64,000 bases of DNA from Terriglobales bacterium (GTDB lineage Bacteria > Acidobacteriota > Terriglobia > Terriglobales > Acidobacteriaceae), in the NCBI GenBank assembly GCA_035651655.1, contig DASRFG010000023.1, forward strand, positions 186,001 through 250,000, in the 5' to 3' direction. Both the position numbers and the translations under genes were made by a program. This document shows, in pieces, positions 1-64,000 of the stretch. Under the pieces are notes generated by a model. The model worked only from the letters and a program-made list of their open reading frames with translations, ran no database searches and was not told where the DNA came from. Position 1 is the first letter of the stretch, and each line of letters opens with the position of its first letter.

Positions 1-240
1 GCGAGCGAACAGCAATACCTGCCGCGACAGTTTCGCCTGACGCCTTGGATTACCATTACTGCCGTTGGATTTGCGTTGTCCCGACTCGATGTCGTGGTTC
101 CAACCACGACGGCTGCCGTCTGACATTAGCTGCTGCATCGTGATTTTCCCCACATCCAGTTCGCTTGCCGTGGCCAATCCACCTGCTATTAGAGGTGAGG
201 AGCGACCGCGCGGTTGTGGACTTCCCTGGACGAATCTCAT
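1..240 (-). CDS. Partial ORF of unknown function (5' end, runs off left edge)
   Basis: An open frame of 80 codons begins at an ATG at 240-238 and has no stop before the left edge. The product begins MRFVQG and is rich in Gly, Ser and Arg, with no recognisable domain. Other frames here are also partly open (40 codons on the plus strand ending at 123), so the coding call is weak. I cannot assign a function. Confidence 0.25.
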   Translation of the reverse strand, partial: MRFVQGSPQPRGRSSPLIAGGLATASELDVGKITMQQLMSDGSRRGWNHDIESGQRKSNGSNGNPRRQAKLSRQVLLFAR

Positions 241-422
241 ATAGCTTATTTGGTTTCGTCAATTAGCGCAAAAGAACGCATGTAACTGGCGCACGTATTC
301 GCGGCATGTGCAGGACGAATCGGCGTTTGCGGTTACCAGAGTGGCTCCTTGGGTTGGAACGAGTGCACCTCAACACCTCCATCGTCTAGAATCACTTTCG
401 CAGGCGCAGAATTGCATCCCGT

Positions 423-821
423 ATGTCTGAGATTAACGATTTCGTGAAGCCGCCTTCCCTGCACCAGTGGCGCGAAATCCGTGACCAGGAGGAAACCCGC
501 ATCCTTAATGGGCTGCCGGATGTCGCTGACCGGCAATTCACGCTGCTCTGGGAACTCGAAGCCAAGGACGACGGCGATCCGGAGGAGCGGTTCTGGGTGA
601 TCAAACACGGTACCCAAGAAATCTACCGCGAAAAGGCTGGCCACGAAGACTATCACCGCTTCGAGTTGCTGGCCCGCTTGCTCAAGCAGAAATATGGCTC
701 GCGCATCAAGGACCTCATTCCCGCAGAAACTGGAGACACAGGTTTCTATTTGTACGGGGACTACCTGGGGGCGGTGCGGCGAGTAGAAGCGGCGCGCAAG
801 CGCAGCTTCGGGGTCGGTTGA
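423..821 (+). CDS. Conserved-looking hypothetical protein, 132 aa
   Basis: The frame opens with MSEINDFVKPP and encodes a soluble, charged protein without signal peptide or membrane segment. The middle (residues about 40-75) is rich in Glu, Asp and aromatic residues, and the C-terminus is basic. A longer antisense frame covers the same stretch, but its product has poor composition, so I prefer the plus strand. No family is recognised. The gene is convergent with the EamA exporter downstream. Confidence 0.45.
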   Translation: MSEINDFVKPPSLHQWREIRDQEETRILNGLPDVADRQFTLLWELEAKDDGDPEERFWVIKHGTQEIYREKAGHEDYHRFELLARLLKQKYGSRIKDLIPAETGDTGFYLYGDYLGAVRRVEAARKRSFGVG

Positions 822-860
822 CGATGGGCCGCTGCTCGATTCAGTGGAGCAATGCAAACC

Positions 861-1718
861 TCATTTAAGTGTAATCAGCGGCATGGCCAGAAGAGCCGCC
901 GCCATTCCGGTTAGCCTCAATGTTGTGAAGCGCTCTTTCAGGAAGATTCCCGCCAGTAAGACTGTCACCATCGGATACAAGGAACACAGCACCACGGAGA
1001 CGTCCAGTCGCCCGGTTTGGCTGGCACACACATAAAAGACGGTGCCCATAACGTCAAGGACTCCAGCGAGCACAGCTATCCCGGTTCGGCCGCGTTGCAG
1101 ACGTCCGCTCATCGCCTTTACTGCCACAATAATGCCCACCAAAGTCAGTGACGCGATCTTAGAGATGGACGCCACCCACACGGCGGAACTATTACCGGTC
1201 TGTCTCATGAACAAGAAAAATCCAGCGAATCCAAATCCCGCGAGGATAGCGAGCCCCATACCTTCGGGCGGACCGGTGAGGTGGTCGGGTTTACAGATAA
1301 ACCAGATCCCCAGGCCTGCAAGCAGGAATCCAGCAATCTGCAAAGCGTGCGGCAGGCCCTCGAGCGCAAAGCCTACTGCTACCGGAATGGAGGCGCCCAA
1401 CACTGCCGCTACCGGAGCGTTCAATCCCATTTGCCCGGATGACAGCGCCCGATAAAAAACGGCCAGCGAAATGCCGCCTGAAAGCCCTCCGGCAAGCGCC
1501 CATAGGACGCTGACATGGTTAGGAAAGGGAGCATGCTGCAGGAGCGCAACCGCGGTCACAAAAACCAGGCCGCTGCCGTGGGCGAGAGCCGTGACCAGGA
1601 AAGCGTCAGCGCGTTGCGCGGCATAACCGCCGAGGAAATCGGCGCTTCCCCAAGTTACGATAGACGCTAGACTGAAACCAGTGGATACGAGATTTGGCGG
1701 CAAGTTAAAGATGGTCAA
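861..1718 (-). CDS. EamA/DMT-family transporter
   Basis: This 285-residue protein has about ten hydrophobic segments in two repeated halves, as in drug/metabolite exporters with two EamA domains of five helices each. Glycine-rich helices and a GIWF-type motif near residue 137 close the first half; the second half ends with YPMVTVLLA followed by a FLKERF loop, which is characteristic of EamA repeats. It probably exports a small metabolite across the inner membrane; the substrate cannot be read from sequence. It stands alone, convergent with the short gene upstream. Confidence 0.8.
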   Translation of the reverse strand: MTIFNLPPNLVSTGFSLASIVTWGSADFLGGYAAQRADAFLVTALAHGSGLVFVTAVALLQHAPFPNHVSVLWALAGGLSGGISLAVFYRALSSGQMGLNAPVAAVLGASIPVAVGFALEGLPHALQIAGFLLAGLGIWFICKPDHLTGPPEGMGLAILAGFGFAGFFLFMRQTGNSSAVWVASISKIASLTLVGIIVAVKAMSGRLQRGRTGIAVLAGVLDVMGTVFYVCASQTGRLDVSVVLCSLYPMVTVLLAGIFLKERFTTLRLTGMAAALLAMPLITLK

Positions 1719-1973
1719 AATGTTTTTACGCCGTTGCAGTACTAAATCACAAATATACGTGTCTGCCGGATAATGTTAAATTCGGGAAGCATAACTTTAA
1801 AAAAACTTATAGAGAAACTGGTGTTTCGAGGCAAACGGGTGCAAGATGATGCCAACCTGGGCATCTGGTCAAAGCCTTTGGTTATCTGGTTGAGGGTTCG
1901 TACAGGCCCGTAAGCTCGGCTTGCGTCGCTGAGGTGGTGCAGCGTCGCCCAGCAAGAAACGGCGAGGAGAATT

Positions 1974-2168
1974 ATGAAAAACATCAGCGAAGTTATCCGG
2001 CAGAAAGAACGGCGCATGGCAGAGCTCAGGGCAGAAATCGCAGCGCTGCAGGCTGTGCTTCCTATGCTGGCGGGTGACGCGCCGACCGGGGTTGACCTTC
2101 GCCAAGCGCCCTTTACACAAGATGAGCGCAATGGCGTCACCTCTCGCCTTACTGACGTAAGCTCCTAG
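1974..2168 (+). CDS. Small coiled-coil protein, 64 aa
   Basis: The start ATG is preceded by a good ribosome-binding site (GAGGAG at about 1966) at proper spacing. Residues 1-33 form a charged heptad-like helix (MKNISEVIRQKERRMAELRA and onward) that should make a short coiled coil; the tail is polar. Similar short N-terminal coiled-coil proteins are common in acidobacterial genomes, but no function is known to me. It is divergent from the sugar-oxidation cluster. Confidence 0.55.
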   Translation: MKNISEVIRQKERRMAELRAEIAALQAVLPMLAGDAPTGVDLRQAPFTQDERNGVTSRLTDVSS

Positions 2169-2254
2169 GCGCCAAGGCTATAACGTTCAAAACCCCGCTG
2201 AGGGTATCTACCGCACGAATTCTATTCCTGAAGTAAGACTCGAAATACGTGACT

Positions 2255-2848
2255 CTATATCTGTGGTGCTGAAGGACATCCTGGAAAAGTCTTGCGGAAT
2301 GAATTCCCCATGTATTGCAGGTCCTTAATGCCAATCTCACTAGTGAAATAACCGTCAGCCGTCATTCTTCTTAGGAAGGCGAAGAAATTCGCGCCCTGGC
2401 TTAACGAAGAGTCCTTCATGGAATTCTGGCGATAGGCGATCAGATCCAGGATCTGCTTCTGCTGAGCAGCGGAGCAGTCTAAAAAAGCACGTCCGTAGCG
2501 ATCGGTGCAGGTGGAATCGAGCCACATCAATCCCCCACCTAGACTTAACTGGTACTCCTTATTCTCGCTGGTGAGCAGGTCTATAAACTCTGGCGCACCC
2601 GCTTCGACCGCGCCGCCCGAGCGATCATCAGGCGGGATGATCGCATTGCAGAGCGATTGCAAGGTTTTGTATTGATGAGGGTTGAAGAACTTGGGTGCGT
2701 ACACGCCAGCCGCCGACGCCTTTTCAGCCTGCACCATTTTATGTGCATACTCAGCTGCCTGTGCGGGAATGACCCTTAACACCGATCCGGCAACAACACC
2801 GGCCGTCAAAGTCTTGAGAATGTCGCGACGTGTAATTGAGTTCGACAT
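2255..2848 (-). CDS. Gluconate 2-dehydrogenase subunit 3 family protein (Tat-targeted small subunit)
   Basis: The product (197 aa) starts with a twin-arginine signal: TRRDILK followed by a hydrophobic stretch ending at AQA near residue 32. The mature part matches the small subunit of FAD-dependent sugar/gluconate dehydrogenases, with the typical sequence about the 'IIPPDDRSGGA' region and the 'EFIDLL' motif. The ATG lies just 2 nt from the stop of the GMC gene 2851-4545 and would be translated after it. The GMC partner has no signal of its own, so the pair is probably exported together by Tat, with the small subunit supplying the signal. That last point is inference from the family. Confidence 0.85.
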   Translation of the reverse strand: MSNSITRRDILKTLTAGVVAGSVLRVIPAQAAEYAHKMVQAEKASAAGVYAPKFFNPHQYKTLQSLCNAIIPPDDRSGGAVEAGAPEFIDLLTSENKEYQLSLGGGLMWLDSTCTDRYGRAFLDCSAAQQKQILDLIAYRQNSMKDSSLSQGANFFAFLRRMTADGYFTSEIGIKDLQYMGNSFRKTFPGCPSAPQI

Positions 2849-2850
2849 TT

Positions 2851-4545
2851 CTACAGATTTCCCTTCTTTGCCTCATCCGCCAAATAATCCGACGCACGCC
2901 AGGACAGCGCCATGATGGTGAGCGTGGGATTCTTGTCGGGATTGCTTACGAAGCATGCGGCGTCGGTAACGAACAGGTTCTTGACCTCGTGCGCCTGGCA
3001 AAATCCGTTCAGTGCGGACTTGGCGGGATTCGTTCCCATTCGCACCGTACCAAGCTCGTGAATGATTTCTCCCCCGGCTGAGATGCGCTCGCCAGGGGTG
3101 AGATGGTCGGTGTACGTACCGCCACCGGCATGCACGATTTCGCGAAACACCTCTTGCATGTCGCGCGCCATTTTCATTTCGTTGTCGCCCCACTGCCAAT
3201 GGAAGCGCAACACCGGAATACCCCACTTGTCGACTACGGTGGGATCAATCTCGCAGTAGCAGTTTTCGTTGGGGATCATCTCCCCGCGCCCAGCAAAGCC
3301 GATGCTCGTGCCATAAGTGCGCCGGCACTGCTGCTTCAGGGCGACACCGTAACCTTCAGAATTATCGCAAACATCATCGAAGTCGGCCACCCCCGGCATA
3401 TTGCGACCACCGCCAAACTCGATGTGGTAGCCGCGAAGGTAGTCGTTTTTGCGGTCGAACTTCCACCACGGAATGTACATGTGCATTCCGCCCACCCCAT
3501 CGTGGTTGTGCGGCGGAATTTTCTCCAGCTGCGGGAAATACCCCGAGCCGGAGCTGCCAACCGAGTCTGTCAGATAGCGACCGACCACCCCTGAACCATT
3601 GGCTAAGCCATCAGGAAATTGCGGCGACTTGGAATTCAGCAGCAGGCGGGTTGATTCACAGGCGCTGGCTGAAAGCATGACGACGCGCGCGCGCACCTGC
3701 TGCTCGCTGCGCGTGGTCTTGTCAATGTACGAGACCGCCTCAACTTTTCCAGACTTGCCGACGATCAGCTCTCGTGCCATCGCATTGGTAATAAGCGTCA
3801 AGCGGCGAGTAGCCAGCGCCGGTGGAATCATTACCTGGCTGGAACTAAAGTTTGAAGCCGTAACGCATCCCCGACCACACTGGCCGCAGTAATGACATGC
3901 CGCCCTGCCGTTATGGGACTCAGTCAGAATCGCCAAACGCGAAGGTACACAGAGAATTTTTTGCCGATCGCAAATTTGTTTAACAAAGATTTCTGTGCAG
4001 CGCGGTTTAGGCGGCGGCAAGAAGACGCCATCGGGGGCGCTGGAAATATTTTCCTTGGTTCCAAAGACTCCGATGTAAGACTCAACTTTGTCGTAATAAG
4101 GTGCTACGTCTTCGTAGCTGATGGGCCAGTCGTCCCCCATGCCGTCGGTAGAACGGGCCTTGAAATCTACCTTGGCGAAACGGAGTGCGATCCTTCCCCA
4201 ATGATTCGTGCGCCCGCCGACGATGCGCGACCGAAACCACAGAAAGTTCGATCCTGGCGCAGAAGTGTAAGGCTCACCTTCAATGGTCCATGCGCCGTTT
4301 GGCGCCATGAATTCATCTCCGACAATGCCACGCTGTAACCCGCCAACTCCGGCGCCGCGGTGCGGCAAGTCATATGGCCAGGCAAACATCTTGAAGTCTT
4401 TTTCCGGATTGACCGGCGGGCCCGCTTCCAGCATGACCACATTGAGTCCGCGCTCAGTAAGGACTTTTGCCGCCGTGCCACCGGCTGCGCCCGAGCCTAT
4501 GATGCAAACGTCGTAGACCTTCGGAGAACGGATGACCTGCAACAT
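2851..4545 (-). CDS. GMC-family FAD-dependent oxidoreductase (large subunit 1)
   Basis: This 564-aa protein has the FAD-binding dinucleotide motif IIGSGAAGG near residue 15 and the GMC C-terminal block with HELGTVRMG and NPTLTIMALSWRA. A cysteine cluster C-x2-C-x2-C-x3-C (ACHYCGQCGRGC, about residue 220) suggests an iron-sulfur centre like that in FAD-dependent glucose dehydrogenases. It should oxidise a sugar or polyol hydroxyl, with electrons passed to the respiratory chain. It is adjacent to its small subunit (2255-2848) and 19 nt downstream of the TIM-barrel gene. The substrate is not readable. Confidence 0.88.
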   Translation of the reverse strand: MLQVIRSPKVYDVCIIGSGAAGGTAAKVLTERGLNVVMLEAGPPVNPEKDFKMFAWPYDLPHRGAGVGGLQRGIVGDEFMAPNGAWTIEGEPYTSAPGSNFLWFRSRIVGGRTNHWGRIALRFAKVDFKARSTDGMGDDWPISYEDVAPYYDKVESYIGVFGTKENISSAPDGVFLPPPKPRCTEIFVKQICDRQKILCVPSRLAILTESHNGRAACHYCGQCGRGCVTASNFSSSQVMIPPALATRRLTLITNAMARELIVGKSGKVEAVSYIDKTTRSEQQVRARVVMLSASACESTRLLLNSKSPQFPDGLANGSGVVGRYLTDSVGSSGSGYFPQLEKIPPHNHDGVGGMHMYIPWWKFDRKNDYLRGYHIEFGGGRNMPGVADFDDVCDNSEGYGVALKQQCRRTYGTSIGFAGRGEMIPNENCYCEIDPTVVDKWGIPVLRFHWQWGDNEMKMARDMQEVFREIVHAGGGTYTDHLTPGERISAGGEIIHELGTVRMGTNPAKSALNGFCQAHEVKNLFVTDAACFVSNPDKNPTLTIMALSWRASDYLADEAKKGNL

Positions 4546-4564
4546 GCCCTCCCAGAAGTTGGGT

Positions 4565-5398
4565 TCAATACTTTAAAGTTTTCAGGTAATCGTAACTGAT
4601 TTTCAGGCTATCGAATGGAGAGCCCGGCGTTTCATCCTGCTCGACGTAATAATGCTGAATGCCGGCCTTCTCCGATTGGGCGAATATGCGCTTGAAATCA
4701 ATTCTTCCCCGCCCCACCTCGGTGAAATTGTGGCCCGGCGGTTTCTCCATGTCCTTAACGTGGACCAGCGGATAGCGCCCAGGGAATTTGTTGAAGTATT
4801 TCAACGGATCCTGGCCCCCGCGCGTAATCCAGTACAGGTCCATTTCAAATTGCACAAGTTTGGGATCGGTGTCCGCCTGCAGCACGTCGTAGGGCAGGCG
4901 ACCGTCGGTAGGTTTGAACTCGAAATCGTGATTGTGATACGCGAACTTCAGGCCGGCAGCTTGTACCTTCATCGCCGTCTGGTTAAGAAAGGCCGCAATG
5001 CGCTTCCAATTCTCAATGCTGCCGCGGTCTTCCTCGTCCACCCAAGGATTCACAATCCACTCGTGACCGATGATGTGGGCGGCGTCAATGGTTTGCTGCA
5101 ACTTATCGCGCAGGTCCTTCATGGGGACATGAGTAGAGGGCGAGGTAAGTCCATGCCGCTCCAGAATGGCTTTGACCTCCTTTGGGTCGTGGCCGTAGTA
5201 GGTGAAGAACTCCACCTCCTTGTAGCCGATCTCCGCTACTTTGGCGATGGTGCCTTCAAAATCCTTCTCCAGTTGGGTGCGCACGGTGTACAGCTGCATG
5301 CCGATCCTCTTCAGCTGCCGGTCCGCCGCGAATGCTCCCAACCGCTGTGCCAACACGGTTGCCCCCACTGCGCCAATAAACGAGCGCCGATCCATCAT
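4565..5398 (-). CDS. Tat-exported sugar phosphate isomerase/epimerase-like TIM barrel
   Basis: The 277-residue product begins MMDRRSFIGAVGATVLA, a twin-arginine signal, followed by the barrel start IGMQLYTVR. Family motifs are present: AYHNHDFEF (metal-binding His near residue 160), FEMDLYW (about residue 190), LVHVKDME (about 220) and the final YVEQDETPG. This is the AP endonuclease 2/xylose-isomerase-like fold often encoded beside GMC and Gfo/Idh/MocA genes in sugar catabolism. The stop of the upstream GMC gene (5399) directly abuts the start, so the genes are co-transcribed. Isomerase activity on an oxidised sugar is inferred. Confidence 0.82.
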   Translation of the reverse strand: MMDRRSFIGAVGATVLAQRLGAFAADRQLKRIGMQLYTVRTQLEKDFEGTIAKVAEIGYKEVEFFTYYGHDPKEVKAILERHGLTSPSTHVPMKDLRDKLQQTIDAAHIIGHEWIVNPWVDEEDRGSIENWKRIAAFLNQTAMKVQAAGLKFAYHNHDFEFKPTDGRLPYDVLQADTDPKLVQFEMDLYWITRGGQDPLKYFNKFPGRYPLVHVKDMEKPPGHNFTEVGRGRIDFKRIFAQSEKAGIQHYYVEQDETPGSPFDSLKISYDYLKTLKY

Positions 5399-7081
5399 CT
5401 AAATCTCTCCTCGCTTCATCAGTTCCACCGCGTGATTGCACGCGCGAGCCGTAAGTGCCATGTAGGTGATGGACGGGTTTACGCAAGATGAAGACACCAT
5501 GCACGAACCGTCGGTGACAAACAGGTTGGCGACGTCATGCGCCTGGTTCCATGAGTTGAGCACGGACGCCTTGGGATCTTTTCCCATGCGCGCGGTCCCC
5601 ATTTCATGGATCGCCAAGCCGGGAGCATTGTCCTCGATAAAGGTCTGGATATCGTCCGCACCCGCTGCGGCAAGCATCTCGGCGGCAGCAATGGATGCGT
5701 CCTTCATTAGTGCCCATTCGTTCTCACCGTACTTGCAATGAATCTTCAGTGCGGGTATGCCCCACGCATCCTTCACCTGCTTATCCAATTCGACATAATT
5801 GTTCGGATTGGGAAGCATTTCCCCAAAACCGCCCATGCTGAAATGCCAGGGACCAGGCTTCTTCAAGGAACGCTTGAAGTCTGCACCGAACCCAGAAGAG
5901 TTGATACCGCGGTCCCAATCGCGGCGGCCGGCGCCACCCTGGTAGCCATACCCGCGCAGAAAGTGTGATTTGGATTTCACGTTACGAAAACGCGGAACAT
6001 AGATGCCATTGGGACGATCGCCAATGTCGATCTTGTCTTCGTTCCCGGGGATGCGGCCACTTGCCCCACCGCCCATAATGTGGTCCATCAAGTTCCGGCC
6101 AAGTTGACCGCTGGAATTCGCCAGGCCATTAGGAAATTCCTGGGTCGCTGAATTCAGCAGCAGCCGCGTGGATTCTAGAGTGGAGGCACAGAGAAAGATC
6201 AAATGTCCCTGGAATTCGAGTGCTTGATGGCTTTGGGCGTCGATCACTCGAACTCCGCTCACCTTACGCGACTTGCTGTTGAAAATGAGACTGTGCGCCA
6301 CGCTGAACGGCCTGAGCGTCACATTTCCGGTGGCCAAGGCAACTGGGAGCGTCGCATTCACGCTGCTGAAGTATGCGCGGGCAATGCAGCCACGATGGCA
6401 GGGCCCGCAATAATGACAAGGGTGTCGGCCGTTGTGGGGACGAGTGATCACGGCACAACGGCCAATGGTCATGATGCGCTCGCCAGGAAAATACTTGGCG
6501 ATGGCGTCGCGGACAGTTTCCTCCGCGCAGTTCATCTTCATTGCAGGGAGGAACCGACCGTCGGGAAGGTGAGGCAGCCCCTCGGCTTGTCCACTGATGC
6601 CGGCAAATTCCTCAACGTAGTCGTACCAAGGCGCGATATCGGCGTAGCGAATGGGCCAGTCAATCGCGATGCCCTCCTTCAGGTTGGCCTCAAAATCGAG
6701 ATCGCTCCAGCGATAGGTCTGCCGTCCCCACATGATGGACCTGCCGCCAACCTGCCTGCCGCGAATCCAGGAGAAAGGCTTGTCCGAGTCAGCGGTGTAA
6801 GGATTCTCATTGTCATTTACAAAGAATTTGCTGGCCCACTCATCGCAGGCGTAACACTGACGTTGGATTGGCTGCTTCGCAAGTTGCGACTTGCGGTCAC
6901 GCAGGCCACGGAAACGCACATCCCATACTGGTACGTGCTCAACGTAGTCTTTTTCAGGAACAGTAGGCCTTCCTGCCTCCAGGACCAGGGTCTTCAGCCC
7001 CTTTTCACCCAGTTCCTTGGCGGCGAAGCCCCCACTTATACCTGAACCGATGACAATCGCATCGTAGGTGGTGGTTGGCAT
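5399..7081 (-). CDS. GMC-family FAD-dependent oxidoreductase (large subunit 2)
   Basis: This 560-aa flavoprotein has IVIGSGISGGFAAKEL at its N-terminus (FAD dinucleotide fold), the CHYCGPCHRGC cysteine cluster near residue 225 and the C-terminal GMC block with HEMGTARMG and NPSITYMALTARA. It is a paralogue of the 2851-4545 enzyme, with the same domain order. Its ATG overlaps the stop of the small-subunit gene by 1 nt (TGATG), which suggests translational coupling and a stoichiometric complex. It probably works in the periplasm as a sugar or glycoside dehydrogenase. Confidence 0.88.
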   Translation of the reverse strand: MPTTTYDAIVIGSGISGGFAAKELGEKGLKTLVLEAGRPTVPEKDYVEHVPVWDVRFRGLRDRKSQLAKQPIQRQCYACDEWASKFFVNDNENPYTADSDKPFSWIRGRQVGGRSIMWGRQTYRWSDLDFEANLKEGIAIDWPIRYADIAPWYDYVEEFAGISGQAEGLPHLPDGRFLPAMKMNCAEETVRDAIAKYFPGERIMTIGRCAVITRPHNGRHPCHYCGPCHRGCIARAYFSSVNATLPVALATGNVTLRPFSVAHSLIFNSKSRKVSGVRVIDAQSHQALEFQGHLIFLCASTLESTRLLLNSATQEFPNGLANSSGQLGRNLMDHIMGGGASGRIPGNEDKIDIGDRPNGIYVPRFRNVKSKSHFLRGYGYQGGAGRRDWDRGINSSGFGADFKRSLKKPGPWHFSMGGFGEMLPNPNNYVELDKQVKDAWGIPALKIHCKYGENEWALMKDASIAAAEMLAAAGADDIQTFIEDNAPGLAIHEMGTARMGKDPKASVLNSWNQAHDVANLFVTDGSCMVSSSCVNPSITYMALTARACNHAVELMKRGEI

Positions 7082-7707
7082 CAGCTTTGCACTTTCGAGT
7101 TGTCGTCAACCGGCACACACGGCTGATACGGGCCCATATGGATTCCGGGCCGTCCAAGCTCCTGCGTGATGCCGACTTCGGAGGTGTAATAACCGATCAG
7201 CGTAAGAAACCTCATCGTGTGGAAGAAATTTTGTTCTACGGGAGTCTCTTCTGCGTCCTTAAAGGCCCCCGTCTTCTTCGGGCGGCGGCCGGACTCTTCA
7301 GCCTCGCGCAATTCGGCGAGCTCTTCATCGAGTGCCGTCAGCAACGCTACCTGTTGTGGCTGTGAGCATTTCACGAAGTCGTTTCCGTAAAGTGAGCGGC
7401 TGCGGGCGTCGGTCGCGGCAATGCCGTGGAGAAAGCGTGCTCGCTGCTCATCGTCAAACCAGTCGGTCAGCACTAGATCAATGAACTCATCTACCCGTGC
7501 GCCTCTGGCGCCAGGGGTCTCTGTGGCAGGAATGATCATCTCCGCAATTGCGGCAATGGTTGCATCCTGATGTGGGTCGAGGGTCTTTAACGCGCGGGAG
7601 GTGCCCAAATGCTGCTGTAGTTCGCGCCCTAGTGCAAGCACATCGTGCGAGAGAACCGGGAGAACGGCGGCCCCGGCAATCAGCCGGAGCGCATCACGTC
7701 GTTTCAT
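7081..7707 (-). CDS. Gluconate 2-dehydrogenase subunit 3 family protein (Tat-targeted small subunit 2)
   Basis: I chose the internal ATG at 7707 because it yields a clean signal sequence, MKRRDALRLIAGAAVLPVL; the open frame extends further upstream without such a feature. The protein is about 208 aa, and the segment from residue 55 has the family pattern MIIPATETPGARGARVDEFIDLVL. Its stop overlaps the start of the GMC gene by one base. This is the second small/large subunit pair in the cluster, arranged small-large here rather than large-small as in the first pair. Confidence 0.82.
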   Translation of the reverse strand: MKRRDALRLIAGAAVLPVLSHDVLALGRELQQHLGTSRALKTLDPHQDATIAAIAEMIIPATETPGARGARVDEFIDLVLTDWFDDEQRARFLHGIAATDARSRSLYGNDFVKCSQPQQVALLTALDEELAELREAEESGRRPKKTGAFKDAEETPVEQNFFHTMRFLTLIGYYTSEVGITQELGRPGIHMGPYQPCVPVDDNSKVQS

Positions 7708-7863
7708 AGAAGAAATGCCGCCGAAGACAGGATTCGCACGGCCCAAAACAACCGGGAGCTGGGCCGAGCTGCGAGGTCTCGGCAAGCTGATCTGCGAGGC
7801 TACCCCGGTGCGAGCAGCCAAGTCAAGGGCGCGGAGCAGGTCGTGTCCTAATTTGCCAGGACA

Positions 7864-8772
7864 CTACCGGGCAGCACCCCTACGACTGTGCCAGGAGTTC
7901 ACTACCAACTCCCGTGCGCCACGCAGATCCTTAACCAGATCTCCCAGCGGCTCAAATTCCATCGCAATATAGTTTTGGTATTTGAGGTGTGCCAGTTTAC
8001 GGAAAATGTTGACGTAGTTTATTTCTCCGGTTCCGGGCGCGTGACGGCCGGGAACGTCGGCCACGTGAATCAGTCCGACCTGGTCAATATTCTTCTCCAG
8101 CGTGGAAATTAAATTTCCCTCGGCAATTTGCTCGTGATAGAGGTCATAACAAAACTTTACGTTGGGGTGGTTGACTTCGCGAATAATGGCAAATCCCTCG
8201 CGCGAGGAGGTCAGGTAGTAATTGGGATTTTCTTCAGGATCAATGTTCTCCAGCAGCAGCGTGACCTTGGCTTCCGCGGCAATATCGGCCGCCCGCTTAA
8301 GAGCTTCAACACAGCTTTGGTGCAGGGCTTCCGCTCTGACTCCGGGAACCCGATCGCCGGAGAGCACAATGAGCGAGTTGCACTCCAATTTCCGCATGGT
8401 GGGTAAGATGTGCTTCAGGTCATCGAGAAACGCGGGTCGAGCGCCCGGATTGGCTACTCCGGTGGCTAGACCGGCAATTGTGTCGAAGGTCATGCCCAGT
8501 GCACGCTTCTTTGCGTTAGCGCGTGCGAAGTCCGGGTCTGACCAACTGATGAATTCGTCGGTAAGTTCAACCGCGTGATAGCCCGCGGCCGCCACTTTCT
8601 CCAGCCGCTGCTCGAAGGAGAGCTTTTTGGGCACCGTCCACAGCATTACCGAAAGCTTCGGCCCCGCCGAGGTGGCGGGTGCGTGGGATTTCACCTGTTG
8701 AAAGCTTTCGGCGGGCAGTGCCGAAGCCCCCAGGGCTGCCGCCATACCCGCTAAAAATCGTCGCCGCTTCAT
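7864..8772 (-). CDS. Tat-exported hydroxypyruvate-isomerase-like TIM barrel
   Basis: The start at 8772 gives MKRRRFLAGMAAALGASALPA, a twin-arginine signal peptide; the open frame upstream of it lacks family similarity. The barrel contains LLLENIDPEENPNYY (about residue 200), KFCYDLYHEQIAEGNL (about 235), GLIHVADVPGRHAPGTGEI (about 258) and AMEFEPLG (near 285), which are metal- and substrate-binding blocks of hydroxypyruvate isomerase/Xyl isomerase-like enzymes. It lies upstream of and in line with the second GMC pair. The substrate is unknown, probably an oxidised sugar intermediate. Confidence 0.8.
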   Translation of the reverse strand: MKRRRFLAGMAAALGASALPAESFQQVKSHAPATSAGPKLSVMLWTVPKKLSFEQRLEKVAAAGYHAVELTDEFISWSDPDFARANAKKRALGMTFDTIAGLATGVANPGARPAFLDDLKHILPTMRKLECNSLIVLSGDRVPGVRAEALHQSCVEALKRAADIAAEAKVTLLLENIDPEENPNYYLTSSREGFAIIREVNHPNVKFCYDLYHEQIAEGNLISTLEKNIDQVGLIHVADVPGRHAPGTGEINYVNIFRKLAHLKYQNYIAMEFEPLGDLVKDLRGARELVVNSWHSRRGAAR

Positions 8773-8907
8773 TGGAAGCCTCACTTCGAGCGCCGAGTCT
8801 ATTTGACGTAGCGGCTGGGAAGCAATATTTTTGTGGGCGCACAAGAGAGCTGACTTGACAGCCGACATAAGCTGGAAGGCTCTCGTCAACATGACATCTT
8901 TAGTCGG

Positions 8908-9624
8908 GTGGCCCTAATGCTGAAACGCTTTGTGGTTCTTTCTCTGTTCGTAATTGTGTCACTCAGTTTTGCGTATGCCCAGGCCAGCAGTCCGCAGGCA
9001 GCAACTCCTGCGTCGGACCAAGCGGGCGACTGGATCCAGTTATTTAATGGCAAGGACCTGACTGGCTGGAAACATGTCGGACCGGGATACATGACGGTTG
9101 AGAACGGTCTGATTCGCACTCATGGCGGCATGGGCCTACTGTACTGGACTGCTGGAAGGTTCAAAGACTGCGTGCTCCGGGTAGTTTTCAAAATGCGCGA
9201 TGAGAACGACAATTCTGGCGTGTTTATCCGAATTCCAATCGAACCGCGCGAGGAATGGATGCCGGTGCACTATGGCTATGAAGTGCAAATTGACAATCAC
9301 CCCGAACGTTCCGATCCTCCGGAGGACGAATACCATTCGACCGGGATGCTGTATTCGCTTACCAAACCGCTGGCCAAGGCCTGGAAACCCGGGCCGGAGT
9401 GGAACACTATGGAGATCACGTTGGATGGTCTCCGTACGATGGTCGTGTTAAACGGTGTGAAGGTCAGTGAGTTTACGGAAGGTGACCCGGTGCCAGCCAT
9501 GAAGTTTTCGTTCGAACCGCAGCGCGGGCGGAGGCCGATCGAAGGCTTCATTGGCCTGCAAAACCACAGCGACAACGACATTGTTTTCTTCAAAGAAGTC
9601 GGCGTGAAGCCATTGAAGCGCTAG
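8908..9624 (+). CDS. Secreted DUF1080 / 3-keto-disaccharide hydrolase-domain protein
   Basis: The frame begins with GTG at 8908, with an ATG at 8917 as an alternative; either start gives a signal peptide ending at AYAQA. The mature protein has the DUF1080 landmarks WIQLFNGKDLTGWKHVG (about residue 45), DNSGVFIRIP (about 95), YEVQIDN (about 120) and GFIGLQNHSD near the C-terminus. The fold is a concanavalin-like beta-sandwich. Members act on 3-keto-glycosides or bind sugars. The gene is divergent from the TIM-barrel gene at 7864-8772 and followed by a Gfo/Idh/MocA gene. Confidence 0.85.
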   Translation: MALMLKRFVVLSLFVIVSLSFAYAQASSPQAATPASDQAGDWIQLFNGKDLTGWKHVGPGYMTVENGLIRTHGGMGLLYWTAGRFKDCVLRVVFKMRDENDNSGVFIRIPIEPREEWMPVHYGYEVQIDNHPERSDPPEDEYHSTGMLYSLTKPLAKAWKPGPEWNTMEITLDGLRTMVVLNGVKVSEFTEGDPVPAMKFSFEPQRGRRPIEGFIGLQNHSDNDIVFFKEVGVKPLKR

Positions 9625-9674
9625 GCCGACCATGAAAAGTTCTGGCACGACCATTCAGTTCTCAAGGAGAAACG

Positions 9675-11027
9675 ATGAAGAATAATTTTTCGCGTCGTGA
9701 ATTTATCCAGACCGGCGCTGTGGCTGCCGGTGGCTTGCTGGCGGCCAAAACCATTCTGCTCGATCCTGATCCATCGATGGCCGCAACGCGTCCGGTCCCT
9801 CCTAGCGACCGCGTACGTTTTGGCATGATCGGAATCGGCATGCAGGGCTCTGACCTGCTTGGGAACGCGATTACACTTCCCGGTGTGGAGTGCGTTGCGG
9901 CCGCCGATCTGTATGACGGTCGACATACTTTGGCGAAGGAGATCACCAACAATCCCAGCCTGCCCACCACACGCCGTTACCAGGAACTGCTCGACAACAA
10001 AGAAATTGATTGCATCGTGGCCGCCGTTCCCGACCACTGGCACCGTCGCGTTGTGGTGGATGCGACCAGCGCCGGCAAAGATATCTATTGCGAGAAGCCG
10101 ATGTCGCATTCGCCCGCCGATGGCCTCGCCATGGTTGATTCCGCCCAGAAGCATGGGCGGATCGTGCAGATTGGCTCGCAGCGGGTGAGTTCGGCCCTGG
10201 GCGCCAAAGCGCGCGAAATGTATGCCTCGGGAGCTATCGGAAATGTCTCCATGATCGAGCTCACTCTTGGACGCAACGATCCCACTGGCGCTTGGCAGTA
10301 TCCGCCACCTCCAGACCTCTCGCCTCAGAACCTCGATTGGAATACCTGGCTGAATGACGCCCCGAAAATTCCCTTTAATAAACTTCATTTCGCCCGCTGG
10401 CGTTGCTGGAAAGAGTATGGCACCGGGGTGGCCGGCGATCTGATGGTGCACCTGATCAGCGGCATGATGTACACGCTGGGCTGGAACGAGGCGCCGAGAT
10501 CGGCACAGGCTTTGGGAGGCATTTTCCGTTTCGATGATGGACGAAATATGCCAGATCTGCACGCGGTACTTTTTGACTACCACGGAGTTCCGGTCTATGT
10601 CCGCTTGGGCCTCGGCACAGAGACTCCAGAGCTAGCCCGCTTCATGGGGCCTAAGGGCATCCTCGACACTACGGAGTACAGCATCACTCATTCGCAACAG
10701 CCCGGTGTGGATCTTGCCCCCAGCTACTACGCCCACAGCTTCCCGCAGAAAATGCGTGAGGAGTACATCAAAGAGTGGCACGAGAAGAACGATCCTCCCT
10801 TGGGCAAGGAACCCATGTACCCGACCGCAACCTATCAGGGACACGATTGGGACGATGTGAAACCACACCTCTGGAATTTCTTCCAGGCGGTGAAGTCGCG
10901 CAAACCTGTAATGGAAAACGAGGTGTTCGGCAATCACGCCGCGCTCGCTTGCCACATGGCGAACGAATCGTACTTCCGCAAAAAGCCTGTATTTTGGGAT
11001 GAGGGATCCAAGAGCCTCAAAGCTTAA
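9675..11027 (+). CDS. Tat-exported Gfo/Idh/MocA family oxidoreductase
   Basis: A strong ribosome-binding site (AAGGAGAAACG) precedes the ATG. The signal is NFSRREFIQTGAVAAGG, a canonical twin-arginine sequence. The Rossmann part reads GMIGIGMQGSDLLGNA (about residue 50) and the GFO motif IYCEKPMSHSPADG (about 137) contains the EKP dinucleotide-fold lysine. The C-terminal half is the usual beta-sheet substrate domain. The enzyme is an NAD(P)-dependent sugar oxidoreductase that may interconvert glycosides and 3-keto-glycosides together with the DUF1080 protein 50 nt upstream. Secreted members of this family usually hold their cofactor tightly. Confidence 0.88.
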   Translation: MKNNFSRREFIQTGAVAAGGLLAAKTILLDPDPSMAATRPVPPSDRVRFGMIGIGMQGSDLLGNAITLPGVECVAAADLYDGRHTLAKEITNNPSLPTTRRYQELLDNKEIDCIVAAVPDHWHRRVVVDATSAGKDIYCEKPMSHSPADGLAMVDSAQKHGRIVQIGSQRVSSALGAKAREMYASGAIGNVSMIELTLGRNDPTGAWQYPPPPDLSPQNLDWNTWLNDAPKIPFNKLHFARWRCWKEYGTGVAGDLMVHLISGMMYTLGWNEAPRSAQALGGIFRFDDGRNMPDLHAVLFDYHGVPVYVRLGLGTETPELARFMGPKGILDTTEYSITHSQQPGVDLAPSYYAHSFPQKMREEYIKEWHEKNDPPLGKEPMYPTATYQGHDWDDVKPHLWNFFQAVKSRKPVMENEVFGNHAALACHMANESYFRKKPVFWDEGSKSLKA

Positions 11028-11048
11028 TGGTTAACCGATACTGAGTGC

Positions 11049-12554
11049 ATGAAACGCTACGTTCTGGCCCTCGACCAGGGCACGACCTCCAGCCGAGCGA
11101 TCGTGTTCGGGCGCGAGGGCCGAATTATTTCTATTGCGCAACAAGAGTTCGAGCAGATCTATCCGAGCCCTGGGCAGGTGGAGCACGATCCCGAGGCCAT
11201 CTGGCTATCTCAAGTTGCTGTTGCGCGTGAAGCGCTTCAGAGGGCTGGCGTTTCGGCAGCCGAGATTGCCGCACTGGGAATCACGAATCAGCGTGAGACC
11301 ACGATCCTCTGGGAGCGCGCGTCGGGCGCTCCTGTGGTGAATGCGATCGTCTGGCAGAGCCGTGTGAGCGCCGCCATCTGCGAGCAGCTCAAAGCGGATG
11401 GGCTGGAGAATACCTTCCATGAGAAGACAGGGTTGGTACTCGATGCTTATTTTTCTGGAACAAAAATAAAATATCTGCTGGACACCATTCCCGGTCTACG
11501 CGCACGGGCCGAGCGTGGTGAGATTCTGTTCGGTACGGTTGATTCCTTTCTCTTATGGCGGCTCACTGGCGGCCGTTGCCATGCGACTGATGTAAGCAAC
11601 GCCAGCCGTACCCTGCTGTTTAACATCCACACCCTGCAATGGGACGATGAGTTGCTCCGCATTCTAGGCGTGCCTCGGGCTATGCTGCCCGAGGTTCGGT
11701 CCTCCAGCGAAAAATATGGCGAGACGGAGTCCGGCTTGCTTGGGAAACCGATTCCTATCGCCGGCATCGCGGGCGACCAGCAAGCGGCGCTATTTGGCCA
11801 AATGTGCCTCTCTCCTGGAGAGGCCAAAAACACATATGGAACCGGCTGCTTCGCCCTGCTGAACACCGGCGATAAAGCTGTAACTTCCACAAAAGGTCTG
11901 CTGACTTCGGTGGCGTGGAAGCTGGGCGGGCAAACCACTTATTGCCTGGAAGGCGCGGTGTTTATCGCAGGGGCGGTGGTGCAGTGGCTGCGCGATGGCC
12001 TCAAGGCTTTTCCCAAATCGGCTGACGTTGAGCGGTTGGCGGGTTCGGTGCCCGATAGCGGCGGCGTTTACTTTGTGCCGGCGCTGGTCGGATTGGGCGC
12101 TCCCTATTGGGACCCGTACGCGCGCGGAACCATTCTCGGTATCGGTAGGGACACTACCATCGCTCACATCGCACGGGCGGCGTTGGATGCCATTGCGTAT
12201 CAAACCCGTGACGTTCTCGATCTAATGCAGCAGGAAGCCGGCTTGAAGTTATCGGTATTGAAAGTCGATGGCGGTGCTGCGTGCAACTCACCGATGATGC
12301 AATTCCAAGCCGATATGCTGAGTATTCCCGTGCGCCGGCCAGTAGTTGCAGAGACCACGGCATTAGGCGCGGCGTACCTGGCGGGGCTGGCCATCGGATA
12401 TTGGAAGAGCACCGCGGAAATCGCATCCAACTGGGCGCTTGATTGTGAGTTCACTCCTAAAATGCCGGCCAAGCAAAGAGAGGCCCTCTACCGGCGGTGG
12501 CAAAAAGCGGTGGCTAGATCTCTGGATTGGGAAGAGCACAAGGTCATTGAGTAA
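11049..12554 (+). CDS. glpK: Glycerol kinase
   Basis: The 501-aa protein matches the FGGY kinase glycerol kinase family over its full length: [12 protein letters not shown] at the N-terminus (phosphate 1 loop), [10 protein letters not shown] and the VWQSRVS segment, [13 protein letters not shown] (about residue 240), KNTYGTGCF (ATP-binding) and [19 protein letters not shown] near residue 410. It phosphorylates glycerol to glycerol-3-phosphate in the cytoplasm. No glycerol facilitator or glpD is adjacent. It begins 21 nt after the Gfo/Idh/MocA gene, so it may share that transcript. Confidence 0.93.
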
Positions 12555-12685
12555 TTGTTGGAATCGGGTAATTTTGCGATGCACAGCCGAAAGGCACATG
12601 CGGACATCCTTACCCTCCCTGAGATCATCCCTTTTGTAGGAATAACGCGAAAGCTAGCAACGTATATCAGGACTGGGGCTAAAAC

Positions 12686-12868
12686 ATGGCTGAAACCGGA
12701 GTGCGACCGCGCTGCCCAAAATGCGGCAATCAGATGAATGCCAGCTTCCAGTCGGGCGCAGAATCGCAGCCTGCCACAGGCAAGAAAGCAGGTTACGCTG
12801 CTACCTGGGAGTGCGCGGTGTGCGGAGAAGAAGTAAAGCGAGCCACTACCAAGATTGGACCCGCATAG
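12686..12868 (+). CDS. Small zinc-ribbon protein, 60 aa
   Basis: The product has two CxxC knuckles, CPKCG (residue 10) and CAVCGEE (residue 44), separated by a polar loop, so it should bind one zinc ion as a zinc ribbon. The ATG lies at 12686, with no strong Shine-Dalgarno. It probably binds nucleic acid or a protein partner; no specific function is known. It lies between glpK and the nucleoside hydrolase gene on the same strand. Confidence 0.5.
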   Translation: MAETGVRPRCPKCGNQMNASFQSGAESQPATGKKAGYAATWECAVCGEEVKRATTKIGPA

Positions 12869-12947
12869 CCCTGCTCCTCAATCCAGCAGTTCACAAATCT
12901 CCTTCAATTCGTGGCATCCTATTCCGAACCTAAAAGGAGTCACAGGA

Positions 12948-13988
12948 TTGAACCTTCGAAAACCCCTGGCGCTTGGTCTGCTGTTCTTATTGTCTTCTTT
13001 GCTCAGCGCAGAACCCGTCCACATAATTTTCGATACTGACATGGGCAACGATGTGGACGACGCGCTTGCGCTCGCCATGTTGCATTCCTTTGAAAGCCGT
13101 AGCGAGGCCAAGCTGCTGGCGGTCACCATCACCAAAGATAATCCGTGGTGCGCTCCCTACGTTGACCTGGTAGACACGTTTTACGGACGCGGCGAAATTC
13201 CCATCGGAATGGTAAAAGACGGAAAAACACCGCAAAATAACCCAATGATCCAGGTGCCCGCCAATCGGAGGCGGGCTGACGGCAGTTTCATCTATCCGCA
13301 TCGCATCACGGACGGTCGTCAGGCTCCAGATGCCGTCTCATTACTTCGCCGTACGCTGGCTGGAGAACAGGATGGTGGTGTCGTTATGGTGCAGGTCGGG
13401 TTTAGCACTAACCTGGCGCGCCTGCTTGATTCTTCGCCCGACGCCGTCAGCTCGCTTGCTGGCCGCGACCTCGTCGCGAAAAAGGTTCGGCTGTTGGTTG
13501 CGATGGCGGGAAATTTTGCCAGTCCCAAACCAGAGTACAACGTTGAGACTGACGTTCCTTCCGCTCGGAAGGTCTTCGAGCAGTGGCCCACGCCGATAGC
13601 AGTGAGCGGGTACGAGGTAGGCGAGGCGATGCTCTTCCCTGCTGCCAGCATCGACCACGACTTTGCATATGTAGCGGAGCATCCGGTGGCCGATGCTTAC
13701 CGAGCGTACATGAAAATGCCGTACGACCGTCCGACGTGGGACCTTACCGCGGCGCTGTATGCCGTCCGCCCGGATCGGGAGTATTTTTCGCTATCGGAGC
13801 CGGGAAGAATCTCCGTACTGCCCGATGGTCGTACGCAGTTCACGCCCGATCAAAATGCTGACCGTCGCTACTTGAAGGTGAGCAATAGTCAAAAACCACG
13901 AACCCTCGAAGCAATGATAATGCTGGCAAGCGAGCCGCCGCAGAAGGCCAGAGCGCAAATGGCGATGACCAGCGTGCCTTCCTTCTAA
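12948..13988 (+). CDS. Secreted nucleoside hydrolase family protein
   Basis: I place the start at TTG 12948 because AAAAGGAG lies 7-8 nt upstream and the frame then begins with a signal peptide (MNLRKPLALGLLFLLSSLLS). The metal-binding motif IIFDTDMGNDVDDALALAML follows immediately, as in inosine-uridine nucleoside hydrolases. The later AMAGNF and TWDLTAALYAV blocks also fit; the final part of the pocket is less canonical. It likely hydrolyses N-glycosidic bonds of nucleosides or related ribosides in the periplasm. Length is 346 aa. Confidence 0.82.
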   Translation: MNLRKPLALGLLFLLSSLLSAEPVHIIFDTDMGNDVDDALALAMLHSFESRSEAKLLAVTITKDNPWCAPYVDLVDTFYGRGEIPIGMVKDGKTPQNNPMIQVPANRRRADGSFIYPHRITDGRQAPDAVSLLRRTLAGEQDGGVVMVQVGFSTNLARLLDSSPDAVSSLAGRDLVAKKVRLLVAMAGNFASPKPEYNVETDVPSARKVFEQWPTPIAVSGYEVGEAMLFPAASIDHDFAYVAEHPVADAYRAYMKMPYDRPTWDLTAALYAVRPDREYFSLSEPGRISVLPDGRTQFTPDQNADRRYLKVSNSQKPRTLEAMIMLASEPPQKARAQMAMTSVPSF

Positions 13989-14039
13989 GTTGCTGTTATA
14001 TTCGGGCGCTTGCTTCTCCCCTATCGCAAGGACAATTCA

Positions 14040-16088
14040 ATGCTTCCTCAATTCATTCGGACCCTCATTTGTCTTGCTGCCATGCTGAGTGCTTGTCTTA
14101 CGTTCGCACAGCCAAAGGGCCTGGTCAGCACGGATCTTGCCCGCTTTCGCGCTGTCGGCGAGGTCGCGCTCTCTCCTGACGGTCGTCGCATCGCCTACAC
14201 CGTGGAAATGTTCGATCGCCCCGGCCGTCCGTACTCGCAAATGTGGGTGATGGAACTGGCGTCACAAAAGGCGGCGCGCATTGGCGGCCCAACCGACGCC
14301 ACTTCCAGCCCGCAATGGTCGCCAGACAGCAGATGGTTAGCTTACATGGGCAACGACGGCCAGAAATCCGGCCTTATGGTGGCGCATGCCGATGGTTCCG
14401 GAGCCAGTTTTGTTGCCGAAGTAACGGGCACTAATGCGCCTATTCCGGACCAAGGAAACCAACTGACCTGGTCGCCGGACAGCAAACAGATCGCATTCAT
14501 CTCGGCTACGCCCGGTCCCGAGCCCCCACTGGATGGCGATCCCGTGGTGATCACGCGCTATCTCTACAAACCCGATTACAACGAAGGCATGTCACACTTC
14601 AATGACAACCGGCGGCTGCACATTTTTGTGGTTACTCTTGCAGATAAGCAGGCGCGCCAGCTCACCCGGGGCACGCACTATGAGCACTCCATTGACTGGT
14701 CGCCGGACGGCAACGAAATTCTGTTTTTGTCCGACGCCGATCCTAATTCGGACGAGTTTTTCAACTACGACGTGTTCGCGCTGAACGTGGCCAGCGGCTC
14801 CGTCCGGCGGCTCACCGCAACCGAAAGCTGTGAATATATGCCGCGCTGGTCGCCGGACGGCAAGAGCATCGCCTTTCTGGCTACAAAGCGTGGGCTCACC
14901 GATCGCGAAACCACGATGGAAGATACGCACGTCTGGTTGATGAACGCCGATGGAAGTAATCGGCGCGAGATCGGTTCAGTGATTGATAACCGGCAAGGCA
15001 CGCCAGAGTGGGCGCCGGACGGAAGCGCCGTCTACTTCAGTGTCCAGGAGCGAGGCAGTGTCCACCTGGTGCGGCTGCCGCCCGCGGGCGGACGGCCGGA
15101 AGTCGTGGTGACTGATACCGGCCATGTGGGGAATTTTTCGATCGGCAGTGACGTAATCGCCTATAGCTTCCAAGGCCCGTCAGACATGGCCGAGCTTTAC
15201 CTGAAATCCGGCGGAGCATCGGCGCGGAAACTGACTGACTTAAATGCCCAGGTCCTTGCCGGAAAACAAATTGCAGAAGTTGTTCCTTTCACCTTCGCCA
15301 GCAACGACAACAAGTTCGAGGTGGAAGCCTTCCTTACCAAACCGATAGGCGTGACTTCAACCTCAAAGCATCCGCTAATCGTAAACATTCACGGCGGACC
15401 ACACGGGCAGAACGGTCCTTCATTTAGTTTCAAGAATCAAGTTTATGCTGCCCATGGCTGGTCGGTGCTTCAGGTGAACTACCGCGGATCAACCGGATAT
15501 GGCCAGAAATTCGCTGATGCAGTTTTCAACGACCAGGACGGCAACGAGGCCCAGGATGTGCTTTACGGCGTGAGCGCTGCGGTGCGTCGGAATCTCTGGA
15601 TTGACCGCGAGCGTATGGGCATTGAAGGCGTGAGTTACGGCGGCCAGTTAACGGATTGGCTCATCACGCAGACCAACGAGTTCAAGGCAGCGGTGCCCAT
15701 TGCAGGCATCACCAATCTGATCAGCTACAACTATATGACCTATTACAACCAGTACGAAGAAATGGAGTTCGGCCAGTTTCTGCACCAGAACGATCTAATG
15801 AACTTTGCCTGGGAGCGCTCTGCGCTCAAGCATATAAGTGCGGTCCACACGCCCACCATGCTTATGCACGGCGAGAACGATGCCGACGTTCCCATTGCAG
15901 AAGCAGAACAGTTCTATATCGCACTCAAAGATGTGGGGGTGGAGACCATTTTTGTACGCTATCCGCGCGAGGGCCATGGGCTGCGCGAGACGAAGCACAT
16001 AATGGATTCTATTGACCGTTGCATCGCCTGGTACGAGAAGCACTTCCCGCGTCCCGGTGCCGAGGGAATCACCAGTGTGCAGCCGTGA
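14040..16088 (+). CDS. Secreted S9-family prolyl oligopeptidase-like peptidase
   Basis: The ATG at 14040 has AAGGA about 9 nt upstream and gives a signal peptide ending near TFAQ; an upstream in-frame Met at 14010 has no such support. Residues 30-430 are a beta-propeller with repeated WSPDG-type blades. The C-terminal alpha/beta-hydrolase carries the catalytic triad: nucleophile in GVSYGG (about residue 540), Asp in HGENDADVP (about 623) and His in REGHGLRE (about 658). It should cleave short peptides in the periplasm. Length 682 aa is typical for acylaminoacyl-peptidase/DPP-like S9 enzymes. Confidence 0.9.
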   Translation: MLPQFIRTLICLAAMLSACLTFAQPKGLVSTDLARFRAVGEVALSPDGRRIAYTVEMFDRPGRPYSQMWVMELASQKAARIGGPTDATSSPQWSPDSRWLAYMGNDGQKSGLMVAHADGSGASFVAEVTGTNAPIPDQGNQLTWSPDSKQIAFISATPGPEPPLDGDPVVITRYLYKPDYNEGMSHFNDNRRLHIFVVTLADKQARQLTRGTHYEHSIDWSPDGNEILFLSDADPNSDEFFNYDVFALNVASGSVRRLTATESCEYMPRWSPDGKSIAFLATKRGLTDRETTMEDTHVWLMNADGSNRREIGSVIDNRQGTPEWAPDGSAVYFSVQERGSVHLVRLPPAGGRPEVVVTDTGHVGNFSIGSDVIAYSFQGPSDMAELYLKSGGASARKLTDLNAQVLAGKQIAEVVPFTFASNDNKFEVEAFLTKPIGVTSTSKHPLIVNIHGGPHGQNGPSFSFKNQVYAAHGWSVLQVNYRGSTGYGQKFADAVFNDQDGNEAQDVLYGVSAAVRRNLWIDRERMGIEGVSYGGQLTDWLITQTNEFKAAVPIAGITNLISYNYMTYYNQYEEMEFGQFLHQNDLMNFAWERSALKHISAVHTPTMLMHGENDADVPIAEAEQFYIALKDVGVETIFVRYPREGHGLRETKHIMDSIDRCIAWYEKHFPRPGAEGITSVQP

Positions 16089-16131
16089 TAGACAGTTCCC
16101 TCCCCGGTATTGAACTGGTGACCGGCGAACT

Positions 16132-16734
16132 TTATTCTCGACCAAAGGTATAGCCGATCGATCCGGCGTAGCGCATCGCCCGTCCCGAGCTGAACTCGAA
16201 GTTGTTGTGAACAAGATATAAGTGCACTTCGGGACGGACAAAGATGTTGCCCTTCACGTAAAAACGAACTCCGCCGCCGAAGTGCCCCATAAAATGCTTG
16301 ACGCTGCTGTAATTGGTGCAGCCGCTAAAAAAATTGCAATTCACCGCTCCGTAGAATCGGACGTCTTCGGCGCCAATCCCGGCCATCAGTTCTGCCGCTG
16401 CATGCTTGCCGAGCTCAGGTATCCAGATCCCGTTGAAATCGAAGAAAATCGGGCGGAAAGGCTGCTGCGATATGGCATAACGCTGCTGACCGACCCGCCA
16501 GGCCACTTCTCCTTGCACGCCAAATCGTTTTTTGATCAGGAAGTCACCACTGAAAGCTGGATAAACTCCGCCGCCAACTGACTGAGGAAAATATTTCGAC
16601 GTCGCCGCGACGCTCGAAGCTGATGGCGCTGATACCCCGCCCAATCCAAATGCCATGTCAAATTGTTGAGCGTGAAGTACCTGCGCAAAAAGAAAGAAAA
16701 CAAAACCCCCCGCGATTAAAGCGAACTTTTTCAA
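16132..16734 (-). CDS. Outer-membrane beta-barrel-type protein
   Basis: The 200-aa product begins with a signal peptide (MKKFALIAGGFVFFLFAQVLHA) and continues with alternating hydrophobic/polar strands rich in Gly and aromatics. Examples are GVQGEVAWRVG, VRFYGAVNCNFF and GGGVRFYVKG; the end reads GSIGYTFGRE. This is typical of small outer-membrane beta-barrels of the OmpA/OprF beta-barrel-like type. No enzymatic motif is visible. It is convergent with the S9 peptidase gene. Confidence 0.65.
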   Translation of the reverse strand: MKKFALIAGGFVFFLFAQVLHAQQFDMAFGLGGVSAPSASSVAATSKYFPQSVGGGVYPAFSGDFLIKKRFGVQGEVAWRVGQQRYAISQQPFRPIFFDFNGIWIPELGKHAAAELMAGIGAEDVRFYGAVNCNFFSGCTNYSSVKHFMGHFGGGVRFYVKGNIFVRPEVHLYLVHNNFEFSSGRAMRYAGSIGYTFGRE

Positions 16735-16890
16735 GCGGTTCTCCTATTTGGTAACAGAGATTCGGGCGAGGTGGCGTTGGTTGCAGGCCAAAAACGAAAT
16801 GCTTTCTTCTATGCGACGTGGCAGGACAAGACGAATGCAATCGTCCACCAGCTTGTTTTGTGTAAAGAATTGTCACAGGTCATCCCGAGG

Positions 16891-17631
16891 TCAACGCAGT
16901 TTTAGAATCGCCGCAACAATCACTTCCGCCAAAGCCACGGAAATCCAAAGTATCTCGCGGACACGCGAATGTGAGAGGTCACGTTTGACTTGCGCGATCA
17001 TGACTTCGATTTCGTCATCAACTTCGGCGTCAGGAGGCGGCCCGATCAGGAACGTTCCGGACAATGGCAGTGGAGAAGCGTACACCGGCTCGGGAGCGTC
17101 GGGCAGGAAGACTTTAGGGCTGGTCAACAACGCGGACCAGCGGGGCGCCAACAACGTATTCGACGCCAATTCCGGGTTTACCGGCGCGGCTGTGACTTCC
17201 ATGGGCGGCAGTTTCTCGGGAGCGACGGCATCTGCAAGGTTGCGCAGTAGCGAAGTCCACCAGGGGTGATTAGTGGAATCGCTGAGCAGTTCGCCAACGT
17301 CCACCGGCCGCGACTCAAGCTCCAACGGCGGCAGTGTTTCTGGCGTGATGACATCACCCAGGCTGGTAAATACGGTCCGATACCAGGGAAGGTCCAGGAA
17401 ATCTCCCGCCAACATGCCGACATCAACCGGACGGGAGGTAAGGTGCAGCGGCGGTAACCTTTCCGGCGCGAACCGCTCTCGCAAATTTTCCAATAAAGAG
17501 CGCCACAGCGGAGGATTGAGGCTGGCCGGCGGCAACAGATTGAGTTCGTCAGCCTTCAGGGTTTCACTGCCCGGTTCTGTGCGGGGCATTTCGAAATTGG
17601 GGTTCAGGGGCGGGATTTTCATGCTAGCCAT
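16891..17631 (-). CDS. Three-fold repeat protein with C-terminal membrane anchor
   Basis: The ATG at 17631 follows AAGGTGG at good spacing, giving about 246 aa. The protein has three imperfect repeats of about 45 aa, each with a Trp-containing helix and an R/D-x-x-x-P-E-x-LPPLxL segment, then RPVDVG or similar (repeats start near residues 36, 81 and 126), and a fourth fragment (APRWSALL). A single hydrophobic segment near the C-terminus (ILWISVALAEVIVAAIL) should anchor it in the membrane, most of the protein facing the cytoplasm. Similar repeat modules occur in acidobacterial TonB-related proteins as far as I recall. No function can be given. Confidence 0.6.
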   Translation of the reverse strand: MASMKIPPLNPNFEMPRTEPGSETLKADELNLLPPASLNPPLWRSLLENLRERFAPERLPPLHLTSRPVDVGMLAGDFLDLPWYRTVFTSLGDVITPETLPPLELESRPVDVGELLSDSTNHPWWTSLLRNLADAVAPEKLPPMEVTAAPVNPELASNTLLAPRWSALLTSPKVFLPDAPEPVYASPLPLSGTFLIGPPPDAEVDDEIEVMIAQVKRDLSHSRVREILWISVALAEVIVAAILKLR

Positions 17632-17761
17632 ACTTTCCACCTTGGGCGGGCACGCTCCCGCACTCAAAAGCGCCAACTGCGCCCCAGCAGACTATCAAAT
17701 TCGGACAAAATTGCACGCCCAGTCTTTGGAGTCGGAAAACAACCAAAAGTTGTTTGATGTC

Positions 17762-17810
17762 TGGAGCGGGAGACGGGGATCGAACCCGCGACATCCAGCT
17801 TGGGAAGCTG
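17762..17810 (-). repeat. attL-like 49-bp fragment of tRNA-Gly
   Basis: The 49 bases are identical to 38450-38498, read base by base. They correspond to the anticodon-stem 3' side, T arm, acceptor 3' strand and CCA of the tRNA. The match stops at 17811 (t against g), so the 5' half of the tRNA is missing and this copy is not a functional tRNA. It marks the left boundary of the island. Confidence 0.92.
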
Positions 17811-17973
17811 TTCACCGGAGGGTGAGACGAGGTGCCGGAAGATCATAAGGACCAGAAACTACACACGTTTTTGGCATTCACGCTCTTCCTGCACCTTTCT
17901 TCATTCTTCTGCATAAGGCTGGTTCTACACTCACTTTGTGGATGATTTTGTGGAGATTTCTGGCAGGCAGAAC

Positions 17974-18285
17974 TTACGTGTGAGCAATGCCTGTTTTATG
18001 CCTGTTCTCAGGGTTTGCTTTTCGGATTGGGATTTCGATCTTCATTGTGCCAGCGGTGATTTCCGCTCCCGCGAGCTTATGCTCTATCCATTCTCCGTTC
18101 AGTCCATTGGGGGAGGCCAAATATCCAACGAGTGGGCGCACGTCCATAGCGTCCCTGCCTTGCGCCTCTAAGACACGTTGTAGGCGGCTTACCAGAGCGT
18201 CAGCATCGGTCTCAGCCGAAGATGAAGCCAAATTCACTCCGTCCAGGATCACAAGTCTGTGTCCCAAATGCTTGCACCTCTTCAA
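17974..18285 (-). CDS. Small hypothetical protein, 103 aa, possibly a gene remnant
   Basis: The minus frame encodes a polar protein with a plausible core (QRVLEAQGRDAMDVRPLVGY then NGEWIEHKLAGAEIT). Its start, MKRCKHLGHRLV, has no strong ribosome-binding site. It lies just inside the left att site, divergent from the XRE gene. The family is unknown; it may be the end of a decayed gene. Confidence 0.35.
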   Translation of the reverse strand: MKRCKHLGHRLVILDGVNLASSSAETDADALVSRLQRVLEAQGRDAMDVRPLVGYLASPNGLNGEWIEHKLAGAEITAGTMKIEIPIRKANPENRHKTGIAHT

Positions 18286-18484
18286 TATTCCCTCCGGCAG
18301 GAGCTGATTGCCGAGCTCCTATGCCGCCCTCAACCTCTTGCCGCACGTCATTAGGTACGGCGAACTGCCGGTGGTGGCTATCAGTAATCGGAGTGTGGTC
18401 AGCATCAAGGGAATTTCATTTCAGTCAGCTACCGGGCAATTCTTATCGAAACGATTGCTAGGTCGATCTTTTTGGGCACAAAAG

Positions 18485-18514
18485 TTGTTGCTTTTATACC
18501 AAAAGTGGTATCAG
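18485..18514 (+). promoter_or_regulatory. Probable autoregulated promoter with ATACCA-aaag-TGGTAT operator
   Basis: A perfect 6-bp inverted repeat (18496-18511, ATACCA, 4-nt spacer, TGGTAT) lies 12 nt upstream of the XRE start codon. It sits between a possible -35 (TTGTTG, 18485-18490) and -10 (TATCAG, 18509-18514) element 18 nt apart. The position fits an operator bound by the XRE protein encoded next. The palindrome is seen; the promoter boxes are weak and inferred. Confidence 0.45.
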
Positions 18515-18523
18515 ATGTAGCAA

Positions 18524-18838
18524 ATGAAAAGCCACTCCCGCCCAATCAGCTCGAATAACCCATCGGCCGGGTCGAGCCGTGCCGATCGTCACACGAAACT
18601 TCGGCTAGCGAGCGCGATTAAGGAAGCTATACGGCAGCAACAGCTTTCGCAGTCAGAAGCGGCAGCCTTGCTGGGGATTCCTCAGCCGAAGGTTTCAGCG
18701 CTGGTGAATTTTCACTTGGAAGGCTTCTCCGTGCAGCGCCTTTTTAGGGCTTTGAATGCTCTGGGCCGCGATGTCGTGATTCAGATCAGCAGCAAAAACC
18801 GGGGATCAGCAGGAAAGACATTTGTGAGCGCGACATGA
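18524..18838 (+). CDS. XRE-family (HigA-like) transcriptional regulator, 104 aa
   Basis: Residues 25-90 form a helix-turn-helix of the XRE antitoxin type: AIKEAIRQQQLSQSEAAALL, then GIPQPKVSALV (recognition helix) and FSVQRLFRALNALGRDVVI. The N-terminus is polar and variable. It lies 29 nt upstream of the radical SAM gene on the same strand, so the three genes form one operon under the palindromic operator upstream. No cognate toxin gene is present next to it; it probably regulates the operon. Confidence 0.8.
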   Translation: MKSHSRPISSNNPSAGSSRADRHTKLRLASAIKEAIRQQQLSQSEAAALLGIPQPKVSALVNFHLEGFSVQRLFRALNALGRDVVIQISSKNRGSAGKTFVSAT

Positions 18839-18867
18839 CGTTTCCAGAGAGGATTTCATAAACCTGA

Positions 18868-20469
18868 ATGGCAAATAAGAATATTCTCCTGATCGAGCCA
18901 GGATACAAGAACAAATACCCTCCTCTTGGTCTGATGAAGATCGCGCAATACCACGGTCCCTACGGAAAGCGGGATCGTGTCCGATTCATAAAAGGCGAGG
19001 ACCGGTCAGTGTTGACGGAAGCGTGGGACAGGGTCTACGTCACCACGCTGTTTTCATTTGAATTTGGCAGAATCTCTCAAAGCATCGATTTCGCAAAGAC
19101 CGTGGTAGGTGGTCAGACAGATAAGATCTTCGTGGGTGGTATCGCAGCTTCGTTAATGCACGACCGCTTCGTTCGGGAGGACAGATGGAGTGGGATCCGA
19201 TTCATCAAAGGCTTACTTGGTCAGCCGCCCGCGGTTTCCCTGCATCTCGATGACTTCTCGGAGGAGCTCTACTCAGAGGATCGTTCTGGCGTGTCCATCG
19301 AGGATCTTCCTCCGGACTACAGCATTCTTGATCAAATCTCCTACCGCTATCCGGTCCATGATGCTTATTTCGGCTACTCCTCCAGGGGCTGTATCAGAAA
19401 ATGCAGCTTTTGTGGAGTGCCGAAACTTGAGGGTGATCAGCGCGATGTTCAGCCGTTGACGTACCTAGTGAACCGGATCCGGGAGTTGTACGGGGAGAAG
19501 AAAGATCTGGTTCTGATGGACAACAATGTCGTTGCCTCCGGACGCTTTAAGGAAATTATCGCTGAGATCAGGGACCTAGGATTCCAGCGAGGCGCACAAC
19601 TGAAGCGCGGAAGAGCTCCGGTTCAGCGTCGGGTTGACTTTAATCAAGGCGTCGACGCGCGCATCCTCTGTAAGGACAAAATCTTTCTGCAGGAACTGTC
19701 GTCAATCTGTATCAAGCCGCTGCGCATTGCATTCGATCATCTCGGTGTGCGGAAGCCATACGAAACATCGGTGCGTATGGCCTACGAATTCGGACTGACG
19801 GAGCTGTCGAATTACATGCTCTACAACTTTCACGATACTCCTGCCGACCTCTACGAACGCATGGCGTTGAACGTCAGCCTGAACGAGCAACTCGGCATCC
19901 GAATTTGGTCATTTCCCATGCGCTATCAACCGACAGACCTGCCCGACCGGTCCCATGTGGGTGAGCATTGGCGCAGATACCAGCTCCGGTCGATGCAATT
20001 AATCTTGCAGGCGACACATGGGGTTGTGAGTGGAGCGCCTACGTTCTTCAAGCGCGCATTTGGTGATTCGGCCGAAGCATTTGGAGCGCTGCTACTCCGG
20101 CCCCACCATTACATCTTCAACCGCGAATGGTACGAACATCTCGACGGTCGAGCTGAATTTGAAGAGTATAGCCGCGTTTTTTGTCGGCTCAGTAATTCAC
20201 AGCGAATCGAATTGTTGAGACTTCTCTCGTCTTGCGCGCCTAGGCATATTAAGATGCTCAAGCCTGCTGATTCCCAGTTGAAACGAGTCATCCCGTACTA
20301 CATTCAATTGTCAAAGGCTAAAGAAGCGGAAATTTGGGCGAAACAAAAAGCGGCTACAACAGACCCGTATGCTCAGATCCCCGATGACGAACGCGTCGAG
20401 GACGCGGGGCTTAACGATCCAGTGCTTTTGAATGTAGATCCATCCGCAATGGCAGGAGCGATCCAATGA
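18868..20469 (+). CDS. B12-binding-type radical SAM protein, 533 aa
   Basis: The radical SAM motif CxxxCxxC is in SSRGCIRKCSFCGVPK (about residue 175), preceded by a Rossmann-like N-terminal region (LLIEPGYKNKYPPLGLMKIA) like the B12-binding domain of that superfamily. The middle part has the VLMDNNVVASG and RVDFNQGVDARIL strands of the TIM barrel. The C-terminal 130 residues are unusual and charged. Substrate is unknown. It ends inside the start of the GHKL gene (ATGA overlap, 20466-20469), so the two proteins are translationally coupled and probably act together. Confidence 0.85.
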   Translation: MANKNILLIEPGYKNKYPPLGLMKIAQYHGPYGKRDRVRFIKGEDRSVLTEAWDRVYVTTLFSFEFGRISQSIDFAKTVVGGQTDKIFVGGIAASLMHDRFVREDRWSGIRFIKGLLGQPPAVSLHLDDFSEELYSEDRSGVSIEDLPPDYSILDQISYRYPVHDAYFGYSSRGCIRKCSFCGVPKLEGDQRDVQPLTYLVNRIRELYGEKKDLVLMDNNVVASGRFKEIIAEIRDLGFQRGAQLKRGRAPVQRRVDFNQGVDARILCKDKIFLQELSSICIKPLRIAFDHLGVRKPYETSVRMAYEFGLTELSNYMLYNFHDTPADLYERMALNVSLNEQLGIRIWSFPMRYQPTDLPDRSHVGEHWRRYQLRSMQLILQATHGVVSGAPTFFKRAFGDSAEAFGALLLRPHHYIFNREWYEHLDGRAEFEEYSRVFCRLSNSQRIELLRLLSSCAPRHIKMLKPADSQLKRVIPYYIQLSKAKEAEIWAKQKAATTDPYAQIPDDERVEDAGLNDPVLLNVDPSAMAGAIQ

Positions 20470-22013
20470 GTGCGAGTCAGCCAATTCTAGTCTCAATAAA
20501 AAGCAATTGGGAGACCATCGTCGAGCGTCCAATTGTAGGCAAAGACGTTTTGGAACTGTTGAGCAGTTCCATGTACGTTAATCCGCTAGCGATCTACCGC
20601 GAATATGTCCAAAATGCATCCGACTCAATCGAGGAAGCAATTGCACTCGGTTTGCTCAGTCCCCGCGAAACTGGCAGAGTGGATATCAATGTTGACGCAG
20701 GCAAGCGGACTGTTCGGATTCGCGACAATGGCGCCGGTATTGAGAAAGGGGCGTTCACCAAAACACTTGTTGCATTGGGAGCAAGTCGAAAACGAGGAAC
20801 CAAGGCTCGTGGTTTTCGTGGTGTCGGGCGCCTTGCCGGGCTCGGTTATTGTCGTGAATTAGTTTTTCGCTCTCTCGCGGATGGCGAGCACGAGATTAGC
20901 GAAATGAGATGGGACTGCCAGAGGCTTAAGACGATTCTGCGGGACGTGAGCTTCAAAGGCGACGTTGAAGAACTGATCAAAGAAGTAGTGAGGGTGCAGC
21001 GTCGTGCCGTTACGGAACGCGGGCACTTCTTCGAGGTGGAACTATCGGGGATCGTGCGTCATGGCGACGACCGCCTTATGAACTCAGAAGCAATACGAGA
21101 TTACCTCTCACAGGTCGCACCTGTTCCGTTCTCACCCTCTTTCACGTTTGCGAAGCAGATCGAAGAAGAAATGCGCCAGGAGGTGAATTTAGGAACCGTC
21201 CGAATTTACCTCAATCAGGAAGAGCAGCCGCTATTCCGACCTCACCGAAATGGGTTCGAAGCCAGGAAGGGAGTTACGGATCAATTTCTTGGTGTCCGGT
21301 TCTTCGAAATCAAGAGTAACGAGGGAGGCCTGGCTGCGAAAGGGTGGGTCTTAGATCACGGCTATTTCGGCGCCATCGACAGTTTGGCATCTATCAAAGG
21401 ACTTCGCTTGCGGAGCGGTAACATGCAGGTCGGTGAAGGCGATGTTTTGGAAGAGTTATTCAACGAACCGCGTTTCAATGCCTGGGTTGTTGGTGAGTTT
21501 CACGTCTTGGACGATCGAATCTTGCCGAATGGTCGTCGTGATCACTTTGAGCAGAACGTGCATTTCAACAATCTCTTAGGCCAGATTCGGCCGATAGCCC
21601 AAGACCTCAGCCGGCGGTGCCGACAAAGCTCCATACGCAGGAATGTCATTCGCCAATTTGAAATGCTGTCAGAGCAGGTGGTACATAACCTGGCAGTCAT
21701 GAGGCAAGCTGCCATAAGCCAAGCGGATCGCAAGAAACTTCACAGAGACACCGTGAGAGATGTGGGACGTATCGAGAAGGTTGCAGACCACTCTGTTCTC
21801 CAATCAGCGCAAAAAAAACAAATGTGGCGTACACTCTCTCGCTACAAACAACAATTGCTCCATGCGGACCATCGTCGGCATCATAAGGCTCTGGCCCGGA
21901 TGGATGAGCGAGAAAAGGAAGTTCTCACGCGCGTATGTTCGCTCATTTACGAATGTTCTGCTAACAAGGTGTTTGCGAAGCAGCTCATTGATCGGATTCT
22001 TGCACGGCTATAG
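20466..22013 (+). CDS. GHKL (Hsp90-like) ATPase, 515 aa
   Basis: The ATP-binding domain has the N box EYVQNASDSIEEA (residues 46-58), G1 box RDNGAGI (86-92) and G2 box GFRGVGRLAGLGY (116-128), the fold of Hsp90/HtpG, MutL and histidine kinases. It lacks histidine-kinase phosphorylation motifs and the standard HtpG C-terminus. The C-terminal 140 residues are basic and helical (RRRQ and KKL-rich), possibly DNA- or RNA-binding. It overlaps the radical SAM gene by 4 nt. A radical-SAM partner for a GHKL ATPase is unusual; function is unknown, perhaps a conformational switch for defence. Confidence 0.82.
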   Translation: MSASQPILVSIKSNWETIVERPIVGKDVLELLSSSMYVNPLAIYREYVQNASDSIEEAIALGLLSPRETGRVDINVDAGKRTVRIRDNGAGIEKGAFTKTLVALGASRKRGTKARGFRGVGRLAGLGYCRELVFRSLADGEHEISEMRWDCQRLKTILRDVSFKGDVEELIKEVVRVQRRAVTERGHFFEVELSGIVRHGDDRLMNSEAIRDYLSQVAPVPFSPSFTFAKQIEEEMRQEVNLGTVRIYLNQEEQPLFRPHRNGFEARKGVTDQFLGVRFFEIKSNEGGLAAKGWVLDHGYFGAIDSLASIKGLRLRSGNMQVGEGDVLEELFNEPRFNAWVVGEFHVLDDRILPNGRRDHFEQNVHFNNLLGQIRPIAQDLSRRCRQSSIRRNVIRQFEMLSEQVVHNLAVMRQAAISQADRKKLHRDTVRDVGRIEKVADHSVLQSAQKKQMWRTLSRYKQQLLHADHRRHHKALARMDEREKEVLTRVCSLIYECSANKVFAKQLIDRILARL

Positions 22014-22103
22014 CTCGATCTGGCAGACGTACATCCTTAGAACTACTTTGCGGTACATAGCTATTCGACTTCGCTGCCGAAGGCCTATAGTTCCAGCATC
22101 GGA

Positions 22104-22883
22104 TCAGAAATCATCAGTAGCACAGAGCTGGCCGGTAGCTATGTCAAAATATCTAATTTCTGCATCGGTGACGAATCTTGACAACTCCGTGCTCCCGCTC
22201 GTAACAGAGTATCCATAAAGCCCCATTGGCGCACCGTCGCGATATTTGACGGCTCCGAAGCACCGCACTGCAAGTTCGGACTGTATTCCGTTTAGCGACA
22301 GGGCTTTGAAGAGAGTCATAGTTGGGTGCGCGCGCCGAAAAACGCTCTTCACAAGGTTTGTGTCGCTGTCGTCAACTCCGAGGACAGCGAATTCTCCCCC
22401 GAAATGCTCGCGAACTCTATCCAATCCTGGTCTCGGGACTATGTGGCTCGTGATGATAAGGCAGTCGCCCTCGCGAATAATCTCGTTTTGAAAAAGATCG
22501 GCAAATTGCTGGTCGTAATCGCTAAATGCGCAAATCCCCGGCAGATCGATAAAAAAAATATGCGGGAGGTCACAGGTGCGTTGGTGGGAAAAGATCGTTG
22601 CGCACTGCAACGTGATCTTGAGTCCACTCGCTTCAAGCTGAATTGCGCGTTGTTGCGCAAGCTTATATCGCGCGGGATCTATTTCGTAAGACCAGACTAT
22701 GCTCGTGAGTTTAGGATCGACAAAACGGAGGCTCTCGATATCCTTCAGCTCTGTCCCCCCTAACGTGACATAACAATACTCCGCTGTCGGCGTTCCATAG
22801 AGCCGCAACCAACGGCACAGAAGCAGATGCAAAGCGGCATATTTTTGTGGCCCATATTGAAGGCGCCCCGATGCTGTCGGCAT
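22104..22883 (-). CDS. Rossmann/methyltransferase-fold-like protein, 259 aa
   Basis: The protein has a Rossmann-like layout: a glycine-containing turn (YVTLGGTELKDIE, residues 38-50), an acidic strand end (SYEIDP, 65-70), and IFFIDLPG (109-116) at the place of a methyltransferase motif IV, then GDCLIITSH (139-147). The canonical SAM glycine loop is weak, so catalysis is uncertain. It is the last gene of a four-gene operon, starting 4 nt after the MORC-like GHKL gene. It may be a partner like the three-Cys-motif partner proteins of DUF5131, but I am not sure of that. Confidence 0.6.
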   Translation of the reverse strand: MPTASGRLQYGPQKYAALHLLLCRWLRLYGTPTAEYCYVTLGGTELKDIESLRFVDPKLTSIVWSYEIDPARYKLAQQRAIQLEASGLKITLQCATIFSHQRTCDLPHIFFIDLPGICAFSDYDQQFADLFQNEIIREGDCLIITSHIVPRPGLDRVREHFGGEFAVLGVDDSDTNLVKSVFRRAHPTMTLFKALSLNGIQSELAVRCFGAVKYRDGAPMGLYGYSVTSGSTELSRFVTDAEIRYFDIATGQLCATDDF

Positions 22884-22887
22884 GCGG

Positions 22888-24519
22888 TTAAGCCCTCTTT
22901 GCCCTCTTGGTATCCAGGAGGCTGAGCAGATATTCCTTTGCCTTCTCGCTCAGTGCTCTTTTGGTAGGACCTGCGTCCAGGGCCCCTGACACTTCAAAGA
23001 ACGCTGCCAGCTGCCTTGCTTCGTCGATGGTGACGTTAATGCTAAACGAAATGCTTATGTCCTTCTTAGTTTTCTTCGTTGCGGCCAAGTGAGGGCGATA
23101 GATTCCCTCCGGCAGTTTCTGCCCACGCTTCTTGGTGGCATCGATCTGGACGGAGCTAGAATCACCAAACGAGAGCTCGTGGGTCTTCGTATCGACCAGC
23201 GTGTGAGGTACACTAATTGTTTTTGTCACTTCACCGCTGCCAAGTCGGCTTATTTGCTGAAACGCGTCGCTCCAGTTGTCAAAGAGATTCTTGATGGCGG
23301 GATGAGTACGAATCAGATCAATGATTTCACGATCGTAGTTTAAGTGCCGTTTGTGCGTATCCCATGGAATGAAGACGTTTGGACCAAGAATGTTCACCCA
23401 TCCGCGAGCAAGATTAACTGCGTTGCCTTTGGGCAACTGTTCATAAAACAATCTCTCGTCCCGGTACTTGAAGAGCCGATTGTTGCCATACAAATCGAAT
23501 CCGGGACCCACGTCATCCTTGGCGGAGGTAGTCACGCGACAACCGATGACGACCTCGATCGTCACTTTGTGTTTTCGGCCTTGGTAGTCGAGTTCGGTCT
23601 CGAAGTCAACCCGCTGGGGTCGGATATCCACTTTGTCGTTCTTCGTTCCCGAGAAGTCGTACCGGGTGTTAAGAGCCGGTTCGATTTTCTTGCCGCGCTT
23701 TGGAAAATATACGTTTATCTTTCCTTCTCTTGCCATGAGGAGACCATAGGTGTTTTGTATGTCGTGGGAAATCTTGTCGAGCTCGCGCGGCTGTTGGTAC
23801 CAACAGGCACCAACAGGCTCAGGACGAAGTTGCATCAGATACCGTGTTTGGCCCCGCTGCATATCGCCGCCGTCCTTGAGGCGGAAATACGGAAACTTGT
23901 ACTGATCGACATCTATCAACCATTTCTCATCCAAATGGACTGCCACCGCACTGTCCCCCGTTTCGGCTGGATTCCAAAAATGTGTGGACACGTTTACTGC
24001 CGTTGCGAGTCGAAATATAGCCTTCTTCCCACCCGTCTTGTAGCTACCAATACTGGCAACGAGCGCGTCGGTTTCGCTGCGGCCAGGAACTACTAAGTTT
24101 TCGAGTTTTTCTGCAGGTACACCTCCAGCGTTGTCCTCATACGAAAGCTGACCCGTATCCGAGTCGATGTCGATGTAGACATTGAGTTCTGGTGCAGATT
24201 TGTCGGGATACCTAGTGCGCCGCCGGTTCCAGGCATCGATACTGTTATCGATCAGTTCGAGAAGAGCTTCGGACCTGTCGAGGTCGCGCCACGCTCCCAG
24301 TACAACCTCTTTGTTCGGAGGAGCGCCTGCTTCGACCGGAGTCGCTTCCGCCTGTTGCGGCTGCCACAGCGAATTCTCCCGAGCGATACGCGCCCGAAAT
24401 GAACGTTCGTCCTCATCGGACGGTTTGTAGTCGACGACAATCTGGTCGAGTGCTGTTTCGCGCAAAATGTTGAGCTTCTCGACATGCTTAAGACTGTTCC
24501 AATCTGCTCGTTTATTCAT
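22888..24519 (-). CDS. GHKL ATPase of MutL/MORC-like type, 543 aa
   Basis: I place the start at 24519 (MNKRADWNSL), since the upstream extension lies inside the HerA gene. The ATP-binding motifs are ELIDNSIDAW (residues 88-97, N box), YEDNAGGVP (127-135, G1) and GSYKTGGKKAIFR (158-170, G2), typical of the MutL/MORC/Hsp90 superfamily. The middle part (about 180-440) fits an S5-like transducer domain, with DIRPQRVDFE and WVNILGPNVFIPWDTHKRHLNYDREI as conserved-looking blocks. The start overlaps the HerA stop by 8 nt, so translation is coupled. Related bacterial MORC-like ATPases occur in restriction-type operons. Confidence 0.85.
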   Translation of the reverse strand: MNKRADWNSLKHVEKLNILRETALDQIVVDYKPSDEDERSFRARIARENSLWQPQQAEATPVEAGAPPNKEVVLGAWRDLDRSEALLELIDNSIDAWNRRRTRYPDKSAPELNVYIDIDSDTGQLSYEDNAGGVPAEKLENLVVPGRSETDALVASIGSYKTGGKKAIFRLATAVNVSTHFWNPAETGDSAVAVHLDEKWLIDVDQYKFPYFRLKDGGDMQRGQTRYLMQLRPEPVGACWYQQPRELDKISHDIQNTYGLLMAREGKINVYFPKRGKKIEPALNTRYDFSGTKNDKVDIRPQRVDFETELDYQGRKHKVTIEVVIGCRVTTSAKDDVGPGFDLYGNNRLFKYRDERLFYEQLPKGNAVNLARGWVNILGPNVFIPWDTHKRHLNYDREIIDLIRTHPAIKNLFDNWSDAFQQISRLGSGEVTKTISVPHTLVDTKTHELSFGDSSSVQIDATKKRGQKLPEGIYRPHLAATKKTKKDISISFSINVTIDEARQLAAFFEVSGALDAGPTKRALSEKAKEYLLSLLDTKRAKRA

Positions 24520-25897
24520 TAAGGCTCCCCAGATTCGCGGCTCGTGGCATTGCTGGACCCTTTGCATCATCAAAACTCAGCATGCGTGTAACATGCCCGA
24601 TGTTAGCGATGACTACGTACGCGGATCCCCGCGGCAGCGTACCAAGCGTTTTTGAAATGTACTCCTGCGAGTGACCGTTCTTGACCTTGCGATGCAACTC
24701 TCGCGAAACATGACCTGTATTGTCGGCTGTTTGGAAAACAATCTTTGTCGCCGTGTTCGCGAAGGCAACGGTACTAAAATCTTCAGGCTGCTGCGACGCT
24801 AGGATGACGCCGAGCCCGAACTTGCGACCCTCCCGCAAAATCTTTTCAACCGGAGATCCAGGACCAAACGCAAGTTTGTGCGCCTCGTCCAACACTACAA
24901 AGCATCTGAGTGGCGCCGGGCCGAGCACCTCAAAATACCGAATGAGGCTCCAAAGCAGGAATTCGGTCACCGCTCTCTCGACCGAGGCTTCGAGTCCTCC
25001 GAGCTGCAAAATCCACACTTCGTTACGTCGTTCAAGCAGATCAGACCAGCTGAGCGCATGGCCGGTTTTGCGAAAGGTATTGAAAAAAAATAAAGTCGAA
25101 ACGTGCGGCCCTGCGGAGGCCGCAGCCCGTCGAGTCGTCGCATCTTTAGCCGCAGTAAGTTCTGACACCTTTTGTTCCAGATCACGAAATGGTGGAGGAC
25201 ACTGAGCCCATGAACGAGGGTTATCGGCAACAATGCCGCTGTCGGAAAGCAGCTCGACGACCGCTCGGCGCAGCAACGCATGCTGCTGAACGCCCAGCTT
25301 CGGATAGACGCGCAGGAATGTGTCGGCGACACGCTGCGCGACTGTGGCAGGTCCATGCGTATCCACCGGAAAGATTTGTAGCGGATTAATCGCGATACCG
25401 TCGCGAGTGAGCTGAAATTCTACATTCCTCATGTCTTCGCGGAACTCTTTCGGTGCATGTTGAAGTGAAAATCCTTGACCGTAGTCAAATACGACGGAAG
25501 GAATCCCGGCCTTGGCAAGTTCAAGTACTAAGCGTGAGGCTGTGTATGTTTTTCCGGAGCCACTCTCGCCCAAGATAAGCACATGGGGATTGGTGGACTC
25601 GTAAAGCGGCCAAGTCACATTTGTTGAGGACTCGATATCAATCCCGAGCGGGATTGATTTAGACCGCGCTACCTCTCCATGTGTCGTTGCAGCTGGTATC
25701 GACGTCGGATTGTGCGATGACATCGGCGAATCCGCGTTTCGAACGCCTTCGTAGCGTCCCATCGTCCGGTGTGCTGAAATTGCTGAAACCTGGTTCGGGG
25801 TCACTCCGACGAGCCGGGCAATTGTATCTCGGTCTTTCCCTTCGTCGAGGAGCCGGTTGATGAGCGAGCGCTGATCGCTTGTAAGCTTGCCTTTCAT
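24512..25897 (-). CDS. HerA/FtsK-type ATPase with N-terminal HTH, 461 aa
   Basis: The start at 25897 is set by an ATGA overlap with the upstream gene. Residues 1-45 form a sigma-/resolvase-type helix-turn-helix (KLTSDQRSLINRLLDEG and onward to VTPNQVSAISAH). The ATPase has Walker A GESGSGKTYT (110-119), Walker B CFVVLDEAHKL (332-342) and the downstream RGSAYVVIANIGHVTRML block. It resembles HerA-like DNA translocases of the DUF87 type, found with NurA and in phage-defence operons. A fused HTH is uncommon and may target a DNA site. Confidence 0.88.
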   Translation of the reverse strand: MKGKLTSDQRSLINRLLDEGKDRDTIARLVGVTPNQVSAISAHRTMGRYEGVRNADSPMSSHNPTSIPAATTHGEVARSKSIPLGIDIESSTNVTWPLYESTNPHVLILGESGSGKTYTASRLVLELAKAGIPSVVFDYGQGFSLQHAPKEFREDMRNVEFQLTRDGIAINPLQIFPVDTHGPATVAQRVADTFLRVYPKLGVQQHALLRRAVVELLSDSGIVADNPRSWAQCPPPFRDLEQKVSELTAAKDATTRRAAASAGPHVSTLFFFNTFRKTGHALSWSDLLERRNEVWILQLGGLEASVERAVTEFLLWSLIRYFEVLGPAPLRCFVVLDEAHKLAFGPGSPVEKILREGRKFGLGVILASQQPEDFSTVAFANTATKIVFQTADNTGHVSRELHRKVKNGHSQEYISKTLGTLPRGSAYVVIANIGHVTRMLSFDDAKGPAMPRAANLGSLNE

Positions 25898-26286
25898 GAA
25901 GCCTTCGATCGAAGTCGTCGCGCAGCCTGAAGGACTGAACGCAAACATTCGTTTATCACCGTCGTTCTGTCGCGGACGAGACCAACTTCCTCAGCGGCAA
26001 GAAACTCGTCCCACAATGCACGATCAACTCGAAAGATTACGGAAAGCCGGTCTGATACCTTGCTGCCGACAGGTCTACCGACTTTTCGGTGAGGCATGCT
26101 ATGCCAGGCACGTCGCGCCGCTAATGAAAGATTCGTCAGGTCATCCGCTCCGAAGGATACTTCTTTGGCTTCATTCGTCAGAGAAACCAGCCATCTACCT
26201 GCCTCTCTGCGCAGCAAGGTTCCGCGTTGGCCTGCGAAGGGACCTCCCTTAATTCGTACCTTGTCGCGTTTGGCGTGCTCGAGCAC
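25894..26286 (-). CDS. KOW-domain plus ribbon-helix-helix-like protein, 130 aa
   Basis: The N-terminal half (residues 1-50) reads RDKVRIKGGPFAGQRGTLL, the signature of a KOW motif as found in NusG and ribosomal L24 proteins. The C-terminal half (RLSVIFRVDRALWDEFLAAEEV, then DRTTVINECLRSVL) fits a ribbon-helix-helix DNA-binding domain. The protein is thus a two-domain nucleic-acid binder heading the operon, and its stop overlaps the HerA start by ATGA. Operon regulation or a role in sensing transcription is inference. Confidence 0.6.
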   Translation of the reverse strand: MLEHAKRDKVRIKGGPFAGQRGTLLRREAGRWLVSLTNEAKEVSFGADDLTNLSLAARRAWHSMPHRKVGRPVGSKVSDRLSVIFRVDRALWDEFLAAEEVGLVRDRTTVINECLRSVLQAARRLRSKAS

Positions 26287-26369
26287 TGAGTAGATACAGC
26301 CTACGGCTACAAGTAAATATTTGCAATAAATAAATTAGTGTTATCATTAAATGAGGCGGTCTGACCAAA
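26287..26369. promoter_or_regulatory. AT-rich divergent intergenic region between two cargo genes
   Basis: The 83 bases between the KOW/RHH gene (minus) and the DUF5131 gene (plus) must carry both promoters. They are strikingly AT-rich at 26310-26352, with a TTGCAA box (26321-26326) and a TATCAT box (26342-26347), which are only 15 nt apart. No strong palindrome is visible except AAATATTT. Exact promoters are not determined. Confidence 0.3.
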
Positions 26370-27215
26370 ATGGCTGATTCCTCCAAAATTGAATGGACCG
26401 ATGCTACGTGGAACCCAGTGCGGGGTTGTACCAAAATCAGCACTGGATGCAAGCACTGTTATGCGGAGACATTCGCGGAACGCTTTCGCGGAGTAGCGGG
26501 ACATCCATACGAAAAGGGCTTTGATCTGCGGCTGGTGCCAGAAAAATTACTTGAGCCGCTGCAATGGTCCCGACCAAAGATGGTTTTCGTTAACTCGATG
26601 AGCGATCTGTTCCACGAGCGTGTTACTGATGAATACATTCTTGCAGTCAGCAAGATAATGTGCGAATCGCCTTGGCATACTTATCAAGTTCTCACCAAAC
26701 GCTCGTCGCGCTTACGAGAGCTCCTGAGCTCACAATTGACAGGAGCTGCCCGACAACGTCACGTTTGGTGGGGCGTTAGCATTGAAAATAAGGAATACGG
26801 CCTTCCAAGGTTAGAGGACCTCAAACACTCTCCCGCCGCTGTTCGTTTCCTTTCCATTGAACCCCTGCTGGAGGATCTTGGCGAACTTGATTTGAAGGGT
26901 ATTCATTGGGTCATTGTCGGTGGCGAGAGCGGTCCTGGTGCTCGGCCGATCAAAGAATCCTGGATAATCTCAATCATGGAACAATGCAAAATCGCAAATG
27001 TTCCTTTCTTCTTTAAACAGTGGGGTGGAGTCCAAAAGAGCCGTGCAGGCCGGCTACTGCAAGGACGCACATACGACGAATTTCCAAGAAGTCTGCAGCA
27101 TCCGTTACCGAGTCGAGCCGAGCGTAACGAACTGAGCACAAGATTGGCAGAAGACTTTTCTGCTCTCTATCACTTCCCGAAGCCCACGACTGAGCTTCCA
27201 TTGTTTCAATGGTGA
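26370..27215 (+). CDS. DUF5131 three-Cys-motif (phage Gp37/Gp68-like) protein, 281 aa
   Basis: The N-terminus IEWTDATWNPVRGCTKIS with C20-x6-C27-x2-C30 (GCTKISTGCKHCYAE) is the hallmark of the DUF5131 family. The rest fits too: FVNSMSDLFHE (about residue 72), YQVLTKRS, VWWGVSIEN and RFLSIEPLLEDLG, then WVIVGGESGPGARPI (about 195). The three-Cys motif resembles a radical SAM iron-sulfur site, but the enzyme reaction is unknown. Members are known beside three-Cys-motif partner genes in phages and islands. It is divergent from the HerA/GHKL operon. Confidence 0.92.
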   Translation: MADSSKIEWTDATWNPVRGCTKISTGCKHCYAETFAERFRGVAGHPYEKGFDLRLVPEKLLEPLQWSRPKMVFVNSMSDLFHERVTDEYILAVSKIMCESPWHTYQVLTKRSSRLRELLSSQLTGAARQRHVWWGVSIENKEYGLPRLEDLKHSPAAVRFLSIEPLLEDLGELDLKGIHWVIVGGESGPGARPIKESWIISIMEQCKIANVPFFFKQWGGVQKSRAGRLLQGRTYDEFPRSLQHPLPSRAERNELSTRLAEDFSALYHFPKPTTELPLFQW

Positions 27216-27316
27216 CTCGCGAGCGACACTCAAGTTCGCCGTGACGATTTTTCCCAAAGGCGGCGAGCCGTGATCGATCAAAAGAGTCACCCAAAAGAAG
27301 CACTGCTCCATTCTCG

Positions 27317-27577
27317 GTGCAGTGGTACAACCTGCTGACATTCTCGGGTGGTACAGCCGTACGGATCATCTCGCGCGTAAAGGGCTCCTGGATCGACCGA
27401 GAGCAAGTCTTACAACGGGCTCTGCGTTTGCTAGGTACACCGTACGATCTGCTCAAGTTCAATTGTCAGCACGCGGCATACTATACCCAGACCGGCATAG
27501 CCAAGAGTCCGCAATTGCTTCTTGCATTTGGACTAGCGGTTCTGGCCGCAGTTGTTGGTTTGGCAAACGCTGAGTAG
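27317..27577 (+). pseudogene. LRAT-like (NlpC/P60-type) C-terminal fragment
   Basis: The short frame contains an LRAT-type pattern: FSGGTAVRII (strand), REQVLQRALRLLGTPYDLL and FNCQHAAYYTQTG, with the Cys in NCxH at the catalytic-Cys place. A short hydrophobic C-terminus follows. The N-terminal LRAT part with the catalytic His (HxGIYxG type) should lie upstream, but a stop interrupts the frame at 27242-27244. I therefore read it as a 5'-truncated remnant. It may instead be a small membrane protein starting at GTG 27317. Confidence 0.4.
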
Positions 27578-27598
27578 GCACCCCCGCCTGCGGACGTA

Positions 27599-28159
27599 TT
27601 AATAAAGTGATACGCTCTGGTACTCGCGGGCCAGAAACTGGAACTGCTCGTATACTCCTTCTGCAGCCCCATCCAGCATACGCAGTAATTTATCCAGTTC
27701 CTCTCCGAGCTTCACAATATTGAAGTGAAACTGCTCCGGCAGAAGCGCTTCCCCTTTCGTGTCTACTGGATACCTGAAAGCGAACGACTTGGGATCGATT
27801 TCCTCGAATTCCAAAATAACACTTTCGATTTCTTCGTACGTGGCGTACTTCGTCGGCCCTGCAGGACGGTGCAACCACCCGGCCACCTCGAAGACCTTTT
27901 TTGTGGCCGGTAGCAGCACGTTGAATTCATGCCGTCGAAATAGGCCGTCAAGGTCGAGAGCTTCACCCGTTTGAAGATGAACCAGACCTCCGCCCCATAG
28001 CAGTAGCGCTTCTTCCGGAACACCTGCAACCAGCGCGTTAGCAGCCTCGTGGTAGGCATGTGCATAACTCTGCAGTTCACCTTTAGCATAAGAGGTGAAG
28101 TTCAGCACCACATTGCCGTGCATTGTGTTTTGTTGAAAACGTTCCCAAACCGTACCCAT
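27599..28159 (-). CDS. Hypothetical protein, 186 aa
   Basis: I prefer the start at 28159 (MGTVWERFQQNTMHGNVV) over the upstream Met. The protein is mostly alpha-helical and acidic, with no signal peptide or membrane helix. An aromatic N-terminal half (SYAHAYHEAANALVAG, LLLWGGGLVHLQTG) is followed by an acidic region (YATYEEIESVILEFEEIDP). I do not recognise a family. It is cargo between the DUF5131 and integrase-remnant segments, on the minus strand. Confidence 0.55.
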   Translation of the reverse strand: MGTVWERFQQNTMHGNVVLNFTSYAKGELQSYAHAYHEAANALVAGVPEEALLLWGGGLVHLQTGEALDLDGLFRRHEFNVLLPATKKVFEVAGWLHRPAGPTKYATYEEIESVILEFEEIDPKSFAFRYPVDTKGEALLPEQFHFNIVKLGEELDKLLRMLDGAAEGVYEQFQFLAREYQSVSLY

Positions 28160-28214
28160 ACCAACAGAGTAGCCCAGGGCAATTGGATGCCGCAAACCAG
28201 CATCCGTCGATGCC

Positions 28215-28489
28215 TTACCTCCCCGCTGCCGCTCCAAATGTCGCGTTCACTTTATCGCGTACCGCCTCTGCGGACTCCAGGTCTCTGTGACCGAGCCACA
28301 TCTGCACAGTACGAAGGTCAACTCCGGCTTGCAGGTGCATCGTCGCAAAAGGCGCCCTGAACTTGTGTGGAAATCATTCTTGGGTTTGCAGCCAGAGGTG
28401 GAAAAATGCAACAAGCATGCGTAGTCACTCTTGGCCTTGTACGCCCGTAAGGCCGCGAGCAGCTTCGAGGGAACGGGAGAAAGCCGTAA
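28215..28489 (-). pseudogene. Decayed phage integrase C-terminal fragment
   Basis: The minus strand encodes KLLAALRAYKAKSD and FSTSGCKPKNDF (28489-28376), then after a stop and frameshift near 28374 continues with PHKFRAPFATMHLQAGVDL and TVQMWLGHRDLES, ending at a TAA at 28215. Tyrosine recombinases carry these blocks in this order, including the HxxR pattern (HKFR) and the GH motif. The piece between SGC and PHK, normally tens of residues, is missing. This is a relic of another integrase in the middle of the island and evidence of an earlier insertion. Confidence 0.75.
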
Positions 28490-28554
28490 GTGCCTAGTAA
28501 ATTAGGCGCTCAATTTCGACAGCTTCCGAAACAGAACATTGCTAAAATCCGGTT

Positions 28555-29193
28555 GTGCAGAATCCGTGGTTAGAACTGCCTTCGGCAGCTCCATACATCC
28601 TCGGTATTGACATCGAAAGCGTCAGTCGGCACAGCGAGATCAATCGACAGACCTTGCCTGAGCCATTCATCGGGAATCCTAAAACGGCGCGATTGGTTTT
28701 GCTGAGCCTCAACCCAGGTGATTCGGACGACGACATCAAAGCCCACAGCGATGTCGAGTTTAGAAAAGCGATAATCAGCAACCTCCGTCAGGAGTCGCAG
28801 GAATATCCATTCTATGGACTGAATCCGAAGTTTAATTGGACAGCGTGTGGCCGCTGGTGGCGGGCACACGTGAAGGAGTTGATCGAAATCTTAGGGTCTA
28901 AAAAAGTAGCGGAACACCTACTGGTCATTGAATGGTTTCCATATCATTCAAAACGATGGAAGCGCTTGCCTACGAGGGAGGTGTGCCCCTCGCAAAACTA
29001 CTCGTTTCAGCATGTGAAAGAGATGCTCGACAAGAAAGCAGTAATCGTTGGGATGCGTTCAAAAATGTATTGGCTGGAAGTTGACCCGCGAGTAGCCTCG
29101 GTGCCCTTCTTAAAGAACCCGCAGAACCCGTGCGTGAGCAAAAAGAATTGTGGCGAAGAATTGTTTGCTCAAATCGTGGAGGCTCTGCGGTAG
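28555..29193 (+). CDS. Hypothetical protein, 212 aa, possibly uracil-DNA-glycosylase-like fold
   Basis: A GTG start at 28555 opens a soluble protein. The motif RLVLLSLNPGDSDDD (about residue 47) resembles the GxNPG strand-turn of the uracil-DNA-glycosylase superfamily, and LLVIEWFPYHSKRW (about 122) may be a further core strand. Catalytic residues cannot be assigned. I keep the fold call as a weak guess. It is followed by an intergenic stretch of over 300 nt. Confidence 0.55.
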   Translation: MQNPWLELPSAAPYILGIDIESVSRHSEINRQTLPEPFIGNPKTARLVLLSLNPGDSDDDIKAHSDVEFRKAIISNLRQESQEYPFYGLNPKFNWTACGRWWRAHVKELIEILGSKKVAEHLLVIEWFPYHSKRWKRLPTREVCPSQNYSFQHVKEMLDKKAVIVGMRSKMYWLEVDPRVASVPFLKNPQNPCVSKKNCGEELFAQIVEALR

Positions 29194-29296
29194 TAAGGGG
29201 CTAAAACTACTTGTCTCCTGGAAAGCAAACGAACACCCGCTGAGAGTGAAGGATGCTGTCCTGCCGTTGGATACCGTAAACCAATACACGGTACAG

Positions 29297-29506
29297 TCAT
29301 CTTCTTAGGAGCGAAGGACTGACCGTCCTTTTATGGTTCTGTCCCTCCTTAGCTTTTGGTTCTGTTACAAACGTCAGGGCTAAACCCTTCTTGGCTTCTG
29401 CCAGCGTGAGTCCGAGGCTGCCAAGAGTTTTCGGTACAGCGTTCTTCTTTTCAGTCTGCTCGGGCATTGCCTCCCACGCCATCTGAAATGCGCAGCATAC
29501 CGCCAA
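29297..29506 (-). CDS. Possible small protein, 69 aa
   Basis: This is an open minus-strand frame in an otherwise empty 363-nt gap (29194-29556). Its middle is NAVPKTLGSLGLTLAEAKKGL, and the C-terminus is basic. There is no clear ribosome-binding site, so the frame may be chance. Nothing else was seen in the gap. Confidence 0.25.
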   Translation of the reverse strand: MAVCCAFQMAWEAMPEQTEKKNAVPKTLGSLGLTLAEAKKGLALTFVTEPKAKEGQNHKRTVSPSLLRR

Positions 29507-29556
29507 AGCGTCTCAGGGGTGAATGAACAGGAGACTCCGGAGATGGCTATCCACCC

Positions 29557-29946
29557 TTACGGTTTACACGGGAACGCTTCTTTGAGTGCCTTGAAAGCTA
29601 AAACGGAGGTTGGCTGATGTAAAGTACTGGGATTATCGTTCATGTACTTTACGATTACCTTCGTGTTTTGCAGGAGCGTGTTCCCATCCGGGTAACAGAT
29701 ATCCGCCTTAAGCGACGAGCCAGACTGAGCGAGGTGATATGCACCTGCCGCAGCAGCTCCATCTACAAATCCTTTTAGCCACATTACACATGCAAGCGAA
29801 TCATAAGTGGATTTTCTGTCGTCTGGTATGGTTGAGCACTTTGCCAGAAACTCAGTGCCACTTTCGAAGGTGAAACCGCGCTGCTCTTCAGCGACAGCGA
29901 TTCCACACAGAAGCATTACCACAAGTATCAACGCTGCTGCCTTCAT
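29557..29946 (-). CDS. Rap1a/Tai-type immunity protein, 129 aa
   Basis: The product begins with a signal peptide (MKAAALILVVMLLCGIAVA) and has the cysteine pattern of the Rap1a/Tai family: C37, the LACVMWLKGFVDGAAAAG block, C in DICYPDG, the KYMNDNPSTLHQP region and a final AFPCKP. Rap1a/Tai immunity proteins neutralise type VI effectors such as amidases in the periplasm. Here no effector gene is adjacent, so it may be an orphan immunity gene. The downstream DNA-binding-type small protein is 9 nt upstream on the same strand. Confidence 0.75.
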   Translation of the reverse strand: MKAAALILVVMLLCGIAVAEEQRGFTFESGTEFLAKCSTIPDDRKSTYDSLACVMWLKGFVDGAAAAGAYHLAQSGSSLKADICYPDGNTLLQNTKVIVKYMNDNPSTLHQPTSVLAFKALKEAFPCKP

Positions 29947-29955
29947 TTTGGCACC

Positions 29956-30159
29956 TCAAGCGGCTTTTTTGCGTTGTTTGGCCCATCTTGCTCTTTGTGC
30001 GGCTGCGATTCGTGCTTTACCGGCTGCGCTGATACCTCTGCGCTTACGATCCGTAATAGAACGTTTACGGCCATTACTGGTTACGCCCCGGAGTGCTTCG
30101 ATTGCGCGATCCAGACGGTCTCGTTCTTCCTTTAATGCGCTTACTATCGCAATGTCCAT
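29956..30159 (-). CDS. Small basic probable DNA-binding protein, 67 aa
   Basis: The N-terminal 25 residues are a charged helix (ALKEERDRLDRAIEAL) and the C-terminal half is very basic (RKRSITDRKRRGISAAGKAR, then AQRARWAKQRKKAA). This resembles small histone-like proteins that act as nucleoid binders. It begins at 30159 and ends 9 nt before the immunity-protein gene, possibly in one transcript. Family-level identity is not recognised. Confidence 0.6.
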   Translation of the reverse strand: MDIAIVSALKEERDRLDRAIEALRGVTSNGRKRSITDRKRRGISAAGKARIAAAQRARWAKQRKKAA

Positions 30160-30925
30160 TCCCAGTCCCTTTCTAAGAGCGGGTCAGTGTATCAAAACCA
30201 TTCCGCCTCAGAAAGGAGATGCAATCTAGTCACGGGACATTTACTGAACCGCTTTTTTTTGTATTTTCCGCATGAAGGACCGATGACGCTTGAAGCGGGA
30301 CTTGCCGTATTTGATCCGTTCTTTTTCGACTGCGATACACGCAGGAGCTAGTAAACCTCGATGGCGTGGGTCCGGGCGACGTACTGATGCTCGATAATCT
30401 CGTCGATGCGCTTTGCGCACAGCGTTCTTGTCAAGGAATGGCCAGTAGTCAACTGGCGGCTTACGTAATCCTGACAAGCCCATCGGTCAGCGTTTCTATC
30501 AAGTGGAGCAGCTTTTCATCCGACCAATCAGCGACTTCGCTCACGTGAAATTCCGGGTTAGCCTTGGTGAGCATCGTTGATCGCAATACGCTCTACGCTG
30601 AAAATGACCCGCGCCAAGCGATCACTGTACGATCATTGAGCGGTGGGACATTAGGTGAAGGTTGTGGTACGCCGGAGCAAGGGCCTTTTGATGCTAATGC
30701 AGTGCGTGTGCTCCAGGTTATGGATTTGAATTGTTTCAGCCGCCATTCCGAGTCATCAAAGCGAAATCGGAGCAGGACTGACTCTCTCAAAATTTCCCCC
30801 AAGAAGCCGCTGCCACGGGGACTTTTCTGTTCTAAAGTTGCAACGTCAGAGAAATTTCTACTGGAGCACCTTAGGTCGAGATACAATGCTGCGCCTGCAA
30901 AAAGCCTTCGCGTGAAAAAAAAGAG
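30160..30925. other. 766-nt stretch with no clear gene
   Basis: Several short minus-strand open frames occur (for example 30461-30574, and an 80-codon basic frame at 30241-30483), but none shows a recognised motif or a decisive start. One minus-strand frame reads RIDEIIEHQYVARTHAIEVY before a stop without a start codon, which suggests a decayed gene. The right end (about 30910) is the leader of the nitrilase-fold gene. Confidence 0.4.
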
Positions 30926-32530
30926 GTGGTCTGTGTGACGGGTAATAAATGCATCACGGGCTGGGAGTACGCAACGTTTCTCATTCCGCGGCTGAAGGAC
31001 CAAGAATCGGTACCTGAGTGGCCGCCTGACGTATTCGGCATATGTATGGCTCTACTCATGCAATCAGGCGGTTACACGGTGGCACTCAATGACTGGCCGC
31101 CTGTTGATTCGGACGAAGACTGGGCGGAGGTGGCCTCTAACGTAGGACAGTCCTGGAGAAAAAGCTGGGCCATTGGATCAGGTGCGCCGAACGAAGTGCG
31201 AGAGCTCTGGGTCAAAATTCGACCGCACCTCGACAAATCAATCGAGGAGTTAAAGTCCGACACCAAGGGGTGCCAGATTTTGCTGCAGTTAGCAGCGTTC
31301 GCGGATTCGGCTTGTGAAGGAGTTGGACTGCCTCGGGAGGGAAAAACAACTTCCATCGATCAAAAGTTTTGGGATCATGCGGACGATCTGGTAACAAACA
31401 CTTCCAATAGCTCAAATGTGGCCGAGGAGATTCATTGTTCCCGGGCTCGCGTTCTGCCGAAGATGCGTACTCCGCAAAATGGACTCACGGTCAGATCCCT
31501 GTCTCATAATCTCGCCCTTTGCGTATCAGGTGAACTTCAGCCGAAATGGCATCTGGTTCCCAACTACCCGGATGAACAGTGCCTCAATATACTCGTTGTC
31601 CCGTGGCCATACCAAATTGACCCAGTTCAATTCGAAAAAGAATCGCCGTTTTCCACCGAGATGCGGAATATGCCGGCGAATTTCGGGTTTTTTGGATTTC
31701 GCCATACTGAGAGAGAGCCGGACCCAGTCGAACATATAACCTCATTGTTTGATCGAGCACGCCAACAGATGGGCTCCATGCACGGAGTTATTCTCCCGGA
31801 ACTTGCACTGACCCCCGAACTTTACGCTTCGTTGAGATCGGAAATTGTCGATGAGCGAGAAAGTTTTCTTATCTCCGGCGTGACAACACCGAGGACTGTC
31901 AAGACACACAGCAAGAATGAGGTTTTTTTTGATATTCCTACGCTAGAAACTATTAAGCAGGGTAAGCATCACAGGTGGAAGTTAGATCCCAACCAACTCA
32001 CCCAGTATTCCTTGGGCAGTCGCCTTCATACAGGGAAACTCTGGTGGGAGCATATAGACGTCTCGGCGCGCGAACTCACCTTCGTCTCCATGCTGCCTTG
32101 GCTGGTCGTCTGCGTCCTAATTTGCGAAGATCTTGCCCGCCCCGATCCTGTAGGCGACTTGGTGCGTGCAGTTGGACCAAACTTGGTCATTGCCCTATTA
32201 ATGGATGGCCCGCAGATTCGGCCCAGATGGTCAGCACGTTGTGCGGCTACCCTCGCCGACGATCCAGGCTGTTCTGTCCTGTGTGTTACCAGTCTTGGAA
32301 TGTCGCAGCTGAGCCATCCCGTGGAAAGTACTAGTGCGAACCGGAGCCGCTGCGTCGCTCTCTGGAAGGACGCGTTCAGCAGCAACGCCCGAGAGATTGA
32401 ACTCCCTATAGGAGCGGGCGCACTTGTTCTTTCAATATCAGAGAGTTACATAGAGCAATGGAGCGCCGACGGGCGGTCAGATTCAGGTGTGACTGGCTGC
32501 CCCTTGCTTAGTGGGGTGCGCGAACTTTAG
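30926..32530 (+). CDS. Nitrilase-fold (CN-hydrolase-like) protein with large N-terminal extension, 534 aa
   Basis: Residues about 215-510 show a carbon-nitrogen hydrolase layout: LNILVVPWP (about 220, first strand), HGVILPELAL with Glu292, HHRWKLDPNQ with Lys352, and CVLICEDLARPDP with Cys400, spaced like the Glu-Lys-Cys triad of nitrilases. Residues 1-200 are a helical domain without a known motif. GTG codons at 30926 and 30935 compete as starts; the second has AGAGG 8 nt before it. The family is linked in some phage-defence systems (for example a reverse transcriptase fused to a nitrilase domain). There is no reverse transcriptase here. It lies alone in the island. Confidence 0.65.
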   Translation: MVCVTGNKCITGWEYATFLIPRLKDQESVPEWPPDVFGICMALLMQSGGYTVALNDWPPVDSDEDWAEVASNVGQSWRKSWAIGSGAPNEVRELWVKIRPHLDKSIEELKSDTKGCQILLQLAAFADSACEGVGLPREGKTTSIDQKFWDHADDLVTNTSNSSNVAEEIHCSRARVLPKMRTPQNGLTVRSLSHNLALCVSGELQPKWHLVPNYPDEQCLNILVVPWPYQIDPVQFEKESPFSTEMRNMPANFGFFGFRHTEREPDPVEHITSLFDRARQQMGSMHGVILPELALTPELYASLRSEIVDERESFLISGVTTPRTVKTHSKNEVFFDIPTLETIKQGKHHRWKLDPNQLTQYSLGSRLHTGKLWWEHIDVSARELTFVSMLPWLVVCVLICEDLARPDPVGDLVRAVGPNLVIALLMDGPQIRPRWSARCAATLADDPGCSVLCVTSLGMSQLSHPVESTSANRSRCVALWKDAFSSNAREIELPIGAGALVLSISESYIEQWSADGRSDSGVTGCPLLSGVREL

Positions 32531-32554
32531 TAATAGCATCTATATTTGAGGAGG

Positions 32555-32567
32555 TAGTAGAATACTA
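32555..32567. promoter_or_regulatory. TAGTA-gaa-TACTA inverted repeat
   Basis: A perfect 5-bp inverted repeat with a 3-nt loop lies just after a strong Shine-Dalgarno-like GAGGAGGT (32549-32556) and before the ATG at 32571. The ribosome-binding site is about 14 nt from the ATG, longer than usual, and the hairpin would shorten that distance. It may be a regulatory site or a chance palindrome. Confidence 0.3.
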
Positions 32568-32570
32568 AAA

Positions 32571-32834
32571 ATGCACCGATTGTCCATTGCGGAAGCTGCG
32601 GTTTTGGCAAGAGTGGCCCAGTATGACCAGTTGCCGATGGAGGACCGCGAGAGAATGCTCTATCGGAATGATGTTACAGCCCACGGTAGGGAAATCGGCC
32701 TTATCTTGCTGGGCAAGGGAGAGCCGTCAACAGACGACATTGCAAAGGTTGCTAATCGAATTAGAACTTGGGCCGATCGTAACCGAGCCCGTCAAAGGCT
32801 ACGACGATATGCCCCCCCTTTGGTAGCAGTGTAG
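32571..32834 (+). CDS. Small hypothetical protein, 87 aa
   Basis: The frame reads MHRLSIAEAAVLARVAQYDQ, with an acidic patch (MEDRERML), a GREIGLILLGKGEPS core and a basic C-terminus. A GAGGAGGT lies upstream. The gene follows the nitrilase-fold gene by 40 nt on the same strand, so it may be co-transcribed as its partner or regulator. No family is recognised. Confidence 0.5.
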   Translation: MHRLSIAEAAVLARVAQYDQLPMEDRERMLYRNDVTAHGREIGLILLGKGEPSTDDIAKVANRIRTWADRNRARQRLRRYAPPLVAV

Positions 32835-33330
32835 CCGTTTCTCTCTAAAGCACGTTTCTTATAGACCCTAAACAACCGAAACATCTGCTGGGTACAGTCT
32901 GTCGACGCAACTCCACTTGCGCCAGTGGGTGACCAAAGCTGCCTAAGCTCTTCGATTCGCTAGCTGCAGCGAACCGTGCAGCGTTAGTGCAATTGCCAGA
33001 TGTGAGATCACTCCTAATGGTGGACGTAGCCCTGAACGCCGGGAATGCTTCGTAAAACTTTAGTCTTAAGACGACTAATTTGTGGCGCTACATCCGAGTT
33101 GGGGGGCAAGCTGAACTCCTCGCGGGATCGCACAATGTGGCCATGAGTAGCCTAAAACCCGAGCTTCCGTCGCCATTGGCTCCCGTAAGTTCACGCTTTT
33201 CCGTCAATTTCCCAAAGGCCCGCGAAGAATGCAGCTCATAACGGGTACTAAGTCGTCAAAGTCTTTTAGGTCTCCGTAGATTACAATTCACCTTCCTTAG
33301 GCTGAATAGGATGGGCTTCCCCAGCTTGAA
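32835..33330. other. 496-nt intergenic region
   Basis: No plausible gene is seen. It contains an inverted repeat TTAGTC-7 nt-GACTAA (33060-33078) with no T run. It separates the cargo genes on the plus strand from the minus-strand mobility genes. Confidence 0.4.
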
Positions 33331-33645
33331 CTAAGTCCTGAGTTCGCCTGGCGCAAATCCAAGGTTCAACACGATGTATTCATCCACGGAGAAAGGCTTC
33401 GCCTCTTTTAAGGTTTTAATCGCCACCCCATCGCCCACCCGAGCTTTCTCTACTAAAACATCGTGCGCATGAGCCCGTCGGAGAAGCTGTGCAATTCCGT
33501 CGGCACGCGGCATCCCGCGGTCGTCTACACCAAATAGCCGCGCCTGCGCAGCCAAAAACCGGCGGCGTCGACGCTCCCAACCAGATAGACGGCGCTCTTC
33601 CAGGAGCTGAACGAGTTCGCGCTTCTTTTCCAAATCCTCATTCAC
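33331..33645 (-). CDS. Phage-like hypothetical protein, 104 aa
   Basis: The product is charged and helical (KKRELVQLLEERRLSGWERRRR with a second charged helix near residue 50) and ends with a VDEYIVLNLGFAPGELRT segment. Its start overlaps the 3' end of the upstream DUF5681 gene by 8 nt. It probably belongs to the element core but has no recognised function. Confidence 0.55.
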   Translation of the reverse strand: MNEDLEKKRELVQLLEERRLSGWERRRRRFLAAQARLFGVDDRGMPRADGIAQLLRRAHAHDVLVEKARVGDGVAIKTLKEAKPFSVDEYIVLNLGFAPGELRT

Positions 33646-34105
33646 CGGGAACCCTTTTGCGCTCCAGCCCTAGTTCGTCCATCAGGGTCTTGATCTGGGC
33701 GTCCAGCTCCTCAGTGGTCATTTCCGAATAGCTCACGTTCAATGGACCACCGTCCGCTCCACTGATCTCGTGCTTACTAACCACCTTGCCGTATGCTCGC
33801 TCGGCGAGTTCTTTGAAGGCGTTGCCGCTTCCCTTGAGCAAGACGCTCAGCATCGCTTCGTAGATCGATTCCACATTGTTCTCAAATACTGCCCGGGCGA
33901 TCTCGCGTGCCCAATCGTTTTTTGGACGTCCACCGGGATTGCCGCTCTCGCCCGGCTTAAATCGCGTTTCCTTACCAACGTTTTGAATATAAGGATTGCC
34001 CGGTCTCTTCGCTTCTTTTTTTTGCCTGTTTTGAGCCATCACAATTTTTGCAGGTTGTGCCGGATCGAAGCCCATTCCTTTGATCTCACGCCCAAGATCA
34101 TTCAT
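33638..34105 (-). CDS. DUF5681-domain protein, phage-associated
   Basis: The motif KPGESGNPGGRPKN (about residue 55) is the signature of DUF5681, found in phage and island proteins. The C-terminus (YSEMTTEELDAQIKTLMDEL) is helical. I chose the start at 34105, after a GGAG at proper spacing; the longer open frame upstream is less plausible. The likely role is in element replication or packaging, unproven. Confidence 0.7.
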   Translation of the reverse strand: MNDLGREIKGMGFDPAQPAKIVMAQNRQKKEAKRPGNPYIQNVGKETRFKPGESGNPGGRPKNDWAREIARAVFENNVESIYEAMLSVLLKGSGNAFKELAERAYGKVVSKHEISGADGGPLNVSYSEMTTEELDAQIKTLMDELGLERKRVPGE

Positions 34106-34609
34106 GCGGCTCCGACGGTCCGGCTCACTGGCCAAAATCGACCAAGGGCGCGCCAGGCTGTCAGTACGAGCAACGGACCGGTCAACTGCGCAGGCAGGGC
34201 ACGCTCTCCGCCTGTGTCTTAGCTTTGTCCCTGATGTTATATGTCTCACTCCGGACAAAAGAACACAAGATCCGGCGATGGATGGACAGAATCGGCACCC
34301 ATTGCGTTCTAGTTGTGGGTGTTTTCGGATGTTGCTAGACCTTCCGCCTTTAAAGTCAGTGCGGGATCAAGCAGTGGGGATCGTGCAGATGTCCAGCTGC
34401 GATAGCGGGCAATCGGACAATTTCGCACCAGGTAGATTCTGTGCGTCAAACAAAATTAGGAGGCGGCGTCCTGAGCCACCTGCGCGCGACACGACAGTAG
34501 CTGCTGCTGCCGATAGCCAACGCTGACGCTGCAGAGTAAGACGATTTATTTTGTTGAAATTTCAAACTGCACCGCTGCCAAGCGATTAAGGCATATTGAC
34601 TGTTTAAGG

Positions 34610-34713
34610 TGAAAAGTCTCTGCTGCTCGACGCGACCGGTACTGGTACCACCCCTAAGGGGTGTGGTACTGCTGTACCAGTCGTCGGAGTGGTATTGGTA
34701 CTGGTACGGTACC
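34610..34713. repeat. GGTACTGG-type repeat cluster, possible origin or iteron-like region
   Basis: The 34638-34713 stretch has repeated GGTACTGGTACC-like units (34638-34649, 34691-34713 with GGTATTGGTACTGGTACGGTACC) and a perfect hairpin CACCCCT-a-AGGGGTG (34649-34663) inside a longer GTACCAC/GTGGTAC inverted repeat. It lies just past the end of the helicase gene (34724). Directly repeated motifs near a helicase gene resemble iterons, but this is inference. The rest of 34106-34609 shows no clear gene. Confidence 0.4.
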
Positions 34714-34723
34714 ACTGAACTGG

Positions 34724-36166
34724 TTACACGGGTTCATACAGCAAAGCTCTTTTGGCGCCTCTTCGGGACTTCCACACGGAACCCTCGTGCTGGTCAAGTA
34801 ATGCTAGAACTTTGTTGCGGCCCATGCCTGAACGCTGCACGACCTGATTTTTTGAAAGTCCTGGGCTGCTGCTGATGATTTTCGCAATGGCATCGATTTC
34901 TTTTTGGCGATTGTTTGCTACTGATGAATCGGTGACAGTGAAGCGTCCGGCCGCGAAGTCAGTTTGGATCGAAATAGTCGTCTCGGCTGTGAACCTGTGC
35001 TTCACGCTTCGCAATTCCAGCAGGTCTTTACGTTTGACGAGCGCAAAGACCGCGTCGGCACCGCCGGCAATGTCACTGCTGCCGCGATAGGATGACGTCT
35101 CGGATTTTCCCTTGTGGTGCACCGGGAAGAGGGTCGCGCCCGCGTTTGCCAGCCTACGCAGATGTGCCATTACTTTGCTCATCTCAGAAGCATCGTTTTC
35201 GTTTTCGGCGCTATGGAAGCGGATCAGCGAGTCAAAAACGATAAATGCGCCGATCTTGGCAAATTCCAAGAGCCGTGGATCGCCAATCATGGGCGGCTCG
35301 TCTTCACACCAAGCACCCCATGGACGAAATACTCCAGGGCCCCCACAAATTGTTTGGAGCCGGTTTCGCATGAGCTGTAGTGGGTTTTCGCGGTCAAGAT
35401 AAAGGACTGGACGGCGTTCGCAGCGTCGGCCCAAGAATTCCCCGCCTTGGGCTATCGCTCTGACAATGCCCATTGCCAGCCAAGTCTTGCCTGCACCTGG
35501 TTCTCCCGCAAGCACGGTGATCGCTCGCGCTGGAATTAGGCCCTCTACCGCCCATGAAACGTCACCCGAGGAGATTTCGAACGGATCCGGAATCTGGTCA
35601 AGCGTCACGATTCGGTGTATAGAATCGGATTGGTATTCTGCTAACCGCCAGTTTATTTCAGCGAATCGCGGCGCCAATTCAGTAAGGCTGGCGCCTCCGT
35701 TGGCGTGCACCATCGCAGCTTCACAGGCGCTGGAGACGTATCTTTTGCCGGCCGCCTCGCGCACCATCTTGACATAATGCTCAATGTTCAGGGTGCGCGG
35801 CAATCCGTCTGTGAGCGATGTTAGATAAGCGATCCCGCCGACCGCCTCGACTTCATGTCGACGCGTCAGTTCTTCTCCAAGGGTGATGATGTCGATCGGT
35901 CGGCCCGATTCGGCCAACTCTCGCATCCTGCAGAAGATTCGTCGGTGCGCATCGAGAGAAAAGTTATCAGCCCGCAGCACCTCTGCCACTAGCCAAACCT
36001 CATTGTCCAAGATGACCGCGCCCAGGACCGCGCGCTCGGGATCGCTAAAAGTGAATGTCATCGTCGTGATTTTCCAGGTGAGAGTCCTTTCTTCGGCAGC
36101 GGTTGCAGGCCACTCGCGAAACCGTCCGGCACCTTGGTGTGACTCGCCTTCTATCGGCGAAGTCAT
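34724..36166 (-). CDS. DnaB-N-domain/RepA-like AAA ATPase (element replication)
   Basis: I set the start at 36166, since its ATG overlaps the stop of the excisionase-like gene (ATGA). After about 35 variable residues comes a DnaB-like N-terminal domain (DPERAVLGAVILDNEVW, then TLGEELTRR, VEAVGGIAYLTSL). A RecA-type ATPase follows, with Walker A LAGEPGAGKTWLA (about residue 208) and Walker B FIVFDSLIRFHS (about 310), then GATLFPVHHKGK and a C-terminal winged-helix-like region. It is a RepA/DnaB-type helicase likely supporting element replication. Confidence 0.82.
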   Translation of the reverse strand: MTSPIEGESHQGAGRFREWPATAAEERTLTWKITTMTFTFSDPERAVLGAVILDNEVWLVAEVLRADNFSLDAHRRIFCRMRELAESGRPIDIITLGEELTRRHEVEAVGGIAYLTSLTDGLPRTLNIEHYVKMVREAAGKRYVSSACEAAMVHANGGASLTELAPRFAEINWRLAEYQSDSIHRIVTLDQIPDPFEISSGDVSWAVEGLIPARAITVLAGEPGAGKTWLAMGIVRAIAQGGEFLGRRCERRPVLYLDRENPLQLMRNRLQTICGGPGVFRPWGAWCEDEPPMIGDPRLLEFAKIGAFIVFDSLIRFHSAENENDASEMSKVMAHLRRLANAGATLFPVHHKGKSETSSYRGSSDIAGGADAVFALVKRKDLLELRSVKHRFTAETTISIQTDFAAGRFTVTDSSVANNRQKEIDAIAKIISSSPGLSKNQVVQRSGMGRNKVLALLDQHEGSVWKSRRGAKRALLYEPV

Positions 36167-36414
36167 TGGATCTCGTTCTGTTTGCACCCATGTAGTCGAC
36201 GCGTCCGACCGTTACCTACACCTTCACGCTCGGCACGTTCCACCTCAGCCATAGGTATCAGACGCCGACCACCGATGTAGATTGTCCGCAAGTAACCATC
36301 CCGCGCGAGTCGTTTCGCTGCGTCCCGTGAAATTCCGAACATCTCGGCGAACTCGGTAAAACCTACTGCCCTTCGTCCAGCTAACCCTGTCATCATCTTC
36401 TTTCCCCTTTGCAC
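36163..36414 (-). CDS. Excisionase-type MerR/HTH DNA-binding protein, 83 aa
   Basis: The segment AVGFTEFAEMFGISRDAAKRL plus YIGGRRLIPMAEVER is the winged helix-turn-helix of excisionase-like proteins. It is small and located next to the integrase region, divergent from the CGNR-like/integrase genes. It may bind attachment sites or the 36450-36480 palindrome. It overlaps the helicase gene by 4 nt. Confidence 0.78.
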   Translation of the reverse strand: MQRGKKMMTGLAGRRAVGFTEFAEMFGISRDAAKRLARDGYLRTIYIGGRRLIPMAEVERAEREGVGNGRTRRLHGCKQNEIQ

Positions 36415-36449
36415 TGCCGCGATCTGTGCTAGACTATGTGCCTGTCACA

Positions 36450-36480
36450 CTAGATTTGTAAATAGTTATTACAATTCTAG
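36450..36480. promoter_or_regulatory. 31-bp near-palindromic operator in the divergent promoter region
   Basis: The sequence CTAGA-t-TTGTAA-atagtta-TTACAA-t-TCTAG is a perfect inverted repeat apart from the two central-flanking t residues and the 7-nt centre. It sits between the divergent excisionase-like (start 36414) and CGNR-like (start 36498) genes. It could be an operator that sets the integration/excision choice, bound by one of those two proteins. This is seen in the sequence; function is inferred. Confidence 0.55.
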
Positions 36481-36497
36481 CGGGGAGCAGCAAAATT

Positions 36498-37268
36498 ATG
36501 CCAGGTTTCGTTCTAGAGGACCGCGTGAGGAACTTCCTAAATCCGGGGAGAGTACCTCTGGAGCGGATCCGGGGGTTCCTCATTGGGCTTGCAAACGTGG
36601 AAGCCGATGATCCGAACGACACCCGTAACTTCCTTCGTCAATACGAGAACTTCTTCTTTGTGGATGATAGGTTCCGCCGTCATCAAGAAATCGTGGAGTT
36701 AATACACGGCAGGCAGCTTCCGGCAAGACCAGGAGGCCGGCTCTCGCACGACGAGAACGGCCGGTCGGTTGTTGAGGGCGTTCTGGAGGGTGAACTTTCA
36801 GACGAGCAAGCGGGCCTAGCGCGGAAGCTGATCATTGAGCGTTTTCAATCTTCGGTGACGTATGCCTGGACGGATGACGCTGCTCCACATCGTCGAGAAG
36901 ATGTCATTGCAGACGCTCTGGACTCATACGACCCCCGGGAACGGGGATGGCTAGTTCAGGAAGCTCGGTTCGCTTTTTGGCAGTGGCTGTTTGGACCACC
37001 TATGTATCCCAGCCCATTGTTCCCCTCGCTTGAGTATAGGAAGTGCCCTCCTAACTATCGATTTGAGCAAGCAATGCTGTACCTGATGCGAAATCTGCAC
37101 TTAGCAAAGGAGTGTGCAAATAGGTTTTGCTCTAAGGACCGTTTTTTCTTGGCCGCTCGTGCCAATCGTGTGTACTGCAGTAACGAATGCCATCTACCAG
37201 CGAAGCGGGCATCGGAGCTTCGGTCTTACCATAAAAACAAAAATAAATGGAAACGAAAGGAGACGTGA
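36498..37268 (+). CDS. CGNR-like zinc-finger protein, 256 aa
   Basis: The C-terminal segment CANRFCSKDRFFLAARANRV then YCSNECHLPAKRASEL has a C-x4-C and C-x3-C zinc ligand set like CGNR/zf-CGNR proteins, followed by a basic tail. The N-terminal 190 residues are a variable helical domain with no motif. The start MPGFVLEDRV is preceded by a GGGGAG. Its stop overlaps the integrase start (TGATG), so both are made together; a regulatory role on integration is inferred. Confidence 0.6.
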   Translation: MPGFVLEDRVRNFLNPGRVPLERIRGFLIGLANVEADDPNDTRNFLRQYENFFFVDDRFRRHQEIVELIHGRQLPARPGGRLSHDENGRSVVEGVLEGELSDEQAGLARKLIIERFQSSVTYAWTDDAAPHRREDVIADALDSYDPRERGWLVQEARFAFWQWLFGPPMYPSPLFPSLEYRKCPPNYRFEQAMLYLMRNLHLAKECANRFCSKDRFFLAARANRVYCSNECHLPAKRASELRSYHKNKNKWKRKET

Positions 37269-38449
37269 TGAGCAAAAGACGTCAGGATGGGCTGTATCGG
37301 CGCGGCTACATTTTTTGTTTTCGTTACAAGGACAGCGACGCTGACTGGAAGGAGAAATCCACTGGCACTGGCGATCGCGTCGAGGCGAAAGCTTTTAAGG
37401 GTCAGTTTCTTGAGGATCTAAAACAAGGTCGCCTGCCCACGGATAAGGCACAATGGACCGTGGAGCAAGCCTGTATGCGTTGGGTTGAGCAGCACGCCGC
37501 TCACCTGAAATCACAAAAGGCAAGGTCCAATGAGCAGTCGTATCTCCGCCAATTGGTACGCCGCTTGGGATCCAGAAAAGTGAAATCTATCACGCTGGAC
37601 GTTCTTAAGGACTACCAGCGCGATCGCCGTAGGGAGGTAAAAGAGAGGCCCATTAACCTTGAAATGGGAATCTTGGTGAACGTGCTCAAGGAATCGAACC
37701 TGTGGCGTGGACCTCTGCTGAACTACAGACGGCTGAGCGAGCCAGAAAGCGAGGTAGGCGAGGCTCTCGCCCTCGACCAACTCAAGAGGCTTGAGACCGT
37801 TGCAGCCAGCAACGAACTATGGCAGGTAGCGTATTGTGCAGAAGTGCTGGCCGCCAACACCGGAATGCGTGGCGGTGAGATAAAGAAGTTGCAGCTAGGC
37901 GCGATCGACTTGGAGCGGCGCCGTGTCCGCGTCACAAGAAAAAGCACCAAGACGAATGCTGGAGCCCGCTGGGTTGAACTAAACCAAGCCGCCACAGCAG
38001 CAGTCGTACTGCTCTACAGGCGCGCTGAGCTGCTGGGCGCTGCAGAACCTGAACACTTCCTATTACCGGCAGATCTGTCGCGCCACACGAAGGCAAGTGA
38101 CCCACTGAGGGGGCATCATGGCTTTGATCCTACCCGCCACCAAATATCGTGGGACACAGCCTGGAGGCGAGTACGCAGGGCGGCGGGACTCCCAAATCTT
38201 CGTTTTCACAGTCTTAGGCATACGTTCATCACGAGCATGGCGGAGATAGGAACTCCTCTGCAGGTAACGCAAGCCATTGTCGGCCATATGTCCGATGCCA
38301 TTACGAAACACTACACACACATCTCAGACAAAGTGTCGCGCTCGGCCGTGGAAATGCTGGACAAAATTCGCGAACGTAGCAACTTTGTGGATACTTTTGC
38401 GGATGTTCCGCTACCGATCGAAACTATATCAGCTAAGCTGTTGCAATGA
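37268..38449 (+). CDS. Tyrosine recombinase (integrase) of the island
   Basis: The start at 37268 has GGAG upstream and overlaps the CGNR-like stop; the upstream in-frame Met at 37247 lies inside that gene. The SAM-like N-terminal domain (residues 1-150) is followed by the catalytic domain with Arg201 (NTGMRGGE), HSLRHTF (His314, Arg317), IVGHMSD (His340) and Tyr349 in KHYTH, the complete R-H-R-H-Y set. Its stop is 1 nt before the tRNA-Gly 3' end, the usual position for an integrase targeting this tRNA. It catalyses insertion and, with the excisionase-like protein, excision. Confidence 0.95.
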   Translation: MSKRRQDGLYRRGYIFCFRYKDSDADWKEKSTGTGDRVEAKAFKGQFLEDLKQGRLPTDKAQWTVEQACMRWVEQHAAHLKSQKARSNEQSYLRQLVRRLGSRKVKSITLDVLKDYQRDRRREVKERPINLEMGILVNVLKESNLWRGPLLNYRRLSEPESEVGEALALDQLKRLETVAASNELWQVAYCAEVLAANTGMRGGEIKKLQLGAIDLERRRVRVTRKSTKTNAGARWVELNQAATAAVVLLYRRAELLGAAEPEHFLLPADLSRHTKASDPLRGHHGFDPTRHQISWDTAWRRVRRAAGLPNLRFHSLRHTFITSMAEIGTPLQVTQAIVGHMSDAITKHYTHISDKVSRSAVEMLDKIRERSNFVDTFADVPLPIETISAKLLQ

Positions 38450-38498
38450 TGGAGCGGGAGACGGGGATCGAACCCGCGACATCCAGCTTGGGAAGCTG
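38450..38498 (-). repeat. attR-like 49-bp copy within intact tRNA-Gly
   Basis: This is the right copy of the direct repeat, part of the functional tRNA gene. Integration kept the tRNA intact here and left only the 3' part at the left end, as is standard for tRNA-targeting islands. Confidence 0.92.
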
Positions 38499-38524
38499 GC
38501 GTTCTACCGCTGAACTACTCCCGC
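38450..38524 (-). tRNA. tRNA-Gly (anticodon CCC), attachment site of the island
   Basis: On the minus strand the gene starts GCGGGAG at 38524 and pairs with CTCCCGC at 38454-38460, followed by discriminator T and CCA (38452-38450). The anticodon stem is CCAGC/GCTGG with loop TTCCCAA, giving anticodon CCC for glycine. The T arm holds the GGTTCGATCC consensus. The 3' 49 nt are duplicated at 17762-17810. The cloverleaf was worked out by eye. Confidence 0.93.
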
Positions 38525-38682
38525 CCGGCGCACAGAAGACCCTTCGCTGGTGTGCATCAGTCTAGCATCGTAAAAATGGCGACACAACCATAGGAGTAGC
38601 CACCAGCCTGCTCCTGTGGAGGCAAGCCGGAGCAGGACGCCACATCCGATGTCGCGTAAATCAAAACTTCCTCGATCAGCAA

Positions 38683-39855
38683 TCAATCTGCGCCAGCGTT
38701 GGCAGCCGTCTGTTTTTCGGCACATGCGGTCGGAACCAGCGCGCGTACTTCTCCGCTCAGTGTTCCCTTGGCGAGGAAGCTCCGAATTCTGGCCACCAGG
38801 GCTGCAGTCACTTCCTGTCCTTTACCTACGAGCAGCAGACCGTAGCTGCTGCGCAGGTCTTCATCGAGCACCATGCCGATTCTGAGGTCGGCAAGTTTGA
38901 CCTGATGAAGCTCCATGGTACTGGCCGCGATGTGGAGATCGGAGAGCAAGCTCACGATGGCGCGATCGTATTCCGAGGGATTTTTTAGCAGCTGATCGAT
39001 GGCTTCGTGGTGACCGACACCTTGGCTGAGTAACTGGTCGAACGCCAGGCCTATCTTGAGGGCTTGAGCGCCGAGGCGGGCGGGGGACTTTGCGTTTGTG
39101 CCTGCGGCCGCGGATGCGGCCTCGTTTTGCCGGGAAATCATCTCTGCAACCGGTCCCAAACGCGGGATACGGGTAAGCAGATCGCGCGCCACTACGGGAT
39201 GGGAGTTGTAGCGGTGCTGCTCCTCAGGCGAGAGGACCTGGCCCATGTGCACGCTCTCCATGGTCTCCGGTGTCAATGTGACGCATCCGAGTTGGCAAAG
39301 CATGGCCGCGACCTCGAACTCCCAGGAATGGGTTACGGATAACCGGCGCGCGATGTGACTGACGTAGTTGCGAACCCGGTTTGATTTTCCGAATGCCACC
39401 GGATTCACCAGGCTCAGCACTTCGGTCAGAACCTGGACCGCCCCGAAGAGTGTTTTCTCCAGAAGTTCTTTCTCCGACAACACCAGCCGGTATTGCTCAA
39501 TACAGGCACGCAGGGCGAGAGTCAGATCCTCAGCGGTTGTGGGTTTGGCCAGAAAGCGAAAAATCTTGCCCTGATTAACCGCATGGATGAATGCATCCAC
39601 ATCCGCATTTCCGGTCAGCATCATGCGGATAGTATTGGGCGCAATCTGACCTACTCGGCTCAGAAACTCATTTCCGTCCATCCCCGGCATCCTCAGGTCA
39701 GACAAGACCACCGCAAATGGCCCGGATTGCTGCAACTCAGCAAGCCCTTTTTCACCGCCGACGGCCAGAGTCACATCAAATTCCTTGCGCAGTACACGGC
39801 GGTACCCTTCAAGCACTAGGGGCTCATCATCCACTAACAAGACTTTCTCTGACAT
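38683..39855 (-). CDS. Response regulator with degenerate HD-type output domain
   Basis: The receiver domain is complete: DD at residues 9-10, phosphoacceptor Asp in VLSDLRMPG (about 52), Thr in MMLTGN (about 80) and Lys in FLAKPTT (about 103). After a helical linker, the output part (about 140-350) is related to HD-GYP/HDOD proteins but its metal ligands look altered (PVVARDLLTRIPRLGPVAEMIS, no HDIG/HD-GYP signature). It should be a signalling or protein-binding output. It is downstream of histidine kinase 39932-41638 and likely its partner. Confidence 0.78.
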   Translation of the reverse strand: MSEKVLLVDDEPLVLEGYRRVLRKEFDVTLAVGGEKGLAELQQSGPFAVVLSDLRMPGMDGNEFLSRVGQIAPNTIRMMLTGNADVDAFIHAVNQGKIFRFLAKPTTAEDLTLALRACIEQYRLVLSEKELLEKTLFGAVQVLTEVLSLVNPVAFGKSNRVRNYVSHIARRLSVTHSWEFEVAAMLCQLGCVTLTPETMESVHMGQVLSPEEQHRYNSHPVVARDLLTRIPRLGPVAEMISRQNEAASAAAGTNAKSPARLGAQALKIGLAFDQLLSQGVGHHEAIDQLLKNPSEYDRAIVSLLSDLHIAASTMELHQVKLADLRIGMVLDEDLRSSYGLLLVGKGQEVTAALVARIRSFLAKGTLSGEVRALVPTACAEKQTAANAGAD

Positions 39856-39931
39856 TAGAGTCCTTCCTGGAAGCTCTTCCTACGGCACACTCGTCGCGCT
39901 TAGCGAAATCGTCCACTCAAGATGATTTTCC

Positions 39932-41638
39932 TTATGCACTGGCTTGAAGAGGGATACGCACAAAGAACGTAGTGCCCTTACCCACTTCGGTTTCGAACCA
40001 GATTTGCCCTCCATGTTTGTTTACGACTACGTCGTGAGCCAATGGCAGACCTTGCCCACTCCCACGATTAACGGCTTTGGTGGTAAAGAAAGGTTCAAAA
40101 ATATGGTGACTGATCTCCTGCGGGATACCTGTTCCGTTGTCTTGCACCTGGACCTCCACATAATCCGGACCGCGCCGTGTGCGCACGGTAAGGGTGCCTT
40201 TCACAGACTCGCCGTCTCTGCCGGTATCCTGGATGGCGTGAGCAGCGTTGATAATCAGGTGCAGGAATACCTGGTTCATGTCATCGGGCAGGCACACTAC
40301 AGGCGGCAAATTGGATTCGAAATCGGTCACCAGTTCGGCACTTTTCCATTCGTTGCTGGTGACGGTCATGGTGGTTTCCAGGGCGGCGTTGATGTCAATG
40401 GGTATCTTCTTTTCAGCACCCGAGGGAGCAAACCTCCGCATAGCACCAACAATTTTGCCGATCCGTTGTACGCCATCTTCGCTTTGAGCAAGGGCTTTGG
40501 GTATCTCGCTGGTCAGGAACGGCAGATCCGCCTCATCAATACGGGTTCTTAGTTGCTCTAGGCAATCAGGTGTCGGGCCTCCCACAGTTTTGGACTGCTT
40601 GGCAATACAGCAGGAGAGCGCCAGGACCTGATTCAGTTCGCGCCAGCTGTCCGCCAGGAAGCTGATGTTGTCGCCGATGAACTGATTGGGAGTATTGATT
40701 TCGTGAGCAATGCCGGACGCTAGCTGCCCGATCGCCTCGAGCTTCTGGGCTTGCTCGGCGTGTTTTCGATGGCGGATGTCGCGCGCAACGATCACCAAGC
40801 TCTCAATCTCCCCAGCCGAATTGCGGATGAATCCACCACGGGATTCCAGCGCCACGTAGCCGCCATTTCTGTGGCGCATGCGGTATTCCAATACCTGTCC
40901 CTGGCCAGTGCGGACGGCTTCAGCAGCGCCTTTGATTACGATCTCCCGATCGTCAGGATGGATTTGCTCAAATGCTACCGTCTGTTTTAGTTCTTCCGGC
41001 GTGTATCCCAATACGCGAAGATAACTAGAATTGTTGTAAATTCGATTGCCAGCCGGATCTACGACGGCGATCAAGTCTCCGGCATTTTCCGCGATCATCT
41101 TGAAGGTCTCTTCCGTTTGGTGAAGAGCGTCTTGGGCGCGCTTGCGACGTGTGATATCCCGAAAGGTGAGGACCGAGCCTACGGCCGTCTTCTTCTCCCA
41201 CATGGGATAGAGCCAAAATTCCACCGGGAGAGAAGTGCCATCGGCGCGCCAAAATAACTCATCATCCATATAGCTGGTTTCACCGCTGCGAATGCACTTG
41301 TAGGCGCCCGCGCAATCGGTGTGGGGCTGTGGACTGCCACCTGTGGGAACACCGTGGCAGATTTCGTGCAGTTTCTTACCTAGCAACTGGTCTGCCGATT
41401 CGTACCCTAAATGCTGCAAGCAAGCTCGATTGCAGGACGTACAACTCCCATCAAGATCGAGGCCAATAATCCCCTCAAAAGTTGAATCCAGCAGGAGCCG
41501 CACCCGCCGGGCTTCGGCACGAGTTCTGGCATGCACCCCTCGCGCCTGAAGTAAATACCCAGCCAATCCGCCCCCAATCAGCAAATCGGCCACCAGCCTG
41601 AGATGGCCCGTCGTCATCGCGAGCAGAGGACTAATCAT
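39932..41638 (-). CDS. Membrane PAS histidine kinase, 568 aa
   Basis: Residues 10-33 hold a hydrophobic segment that may anchor the protein, followed by two PAS domains (first from about residue 50 with the CNRACLQHLGYE block, second from about 185 with VDPAGNRIYNNSSYLRVLGY). The phosphoacceptor His is in ASGIAHEINTPNQF (about 315), and the ATPase domain has INAAHAIQD (N box) and DNGTGIP plus GSGQGLPLA (G1 and G2). It lies 76 nt upstream of its likely response regulator and is paralogous to the kinase at 41844. Confidence 0.9.
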   Translation of the reverse strand: MISPLLAMTTGHLRLVADLLIGGGLAGYLLQARGVHARTRAEARRVRLLLDSTFEGIIGLDLDGSCTSCNRACLQHLGYESADQLLGKKLHEICHGVPTGGSPQPHTDCAGAYKCIRSGETSYMDDELFWRADGTSLPVEFWLYPMWEKKTAVGSVLTFRDITRRKRAQDALHQTEETFKMIAENAGDLIAVVDPAGNRIYNNSSYLRVLGYTPEELKQTVAFEQIHPDDREIVIKGAAEAVRTGQGQVLEYRMRHRNGGYVALESRGGFIRNSAGEIESLVIVARDIRHRKHAEQAQKLEAIGQLASGIAHEINTPNQFIGDNISFLADSWRELNQVLALSCCIAKQSKTVGGPTPDCLEQLRTRIDEADLPFLTSEIPKALAQSEDGVQRIGKIVGAMRRFAPSGAEKKIPIDINAALETTMTVTSNEWKSAELVTDFESNLPPVVCLPDDMNQVFLHLIINAAHAIQDTGRDGESVKGTLTVRTRRGPDYVEVQVQDNGTGIPQEISHHIFEPFFTTKAVNRGSGQGLPLAHDVVVNKHGGQIWFETEVGKGTTFFVRIPLQASA

Positions 41639-41843
41639 TGCGGCGATCCCCGGATTGGTTGCGGCTGTGAAGGCATGCCTTCCTCTGGATCCTGGTCCCG
41701 ATTTATTTATCGGCAGCCAGCTGGCCGTTCTGTATTACACGCCAGAGGCTTAGGGTCGTCCCATTCCGGGAGCGCCTGCCGAAACCCGTCATCGGGGTAG
41801 AGCACGGGTGGTAAAGCGCCGATCAGATATTCGGGGTACCTTT

Positions 41844-43163
41844 ATGTCCAGACGAGCCGATGCCTCCGCCGCTCACCCAGAGCCCACACCGGCGCTAGAG
41901 CAGGATTCAGTCGCGGTACAGCCCGGCAAGTCGAGCAAACTTGCGGATTCGGAACTTCCGTCGCAGCAAGATCTGGTGCTCGATTCGTTGCCTTCGATCA
42001 TCATTCAGTTGGATAAGAGTGGCCGCATCAGCGCGTGGAACGCAAGGGCCAAAGCAGTGTTCGGCGTGCAACGTGAAGCCGCTCTTGGAAAGACGCTAGC
42101 TGCTTCCGGGGTAGCATGGCTCGGAGGAAAGCTGGAAGTCGACCTCGATCACTGGCGGTCCGACGAACTCCCCCGCCGCTATGACAACATTCTTTTTGAG
42201 CGGAATGGGGAAAAGCGCTGCTGGGCTTTCGTTGCCCACCCGTTGAGACAAGGAGGCCGCGACCCTGTGGGAGTGTTGATTACGGGTGCAGATGTTACCG
42301 AGCGGCGCAACCAAGAACTGCAAGAAGAGCAAAGGCAAAAACTCCAGGCCATTGGACAGCTAGCATCAGGAATTGCCCACGAAATCAACACTCCTACTCA
42401 GTACGTCTCCGACAATATCACCTTCTTAAGAGATTCCTGGCAGGAGCTCGATCAACTGCTGGAAGTGGTATCGAAGCTATCTACGGCACTCGAGGCCGGT
42501 GCTTCCGCGCAAGATCAAACCGCTATTCTGGGAAGGAGTGCCGAGCAGATAGACCTGTTGTACCTGAGGAAAGAAATACCGAAATCCATTGAGCAGTCTC
42601 TTGAAGGCCTTCGCAAAGTGGCCATGATTGTGCGGGCCATGAGGGAGTTCTCGCATCCGGGCTCCCCGGACAAATGTGCCATCAACATAAACGAAGCCAT
42701 TGAAACCACGGTCACGGTGGCGAGGAGTGAGTGGAAGTACGTGGCGGAACTTGTTACCCATCTTGACCCACAATTACCGCAGGTGTTCGCCATTGCGGGC
42801 GAGTTCAACCAGGTGATCTTGAATCTGGTGGTAAATGCCGCGCATGCCATCGCCTCCAAGAGCAAAGATGCGGCGGTCAACGGCAAGATTACGATCGCTA
42901 CCAAGCACGATGGTGATAGCGTGGAAATAGATATTTCCGACACCGGATCGGGAATTCCCGAAGCGATTCGCTCGCGAATCTTCGAGCCCTTCTTCACCAC
43001 CAAAGAACCCGGGAAAGGCACCGGACAGGGCCTTATGCTGGCGCACACAATCATCGTTGACAAACATGGGGGGAAACTTTGGTTTGACACAGAAGTGGGA
43101 AGAGGAACGACCTTCCATATCCGCCTTCCCATCAAACCTGCCGCAAAGGCAATGCACGCATGA
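41844..43163 (+). CDS. PAS histidine kinase, 439 aa
   Basis: I prefer ATG 41844 (MSRRADASA) over an upstream GTG at 41808. A single PAS domain (about residues 55-160) is followed by a HisKA with ASGIAHEINTPTQYVSDNITF and an ATPase domain with NAAHAIASKSKD, DTGSGIPE and GTGQGLMLA. The kinase core is closely similar to that of the neighbour at 39932-41638, with the same AHEINTP motif, so the two arose by duplication. No membrane segment is seen, so it is probably cytoplasmic. It overlaps the response-regulator gene by 4 nt. Confidence 0.9.
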   Translation: MSRRADASAAHPEPTPALEQDSVAVQPGKSSKLADSELPSQQDLVLDSLPSIIIQLDKSGRISAWNARAKAVFGVQREAALGKTLAASGVAWLGGKLEVDLDHWRSDELPRRYDNILFERNGEKRCWAFVAHPLRQGGRDPVGVLITGADVTERRNQELQEEQRQKLQAIGQLASGIAHEINTPTQYVSDNITFLRDSWQELDQLLEVVSKLSTALEAGASAQDQTAILGRSAEQIDLLYLRKEIPKSIEQSLEGLRKVAMIVRAMREFSHPGSPDKCAININEAIETTVTVARSEWKYVAELVTHLDPQLPQVFAIAGEFNQVILNLVVNAAHAIASKSKDAAVNGKITIATKHDGDSVEIDISDTGSGIPEAIRSRIFEPFFTTKEPGKGTGQGLMLAHTIIVDKHGGKLWFDTEVGRGTTFHIRLPIKPAAKAMHA

Positions 43164-44386
43164 GCAAGCAGGTGCTCTTTGTAGACGACGAGGAATACAT
43201 TCTCGACGGGCTGAAACGTGCCTTACGTCCCAGGCGCCACGAGTGGACCACGCACTTTGCCCAATCCGGTGCGCAGGGGATCGCTCTTCTCCAGCAGCAC
43301 ACCTTCGACGTAGTCGTTAGTGATATGCGTATGCCGGGAATGGATGGCGCTGAATTCCTGGAACAAGTGTGCAAGATCCAGCCTCGTACCGTTCGCCTCA
43401 TCCTTTCTGGACAGTGCGATCGTACTTCCATCCTGCGCGCCTTGGGACATACGCATCAATTCCTTAATAAACCTTGTGACGCTGAGACCATCACCCGCGT
43501 CCTGCAGCACACGTTCGTCCTGCAGCAACTCATTAATCCGGCGCTTTGGTCTTTGCTTACACCCGTTAATAATTTGCCTAGCCTGCCGCTTCTCCATCAG
43601 AAAATTGTCGAGCAGTTAAGTGGTCCCGAGGTCTCAGTTTCCGTGCTGAAGGATATTGTTGGGCGCGATCCCGCGATGACGGCTCGTATTTTACAGTTGG
43701 TAAACTCTGCCCTCTTCGAGTCAGCCCGGCAAATTACTCAGGCTTCCAGCGCGGTAGACGTTTTGGGAGCCGAGTCACTTAGTTACTTGGTCACGCAGGT
43801 GGGAGTCTTTGCTCCCGCGGTGCCGAGCGAAATCCCACTCGATCTCGATGCAGAGAACAATCATGCTTTCAGGGTCAAGATGGCGGCCCGTACTATTGCT
43901 GAATGTGAGCAGCTAGACGGGGACAAGAAAGCGAAGGCGCTTACCGCCGCCCTCATCCACGACCTCGGCAAGCTGCTCTTAGCTTGGCAAATGCCGCAGG
44001 AATACACGAAAGTGCGTCACCTGATCAAAGCTGGCATGTCTTGCATCCAGGCGGAGCAAAAAGTGTTTCACGGAGATCACGCACAGTTGGGGAGCTGGCT
44101 ATTTGGCCTCTGGGGATTGCCTGAATCGCTAATCAAGGCGGTTGCCTTACACCACGATCCTACAATTCTAAATTCTCCAGAATTGGACACTGCTGTGGTG
44201 GTAAACGTGGCTAACCTGATGGCGCACCAATTTGATTCCTCAGAAAACACGGCGGCATTGGTTCCCCCCAGCCAACTGATCTCCACACCTTGGGAGAGCA
44301 AATATCCGTTCTGGGCACAAGCTTTCCTGAAATCCAAGCAGGAGTGGGCCGCCTCCCCAGAACTTTCTCGAGCCACGGCTGTCTAA
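43160..44386 (+). CDS. Response regulator with HDOD output domain, 408 aa
   Basis: The receiver (residues 1-120) has DDEE, VVSDMRMPG (phosphoacceptor Asp), LILSGQ and LNKPCD with the conserved Lys. The HDOD domain follows: NNLPSLPLLHQKIVEQL, then DIVGRDPAMTARILQLVNSA and an HD pair in ALIHDLGKLLLAW. Such proteins relay signals, often regulating motility or biofilm. The ATG overlaps the upstream kinase by ATGA, and its stop overlaps the convergent Gfo/Idh/MocA gene by 4 nt. Confidence 0.9.
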   Translation: MSKQVLFVDDEEYILDGLKRALRPRRHEWTTHFAQSGAQGIALLQQHTFDVVVSDMRMPGMDGAEFLEQVCKIQPRTVRLILSGQCDRTSILRALGHTHQFLNKPCDAETITRVLQHTFVLQQLINPALWSLLTPVNNLPSLPLLHQKIVEQLSGPEVSVSVLKDIVGRDPAMTARILQLVNSALFESARQITQASSAVDVLGAESLSYLVTQVGVFAPAVPSEIPLDLDAENNHAFRVKMAARTIAECEQLDGDKKAKALTAALIHDLGKLLLAWQMPQEYTKVRHLIKAGMSCIQAEQKVFHGDHAQLGSWLFGLWGLPESLIKAVALHHDPTILNSPELDTAVVVNVANLMAHQFDSSENTAALVPPSQLISTPWESKYPFWAQAFLKSKQEWAASPELSRATAV

Positions 44387-45516
44387 CTTGCAGCCTTGTG
44401 TTTGCCGGGCGCGGTCTTCTCTACCCTTACCCATGCGCCATCTTTCGCGGAGCGTTCCACTGCCTCGACCAATCGCTGCACGCGAACTGCGTCGTCGAAA
44501 TTGGGATGGAAGGTCTCTTTCCTTGCCAAAGCGTCGAGAAAATCTGCGAGGCTCGAAATAAACGTGTGCTCGTAGCCGATGATGTGCCCCGGCGGCCAAT
44601 AACGATCCACGTAAGGGTGGCCCGGTCCGGTGACTAACACCTGGTGTTCGCCTTGGATATGCGTCGGGTCAGTAGCGTCAAAAAATTCGAGGCGATTCAG
44701 GTCTTCCAGATTAAAGCGCAGCATCCCCTTCGAACCATTGATATCGAAGGCGTTGCGATTCTTGCAGCCGATGGCGAAGCGCGTAGCTTCAAAGCTGCCA
44801 ATACTGCCATTCGCAAAACGCGCCAGCAAGAGCACCGCATCGTCAACTTCGCGTCCGGGTGCAAAGGTCTGGATCATCGCCGACAGCTCCTCGATTTCGC
44901 CATTGAGGAGCAATGCCAGATCGAGGGTGTGCGTTAGCAAATCCCCTATGGCGCCGGAACCGGCTTCAGCGCGATTAAATCGCCACACTCCTTTGCGCGC
45001 CGGATCGGCTCCCCAACTCTGCAGGTAAACCGAGCGATAGTGATAGACGTTCCCCAGCCGGCCCTCGTCCACGAGTCGTTTGGCCAAGGAAACAGCAGGA
45101 ACACGGCGGTAGTTGAACCAGACCAGGTTGGGTACATTGCGCGCTGCCGTTGCCATGCGCTCAGCTTCATCCACTGACATGGCCAACGGCTTCTCGCATA
45201 GCACGATCTTCCCTGCTTTTGCCGCGGCAATCGCTATGGGTGCGTGCAGCAGGTTGGGGGTGGCCACGTCAATTACGTCAATATCTTTTCTGGCCACCAC
45301 CGCTTCCCAGTCAGTTGAGGTTTCTTCCCATCCCCAGCGTTTGGCCATTGCTTCAAGGCTCTCGCGATTGCGCCCGCAAATGACCTTCAGCCGCAAATCG
45401 TAGGGCGTATCAAAAAATCGCGTTACCTGGTGGAAGGCGTTTGAGTGGGCGCGGCCCATAAAACCCTGGCCGATCATGGCAACGTTCAGCGTCTGCTTTG
45501 GTTGGTTAGCGGTCAT
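44383..45516 (-). CDS. Gfo/Idh/MocA family oxidoreductase, cytoplasmic
   Basis: The start at 45516 (MTANQPKQTLNVAMIGQGFMG) follows a GGAAG ribosome-binding site and has no signal. The dinucleotide motif is IGQGFMGRAHSNAF (about residue 15), and the EKP motif is VLCEKPLAMSVDEAER (about 105). The second half has the usual beta-sheet domain (GAIGDLLTHTLDLALLL). It is an NAD(P)-dependent sugar or inositol dehydrogenase-like enzyme of unknown substrate. Confidence 0.85.
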   Translation of the reverse strand: MTANQPKQTLNVAMIGQGFMGRAHSNAFHQVTRFFDTPYDLRLKVICGRNRESLEAMAKRWGWEETSTDWEAVVARKDIDVIDVATPNLLHAPIAIAAAKAGKIVLCEKPLAMSVDEAERMATAARNVPNLVWFNYRRVPAVSLAKRLVDEGRLGNVYHYRSVYLQSWGADPARKGVWRFNRAEAGSGAIGDLLTHTLDLALLLNGEIEELSAMIQTFAPGREVDDAVLLLARFANGSIGSFEATRFAIGCKNRNAFDINGSKGMLRFNLEDLNRLEFFDATDPTHIQGEHQVLVTGPGHPYVDRYWPPGHIIGYEHTFISSLADFLDALARKETFHPNFDDAVRVQRLVEAVERSAKDGAWVRVEKTAPGKHKAAS

Positions 45517-45653
45517 ATACGCTTCCGGGATGTTTCGGGTTGAAATCAAAGAGCGCCATCATACCAACTCTTTCAGGCTAGGTGGCGAGTTTGGGTGGTT
45601 ATCGGGCGAGTTCGGCCCGCGGAATTTTCGCACCATTTACACTTATCGCTCGC

Positions 45654-47042
45654 ATGGCCATCGTAGCCACCGAACTCTCGAAACTCAGCCTGGCGGACGC
45701 CTCCGAACTTGTACGCCGCAAGTCGGTATCGCCCATCGAGTTGACCGCAGCGTGTTTGAAGCGGATTGAGCAATTAAATCCCACGTTCAACGCATTTATT
45801 ACTGTGACCGCCGAGACGGCAATGCAAGAGGCGCGCACGGCAGAGGCTGAAATTCAGCGCGACGGCTGGAAAGGGCCTTTGCATGGCATTCCCATTGCTC
45901 TTAAGGATCTATTCGATACCACTGGAATACGGACGACGGCAGGCAGCGCGGTCTTTCAGGATCGCATACCTCATCAGGACGCTGAAGTGGTGCGCCGCTT
46001 GAAAGCTGCTGGGGCGGTCTTGCTGGGCAAGCTCAACCTTCACGAGTTTGCCTATGGCGGAAGCGGCATCATCGGGCATTTCCCGGCGGCGCGGAATCCA
46101 AGGGACGCAAGCTTCATCACCGGCGGATCATCTTCCGGCTCAGCGGCAGCCGTGGGCGCCGAGCTCTGTTACGCGGCTCTGGGTACGGACACAGCCGGCT
46201 CGATTCGGCTGCCCGCGGCACTGTGCGGGATTGTCGGCCTGAAGCCAACCTATGGGCGGGTGAGCACCCGCGGCGTGATTCCACTTTCGTGGTCTTACGA
46301 CCACGTCGGCCCGATGACCCGAACTGTCCAAGACACGGCGCTCCTGCTGCAGGTAATCGCCGGCCATGACCCATCAGACATTTCAAGCGTTAATGTACCC
46401 GTGCCCGACTATGTTGCAGCTCTAAAGAAAGACACCCGGGGCTTGCGCGTAGGAGCGCCTCGCCAGCTCTTCTACGATGATGTTGATCCCGAAATCGCCG
46501 ATAGCATACAAACTGCCCTGCAACTTATTTCCGAGCTGACGGCTGGAGTGCGCGAGATGACGTTGCCAGTAGATACGGACCGCTCTGCCTCCAGCGCCGA
46601 GGCTTGGACCTTTCACGAGAAACTTGTTGCCGAGCACGCTGACCTTTATCAGCCGGAGACACTAAGAAGAATCCGCACGGGCGAGAAGCTCACCGCCGCC
46701 GCTTACATCCAGAAGCGTCGAGAATTAGAGCAACTTCGGCAGGAGATCGCCGTGACCGTTGCGGAAGTGGATTTGCTCGTTACGCCGACAACTCCGGTGC
46801 TTGCTCCGTCTTTCGCGGAACTTGAGGCAGATCCCACCGCCCTGCGTGCTCGCGAACTGCTTCTGTTGCGCAATACGCGCCCGTTTAACGTCTTCGGGTT
46901 ACCCACCATTTCGCTTCCCTGTGGAGTCGCACGCGACGGCCGATGCGTCGGCCTTCAGATCAGCGGAAAGGGGTGGGACGAGGGGTCGGTGCTAGCGTTG
47001 GCGCATGCTTACGAGTCCGCGCACAGAACGGCAGGAACGTAG
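45654..47042 (+). CDS. Amidase (GatA/amidase signature family)
   Basis: I prefer the ATG at 45654 (MAIVATELSKLSLADASEL). The amidase signature has the Ser-cisSer-Lys triad: Lys in PIALKDLF (about residue 77), cis-Ser in ITGGSSSGSAAAV (about 150) and nucleophile Ser in GTDTAGSIRLPAA (about 175). The C-terminal VTPTTPVLAP and NVFGLPTISLPCG blocks also fit. Some members are GatA subunits, but no gatB or gatC is near, so a stand-alone amide hydrolase is more likely. Confidence 0.85.
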   Translation: MAIVATELSKLSLADASELVRRKSVSPIELTAACLKRIEQLNPTFNAFITVTAETAMQEARTAEAEIQRDGWKGPLHGIPIALKDLFDTTGIRTTAGSAVFQDRIPHQDAEVVRRLKAAGAVLLGKLNLHEFAYGGSGIIGHFPAARNPRDASFITGGSSSGSAAAVGAELCYAALGTDTAGSIRLPAALCGIVGLKPTYGRVSTRGVIPLSWSYDHVGPMTRTVQDTALLLQVIAGHDPSDISSVNVPVPDYVAALKKDTRGLRVGAPRQLFYDDVDPEIADSIQTALQLISELTAGVREMTLPVDTDRSASSAEAWTFHEKLVAEHADLYQPETLRRIRTGEKLTAAAYIQKRRELEQLRQEIAVTVAEVDLLVTPTTPVLAPSFAELEADPTALRARELLLLRNTRPFNVFGLPTISLPCGVARDGRCVGLQISGKGWDEGSVLALAHAYESAHRTAGT

Positions 47043-47045
47043 TTC

Positions 47046-48662
47046 TCAATCAGTGTCGGTTCGGGTGCCTGGCCGAACGCTCGCGGCAAAGCGTTCTTTG
47101 GAGTGAGCTCTCGGGCTCCCTTTTTCCACCAACATCGGATGATAGGCGAGCCAGGCCGCGACCCGGCGTTGCGCTTCAGCCAAATCCGCCGAACTCATGC
47201 GAGAGCGCAGGATGGTGACTCGATACTTGCTGGCTTCGTCTCCAGCCCCCGCCGCTATGGCTGACCACATATAAGCCGCAAGATAATCCTGCGGGACGCC
47301 ACGTCCTGCCCAATAGAAAGCGCCCAGGGTTGCCGCTGAAAGCACGTGTCCCTGGCCGGCAGCCTTGGCAAACCATTTCACAGCCTGGGAATAGTCCTGA
47401 GGAGTTTCGTCACCACCAGCGTACTTGGCGGCCAGTTGGAACTCCGCGTTTACGTCGCCCTGGTCGGCCAGTCGGCGCACTTGATCCAGAGAGGCCGATC
47501 CGCTGGCTGAACTAGAGTTCTGATCTGACTCGGACTCCGGGGTTGACGCTAATGCTCGCGCCGTCAAACCCGCAGTTCTAGATTCGGCCGCCTGCGCCAG
47601 TCGTGACATGCGAAAATTGGCAAATCCGAACCAAACTGCGGCCAGGACAAAGATGCCTATGGTTAGCAGAATAGGTAAACCGCTCCTCAATCCCGCATTG
47701 GGCGCCTTTTCGGGCTCCGCCGCCCAGGCATCTAGCGCCGCCGAAGTACCCAGATGAGCAGCTGAAGAATTTTGGATGACCGTTGTGGAATTAGCTTGTA
47801 CCGGCGCTGCTTCGGGCTTGCGCGAAATCTGCTGGGGTAAGCTCTCCTCGGGCGTAGGAGTTGCAACACGTTGTGCCAAACGTTGTAGCTCCATGCATGC
47901 GGCTGCATTAAACGCGCCCACTTTGGCGGAGAGAACCTCCAGGATACCCAAGACCTCCCCACGCCTGAGGATAGGCACAGCCACCACCGACCGGATACCT
48001 AAGGCGCGGCAGCTCTCGCGATCAACATAGCTGTTCTTCTCCGAATCATCGCACCGCAATAGGCGGCCGGTGGTGATACAGGCTCCGGAGATACCCGACT
48101 CGGAATTGAGAGTTGATCCAGTTGGCGGAGCGAGATGGCCCGCGCTGGCCCGGCATACCACCGCGGTGCTCTCACGTAGCGCAATGGCACAGCCATCGGC
48201 GCCGGTCGCCGTGAGCCCTTCCTCGACGATGCGCTGGAGTTCGACGGCCGCTGACGCCGGTTGCGCAATCTCCGCCCGAGTACCTTCTGCACGGGTTATC
48301 AGTTCAGAGAATGGCCGCGGATGCTGCTCGGCTAAGGCCAGCGAGTTAAGCATGAGCCATTGCTGCAATTGCCCGCGAGTCTCTCGTGTGAGTTCCAGGA
48401 ACTCCAGACCAACTTGACCGCGATCGTCTGTCCAGGAGACACGCGCGGGAGTCGCAATCGAGTTGCGGGTCTCAAGCAGATCAAGCCGGAGACTAACAAG
48501 GGAATCAGGGTCCAACTGGCCCAGCGTCGCCAAGGCCAAGCCCCGCTGGCTTACATTCAGAATGTTGCCCCCGGTTATGCCCTTGCCGGAGGCCTGCATA
48601 ATGCTGGCGTATGCAGGAGTGCGGACTCGTTGCCTGGCTTCGCGGCGACGTTCGGGGTACAT
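47046..48662 (-). CDS. PilZ-GAF-transmembrane-Sel1 protein, 538 aa
   Basis: The ATG at 48662 has AGGA about 9 nt upstream. The order is a PilZ-like domain (residues 1-105, RRREARQRVR then ILNVSQRGLALATL and VGLEFLEL), a GAF domain (about 140-275, with GLTATGADGCAIALRES and LRCDDSEKNSYVDRESCR), a transmembrane helix (LLTIGIFVLAAVWFGFA) and Sel1-like repeats in the periplasm (AVKWFAKAAGQGHVLSAA). PilZ suggests cyclic-di-GMP binding, but the RxxxR pattern should be checked. Paralogous GAF sequence occurs in the next gene. Confidence 0.85.
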   Translation of the reverse strand: MYPERRREARQRVRTPAYASIMQASGKGITGGNILNVSQRGLALATLGQLDPDSLVSLRLDLLETRNSIATPARVSWTDDRGQVGLEFLELTRETRGQLQQWLMLNSLALAEQHPRPFSELITRAEGTRAEIAQPASAAVELQRIVEEGLTATGADGCAIALRESTAVVCRASAGHLAPPTGSTLNSESGISGACITTGRLLRCDDSEKNSYVDRESCRALGIRSVVAVPILRRGEVLGILEVLSAKVGAFNAAACMELQRLAQRVATPTPEESLPQQISRKPEAAPVQANSTTVIQNSSAAHLGTSAALDAWAAEPEKAPNAGLRSGLPILLTIGIFVLAAVWFGFANFRMSRLAQAAESRTAGLTARALASTPESESDQNSSSASGSASLDQVRRLADQGDVNAEFQLAAKYAGGDETPQDYSQAVKWFAKAAGQGHVLSAATLGAFYWAGRGVPQDYLAAYMWSAIAAGAGDEASKYRVTILRSRMSSADLAEAQRRVAAWLAYHPMLVEKGSPRAHSKERFAASVRPGTRTDTD

Positions 48663-48890
48663 TTCGCTTGTCCTAAATCTGCAATTGACATAGTACGATT
48701 GATTGCTTGAAAACCCCAAGCAGAAATCACAATTGCTCCCAAAATGACACTGTTGTCACAGCCGAGGTGTTGCTCCTGACCCAGTTTGCGGGAGACCCTT
48801 CGCGCAGTGGTTAATTTGCCTGCTCATCTGTTTGGTTCCCCAAAAGCGTAATGACCCAGCGAGGCCTGGACCACCGGCCAAATCCGGAGT

Positions 48891-49688
48891 TCAAGAAAGC
48901 ATCTTCGCTGGACTCGACCCTGTACCACAGCCCACCGCCCGCGCGATCGCCGCAACCATGAAACCGGCCAACATCTGCAGGTTAGCGACTGCGAGATCAT
49001 CAAAGGCATAGGCTTCGGAGGAAAGCACCTCGAAAATCCCCAAGCTCTTGCGGAAATGCTGCAGTGGCGCTACCAGGATTGAGCGCACGCCCAGTCGGCG
49101 GCAGCTGTCTTTATCCACAATGGGGTCCTCTTCGGAATCGTCGCAGCGCAGGATTTGCCCGGTGCGGACGCACTCGCCAGAGAGCCCTGCCGTAGTCTGA
49201 AGGCGCATTCCAAGGTCGGGAGCAGTACGGCCGGCACGGGCGCTACAGACCACGTCCTTGCCCCAGCGCAATCCAATCGCGCTGCCTGTAGCGCCGGTCA
49301 TAGTGGCTGCCCGCCCGGCGATGACGCTGATCGCCGGCTCCAGATTAAGCTGAGCTGGTCCGGCGGTTAATACGTCGGCTGTGAGTTTCTCGTCCACGGC
49401 ACTCCGCGCAGCTACTAAGCCGCGGTCTGTCACCATCTCCGCCGCAACCGGCACGGTGGAAAGCAGATCGCGTACCAGATCATCCATTGCTGAATCCTGC
49501 AATAGAGTCGCTCGGGGCTCGTGCAAAAGCGATCCCCCCATCACACGGGACAGGCTGAGCACCGCCTGGCTGCCACAAGCATGGCAAGTGGGAGTGTTGT
49601 TCTCATGGATCAGCTCGCATTCGATGCAGAAGACGGCCCGTTGCAGAGACAAGAAATTCAGATCAGCGCGCGGCGCCCACAGTCCCAT
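48891..49688 (-). CDS. Zinc-ribbon plus GAF-domain protein, 265 aa
   Basis: The N-terminus has two Cys pairs, CIEC and CHACG (residues 21-39), that can form a zinc ribbon. The GAF domain (about 115-255) contains AAGLSGECVRTGQILRCDDS style sequence and DKDSCRRLGVRSILV, nearly parallel to the GAF domain of the upstream Sel1 protein, so the two are paralogues. It is soluble and probably senses a small molecule or redox signal. It starts just upstream of a 460-nt region leading to the sigma-factor operon. Confidence 0.75.
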   Translation of the reverse strand: MGLWAPRADLNFLSLQRAVFCIECELIHENNTPTCHACGSQAVLSLSRVMGGSLLHEPRATLLQDSAMDDLVRDLLSTVPVAAEMVTDRGLVAARSAVDEKLTADVLTAGPAQLNLEPAISVIAGRAATMTGATGSAIGLRWGKDVVCSARAGRTAPDLGMRLQTTAGLSGECVRTGQILRCDDSEEDPIVDKDSCRRLGVRSILVAPLQHFRKSLGIFEVLSSEAYAFDDLAVANLQMLAGFMVAAIARAVGCGTGSSPAKMLS

Positions 49689-50148
49689 CCGAGTTCCTCC
49701 GAGTCCCGCCGCCGGTTCGTTCCAATACCTGAGTGACGAAAAAAAACCAGTGCAGCGGAAGCGCGAGAATAAATGGTGATCTCTGTGAATGATAAGTAAC
49801 GCGATTGGTTCAGGACTCGCCTCTTATCGCGGATTGCTGACCGCTATCTCCTTTGTGGAAGACTGATTGGTAGCTGAAGCTTTGCATGCCACTTCTATGC
49901 ATCCCCCTGCCCTCCAGCAACCCTACTGACTTTCCGTTACAATAAGCGGTCGTTGGGGACAAACCATTCGTGCAACCTGTTTTGAGCAATCAAAGGGAAA
50001 TTTACACTGTAAGTACTTGGATTTGCGGCGGCTCTGCGGACAATGCTGCGCGCGTTACTATAGGGTGTTATTTTGGCTGTCGGCGTGCAAAGCGTACAAC
50101 GGACAGCTACTTAGCCGCATCTATCCACATGCGGCCTGAAAAGGCGAA
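49689..50148. other. 460-nt leader upstream of the sigma-factor operon
   Basis: No gene is supported. The last 200 nt should hold the promoter of the sigma/anti-sigma operon and the region before it the promoter of the divergent GAF gene. I could not assign -35/-10 boxes with confidence, nor see a clear terminator. Confidence 0.35.
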
Positions 50149-50751
50149 TTGACACAAGCGAAAAAAACATTGGTTCCCGGGCTCTCCGAGGCGGAGGCCA
50201 TTGACCGGGCCAAGGCAGGTGACGCGGAGTCGTTCGAGGCCCTGTACGGACTGCACAAGCGTCGGGTTTACTCGCTATGCTTGCGCATGACCGGTAACAC
50301 CGCCGAGGCCGAAGATCTGACGCAGGAAGCGTTTCTGCAGCTGTATCGCAAGATCGCGACCTTCCGCGGCGAATCGGCGTTCTCGACCTGGCTTCACCGT
50401 CTCGCCGTGAACGTGGTGTTAATGCACCTGCGCAAAAAAGGCCTTCCGGAGGTTTCTCTGGAAGAGAGCCTGGAGCCGCAGGAAGACGGGCCGAAAAGGG
50501 ACATTGGCGCCCGAGACAACGTTTTGGCGGGCTCCATCGACCGGGTCAATCTGGAACGGGCGATTGAAAATCTGCCTCCGGGCTACAGAATTATTTTTGT
50601 GCTGCATGATGTTGAAGGCTACGAGCACAACGAGATTGCCGAGATCATGGGTTGTTCAATCGGCAACAGCAAGTCTCAGTTACACAAAGCGCGTATGAAG
50701 TTGCGTGACCTCCTCAAAGCGAGCAGAGCCGAAAAGGCCACCAGGAGCTGA
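50149..50751 (+). CDS. ECF-type RNA polymerase sigma factor
   Basis: A TTG start at 50149 follows AAAAGG. Region 2 has [19 protein letters not shown] then [15 protein letters not shown], region 4 has [20 protein letters not shown] and [19 protein letters not shown], the helix-turn-helix that reads -35 boxes. The protein is a sigma-70 family ECF factor, 200 aa. It directs transcription of a stress or envelope regulon and is probably restrained by the next gene's anti-sigma factor, 44 nt downstream. Confidence 0.92.
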
Positions 50752-50795
50752 GGGGGAGAGGTGAGGATGCAATGCCGTCCGGGGGGAAGGTGAGC

Positions 50796-51461
50796 ATGAC
50801 CTGTGCAGAGTTTCAGAAAGTTCTGCCTTACATCATTGATAGCGGCGGAAACGTCGGCGAGCAAGAACATCTAAAAACCTGTCCCATATGCGCTGATTTG
50901 GTTGCCGACCTCACCTACATCGCCGACCAGGCCAAACTTCTGGTTCCTATGATGGACCCCAACCCCCGGGTTTGGAATGGAATTAAGCATTCCCTTGAAG
51001 AGTCAGGCCAGGTAAAGAGAAGCGCCACCAAGAGCGGCGTACGGGGGCGTCTTCTAGAATCCCCAACCCGTTCTCGCTGGGGTCCGGCCGCGTGGTTGCT
51101 GCCGGTCGCGGCCCTGGTGCTCGTGGTGATTGGATTGTTCCTTTACAGGAACAGAACCAACCCAGACAACTCATACAGCGCTGACCAGAGAGTTTCGCCC
51201 TCGGCCACCATGACTCTTGTAAATTCGGATGGCATGGGGGAAACGCAGGATGAGCAACTGCTGTTGCAATTGTCCGAACATGTGCCCAGCCTGCGTCCTG
51301 CGTACGAGCAAAACCTTCGCAGCGTTAACTCCTATATCGCGGATGCCCGCCGCTCAGTGCAGACCGACCCTGACGATGAAGATGCGCAAGAAGCGCTGAT
51401 GCAGGCTTACCAACAGAAAGCAGTGTTGTACGATATGGCTGCACAAGAATCAGTACCTTGA
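50796..51461 (+). CDS. Anti-sigma factor with zinc-binding domain
   Basis: The ATG at 50796 is preceded by AAGGTGAGC, a good ribosome-binding site. The anti-sigma HC2-type zinc ligands are at the N-terminus: C3 (TCAEFQ), H (EHLKTC) and CPIC. A single transmembrane helix (WLLPVAALVLVVIGLFLY, about residue 105) anchors the protein, and the C-terminal part is periplasmic. It should bind and inhibit the ECF sigma factor upstream. Length is 221 aa. Confidence 0.85.
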   Translation: MTCAEFQKVLPYIIDSGGNVGEQEHLKTCPICADLVADLTYIADQAKLLVPMMDPNPRVWNGIKHSLEESGQVKRSATKSGVRGRLLESPTRSRWGPAAWLLPVAALVLVVIGLFLYRNRTNPDNSYSADQRVSPSATMTLVNSDGMGETQDEQLLLQLSEHVPSLRPAYEQNLRSVNSYIADARRSVQTDPDDEDAQEALMQAYQQKAVLYDMAAQESVP

Positions 51462-51483
51462 TTTTGAAGGAGGAAGAAGCCAG

Positions 51484-52371
51484 TTGCGAGCGGGTGCCAA
51501 CAACGTGAATGCTAGCAAGCAGCTTGCCTGCTTGTGGCTGTTTGTCGCCATCGTGCTTCTGAGCGCGGGGACGGTTCGTGCATTTGCGGCAGACGGCGTG
51601 AAGCAATTCCACTACACCGTTGGTCGCCACGCCAGCATCAGCATCCGCAATCCCTCGGGAGCGGTGGTCGTCAAGCCCTCCGACAATAACCAGGTCAGTG
51701 TTATCGCCACGCTGCACTCAAGCAAAGTAGAGGTGGAGCCTACACAAGTAGGAGACCGTCTCTCACTGAGCACCCATTTCTTACAAGCTGGCACCCCCGA
51801 AGAGCGGCGTGTTGATTACGAAGTCAGCGTGCCCACCGATGCCAGCGTCAACGTGGTTTCATCTAGCGGACCAATCTCGGCCGAGGGCTTAAAGGGCGAC
51901 GTAATCCTCGAAGGTGACGCAGCCCAGGTCAATGTAAGTCGGGTGAGCGACGCTCATGTACATGTGCGAACCCTTACCGGTTCCATTGCGCTCCAAGACA
52001 TCAACAATGGCCATGTCGAAGCCAGCTCTTTGAGCGGCCCCGTGACGCTCACCCACGTTGCAGGGACGCGCGTGTCGGTGAACACCACCAGTGGCAAGAT
52101 CACTTACACAGGCGATTTCAGTGGTGGGGGCGATTACTCGCTTACCAACCACTCGGGTGACATTGAAGTCACGATTCCCGCCGCAGCATCGGTGGATATT
52201 TCGGCACGCTCAATCACGGGCAGCGTGGATAGCGATGTTCCTCTGCAGCAGCGCCAGCACAACGCATTCCAGCCGGTCCCGGGAAAGGCGCTAACCGGAA
52301 TGTCGAATTCCGGGTCTTCTTCGGTTCGCCTGCTTTCCTTCAGTGGTAAAATCCGCCTCAAGAAACAATAA
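51484..52371 (+). CDS. DUF4097/adhesin-like periplasmic protein
   Basis: A strong AAGGAGGAAGAAG ribosome-binding site precedes TTG 51484. A signal peptide ends at about VRAFAA. The mature protein shows the beta-helix repeats of the DUF4097 type: SISIRNPSGAVVVKPSDNNQ, VVSSSGPISAEGLKGDV, SLSGPVTL and HSGDIEVTI. Such proteins are often part of sigma/anti-sigma operons in Acidobacteriota. The gene is the third of the operon, 22 nt after the anti-sigma gene, and is probably a target or readout of that system. Confidence 0.8.
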   Translation: MRAGANNVNASKQLACLWLFVAIVLLSAGTVRAFAADGVKQFHYTVGRHASISIRNPSGAVVVKPSDNNQVSVIATLHSSKVEVEPTQVGDRLSLSTHFLQAGTPEERRVDYEVSVPTDASVNVVSSSGPISAEGLKGDVILEGDAAQVNVSRVSDAHVHVRTLTGSIALQDINNGHVEASSLSGPVTLTHVAGTRVSVNTTSGKITYTGDFSGGGDYSLTNHSGDIEVTIPAAASVDISARSITGSVDSDVPLQQRQHNAFQPVPGKALTGMSNSGSSSVRLLSFSGKIRLKKQ

Positions 52372-52412
52372 ATTTCAGTGGCGGTGGACCCGCCGGCTTA
52401 GAAGGCGTCCGC

Positions 52413-53087
52413 ATGAATACTGGCCGCGGTTTGCCTGACCGAGGCTCACAAAGGCGAGGTTTGCGAGGCACAGCTTCGCCACGCCAAGCTTCGTCGCGCA
52501 CACCTTCCCCGCATACGAAGAAAAAGACCGCCACCAAGCCCAGCCGAAAGTTGCGGCCCAAATCCAACACCGTCATCCTCTTGGGATTTATGGGAGCTGG
52601 CAAGACCACTATCGGGCTAGCCCTGGCACAGCGCCTGGGCTGGGAATTCATAGACCTTGACGAACGCATTGAGGCGCGCCAAGGGCTGACTATCGCAGAG
52701 ATCTTTCGCGCTTCAGGAGAGCCGGAATTTCGGCGCATAGAGAGCGCCGAGCTGCAGCGCGTCCTAAAGCCTCGGCTCAGATCCAAACCGGCGATCGTTG
52801 CCTTGGGAGGCGGCGCCCTCATCCAGGATAAGAATGCCGCCCTCGTGCGCCGCTCCGGCGCAATGTGCGTCTTCCTGGATGCTCCGGTGGAGGAGCTCTG
52901 GCGGCGGGCCCAGAAGAACGGAAAACGCCCGCTGGCAGCCTTCGAGAACCAGTTCCGCCAATTGTATGAGCTGAGACGCCCGCGTTATATGGAAGCTGGT
53001 GTGTATGTGCCCACCGCCGAACGAGCTATTGAGGTCACGGTGACAGAGGTGCTCACGCGGTTGGGGCTGATGGACGAAGAACTCTAA
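52413..53087 (+). CDS. aroK: Shikimate kinase with basic N-terminal extension
   Basis: The core (from residue 50) has the P-loop GFMGAGKTTIG, the DxD-type IDLDERIE, EFRRIES, GGGALI and RPLAAF adenine/LID regions of shikimate kinase, which phosphorylates shikimate in the aromatic amino-acid pathway. About 45 residues rich in Arg, Lys, Ser and Thr precede it, longer than the family norm; a start at 52413 is the only ATG seen, so the extension may be real or the start may be a non-ATG codon downstream. It follows the DUF4097 gene by 41 nt. Confidence 0.87.
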   Translation: MNTGRGLPDRGSQRRGLRGTASPRQASSRTPSPHTKKKTATKPSRKLRPKSNTVILLGFMGAGKTTIGLALAQRLGWEFIDLDERIEARQGLTIAEIFRASGEPEFRRIESAELQRVLKPRLRSKPAIVALGGGALIQDKNAALVRRSGAMCVFLDAPVEELWRRAQKNGKRPLAAFENQFRQLYELRRPRYMEAGVYVPTAERAIEVTVTEVLTRLGLMDEEL

Positions 53088-53137
53088 ATTGGAAGTAGAC
53101 GCACAATGCGTACGTACCCAGGGTATGGAGAGTTGAA

Positions 53138-53857
53138 TTGAAAAGTAGAATGCTGATTATCGCGGTTTGCTTGTGCACAAGCGTTCTAGCCTGGCCTGAC
53201 AAGAATGAAAAATTAGTGGATTCTGGCTCCTTTGGCATTTTTCAGGGCGGAAAGCGAGTGGCCACCGAAACCTTCACCGTGAAGGAGCAACCGGGTGGGA
53301 GCGTGGCTAATTCCGAAATCAAGGTTGATGACGGGAGCAAACATCCCAGCCAGACCGCCAGGATTGAGCTATCGTCAGCCGGAGAGCTGAGGCGCTATGA
53401 GTGGCACGAACTCACGCCGGTGAAGGCGGAGGCATTAGTCACCCCCAGCGACCCGTTCCTCATGGAGCACCTGATTCTCAGCCCGGAACAGAAGCCCGTA
53501 GACCAGCCCTTCATGCTGCCCAACACCACATTGATTCTGGACCACAATTTCATTCTCCTACGTCAGATACTCGCTTGGCGGTATCTCGCCAGCGGTTGCA
53601 AGCCCAGCGGCGCCAACATGGAGTGCCGCCTTCCTCCGGCGAAGTTCGGGGTATTGATTCCGCAGGAATTAACGTCAGCCCAGGTGACGATGGAATACGG
53701 CGGCTTGGAGAAGGTGACGGTGCGCGGAGTACAGCGTGACCTCTACCGCCTGAATCTAAAGTGGGATGGACCTGATTGGTCGCTTTGGCTGGACGCCAGC
53801 TATAAATTGATTCGGGTCGTAGTCGCCGGTGCGGATACCGAAGTCGTCCGCGACTAG
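53138..53857 (+). CDS. Secreted hypothetical protein, 239 aa
   Basis: TTG 53138 has GGAG 7 nt upstream. A short signal (MKSRMLIIAVCLCTSVLAWP) leads to a protein with beta-rich conserved-looking blocks: SFGIFQGGKRVATETFTV, AEALVTPSDPFLMEHLILS and SLWLDASYKLIRVVVAG. The DUF is unknown; the final part resembles periplasmic proteins of the acidobacterial type. It lies between aroK and the AI-2E transporter gene on the same strand. Confidence 0.6.
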   Translation: MKSRMLIIAVCLCTSVLAWPDKNEKLVDSGSFGIFQGGKRVATETFTVKEQPGGSVANSEIKVDDGSKHPSQTARIELSSAGELRRYEWHELTPVKAEALVTPSDPFLMEHLILSPEQKPVDQPFMLPNTTLILDHNFILLRQILAWRYLASGCKPSGANMECRLPPAKFGVLIPQELTSAQVTMEYGGLEKVTVRGVQRDLYRLNLKWDGPDWSLWLDASYKLIRVVVAGADTEVVRD

Positions 53858-53904
53858 CGCCGTTCAGGGTCACACGGCGCGGCAACAAGTGAAAGGAACC
53901 AGCG

Positions 53905-54993
53905 GTGACGCTCATTGATACACGCGCAGCACGAGTGCTGTTCACCGCGTTGTTGTTCGCCTGCGCGTTGGCGTTCATCTATCTTGCGCGCCACACCCTG
54001 ATCATTTTCCTGTTTGCAATTTTCTTCGCTTACCTGATCGAGCCGCTGGTCTCAGGCCTGCATAAATGGGTACGGAGTCGTGGGTGGGCCATTGCCGGTG
54101 TGTACGTGCTGCTCGCAATCGTCCTGAGCGTGGTGTTCTTTTTTGTTGGACCACAGATCGCGCGGGAGAGCGGGAAGCTGACTACATCGTTGCCACCACT
54201 GCTGGACAAAGTGAGCAGCGGCCAGATCGCGATCCAGGTCGGCTCACACCGCGGTTGGAGTGAGAGTACGCAACGCCAGGTGCAGAATTTCCTGAAAAAC
54301 CATCGCTCCGATCTTAACCGTTGGGCCAGCCGCATCGGTTTCCGGTTGGCCGAGCTCGCGCAAAATATCTGGTGGCTGGTCCTCATTCCCATTCTGGCGG
54401 CATTTTTCCTGAAAGATGGCCGTAGGTTTATTGACTCTCTGTTGGGGATCTTCAGCAGCCGTAGTCACCGCGAGTTCCTGGAAGGGGTCATCAACGATTT
54501 GGACGAGATGCTGGCCCATTTCATTCGCGCCCAACTGACCCTGGCGGGGCTGGCACTGGTGGCCTATATCGCAGCGCTTTCCTTGCTGCGCGTACCCTAC
54601 GCCCTGGTGCTGGGCACCATGGGAGGCATCTTGGAATTCATTCCGGTGGTGGGTCCTTTGACTGCTGCCGCTGCGATCCTTGTTGTGGCGTTTTTGACGA
54701 GCTACCCCCACGTGCTCGTCGTCGCTTTATTCCTCGGAATTTGGCGACTTATACAGGACTATCTGACCGCGCCCCGAATTATGGGAAAGAGCGTGGAATT
54801 GCATCCCCTGGCGCCAATCTTTGGCGTGCTGGCGGGCGCCGAAGTGGCAGGGGTGATCGGCGTATTCCTTTCCATTCCGATTATGGCGAGCATGCGAATC
54901 GTCTGGCGACGCTGGCGAATTTACGCGGAGAAGCGCAAATTTGGTCCCCTCGAAGGCTTTGCCGCTGATCTTCCTCCAATCGGCACCCATTAG
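53905..54993 (+). CDS. AI-2E family transporter (PerM-like), 362 aa
   Basis: A GTG start at 53905. There are about seven hydrophobic segments, including the N-terminal pair and the family signature LVVALFLGIWRLIQDYLTAPRI around residue 270 and ELHPLAPIFGVLAGAEVAG. An extended polar loop lies at residues 90-140 as in AI-2E exporters. Members export small molecules or ions, not necessarily AI-2. It follows the secreted hypothetical gene and is convergent with galT. Confidence 0.87.
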   Translation: MTLIDTRAARVLFTALLFACALAFIYLARHTLIIFLFAIFFAYLIEPLVSGLHKWVRSRGWAIAGVYVLLAIVLSVVFFFVGPQIARESGKLTTSLPPLLDKVSSGQIAIQVGSHRGWSESTQRQVQNFLKNHRSDLNRWASRIGFRLAELAQNIWWLVLIPILAAFFLKDGRRFIDSLLGIFSSRSHREFLEGVINDLDEMLAHFIRAQLTLAGLALVAYIAALSLLRVPYALVLGTMGGILEFIPVVGPLTAAAAILVVAFLTSYPHVLVVALFLGIWRLIQDYLTAPRIMGKSVELHPLAPIFGVLAGAEVAGVIGVFLSIPIMASMRIVWRRWRIYAEKRKFGPLEGFAADLPPIGTH

Positions 54994-54999
54994 AGGGGT

Positions 55000-56019
55000 T
55001 TACCCGTTTGCCGACGCTGTAGCGCCGATCTCCACCCCACGCAAAAACTCGGCGGCAGCCTCTGGCAGGACTGTATTAATGAACATCCCCGAGCCCAGCT
55101 CGAATCCGGCCACCCGGCTCATTCGCGGGATGATGCTCAAATACCAGTGGTAGTACTTCACGCCTGCATTCTCAGCGGGCGCAGACCGGATAGTGAAGTT
55201 GAAATCCGGGTCTTTAAGCCCAAAATATAGCTTCGCCAGTACGCTGCGCAGCACTTGAGCCATATCTTCGAGCTCCTCTTTTGTGATGTCGCCGAAGCTC
55301 GCCATGTGTCGCCGGGGATAGATCTGTGTAGCAAAAGGGCTGGCTGAGGCAAAGTGTTCCATAGCGACAAAATGCTTGCTGGCCAGGACAATACGCTCCT
55401 CCTCTTCCAGTTCATCAGCCAGCACGGTGCAGAAGATGCACTCTCCAAAGTCGTCGAAGTGGCGAAGAGCTTCGTGCAAACGGCTCCGCACCTGTGAAGA
55501 AATCACGGGCGTGGCAATCAGTTGGCAATGGGGATGTTCCAGGCTGGTGCCGGCCTCGATTCCGTGGTTCTTGAAGATGGTGATGTGCTCGATCCTGGGG
55601 TCACGGCTCAGCTCGTCATAGCGGGCCTTGAAAGCTCCCAGCACTGATGCAACCTGATCGTCGGTGAGCAGAGCGAGGGTGCTCGAGTGGTCAGGAGTTT
55701 CCACAATGACTTCGTGAAATCCAAAACCATTGATGACGCGTTTGGAACGGTGGACAGTTCGCACCGGCTCCTGATCGTGCAAGAGCGCGGCAAACTTATT
55801 GGGCACAACTCGTACCTGCCATACATTTCTACCCGCGGAGACGCGTAATAGTTCCGGCGGCGTAAGATTCTCGTTACCCGGGCAGAAGGGGCACTTCGCG
55901 TCGTATTTCGGCGAACGGCGCAGCGGCCGCTGCATCGCCAGGTCCTTGGGACGCTTGGCGCGTTCAGTCGCAATGATCACCCATTCCTTTGTGAAACGGT
56001 TCTGACGTAGTTCCGGCAT
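55000..56019 (-). CDS. galT: Galactose-1-phosphate uridylyltransferase
   Basis: The 339-aa protein has the N-terminal zinc motif CPFCPGNE (about residue 45) and the active-site HxH in GTSLEHPHCQLIATPV (about 165), as in GalT. The EWVIIATERAKRPKD segment at the start also fits. It transfers UMP from UDP-glucose to galactose-1-phosphate in the Leloir pathway, although some homologues act on related sugars. It is convergent with the AI-2E gene and divergent from asd. Confidence 0.88.
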   Translation of the reverse strand: MPELRQNRFTKEWVIIATERAKRPKDLAMQRPLRRSPKYDAKCPFCPGNENLTPPELLRVSAGRNVWQVRVVPNKFAALLHDQEPVRTVHRSKRVINGFGFHEVIVETPDHSSTLALLTDDQVASVLGAFKARYDELSRDPRIEHITIFKNHGIEAGTSLEHPHCQLIATPVISSQVRSRLHEALRHFDDFGECIFCTVLADELEEEERIVLASKHFVAMEHFASASPFATQIYPRRHMASFGDITKEELEDMAQVLRSVLAKLYFGLKDPDFNFTIRSAPAENAGVKYYHWYLSIIPRMSRVAGFELGSGMFINTVLPEAAAEFLRGVEIGATASANG

Positions 56020-56115
56020 GAATTATTCCCCCCGGTTGATCGCCGCAAGTTTCAGTGTGTGATCAGCTGCAAACTAAGCTGCTGCGCATCGTGTAAAATC
56101 CAAAACAAATTTCCC

Positions 56116-57168
56116 ATGGCAGAGAAATTACCCGTCGGAATCCTGGGCGCGACCGGCATTGTGGGCCAGCGCTTCGTGCAGCTGCTGGAACACCATCCCT
56201 GGTTCGAAGTGGCCTGGCTTGCAGCTTCCGAGCGTTCCGACGGACGCATGTACGGCGAGGCTGCACGATGGAAACTGAAGACACCGGTGCCGGCTCGCGC
56301 CGCCGAGATGCGGATTTCGTCGGCCAATCCCGAGAACGCCCCCAAAATCATTTTTGCCGCGCTTGATGCCGCGGTTGCCAAGGAACTGGAGCCCCGTTTC
56401 GCCGAGGCCGGCCATGCGGTGATCTCTAACTCCAGCGCCTTCCGCATGCAAAAAGATGTTCCTCTCGTAATTCCTGAGGTCAACCCTGACCACCTCAAAG
56501 TGTTGGAGTGTCAATCCTGGCGCCGGAATTCAGGGGGATTTATGGTGACCAACTCCAATTGCTCCGCCATGGGATTGGTGCTGGCGCTAGCTCCATTACA
56601 TCAGCAATTTGGGTTGGATAAGGTGATTGCTGTCACCATGCAGGCAGTCAGTGGGGCAGGCTATCCCGGAGTGGCATCGCTCGACATTTTGGGAAATGTT
56701 ATTCCCTATATTTCTCATGAAGAAGAAAAGATGGAAGTTGAGACCTGCAAGCTCCTGGGAAGGGTGAACGGACACCATATTGAATCGGCGGATTTCTCCA
56801 TGAGCGCGCAGTGCAATCGCGTTGCGGTTGAAGATGGCCATACCGAGTCGGTTTCAGTAAAGCTGCACAAAAAGGCCGGGGCAGAAGAGATCCTCAAATC
56901 CTGGCGACACTTCCGCGGAATTGCTCAGGAGTTGCGGCTGCCCAGCGCGCCGGAGCACCCAGTGCTTTACCTGGAGGCTCAGGACCGGCCGCAGCCTCGC
57001 CTGGACGTTGATCGCGGGAACGGGATGTCCACGAGCGTTGGACGCCTGCGTAAATGCAACGCTCTGGATTGGAAGTTTACCGTCCTCTCACATAACACCA
57101 TCCGCGGCGCGGCTGGTGCGGCGTTGCTCAACGCTGAACTGCTAAAGGCGCAGGGTTATCTGGATTGA
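56116..57168 (+). CDS. asd: Aspartate-semialdehyde dehydrogenase
   Basis: I use ATG 56116 because MAEKLPVGILGATGIVGQRF starts the NADP fold directly; the upstream Met at 56059 adds an unlikely Cys-rich tail. The catalytic Cys149 is in TNSNCSAMGL, and the VNGHHIESADFS block carries the substrate His. It is of the archaeal/USG-1-like longer type with a 350-aa length. It converts aspartyl phosphate to aspartate semialdehyde for lysine, threonine and methionine. It precedes lysC by 13 nt. Confidence 0.92.
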   Translation: MAEKLPVGILGATGIVGQRFVQLLEHHPWFEVAWLAASERSDGRMYGEAARWKLKTPVPARAAEMRISSANPENAPKIIFAALDAAVAKELEPRFAEAGHAVISNSSAFRMQKDVPLVIPEVNPDHLKVLECQSWRRNSGGFMVTNSNCSAMGLVLALAPLHQQFGLDKVIAVTMQAVSGAGYPGVASLDILGNVIPYISHEEEKMEVETCKLLGRVNGHHIESADFSMSAQCNRVAVEDGHTESVSVKLHKKAGAEEILKSWRHFRGIAQELRLPSAPEHPVLYLEAQDRPQPRLDVDRGNGMSTSVGRLRKCNALDWKFTVLSHNTIRGAAGAALLNAELLKAQGYLD

Positions 57169-57181
57169 GCGCGGGGCCTCC

Positions 57182-58555
57182 ATGCTGGTGATGAAATTCG
57201 GCGGCACCTCGGTGCAGGATGCCCCTGCTATCGAGGCCGCCGCCGATATCGTTCGCGGGCGCTTGCCGGAGAAGCCAGTGGTGGTGGTCAGCGCCATGGC
57301 CAAAGTCACGGACAGCCTGCTGGCCATGGGACAAGCGGCAGGAAAAGGCCAACGTGACCTGGCGCTGGATCTTTCTCGCCAGCTGCGAGAGAGGCATTAC
57401 ACCACAACCGGCGAACTACTTGGAACCGGGCTCTTTACCAAACTGCACGCCGAGCTCGAGGCGGAATGCGACTCGCTGGATGAGCTGCTGCGCGGCATTT
57501 TAGCCGTCGGCGAGCTGACGCCACGTACCGCTGACAACGTTGCCTCATTCGGGGAGCGGCTCTCGAGCCGAATCGTGAATGCGGCATTTTCTGCGCGCGG
57601 GATTCCCTCTCGCCTGGTAGACGCGCGGCAATGCATTGTTACCGATTCCACCCACACCCGGGCTGTACCTCTCTTCGACGAAACCAACGACAAACTGCGC
57701 ACCAAGGTGAAGCCGCTGATCGAAGCCGGCGAGGTGCCGGTTATGGGTGGCTTCATCGGAGCGACCCGCGATGGCATCACCACGACCATCGGTCGTGGCG
57801 GCTCTGACTTTTCTGCTGCCATCGTGGGTACCGGCCTGGGAGCACAGCGCATAGAGATCTGGACGGATGTCGACGGGATGATGACCACCGATCCCAGCCT
57901 CTGCCCGAAGGCGCGCCGTATCAAGGTGATCAGCTTCGAAGAGGCTGCGGAGCTTGCCTACTTCGGCGCCAAGGTGCTCCACCCTGCGACCGTTCTGCCT
58001 GCTGTCCAGCAAGGCATTCCGGTGTATGTCTTGAACTCGCGCAATCCGAAGTGCGAAGGCACTCTTATTACCGCCCGAGCACCGCAGTCCCGCAACATTT
58101 TCAAGGCGATCGCCGCTAAGAAGCGCATAACCGTTGTGGATGTGGTCTCCAGCCGGATGCTTATGGCCCATGGCTTCATGCGTGCGATCTTCGAGGTTTT
58201 CGACCGGCACCGCTGTCCCGTGGACGTGGTCTCCACCTCAGAGGTAAGCGTTTCCCTGACCGTAGACTCTAACGAAGCCATCCCGGCGATCGCCGCCGAG
58301 TTGGCCGAACTGGCGGATGTTAAATATGAAGGCAGAAAAGCCATTGTTTGCCTGGTGGGCGACAATCTAAAGTCCACTCCCGGAATCGCTGCCAAGGTTT
58401 TTGGCGCGATTCCGGACATCAACATTCATATGATCTCTCAAGGCGCCTCGGAGATAAATCTTACCTTCGTGATCGAGGAGAACGATGTCCCGGAGGTGAT
58501 TCGGTGCCTGCACGGGACCTTCTTCGCCGACCCTGACCCGGTGGTTTTCGCCTGA
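57182..58555 (+). CDS. lysC: Aspartate kinase
   Basis: The N-terminus MLVMKFGGTSVQDAPAIE is the aspartokinase phosphate-binding motif, followed by VVVSAMAKVTDSLL, GGFIGATRDGITTTIGRGGSD (ATP-binding) and EIWTDVDGMMTTDP. Two ACT domains lie in the C-terminal 150 residues (VDVVSTSEVSVSLTVD then PDINIHMISQGASEINLTF). It makes aspartyl phosphate and should be feedback-inhibited via its ACT domains by lysine or threonine. It is a monofunctional enzyme, first step of the pathway with asd in one transcript. Confidence 0.95.
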   Translation: MLVMKFGGTSVQDAPAIEAAADIVRGRLPEKPVVVVSAMAKVTDSLLAMGQAAGKGQRDLALDLSRQLRERHYTTTGELLGTGLFTKLHAELEAECDSLDELLRGILAVGELTPRTADNVASFGERLSSRIVNAAFSARGIPSRLVDARQCIVTDSTHTRAVPLFDETNDKLRTKVKPLIEAGEVPVMGGFIGATRDGITTTIGRGGSDFSAAIVGTGLGAQRIEIWTDVDGMMTTDPSLCPKARRIKVISFEEAAELAYFGAKVLHPATVLPAVQQGIPVYVLNSRNPKCEGTLITARAPQSRNIFKAIAAKKRITVVDVVSSRMLMAHGFMRAIFEVFDRHRCPVDVVSTSEVSVSLTVDSNEAIPAIAAELAELADVKYEGRKAIVCLVGDNLKSTPGIAAKVFGAIPDINIHMISQGASEINLTFVIEENDVPEVIRCLHGTFFADPDPVVFA

Positions 58556-58664
58556 AGCCAGGGCCCGGGCGCCAAGCCTGCCCTCCCCAGCCCCTACCCA
58601 GAAAGGAACTCTCGGCGGGAATAAAAGCCCCTCTTCTCAGTTATCTACGTCAACGGACTCCCCA

Positions 58665-59000
58665 ATGAAAAGAGGTCCGAAAGACGAAATACGGGAGAAG
58701 AGTGTGCCTAAAAAGGTAGGAAAAAAGAAGAACGAGATAGAGATGGATGAACCTGAGCCGGTCTCGGGTAAAGTCTCAACGAACACGACAGCAGAGAGGC
58801 TGAAAGCCAAACAGGTGGCGCGAGCCTCTGCCGAATTCGAGGAGCAGCTCGAACAGCACTTCAGCGAGGAAGAACAGAAGAAAATAAACGAAGCCACAGA
58901 GAACATCTTTGGCTCGGTTTTGGCCCGGCACGGATGGGTGCGTAACGAGCAAGGTCGAGTAGAGTACGTCGGCGGCGAAGCAGGCGAGCCTTCCCACTAA
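58665..59000 (+). CDS. Small highly charged hypothetical protein, 111 aa
   Basis: The N-terminal 30 residues are basic (KKVGKKKNEIEMDEPEP) and the centre is a helix with Lys-Glu content (ARASAEFEEQLEQHF, KKINEATENIFG). The C-terminus carries a conserved-looking RHGWVRNEQGRVEYVGGE. The start MKRGPKD at 58665 is preceded by no strong ribosome-binding site. No family is recognised. It lies between lysC and dapB, both of which are pathway genes, but this protein has no obvious connection. Confidence 0.5.
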   Translation: MKRGPKDEIREKSVPKKVGKKKNEIEMDEPEPVSGKVSTNTTAERLKAKQVARASAEFEEQLEQHFSEEEQKKINEATENIFGSVLARHGWVRNEQGRVEYVGGEAGEPSH

Positions 59001-59024
59001 TCTTCGCTCAATCGTCAGATTTAA

Positions 59025-59049
59025 GGCCGGGGTAATACTGCTCCCGGCC
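59025..59049 (+). terminator. Possible terminator hairpin
   Basis: GGCCGGG pairs with CCCGGCC (59025-59031 and 59043-59049) around an 11-nt loop. The downstream sequence, cgttcttgtctg, is only weakly T-rich, so it would be a poor intrinsic terminator. It follows the hypothetical gene at 58665-59000 and precedes dapB. Confidence 0.4.
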
Positions 59050-59208
59050 CGTTCTTGTCTGCGGCTTACTCCAGCAACTACCTCAGCTACGACTGTCGGC
59101 AGATTGCTAACTGAATCTGCGGCCACTATTATTTGAGTGCGGAGAGCAAGAAAGCTGGCCTGGGCCGCGTAAGCCTTTGTCGCACCCTGCCACCATCGGC
59201 ACTCTTAA

Positions 59209-59889
59209 ATGACCATTCTTGTTCTGGGACGCGGTAAAACCGGCGCGGTGGTGGCCGAAGTGGCCCGCGAGCGCGAGCACAAAGTGAGGGTCCTGAGTAG
59301 CGCGCAAAACCACTCCGCCAAGGCCCTCACTGATGGGGCGCTCCGCGACGTCAATGTGGTCATGGATTTCACTACTCCGGATGCCGTTCTGGCGAACGTT
59401 CGTGCCTGCGTTCGAGCGGGGAAGAACGTGGTGGTGGGGACCACCGGCTGGGACGAACACTTGCAAGAAGTACGCGAACTAGTGGAAAAAAGCGGGACGG
59501 GACTGCTCTTCGGCGCCAACTTTTCTATAGGTGTAAATATCTTCTACGATGTTGCCCGCGTAGCTGCGGTCGCTCTAAAGCACAAATACTTCGGCGAGAT
59601 CATGGAACGGCATCACGCGCAAAAGAAAGATGCGCCTTCCGGGACTGCTCTTAGACTACAAAAGATTATTGAAGAGGTGAGCGGTACCGAGCTGGAAATC
59701 GTCTCCTTCCGCGAAGGCGAAGTTGTCGGCCTGCACGAGGTCGTGCTGGAGTGCGCGAGTGACAGCATCCGCATGGCCCACGATGCCAAGTCGCGTCGTA
59801 CCTTCGCAGAGGGGGCGGTGCTCGCCGCGGAATGGCTCGCCGGCAAAAAAGGTTTTTACGATTTCCAGGACGTCTGGCGGGAATTGTAA
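59209..59889 (+). CDS. dapB: 4-hydroxy-tetrahydrodipicolinate reductase
   Basis: The 226-aa protein begins with the dinucleotide motif ILVLGRGKTGAVVAEVA. The catalytic and substrate blocks are MDFTTPDAVLANV (about residue 45), VVGTTGW (about 78), SIGVNIFYDV and EIMERHHAQKKDAPSGTAL (about 140), the last two being the DapB signature with catalytic His and Lys. It is slightly shorter than the usual 240-270 aa. It reduces HTPA to tetrahydrodipicolinate in lysine/DAP synthesis. It lies 44 nt upstream of dapA. Confidence 0.93.
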   Translation: MTILVLGRGKTGAVVAEVAREREHKVRVLSSAQNHSAKALTDGALRDVNVVMDFTTPDAVLANVRACVRAGKNVVVGTTGWDEHLQEVRELVEKSGTGLLFGANFSIGVNIFYDVARVAAVALKHKYFGEIMERHHAQKKDAPSGTALRLQKIIEEVSGTELEIVSFREGEVVGLHEVVLECASDSIRMAHDAKSRRTFAEGAVLAAEWLAGKKGFYDFQDVWREL

Positions 59890-59933
59890 ACTCCGGTGCG
59901 TTCCACGCGCGCTCTGCGTTATCCTAATGGGTT

Positions 59934-61367
59934 ATGAATTTGCGCGGTTGCGGCACCGCTTTAGTCACCCCGTTTCGTCAAGATGGCGCGCTCGATGAAA
60001 CTGCCCTGCGCGACCTTGTAACCTGGCAGATCGAGTCGGGCATTGATTTCCTGGTCCCCTGCGGTACCACTGGGGAAACTCCGACCCTCTCCCGTCGGGA
60101 GTGGCTGCGGGTCCTGGAACTTACCATCGAAACGGCCGCCGGGCGAGTGCCGATCGTAGCTGGGGCCAGCTCCAATTGCACCCGCGATGCCATTGAAAAA
60201 GCCCGCACCGCCGCTGAGCGCAAAGGCGTGGACGCCATCCTCACAGCGTCGCCCTACTACAACAAACCTACCCAGGATGGCCAGTATCAGCACTTCCGCG
60301 CTATCGCCCAGGCGGTCCGGAAACCGATCATCGTCTACAACGTTCCCGGCAGGACGGGGGCGAACATTGAGCCGGCCACACTTTCCAATCTGGCAAAGAT
60401 CCGCAACATCGTCGGCGTAAAAGAAGCCAGCGGCAACATCTCCCAGATTGTGCAAGTCTTCAATGCCGTGCCAGCAAGTTTTTTGGTCTTCTCTGGAGAT
60501 GACTCCATCACCCTCCCGATAATCGCTTTGGGCGGTGCAGGCGTGATCTCGGTAGCGTCGAACGAGATCCCACACGAGATGACGGAGATGACTAGCGCGG
60601 CCTTAAACAATGATTGGGAGTCGGCACGGCACATCCATCGGCGGTACCTGCCGCTGATGGAGGCCAACTTCATAGAGTCGAACCCCGTACCGGTCAAAGC
60701 TGTGCTGGCGATGATGGGCAAATTGCGTGAAACCTACCGATTGCCTCTAGTCCGAATGAAGGATGAAAATCGAGCAAAACTGCAGAAGATTGCCGCTGAG
60801 GCAGGGTTGCCGACCAAGGCGGCTGCGCAGGAACCGGCACCGCGGCAGGTTGCACCCGAGTCGGAGCCGGCTGCTCGAACCGCAGCGCCTGAAGGGGCTC
60901 TGCCGGTGGCAGCTGAGTCAGAACCCCGCGGTGAATCCACCGTTCCCGCCGCACCAGCGGCAAATCACGAGGACGTACTCGATCTCGAGTCGGAAGGCGA
61001 GGCACCGCTAGACGTGGCGCCTGCCGCAGAGGCCCGGGCGGCGGAAGCGGCGGAGAGCGCGGTTCAGGTGGAAGCCCCGCCTGCCGCCCACCCCACAACT
61101 CCCACAAAGACGGTTGCCCCGGCTGAGCCGATTACGTTTTACTTGTTTGAAAACTGGCAGGCAGGGCCACACAAGACGGTGCTGCACCGCTCCAACTGCG
61201 GCATCTACCGCAATGGACGCGGTGGCAGCGAAAAAACGGAACCCGCCGCGGATTCACGCTCGCGCTGGCACGGCCCGTTCTCGACCATTGATGAAGCCCG
61301 AGGAGCTTCTCGTGGGATGACCGGTGTCCTCATTCGCAGTGAATGCAAGTGCATCTCGAGCCGCTAG
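59934..61367 (+). CDS. dapA: 4-hydroxy-tetrahydrodipicolinate synthase with unusual C-terminal extension
   Basis: Residues 1-292 are a complete DapA TIM barrel: PCGTTGETPTL (about 42), YYNKPTQDG (about 108), VYNVPGRTG with Tyr136 and Lys163 in VGVKEASG, the Schiff-base lysine. Normal DapA ends near residue 292. Here a linker of about 100 residues (295-398), rich in Ala, Pro and Glu, is followed by a 75-residue domain (VLHRSNCGIYRNGRGG, RWHGPFSTIDEA, SECKCI) with Cys422, Cys471 and Cys473. The enzyme condenses pyruvate with aspartate semialdehyde; the added domain's role is unknown. Confidence 0.93.
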   Translation: MNLRGCGTALVTPFRQDGALDETALRDLVTWQIESGIDFLVPCGTTGETPTLSRREWLRVLELTIETAAGRVPIVAGASSNCTRDAIEKARTAAERKGVDAILTASPYYNKPTQDGQYQHFRAIAQAVRKPIIVYNVPGRTGANIEPATLSNLAKIRNIVGVKEASGNISQIVQVFNAVPASFLVFSGDDSITLPIIALGGAGVISVASNEIPHEMTEMTSAALNNDWESARHIHRRYLPLMEANFIESNPVPVKAVLAMMGKLRETYRLPLVRMKDENRAKLQKIAAEAGLPTKAAAQEPAPRQVAPESEPAARTAAPEGALPVAAESEPRGESTVPAAPAANHEDVLDLESEGEAPLDVAPAAEARAAEAAESAVQVEAPPAAHPTTPTKTVAPAEPITFYLFENWQAGPHKTVLHRSNCGIYRNGRGGSEKTEPAADSRSRWHGPFSTIDEARGASRGMTGVLIRSECKCISSR

Positions 61368-61391
61368 TTTCTCTCCTGAATCGCGGGAACC

Positions 61392-62477
61392 TTAAGCCGC
61401 TGCCAGGCCACGGAATTCCGCGGCCCTCGTCACCGCTGCATAGAGACGCTCATATTCAGCGGCCATGCGCTTGGACGAGTAATGTAGTTCGGCGTGACGC
61501 CTGCATGCGGTAGGATTGATGAGGCCGGCAGCAGAAACTTTCGCCGCCATTTCTTCGACCGAATCCACTACAAAACCGGTTACTCCTTCGGCCACGACTT
61601 CCGGTAATGCGCCGCGGTTAAAAGCTATCACCGGGGTACCGGATGCGGAGGCTTCCATCGTAATCAAGGAACTGGTCTCTTCAGCGATGCTGGGCACCAA
61701 CACGGCACGAGCGTTCTGAAGAAGTGTGCGCTTCTGATCGGCGGTGGGGGAATCCACATAACTGACTGAGGCCCCCGGCGTGTTGAGATATGGCGCAATC
61801 TCCCGCTCAAAATATTCTTGATGGTGTGAGAAGGGATAAATCTGTCCCGCGAGCACCAGCGGCAAGCCTGCACATTGCGCCGCCTGGATGGCGAGATGCG
61901 CGCCCTTCTCATAACAGAACCGGCCCACCCAGAGTAGGTAATCGCCTCGAACGGTACCGGGCGAAAATTGTTCCAGACGGATTCCGTTGCGCACCACGCC
62001 CATATCGTTTGGCAAATCACTGAACCAGCGCGCCTGCGATTCCGAAACACAGTTGAAAAAGACATTGGGCGGAATATTCTCGAACATGTGCGGCGAATAG
62101 AATCCGCGCGGCAGGTGCAGGGTGGCCAGCACAGGCACATCCACCTCGCCGGCATTGGGCCAGAAGGTGCCGCTCTTGTCGTGCACCAGGTCGAAAGGCT
62201 GCGTGGATTTCTCTCGGCATCGCAGGAAACCCAGCACGCGCGCGGTGTGCTCGGCATTGCGTTGCGCGAATCGGTCAGGCTGGCATGGAACTCGGCCCGT
62301 CGGGAATAAATCCCCGGTGATTTGTGATCCCATGCAAGCGGCCACCGTTGTGGCGTGTCCGCGGAGAAAGATTTCGCGCTCCACGACGTAGAGCATTTGC
62401 TCAGCACCACCGGCGCTCTCCAGCGACACACAGGCCAGAGGATATGCGACGTAGAGAATCCGCAATTTTGCACTCAT
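61392..62477 (-). CDS. Glycosyltransferase family 4, 361 aa
   Basis: The GT-B fold has the N-terminal LYVAYPLACVSLESAGGAEQM and the C-terminal nucleotide-sugar site with LLWVGRFCYEKGAHLAIQAA and PSIAEETSSLITMEASASGTPVIAF, the E-x7-E-type motif of family GT4. The acceptor is unknown. Its ATG overlaps the end of the PIG-L gene (ATGA), so the two are coupled. Similar GT4/PIG-L pairs occur in thiol- or lipid-sugar pathways, but BshA-type motifs are not clear. Confidence 0.85.
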   Translation of the reverse strand: MSAKLRILYVAYPLACVSLESAGGAEQMLYVVEREIFLRGHATTVAACMGSQITGDLFPTGRVPCQPDRFAQRNAEHTARVLGFLRCREKSTQPFDLVHDKSGTFWPNAGEVDVPVLATLHLPRGFYSPHMFENIPPNVFFNCVSESQARWFSDLPNDMGVVRNGIRLEQFSPGTVRGDYLLWVGRFCYEKGAHLAIQAAQCAGLPLVLAGQIYPFSHHQEYFEREIAPYLNTPGASVSYVDSPTADQKRTLLQNARAVLVPSIAEETSSLITMEASASGTPVIAFNRGALPEVVAEGVTGFVVDSVEEMAAKVSAAGLINPTACRRHAELHYSSKRMAAEYERLYAAVTRAAEFRGLAAA

Positions 62478-63274
62478 ATGCGCGAGCCCGCTGCCATTTC
62501 CGAATTCGACTTCATGAACTCGACAAAGGCATGTGAAACCTGGGTGCCGCGTATGGGCCAGCCCCAGGCTTCGTAGTTCAGAACTCCATCGTGCGGCGGG
62601 CGCGAGTAATCGTAGACGGGCAACGGCCGGAAACGCTCTATCACCGCGGCAAATTCCTTCAGGTCACCCTGGGAAGCGTAGGTTTGCAGCATCCTTCTCT
62701 TAATTTCCAATTCGGAGGGGGTGGGCTGCAGCACAACTTCGGAGTCATCCGCTTGAGAGCTCCCACTGGGCAGCGGATGCTGGTGCACGATCAGACCATC
62801 TGTAGCGCGATGGTAAAGTGGGAAATCCCACGCTGGCAGACCGAAATGGCGCGCCAGCAGCGAAGTCAAAAAATTACAAGAGTCGTGATCGGGATGGCCG
62901 CCCTCGTAAGCCAAGGTAAGTAGCGCCTGCGGCTGATTACGCTCAATGATCCGCTCCAGCTCCTGGATCGCAAGATCAAGCGAAGTAAATAACGTCTGGT
63001 CGCGAATGGAATGATCAGGCTCGCCCAAGAACTCGACCTGACTCACGCCCGCAAGTTTCAGCGCGCGGCGGGCTTCGTCTCGACGCAACCGCGCGTAAGC
63101 GTCCCGCGAGCCGTGTTTCGCCCAGAAAAACGAATCTGCGGGAGCGCCATCCGTAGCAAATACAACAATCGGTTCTTGCATCCTTTGCAGGAGCACGCCA
63201 CAACCAGCGGCCTCATCGTCGGGGTGGGCCACGAGCACTACTGTTTTCCCGAGCAGGATTTCGAGTTCTGCCAT
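62474..63274 (-). CDS. PIG-L family zinc deacetylase
   Basis: The zinc motif HPDDEAAG (about residue 17) and the second ligand in GGHPDHDSC (about 132) are the hallmarks of PIG-L/LmbE N-acetylglucosaminyl deacetylases. The product is 266 aa and cytoplasmic. It removes an acetyl group from a sugar amide, likely the product of the paired glycosyltransferase. It is divergent from dapD. Confidence 0.88.
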   Translation of the reverse strand: MAELEILLGKTVVLVAHPDDEAAGCGVLLQRMQEPIVVFATDGAPADSFFWAKHGSRDAYARLRRDEARRALKLAGVSQVEFLGEPDHSIRDQTLFTSLDLAIQELERIIERNQPQALLTLAYEGGHPDHDSCNFLTSLLARHFGLPAWDFPLYHRATDGLIVHQHPLPSGSSQADDSEVVLQPTPSELEIKRRMLQTYASQGDLKEFAAVIERFRPLPVYDYSRPPHDGVLNYEAWGWPIRGTQVSHAFVEFMKSNSEMAAGSRI

Positions 63275-63357
63275 GGTTATGTGAGATGCATTGAAGCCAC
63301 AACGTGTTTACATGAGGACGAAAATTGGATGGCGTTTTTCCTTGTATACTCCGCAAA

Positions 63358-64000
63358 ATGACTGCAGCGCCTATCTCTGAAATGCGCTCCGCAATCGAGC
63401 GACTGTTTGCAGCCGGCGAAATTAAAGATAGGCACGAGGCTCGCAGCATCTTCCTGGAATTCCGCCAGGCCCTCACTCTGGGCCGCGTGCGGGCCGCTGA
63501 AAAGCATGACGGACGCTGGGTTGCGAATGCATGGGTAAAACAAGGGATCCTGCTCGGCTTCCGGCTCGGCGAACTGGTAGAAAGCAGCGATCCCAGTGGC
63601 CTTTCTTTTGTGGATAAAGATACTTTCCCGCTACGGCATTTTCGGGCCGCCGATCGCGTGCGTGTGGTCCCCGGCGGATCTTCCATTCGGGAGGGCGCCT
63701 ATGTGGCGCCGGGGGTGATCTGCATGCCGCCCATGTATATAAATGTTGGCGCTTACGTTGATGAAGGCACGCTGGTGGATTCACACGCGCTGGTAGGTTC
63801 GTGCGCGCAGATCGGAAGGCGTGTTCATTTGAGCGCGGCGGCGCAGATTGGCGGTGTACTGGAGCCGGTGAATGCGGCACCCGTGGTCATTGAAGATGAC
63901 GTACTGGTGGGCGGAAATTGCGGTGTCTATGAAGGCACATGCGTGAGGACGTGCGCCGTGCTGGGCTCCGGAACTATTCTCACGCGCTCTACCCCTATTC
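63358..64000 (+). CDS. dapD: Tetrahydrodipicolinate N-succinyltransferase, partial (runs off right edge)
   Basis: The ATG at 63358 opens [20 protein letters not shown]. The left-handed beta-helix follows with [20 protein letters not shown], then [14 protein letters not shown] and [17 protein letters not shown], the DapD hexapeptide-repeat signature. About 214 codons are inside the window. It succinylates tetrahydrodipicolinate after DapB, completing the pathway from the genes upstream. A plausible start context and the divergent PIG-L gene support the boundary. Confidence 0.9.

What the first reader, a model, noticed from the sequence alone, without database searches (positions are those of the whole stretch)
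22104..26286. Four-gene KOW/RHH-HerA-MORC-like GHKL-Rossmann operon as a candidate defence system
The genes overlap by 4, 8 and then lie 4 nt apart, so they should be made in fixed amounts. The parts are a nucleic-acid binder, an HTH-fused HerA translocase, a MutL/MORC-type ATPase and a methyltransferase-fold-like protein. GHKL and HerA ATPases are known from restriction-type and phage-defence operons, but I do not know a system with this exact composition.
Basis: partly seen in the sequence, partly recalled or inferred. Interest (0 to 1): 0.82.

Follow-up and report, generated by a model that had tools for sequence, protein, structure and literature searches.

The report
Mobile seven-gene candidate anti-invader cassette
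A soil bacterium carries, on a small mobile DNA island, seven genes that travel as one block between otherwise unrelated genome locations and resemble the DNA-pump systems that bacteria use against invading DNA, but their function is untested.

Summary
The four-gene operon is real, with the overlaps described, but it is part of a larger co-conserved unit. In three Terriglobia genomes (window, G022, G442) the order is the same: F-E, facing D-C-B-A, then G beyond A. F is a radical-SAM protein, E and C are GHKL ATPases, B is a DndH-like HerA ATPase, A is KOW plus RHH-like, D is Rossmann-like and G is DUF5131. A contig-end locus keeps the C end, D, E and F. Flanking proteins are unrelated between the full loci, so the block moves as a unit; in the window it lies on a 20.7-kb tRNA-Gly island. 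An AT-rich box between A and G occurs in the three full loci and in none of 18 others scanned. F-E is a wider core: E follows F in 19 of 20 loci viewed, the other being cut by a contig end, with interchangeable partner modules. The C-D pair is replaced by another GHKL-Rossmann-like pair in G022 and G442; B-C-D occurs without F, E, A or G in 20 kb of G007. No described system with this make-up was found in my searches. Best reading: a HerA-centred anti-invader module coupled to a radical-SAM/GHKL core; function is inferred.

The parts
25894..26286 (-). A: KOW domain, GRPxGS (AT-hook-like) linker, RHH-like C-terminus; likely DNA-binding regulator or adaptor
   Evidence: KOW 21.9 bits; aligned with L063 and L066 copies, 62% and 45%; RHH and AT-hook read by eye
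24512..25897 (-). B: HerA/FtsK-type ATPase with N-terminal HTH-like region (long frame begins at 25948)
   Evidence: DUF87 37.5 bits; DndH 155.1 bits, mad8 86.9 bits; PDB DptH 7es4 E 2.3e-9; Walker A, Walker B and SQQP invariant in 4 of 4 aligned copies
22888..24519 (-). C: GHKL ATPase (long frame begins at 24573)
   Evidence: HATPase_c_3 25.6 bits; N-box ELIDNSIDA; C-terminal 53 residues 53% identical in G453
22104..22883 (-). D: Rossmann/methyltransferase-like protein without a recognisable SAM motif I
   Evidence: 61% identical copy in L011; no family hits; weak O-methyltransferase hit for the joint profile, E 0.043
20466..22013 (+). E: Hsp90-like GHKL ATPase, overlaps F by 4 nt, convergent with D
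   Evidence: HATPase_c_3 34.6 bits; profile hits HtpG E 4.6e-8; adjacent to F in 19 of 20 loci
18868..20469 (+). F: radical-SAM protein with cobalamin-fold-like N-terminus, CxxxCxxC present, no DxHxxG
   Evidence: AlphaFold model pLDDT 75.9 and Foldseek hits to MiaB, AprD4, CysS, TokK
26370..27215 (+). G: DUF5131 (phage Gp37/Gp68; radical-SAM-like), divergent from A
   Evidence: PF07505 325.2 bits; PDC-M41B 342.2 bits; 67% and 64% identical copies in L063 and L066
26314..26338 (-). AT-rich box between A and G, candidate operator
   Evidence: found in window, L063 and L066 and in none of 18 other loci scanned at up to 5 mismatches
18524..18838 (+). HTH_37 regulator-like gene just upstream of F
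   Evidence: PF13744 78 bits
17762..17810 (+). left copy of the tRNA-Gly end (att site)
   Evidence: direct repeat with 38450-38498
38450..38524 (-). tRNA-Gly(ccc), integration site; holds the right repeat copy
37247..38449 (+). tyrosine integrase next to the tRNA
   Evidence: Phage_integrase 85 bits

Best explanation
A seven-gene cassette carried on an integrative island, acting against invading DNA. F-E is the core: a radical-SAM enzyme and an Hsp90-like GHKL ATPase made together. A-B-C-D-G is one of several interchangeable modules attached to that core. Proposed mechanism: A (KOW/RHH-like) binds DNA, probably the box between A and G, and regulates A-D and G; B, a DndH-like HerA ATPase, encircles and pumps DNA; C, a GHKL ATPase, opens and closes on ATP and couples target recognition to D; D, Rossmann-like, acts on or reads the DNA; F, perhaps with G, makes a radical-dependent modification that marks self or is the thing sensed. 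Shown: the genes, their order, co-conservation, mobility of the block, intact ATPase and cluster motifs. Inferred: DNA as substrate, the division of labour, and defence as the purpose.
For: Same gene order in three genomes with unrelated flanks. B family found in 4 of 399 class genomes, three of them inside this cassette and the fourth a 1716-residue DndH-like frame. B nearest to DndH and mad8 profiles and to the DptH structure. G matches PADLOC phage-defence candidates. F-E co-occurs elsewhere with DGQHR/DndB-DpdB-like, SNF2 helicase (ZorD/DpdE-like), ParB-like and PIN modules. Location on a tRNA-Gly island, on alphaproteobacterial plasmids and on viral contigs. Published precedent for HerA/FtsK anti-invader modules (PMC10853773, sections 21, 22, 26).
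Against: No nuclease was recognised in the cassette. PADLOC has no hit for A, C, D, E or F. D has no assignable family and its structure prediction failed (pLDDT 34.2). D and its analogue in G022/G442 are not linked by hhalign, nor C and C' by blastp. The window genome has no DGQHR protein, so the modification idea lacks a partner here. Neighbouring defence genes could give guilt by association only. No phage or plasmid challenge exists.
Confidence: 0.45

Rival explanations
1. The cassette serves the mobile element itself: replication, segregation or transfer of the island, with HerA as a DNA pump and GHKL as a DNA clamp, rather than defence.
For: Carried on islands, plasmids and viral contigs; B also hits conjugation ATPases and a terminase; F-E is present in a prophage-like contig (L021).
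Against: The partner modules (PIN, SNF2 helicase, DGQHR) are not transfer genes and vary while F-E stays; the block sits beside a separate integrase and a DnaB-like helicase in the window.
Confidence: 0.2
2. F-E makes a DNA modification, and the HerA module is its restriction arm, as in Dpd or Dnd systems but with a radical-SAM enzyme as the modifying step.
For: Small DGQHR (DndB/DpdB-like) gene in 12 of 20 F loci (families); SNF2 helicase nearest to ZorD and DpdE profiles; F model resembles MiaB, a nucleic-acid-modifying radical-SAM enzyme, but also AprD4, CysS and TokK.
Against: No DGQHR in the window genome; F fold matches are shared by enzymes acting on small molecules; no modified base known.
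Confidence: 0.25
3. Unrelated genes gathered in an island and inherited together from a recent common ancestor; the shared order is history, not function.
For: All full copies are in one class; window and G022 are 75% identical in DNA over F-E.
Against: Flanks share no protein match at 1e-4; B is only 45% identical between window and the others while order is kept; C-D is exchanged as a pair in place; the A-G box is kept.
Confidence: 0.1

Closest known systems
HerA/FtsK capture systems including DndFGH (PMC10853773)
   Same: DndH-like HerA ATPase with DNA-binding partners on mobile DNA
   Different: B is a separate protein of about 461-478 residues; no DndF, DndG, REase, Orc/CDC6 or D5 helicase partner found; GHKL, Rossmann-like and radical-SAM partners instead
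BREX-Related Capture system (PMC12839542, passages seen)
   Same: HerA/FtsK joined with DNA-modification enzymes
   Different: That system has PglZ, DUF6079, DUF4007, STAND, GNAT and TGT; none hit here
MORC/paraMORC restriction systems (PMC2292703, passages seen)
   Same: GHKL ATPases of the HATPase_c_3 type next to DNA-acting enzymes
   Different: Those pair with superfamily II helicases, nucleases and DNA methylases; the word HerA does not occur in that paper
DUF5131-TcmP pair
   Same: G is a DUF5131 protein
   Different: TcmP is next to DUF5131 in the 4 plasmid loci I viewed but no TcmP-like protein was identified here
Dpd and Dnd modification systems
   Same: DGQHR proteins and SNF2 helicases accompany F-E in other loci
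   Different: No DGQHR in the window genome; no TGT or DndCDE hit among the cassette proteins

Membership tests
HerA/FtsK capture system | HerA/FtsK ATPase related to DndH | tested here: met
   DndH 155.1 bits, DptH structure 7es4 E 2.3e-9
HerA/FtsK capture system | associated DNA-binding HTH-type domain | tested here: inconclusive
   N-terminal HTH hits of B are below their cut-offs; A has a KOW hit just below its cut-off
HerA/FtsK capture system | active endonuclease partner | tested here: not met
   no nuclease family hit for A-G; D has no assignment
DndFGH | DndF, DndG and a full-length DndH of about 1700 residues | tested here: not met
   B is 461-478 residues; no DndF or DndG hits among A-G
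MADS | set of mad genes | tested here: not met
   only B hits, mad8 86.9 bits; no mad hit for A, C, D, E, F, G
MORC/paraMORC restriction system | GHKL ATPase | tested here: met
   HATPase_c_3 for C and E
MORC/paraMORC restriction system | superfamily II helicase, REase or DNA methylase in the operon | tested here: not met
   no such family hit for A-G
DUF5131-TcmP pair | TcmP next to DUF5131 | tested here: not met
   D has no TcmP hit; hhalign of TcmP with D and D' shows no link, a weak test with few sequences
Dpd system | DGQHR protein DpdB | tested here: not met
   0 matches to TIGR03187 in the window genome
Dpd system | DpdA transglycosylase | not tested
   no genome-wide search for DpdA was made; none of A-G hits it in PADLOC
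anti-phage defence system | protects cells from phage or plasmid entry | not testable with these tools
   needs an experiment

The most novel reading that the evidence does not exclude
F-E is the core of an undescribed mobile system in which a radical-SAM enzyme, helped by an Hsp90-like GHKL ATPase, places a new chemical mark on DNA, and exchangeable modules (HerA-GHKL-Rossmann, PIN-GHKL, ParB-SNF2 helicase) read that mark and act on unmarked or wrongly marked invaders.
Probability: 0.22. Interest if true: 0.88.

Novelty: new variant of a known kind. Interest (0 to 1): 0.62.

Why it matters
If right, it adds a HerA-type anti-invader module that pairs with GHKL and Rossmann-like proteins instead of a recognised nuclease, and ties it to a radical-SAM/GHKL core shared by plasmids, islands and viral contigs of two phyla. 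It gives a compact set of genes in which the question whether radical-SAM chemistry is used to mark or sense foreign DNA can be tested directly.

Tried and rejected
D as a TcmP: in the 4 plasmid loci viewed, DUF5131 stands next to tcmP, so I asked whether D is TcmP in disguise; hhalign gave probability 0.5% with D and 0.1% with D'. Rejected, though with few sequences.

D and D' as one family: hhalign probability 0.3%, blastp E 0.03 and 0.36. They share position and a pattern read by eye in the joint alignment; not claimed as homologues. D' with the analogous protein of L064 is better (probability 49.7%, E 1.7e-4), and with L081 26% identity, 68.2 bits.

Structure of D: AlphaFold with two sequences gave pLDDT 34.2, not used.

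C as the same family as C': no significant blastp match. A hit of C in a DISARM locus of Microvirga (GHKL beside a putative O-methyltransferase) is weak (52 bits) and only suggestive.

B, C, D, F elsewhere: genome-contig scan with C, none; with D, only the G453 contig; viral contigs with B and D', none; plasmids with D and D', none. Phylum-wide search for B, 7 of 237 genomes: the window, five frames of 1665-1888 residues and one of 525. The last (G470, L093) shows only the B-like protein among my reference families in 20 kb; a PP-loop protein nearby is read by eye.

A promoter/terminator scan found no excess over shuffles (6 against 6.0; 12 against 10.1).

The radical-SAM-like gene after the G007 trio (L081) is not an F orthologue (best E 0.003) and is followed by genes that I read by eye as PhoH and YbeY, so it may be a chance neighbour.

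Full report
The observation. The four ORFs A-D are present with the stated packing: with B starting at ATG 25897 and C at ATG 24519, the overlaps are 4 and 8 nt and the C-D gap is 4 nt. A has a KOW hit just under its cut-off, B is a HerA/DUF87 ATPase whose best PADLOC model is DndH (155.1 bits) followed by mad8 (86.9 bits), C is a GHKL ATPase just over its cut-off, and D has no hit in Pfam, PADLOC or PHROGs. The best solved relative of B is DptH 7es4, E 2.3e-9.

The unit is larger. A search with D in 399 genomes of the class found one other copy (2 of 399 including the window's own). It lies on a 5,004-base contig, which search for related loci names as a Candidatus Angelobacter metagenome-assembled genome, genus placed in Terriglobia, Acidobacteriota. 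That contig holds the C end, D, then E and F convergent to them, exactly as in the window. F there is split across two frames.

F profile search: 11 of 399 class genomes at E <= 1e-40, 12 loci counting two in G022. Two of these, G022 (L063) and G442 (L066), carry all seven genes in the window's order: G | A-B-C-D | E-F. Pairwise identities of window against L063 and L066 are F 85 and 68%, E 80 and 36%, G 69 and 64%, A 62 and 48%, B 45 and 45%. C and D are different: in L063 and L066 the C slot is a GHKL protein that matches the GHKL2 proteins of plasmids (101 and 107 bits) and not C, and the D slot is a 278-281-residue protein without a blastp link to D. So the GHKL-plus-partner pair is exchanged in place.

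The block moves as a unit. Of 88 window ORFs and 38 ORFs of L063 and L066 outside the cassette (120 residues or more), no pair matched at E 1e-4, nor did L063 flanks match L066 flanks. In the window the cassette lies between two copies of the tRNA-Gly end, 20,688 bases apart, with a tyrosine integrase beside the tRNA. I read the last 49 bases of the 64-base repeat as identical.

A shared box. Between A and G, CTAATTT..ATTATTGCAAA.A.TTA-like sequence is present in window (26314-26338), L063 and L066, and in none of 18 other loci scanned at up to 5 mismatches; resampled sequence gave none. The pattern was taken from these three sites, so absence elsewhere is the informative part. In a separate test on the three intergenic stretches, 0 of 300 resamplings reached the observed 12 shared columns (the L063 stretch was cut short at the longest frame of A). 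A, with an RHH-like half, is the natural candidate to bind it; this is inference.

B is specific to the cassette here. With a profile of three copies, 4 of 399 class genomes match at 1e-30: three are the cassettes, the fourth is inside a 1716-residue frame. In a phylum draw, 7 of 237 match at 1e-25: the window, five frames of 1665-1888 residues and one of 525. One further genome, G007, holds B (37% identical), a GHKL protein and a D'-like protein in a row without F, E, A or G within the 20 kb read. So B-C-D is separable.

F-E is a wider core. I viewed 20 F loci: window, L011, ten class loci, six plasmid loci and two viral contigs. E follows F in 19; in L071 the contig ends within F. In plasmids, F (80% or more covered, 67.5-69.2% identical) and E (42.5-48.6%) occur in the same 12 records of 72,556; six of the 12 were opened. 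Partners vary: a small DGQHR protein beside F in 12 of 20 loci, a ParB-like/SNF2-helicase module in 9, PIN plus GHKL2 in 6, the HerA module in 3 and part of it in L011. DGQHR passes the TIGR03187 cut-off (142.5 against 58.85 bits); the helicase is nearest to ZorD and DpdE profiles. The window genome has no DGQHR protein.

What F is. CxxxCxxC is invariant in 9 of 9 close relatives and 21 of 21 in a wider alignment whose scan pattern itself asked for part of it. No DxHxxG was found in six copies tested. The model (pLDDT 75.9, pTM 0.72) matches MiaB (E 1.2e-9), AprD4 (1.9e-8), CysS, RimO and TokK: a radical-SAM enzyme with a cobalamin-type N-terminal domain. This does not say whether its substrate is nucleic acid or a small molecule.

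How it may work. The parts are a DNA-binding regulator or adaptor (A), a DNA pump (B), an ATP-driven clamp (C), a Rossmann-like partner (D), a second GHKL ATPase with a radical-SAM enzyme (E, F) and a DUF5131 protein (G). GHKL N-box motifs are intact in C, C' and E; Walker and sensor motifs of B are invariant in four copies. I propose interception of invading DNA by B with C-D deciding or acting, and F (perhaps G) providing a mark or a sensed product. Only anatomy, co-conservation and mobility are shown.

Known systems. Rakesh and co-workers describe HerA/FtsK capture systems and DndFGH (PMC10853773: abstract, sections 21, 22, 26 and passages seen). The BREX-related capture system also joins HerA with DNA-modification enzymes (PMC12839542, passages). 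MORC/paraMORC restriction systems pair GHKL with superfamily II helicases and nucleases (PMC2292703 and PMC8011034, passages). None of the passages seen describes HerA with GHKL, a Rossmann-like protein and radical SAM. My paper searches were made; only open-licence papers are held, and supplements could not be read, so absence from print is not established.

Verdict. A real, co-conserved, mobile seven-gene unit, larger than reported; defence plausible, mechanism open.

Noticed in passing
window 17762-38498: 20.7-kb island integrated at tRNA-Gly(ccc), with tyrosine integrase (37247-38449) and a DnaB-N/AAA_25 protein (34724-36187).
   Followed up: partly
window 28555-29193: Protein with a partial match to anti-phage DNA glycosylase Brig1 (45.6 bits against a cut-off of 230).
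   Followed up: no
window 30926-32530: Protein 32% identical (211 bits) to one beside F-E on an Agrobacterium plasmid (L019 17553-19349); by eye nitrilase-like; no Pfam, PADLOC or PHROG hit.
   Followed up: partly
window 29557-29946: Rap1a immunity-protein family member (66.1 bits) inside the island.
   Followed up: no
L064 10958-13456: Second F-E locus of G022, with a different GHKL protein and a protein matching NF047698 (40.9 bits, cut-off 200) beside F.
   Followed up: partly
L070 12440-14110: Beside F-E and a GHKL2 protein lies a 556-residue protein that by eye looks like a HerA-type ATPase, but Pfam gave no hit.
   Followed up: no
L046 6998-10824: In Marinitoga camini virus 1 an F-like radical-SAM gene lies next to genes annotated HerA and a Rad50/Mre11-associated exonuclease.
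   Followed up: no
L047 3300-6730: Unannotated faecal phage record with an E-like (27%) gene followed by an F-like (36%) gene.
   Followed up: no
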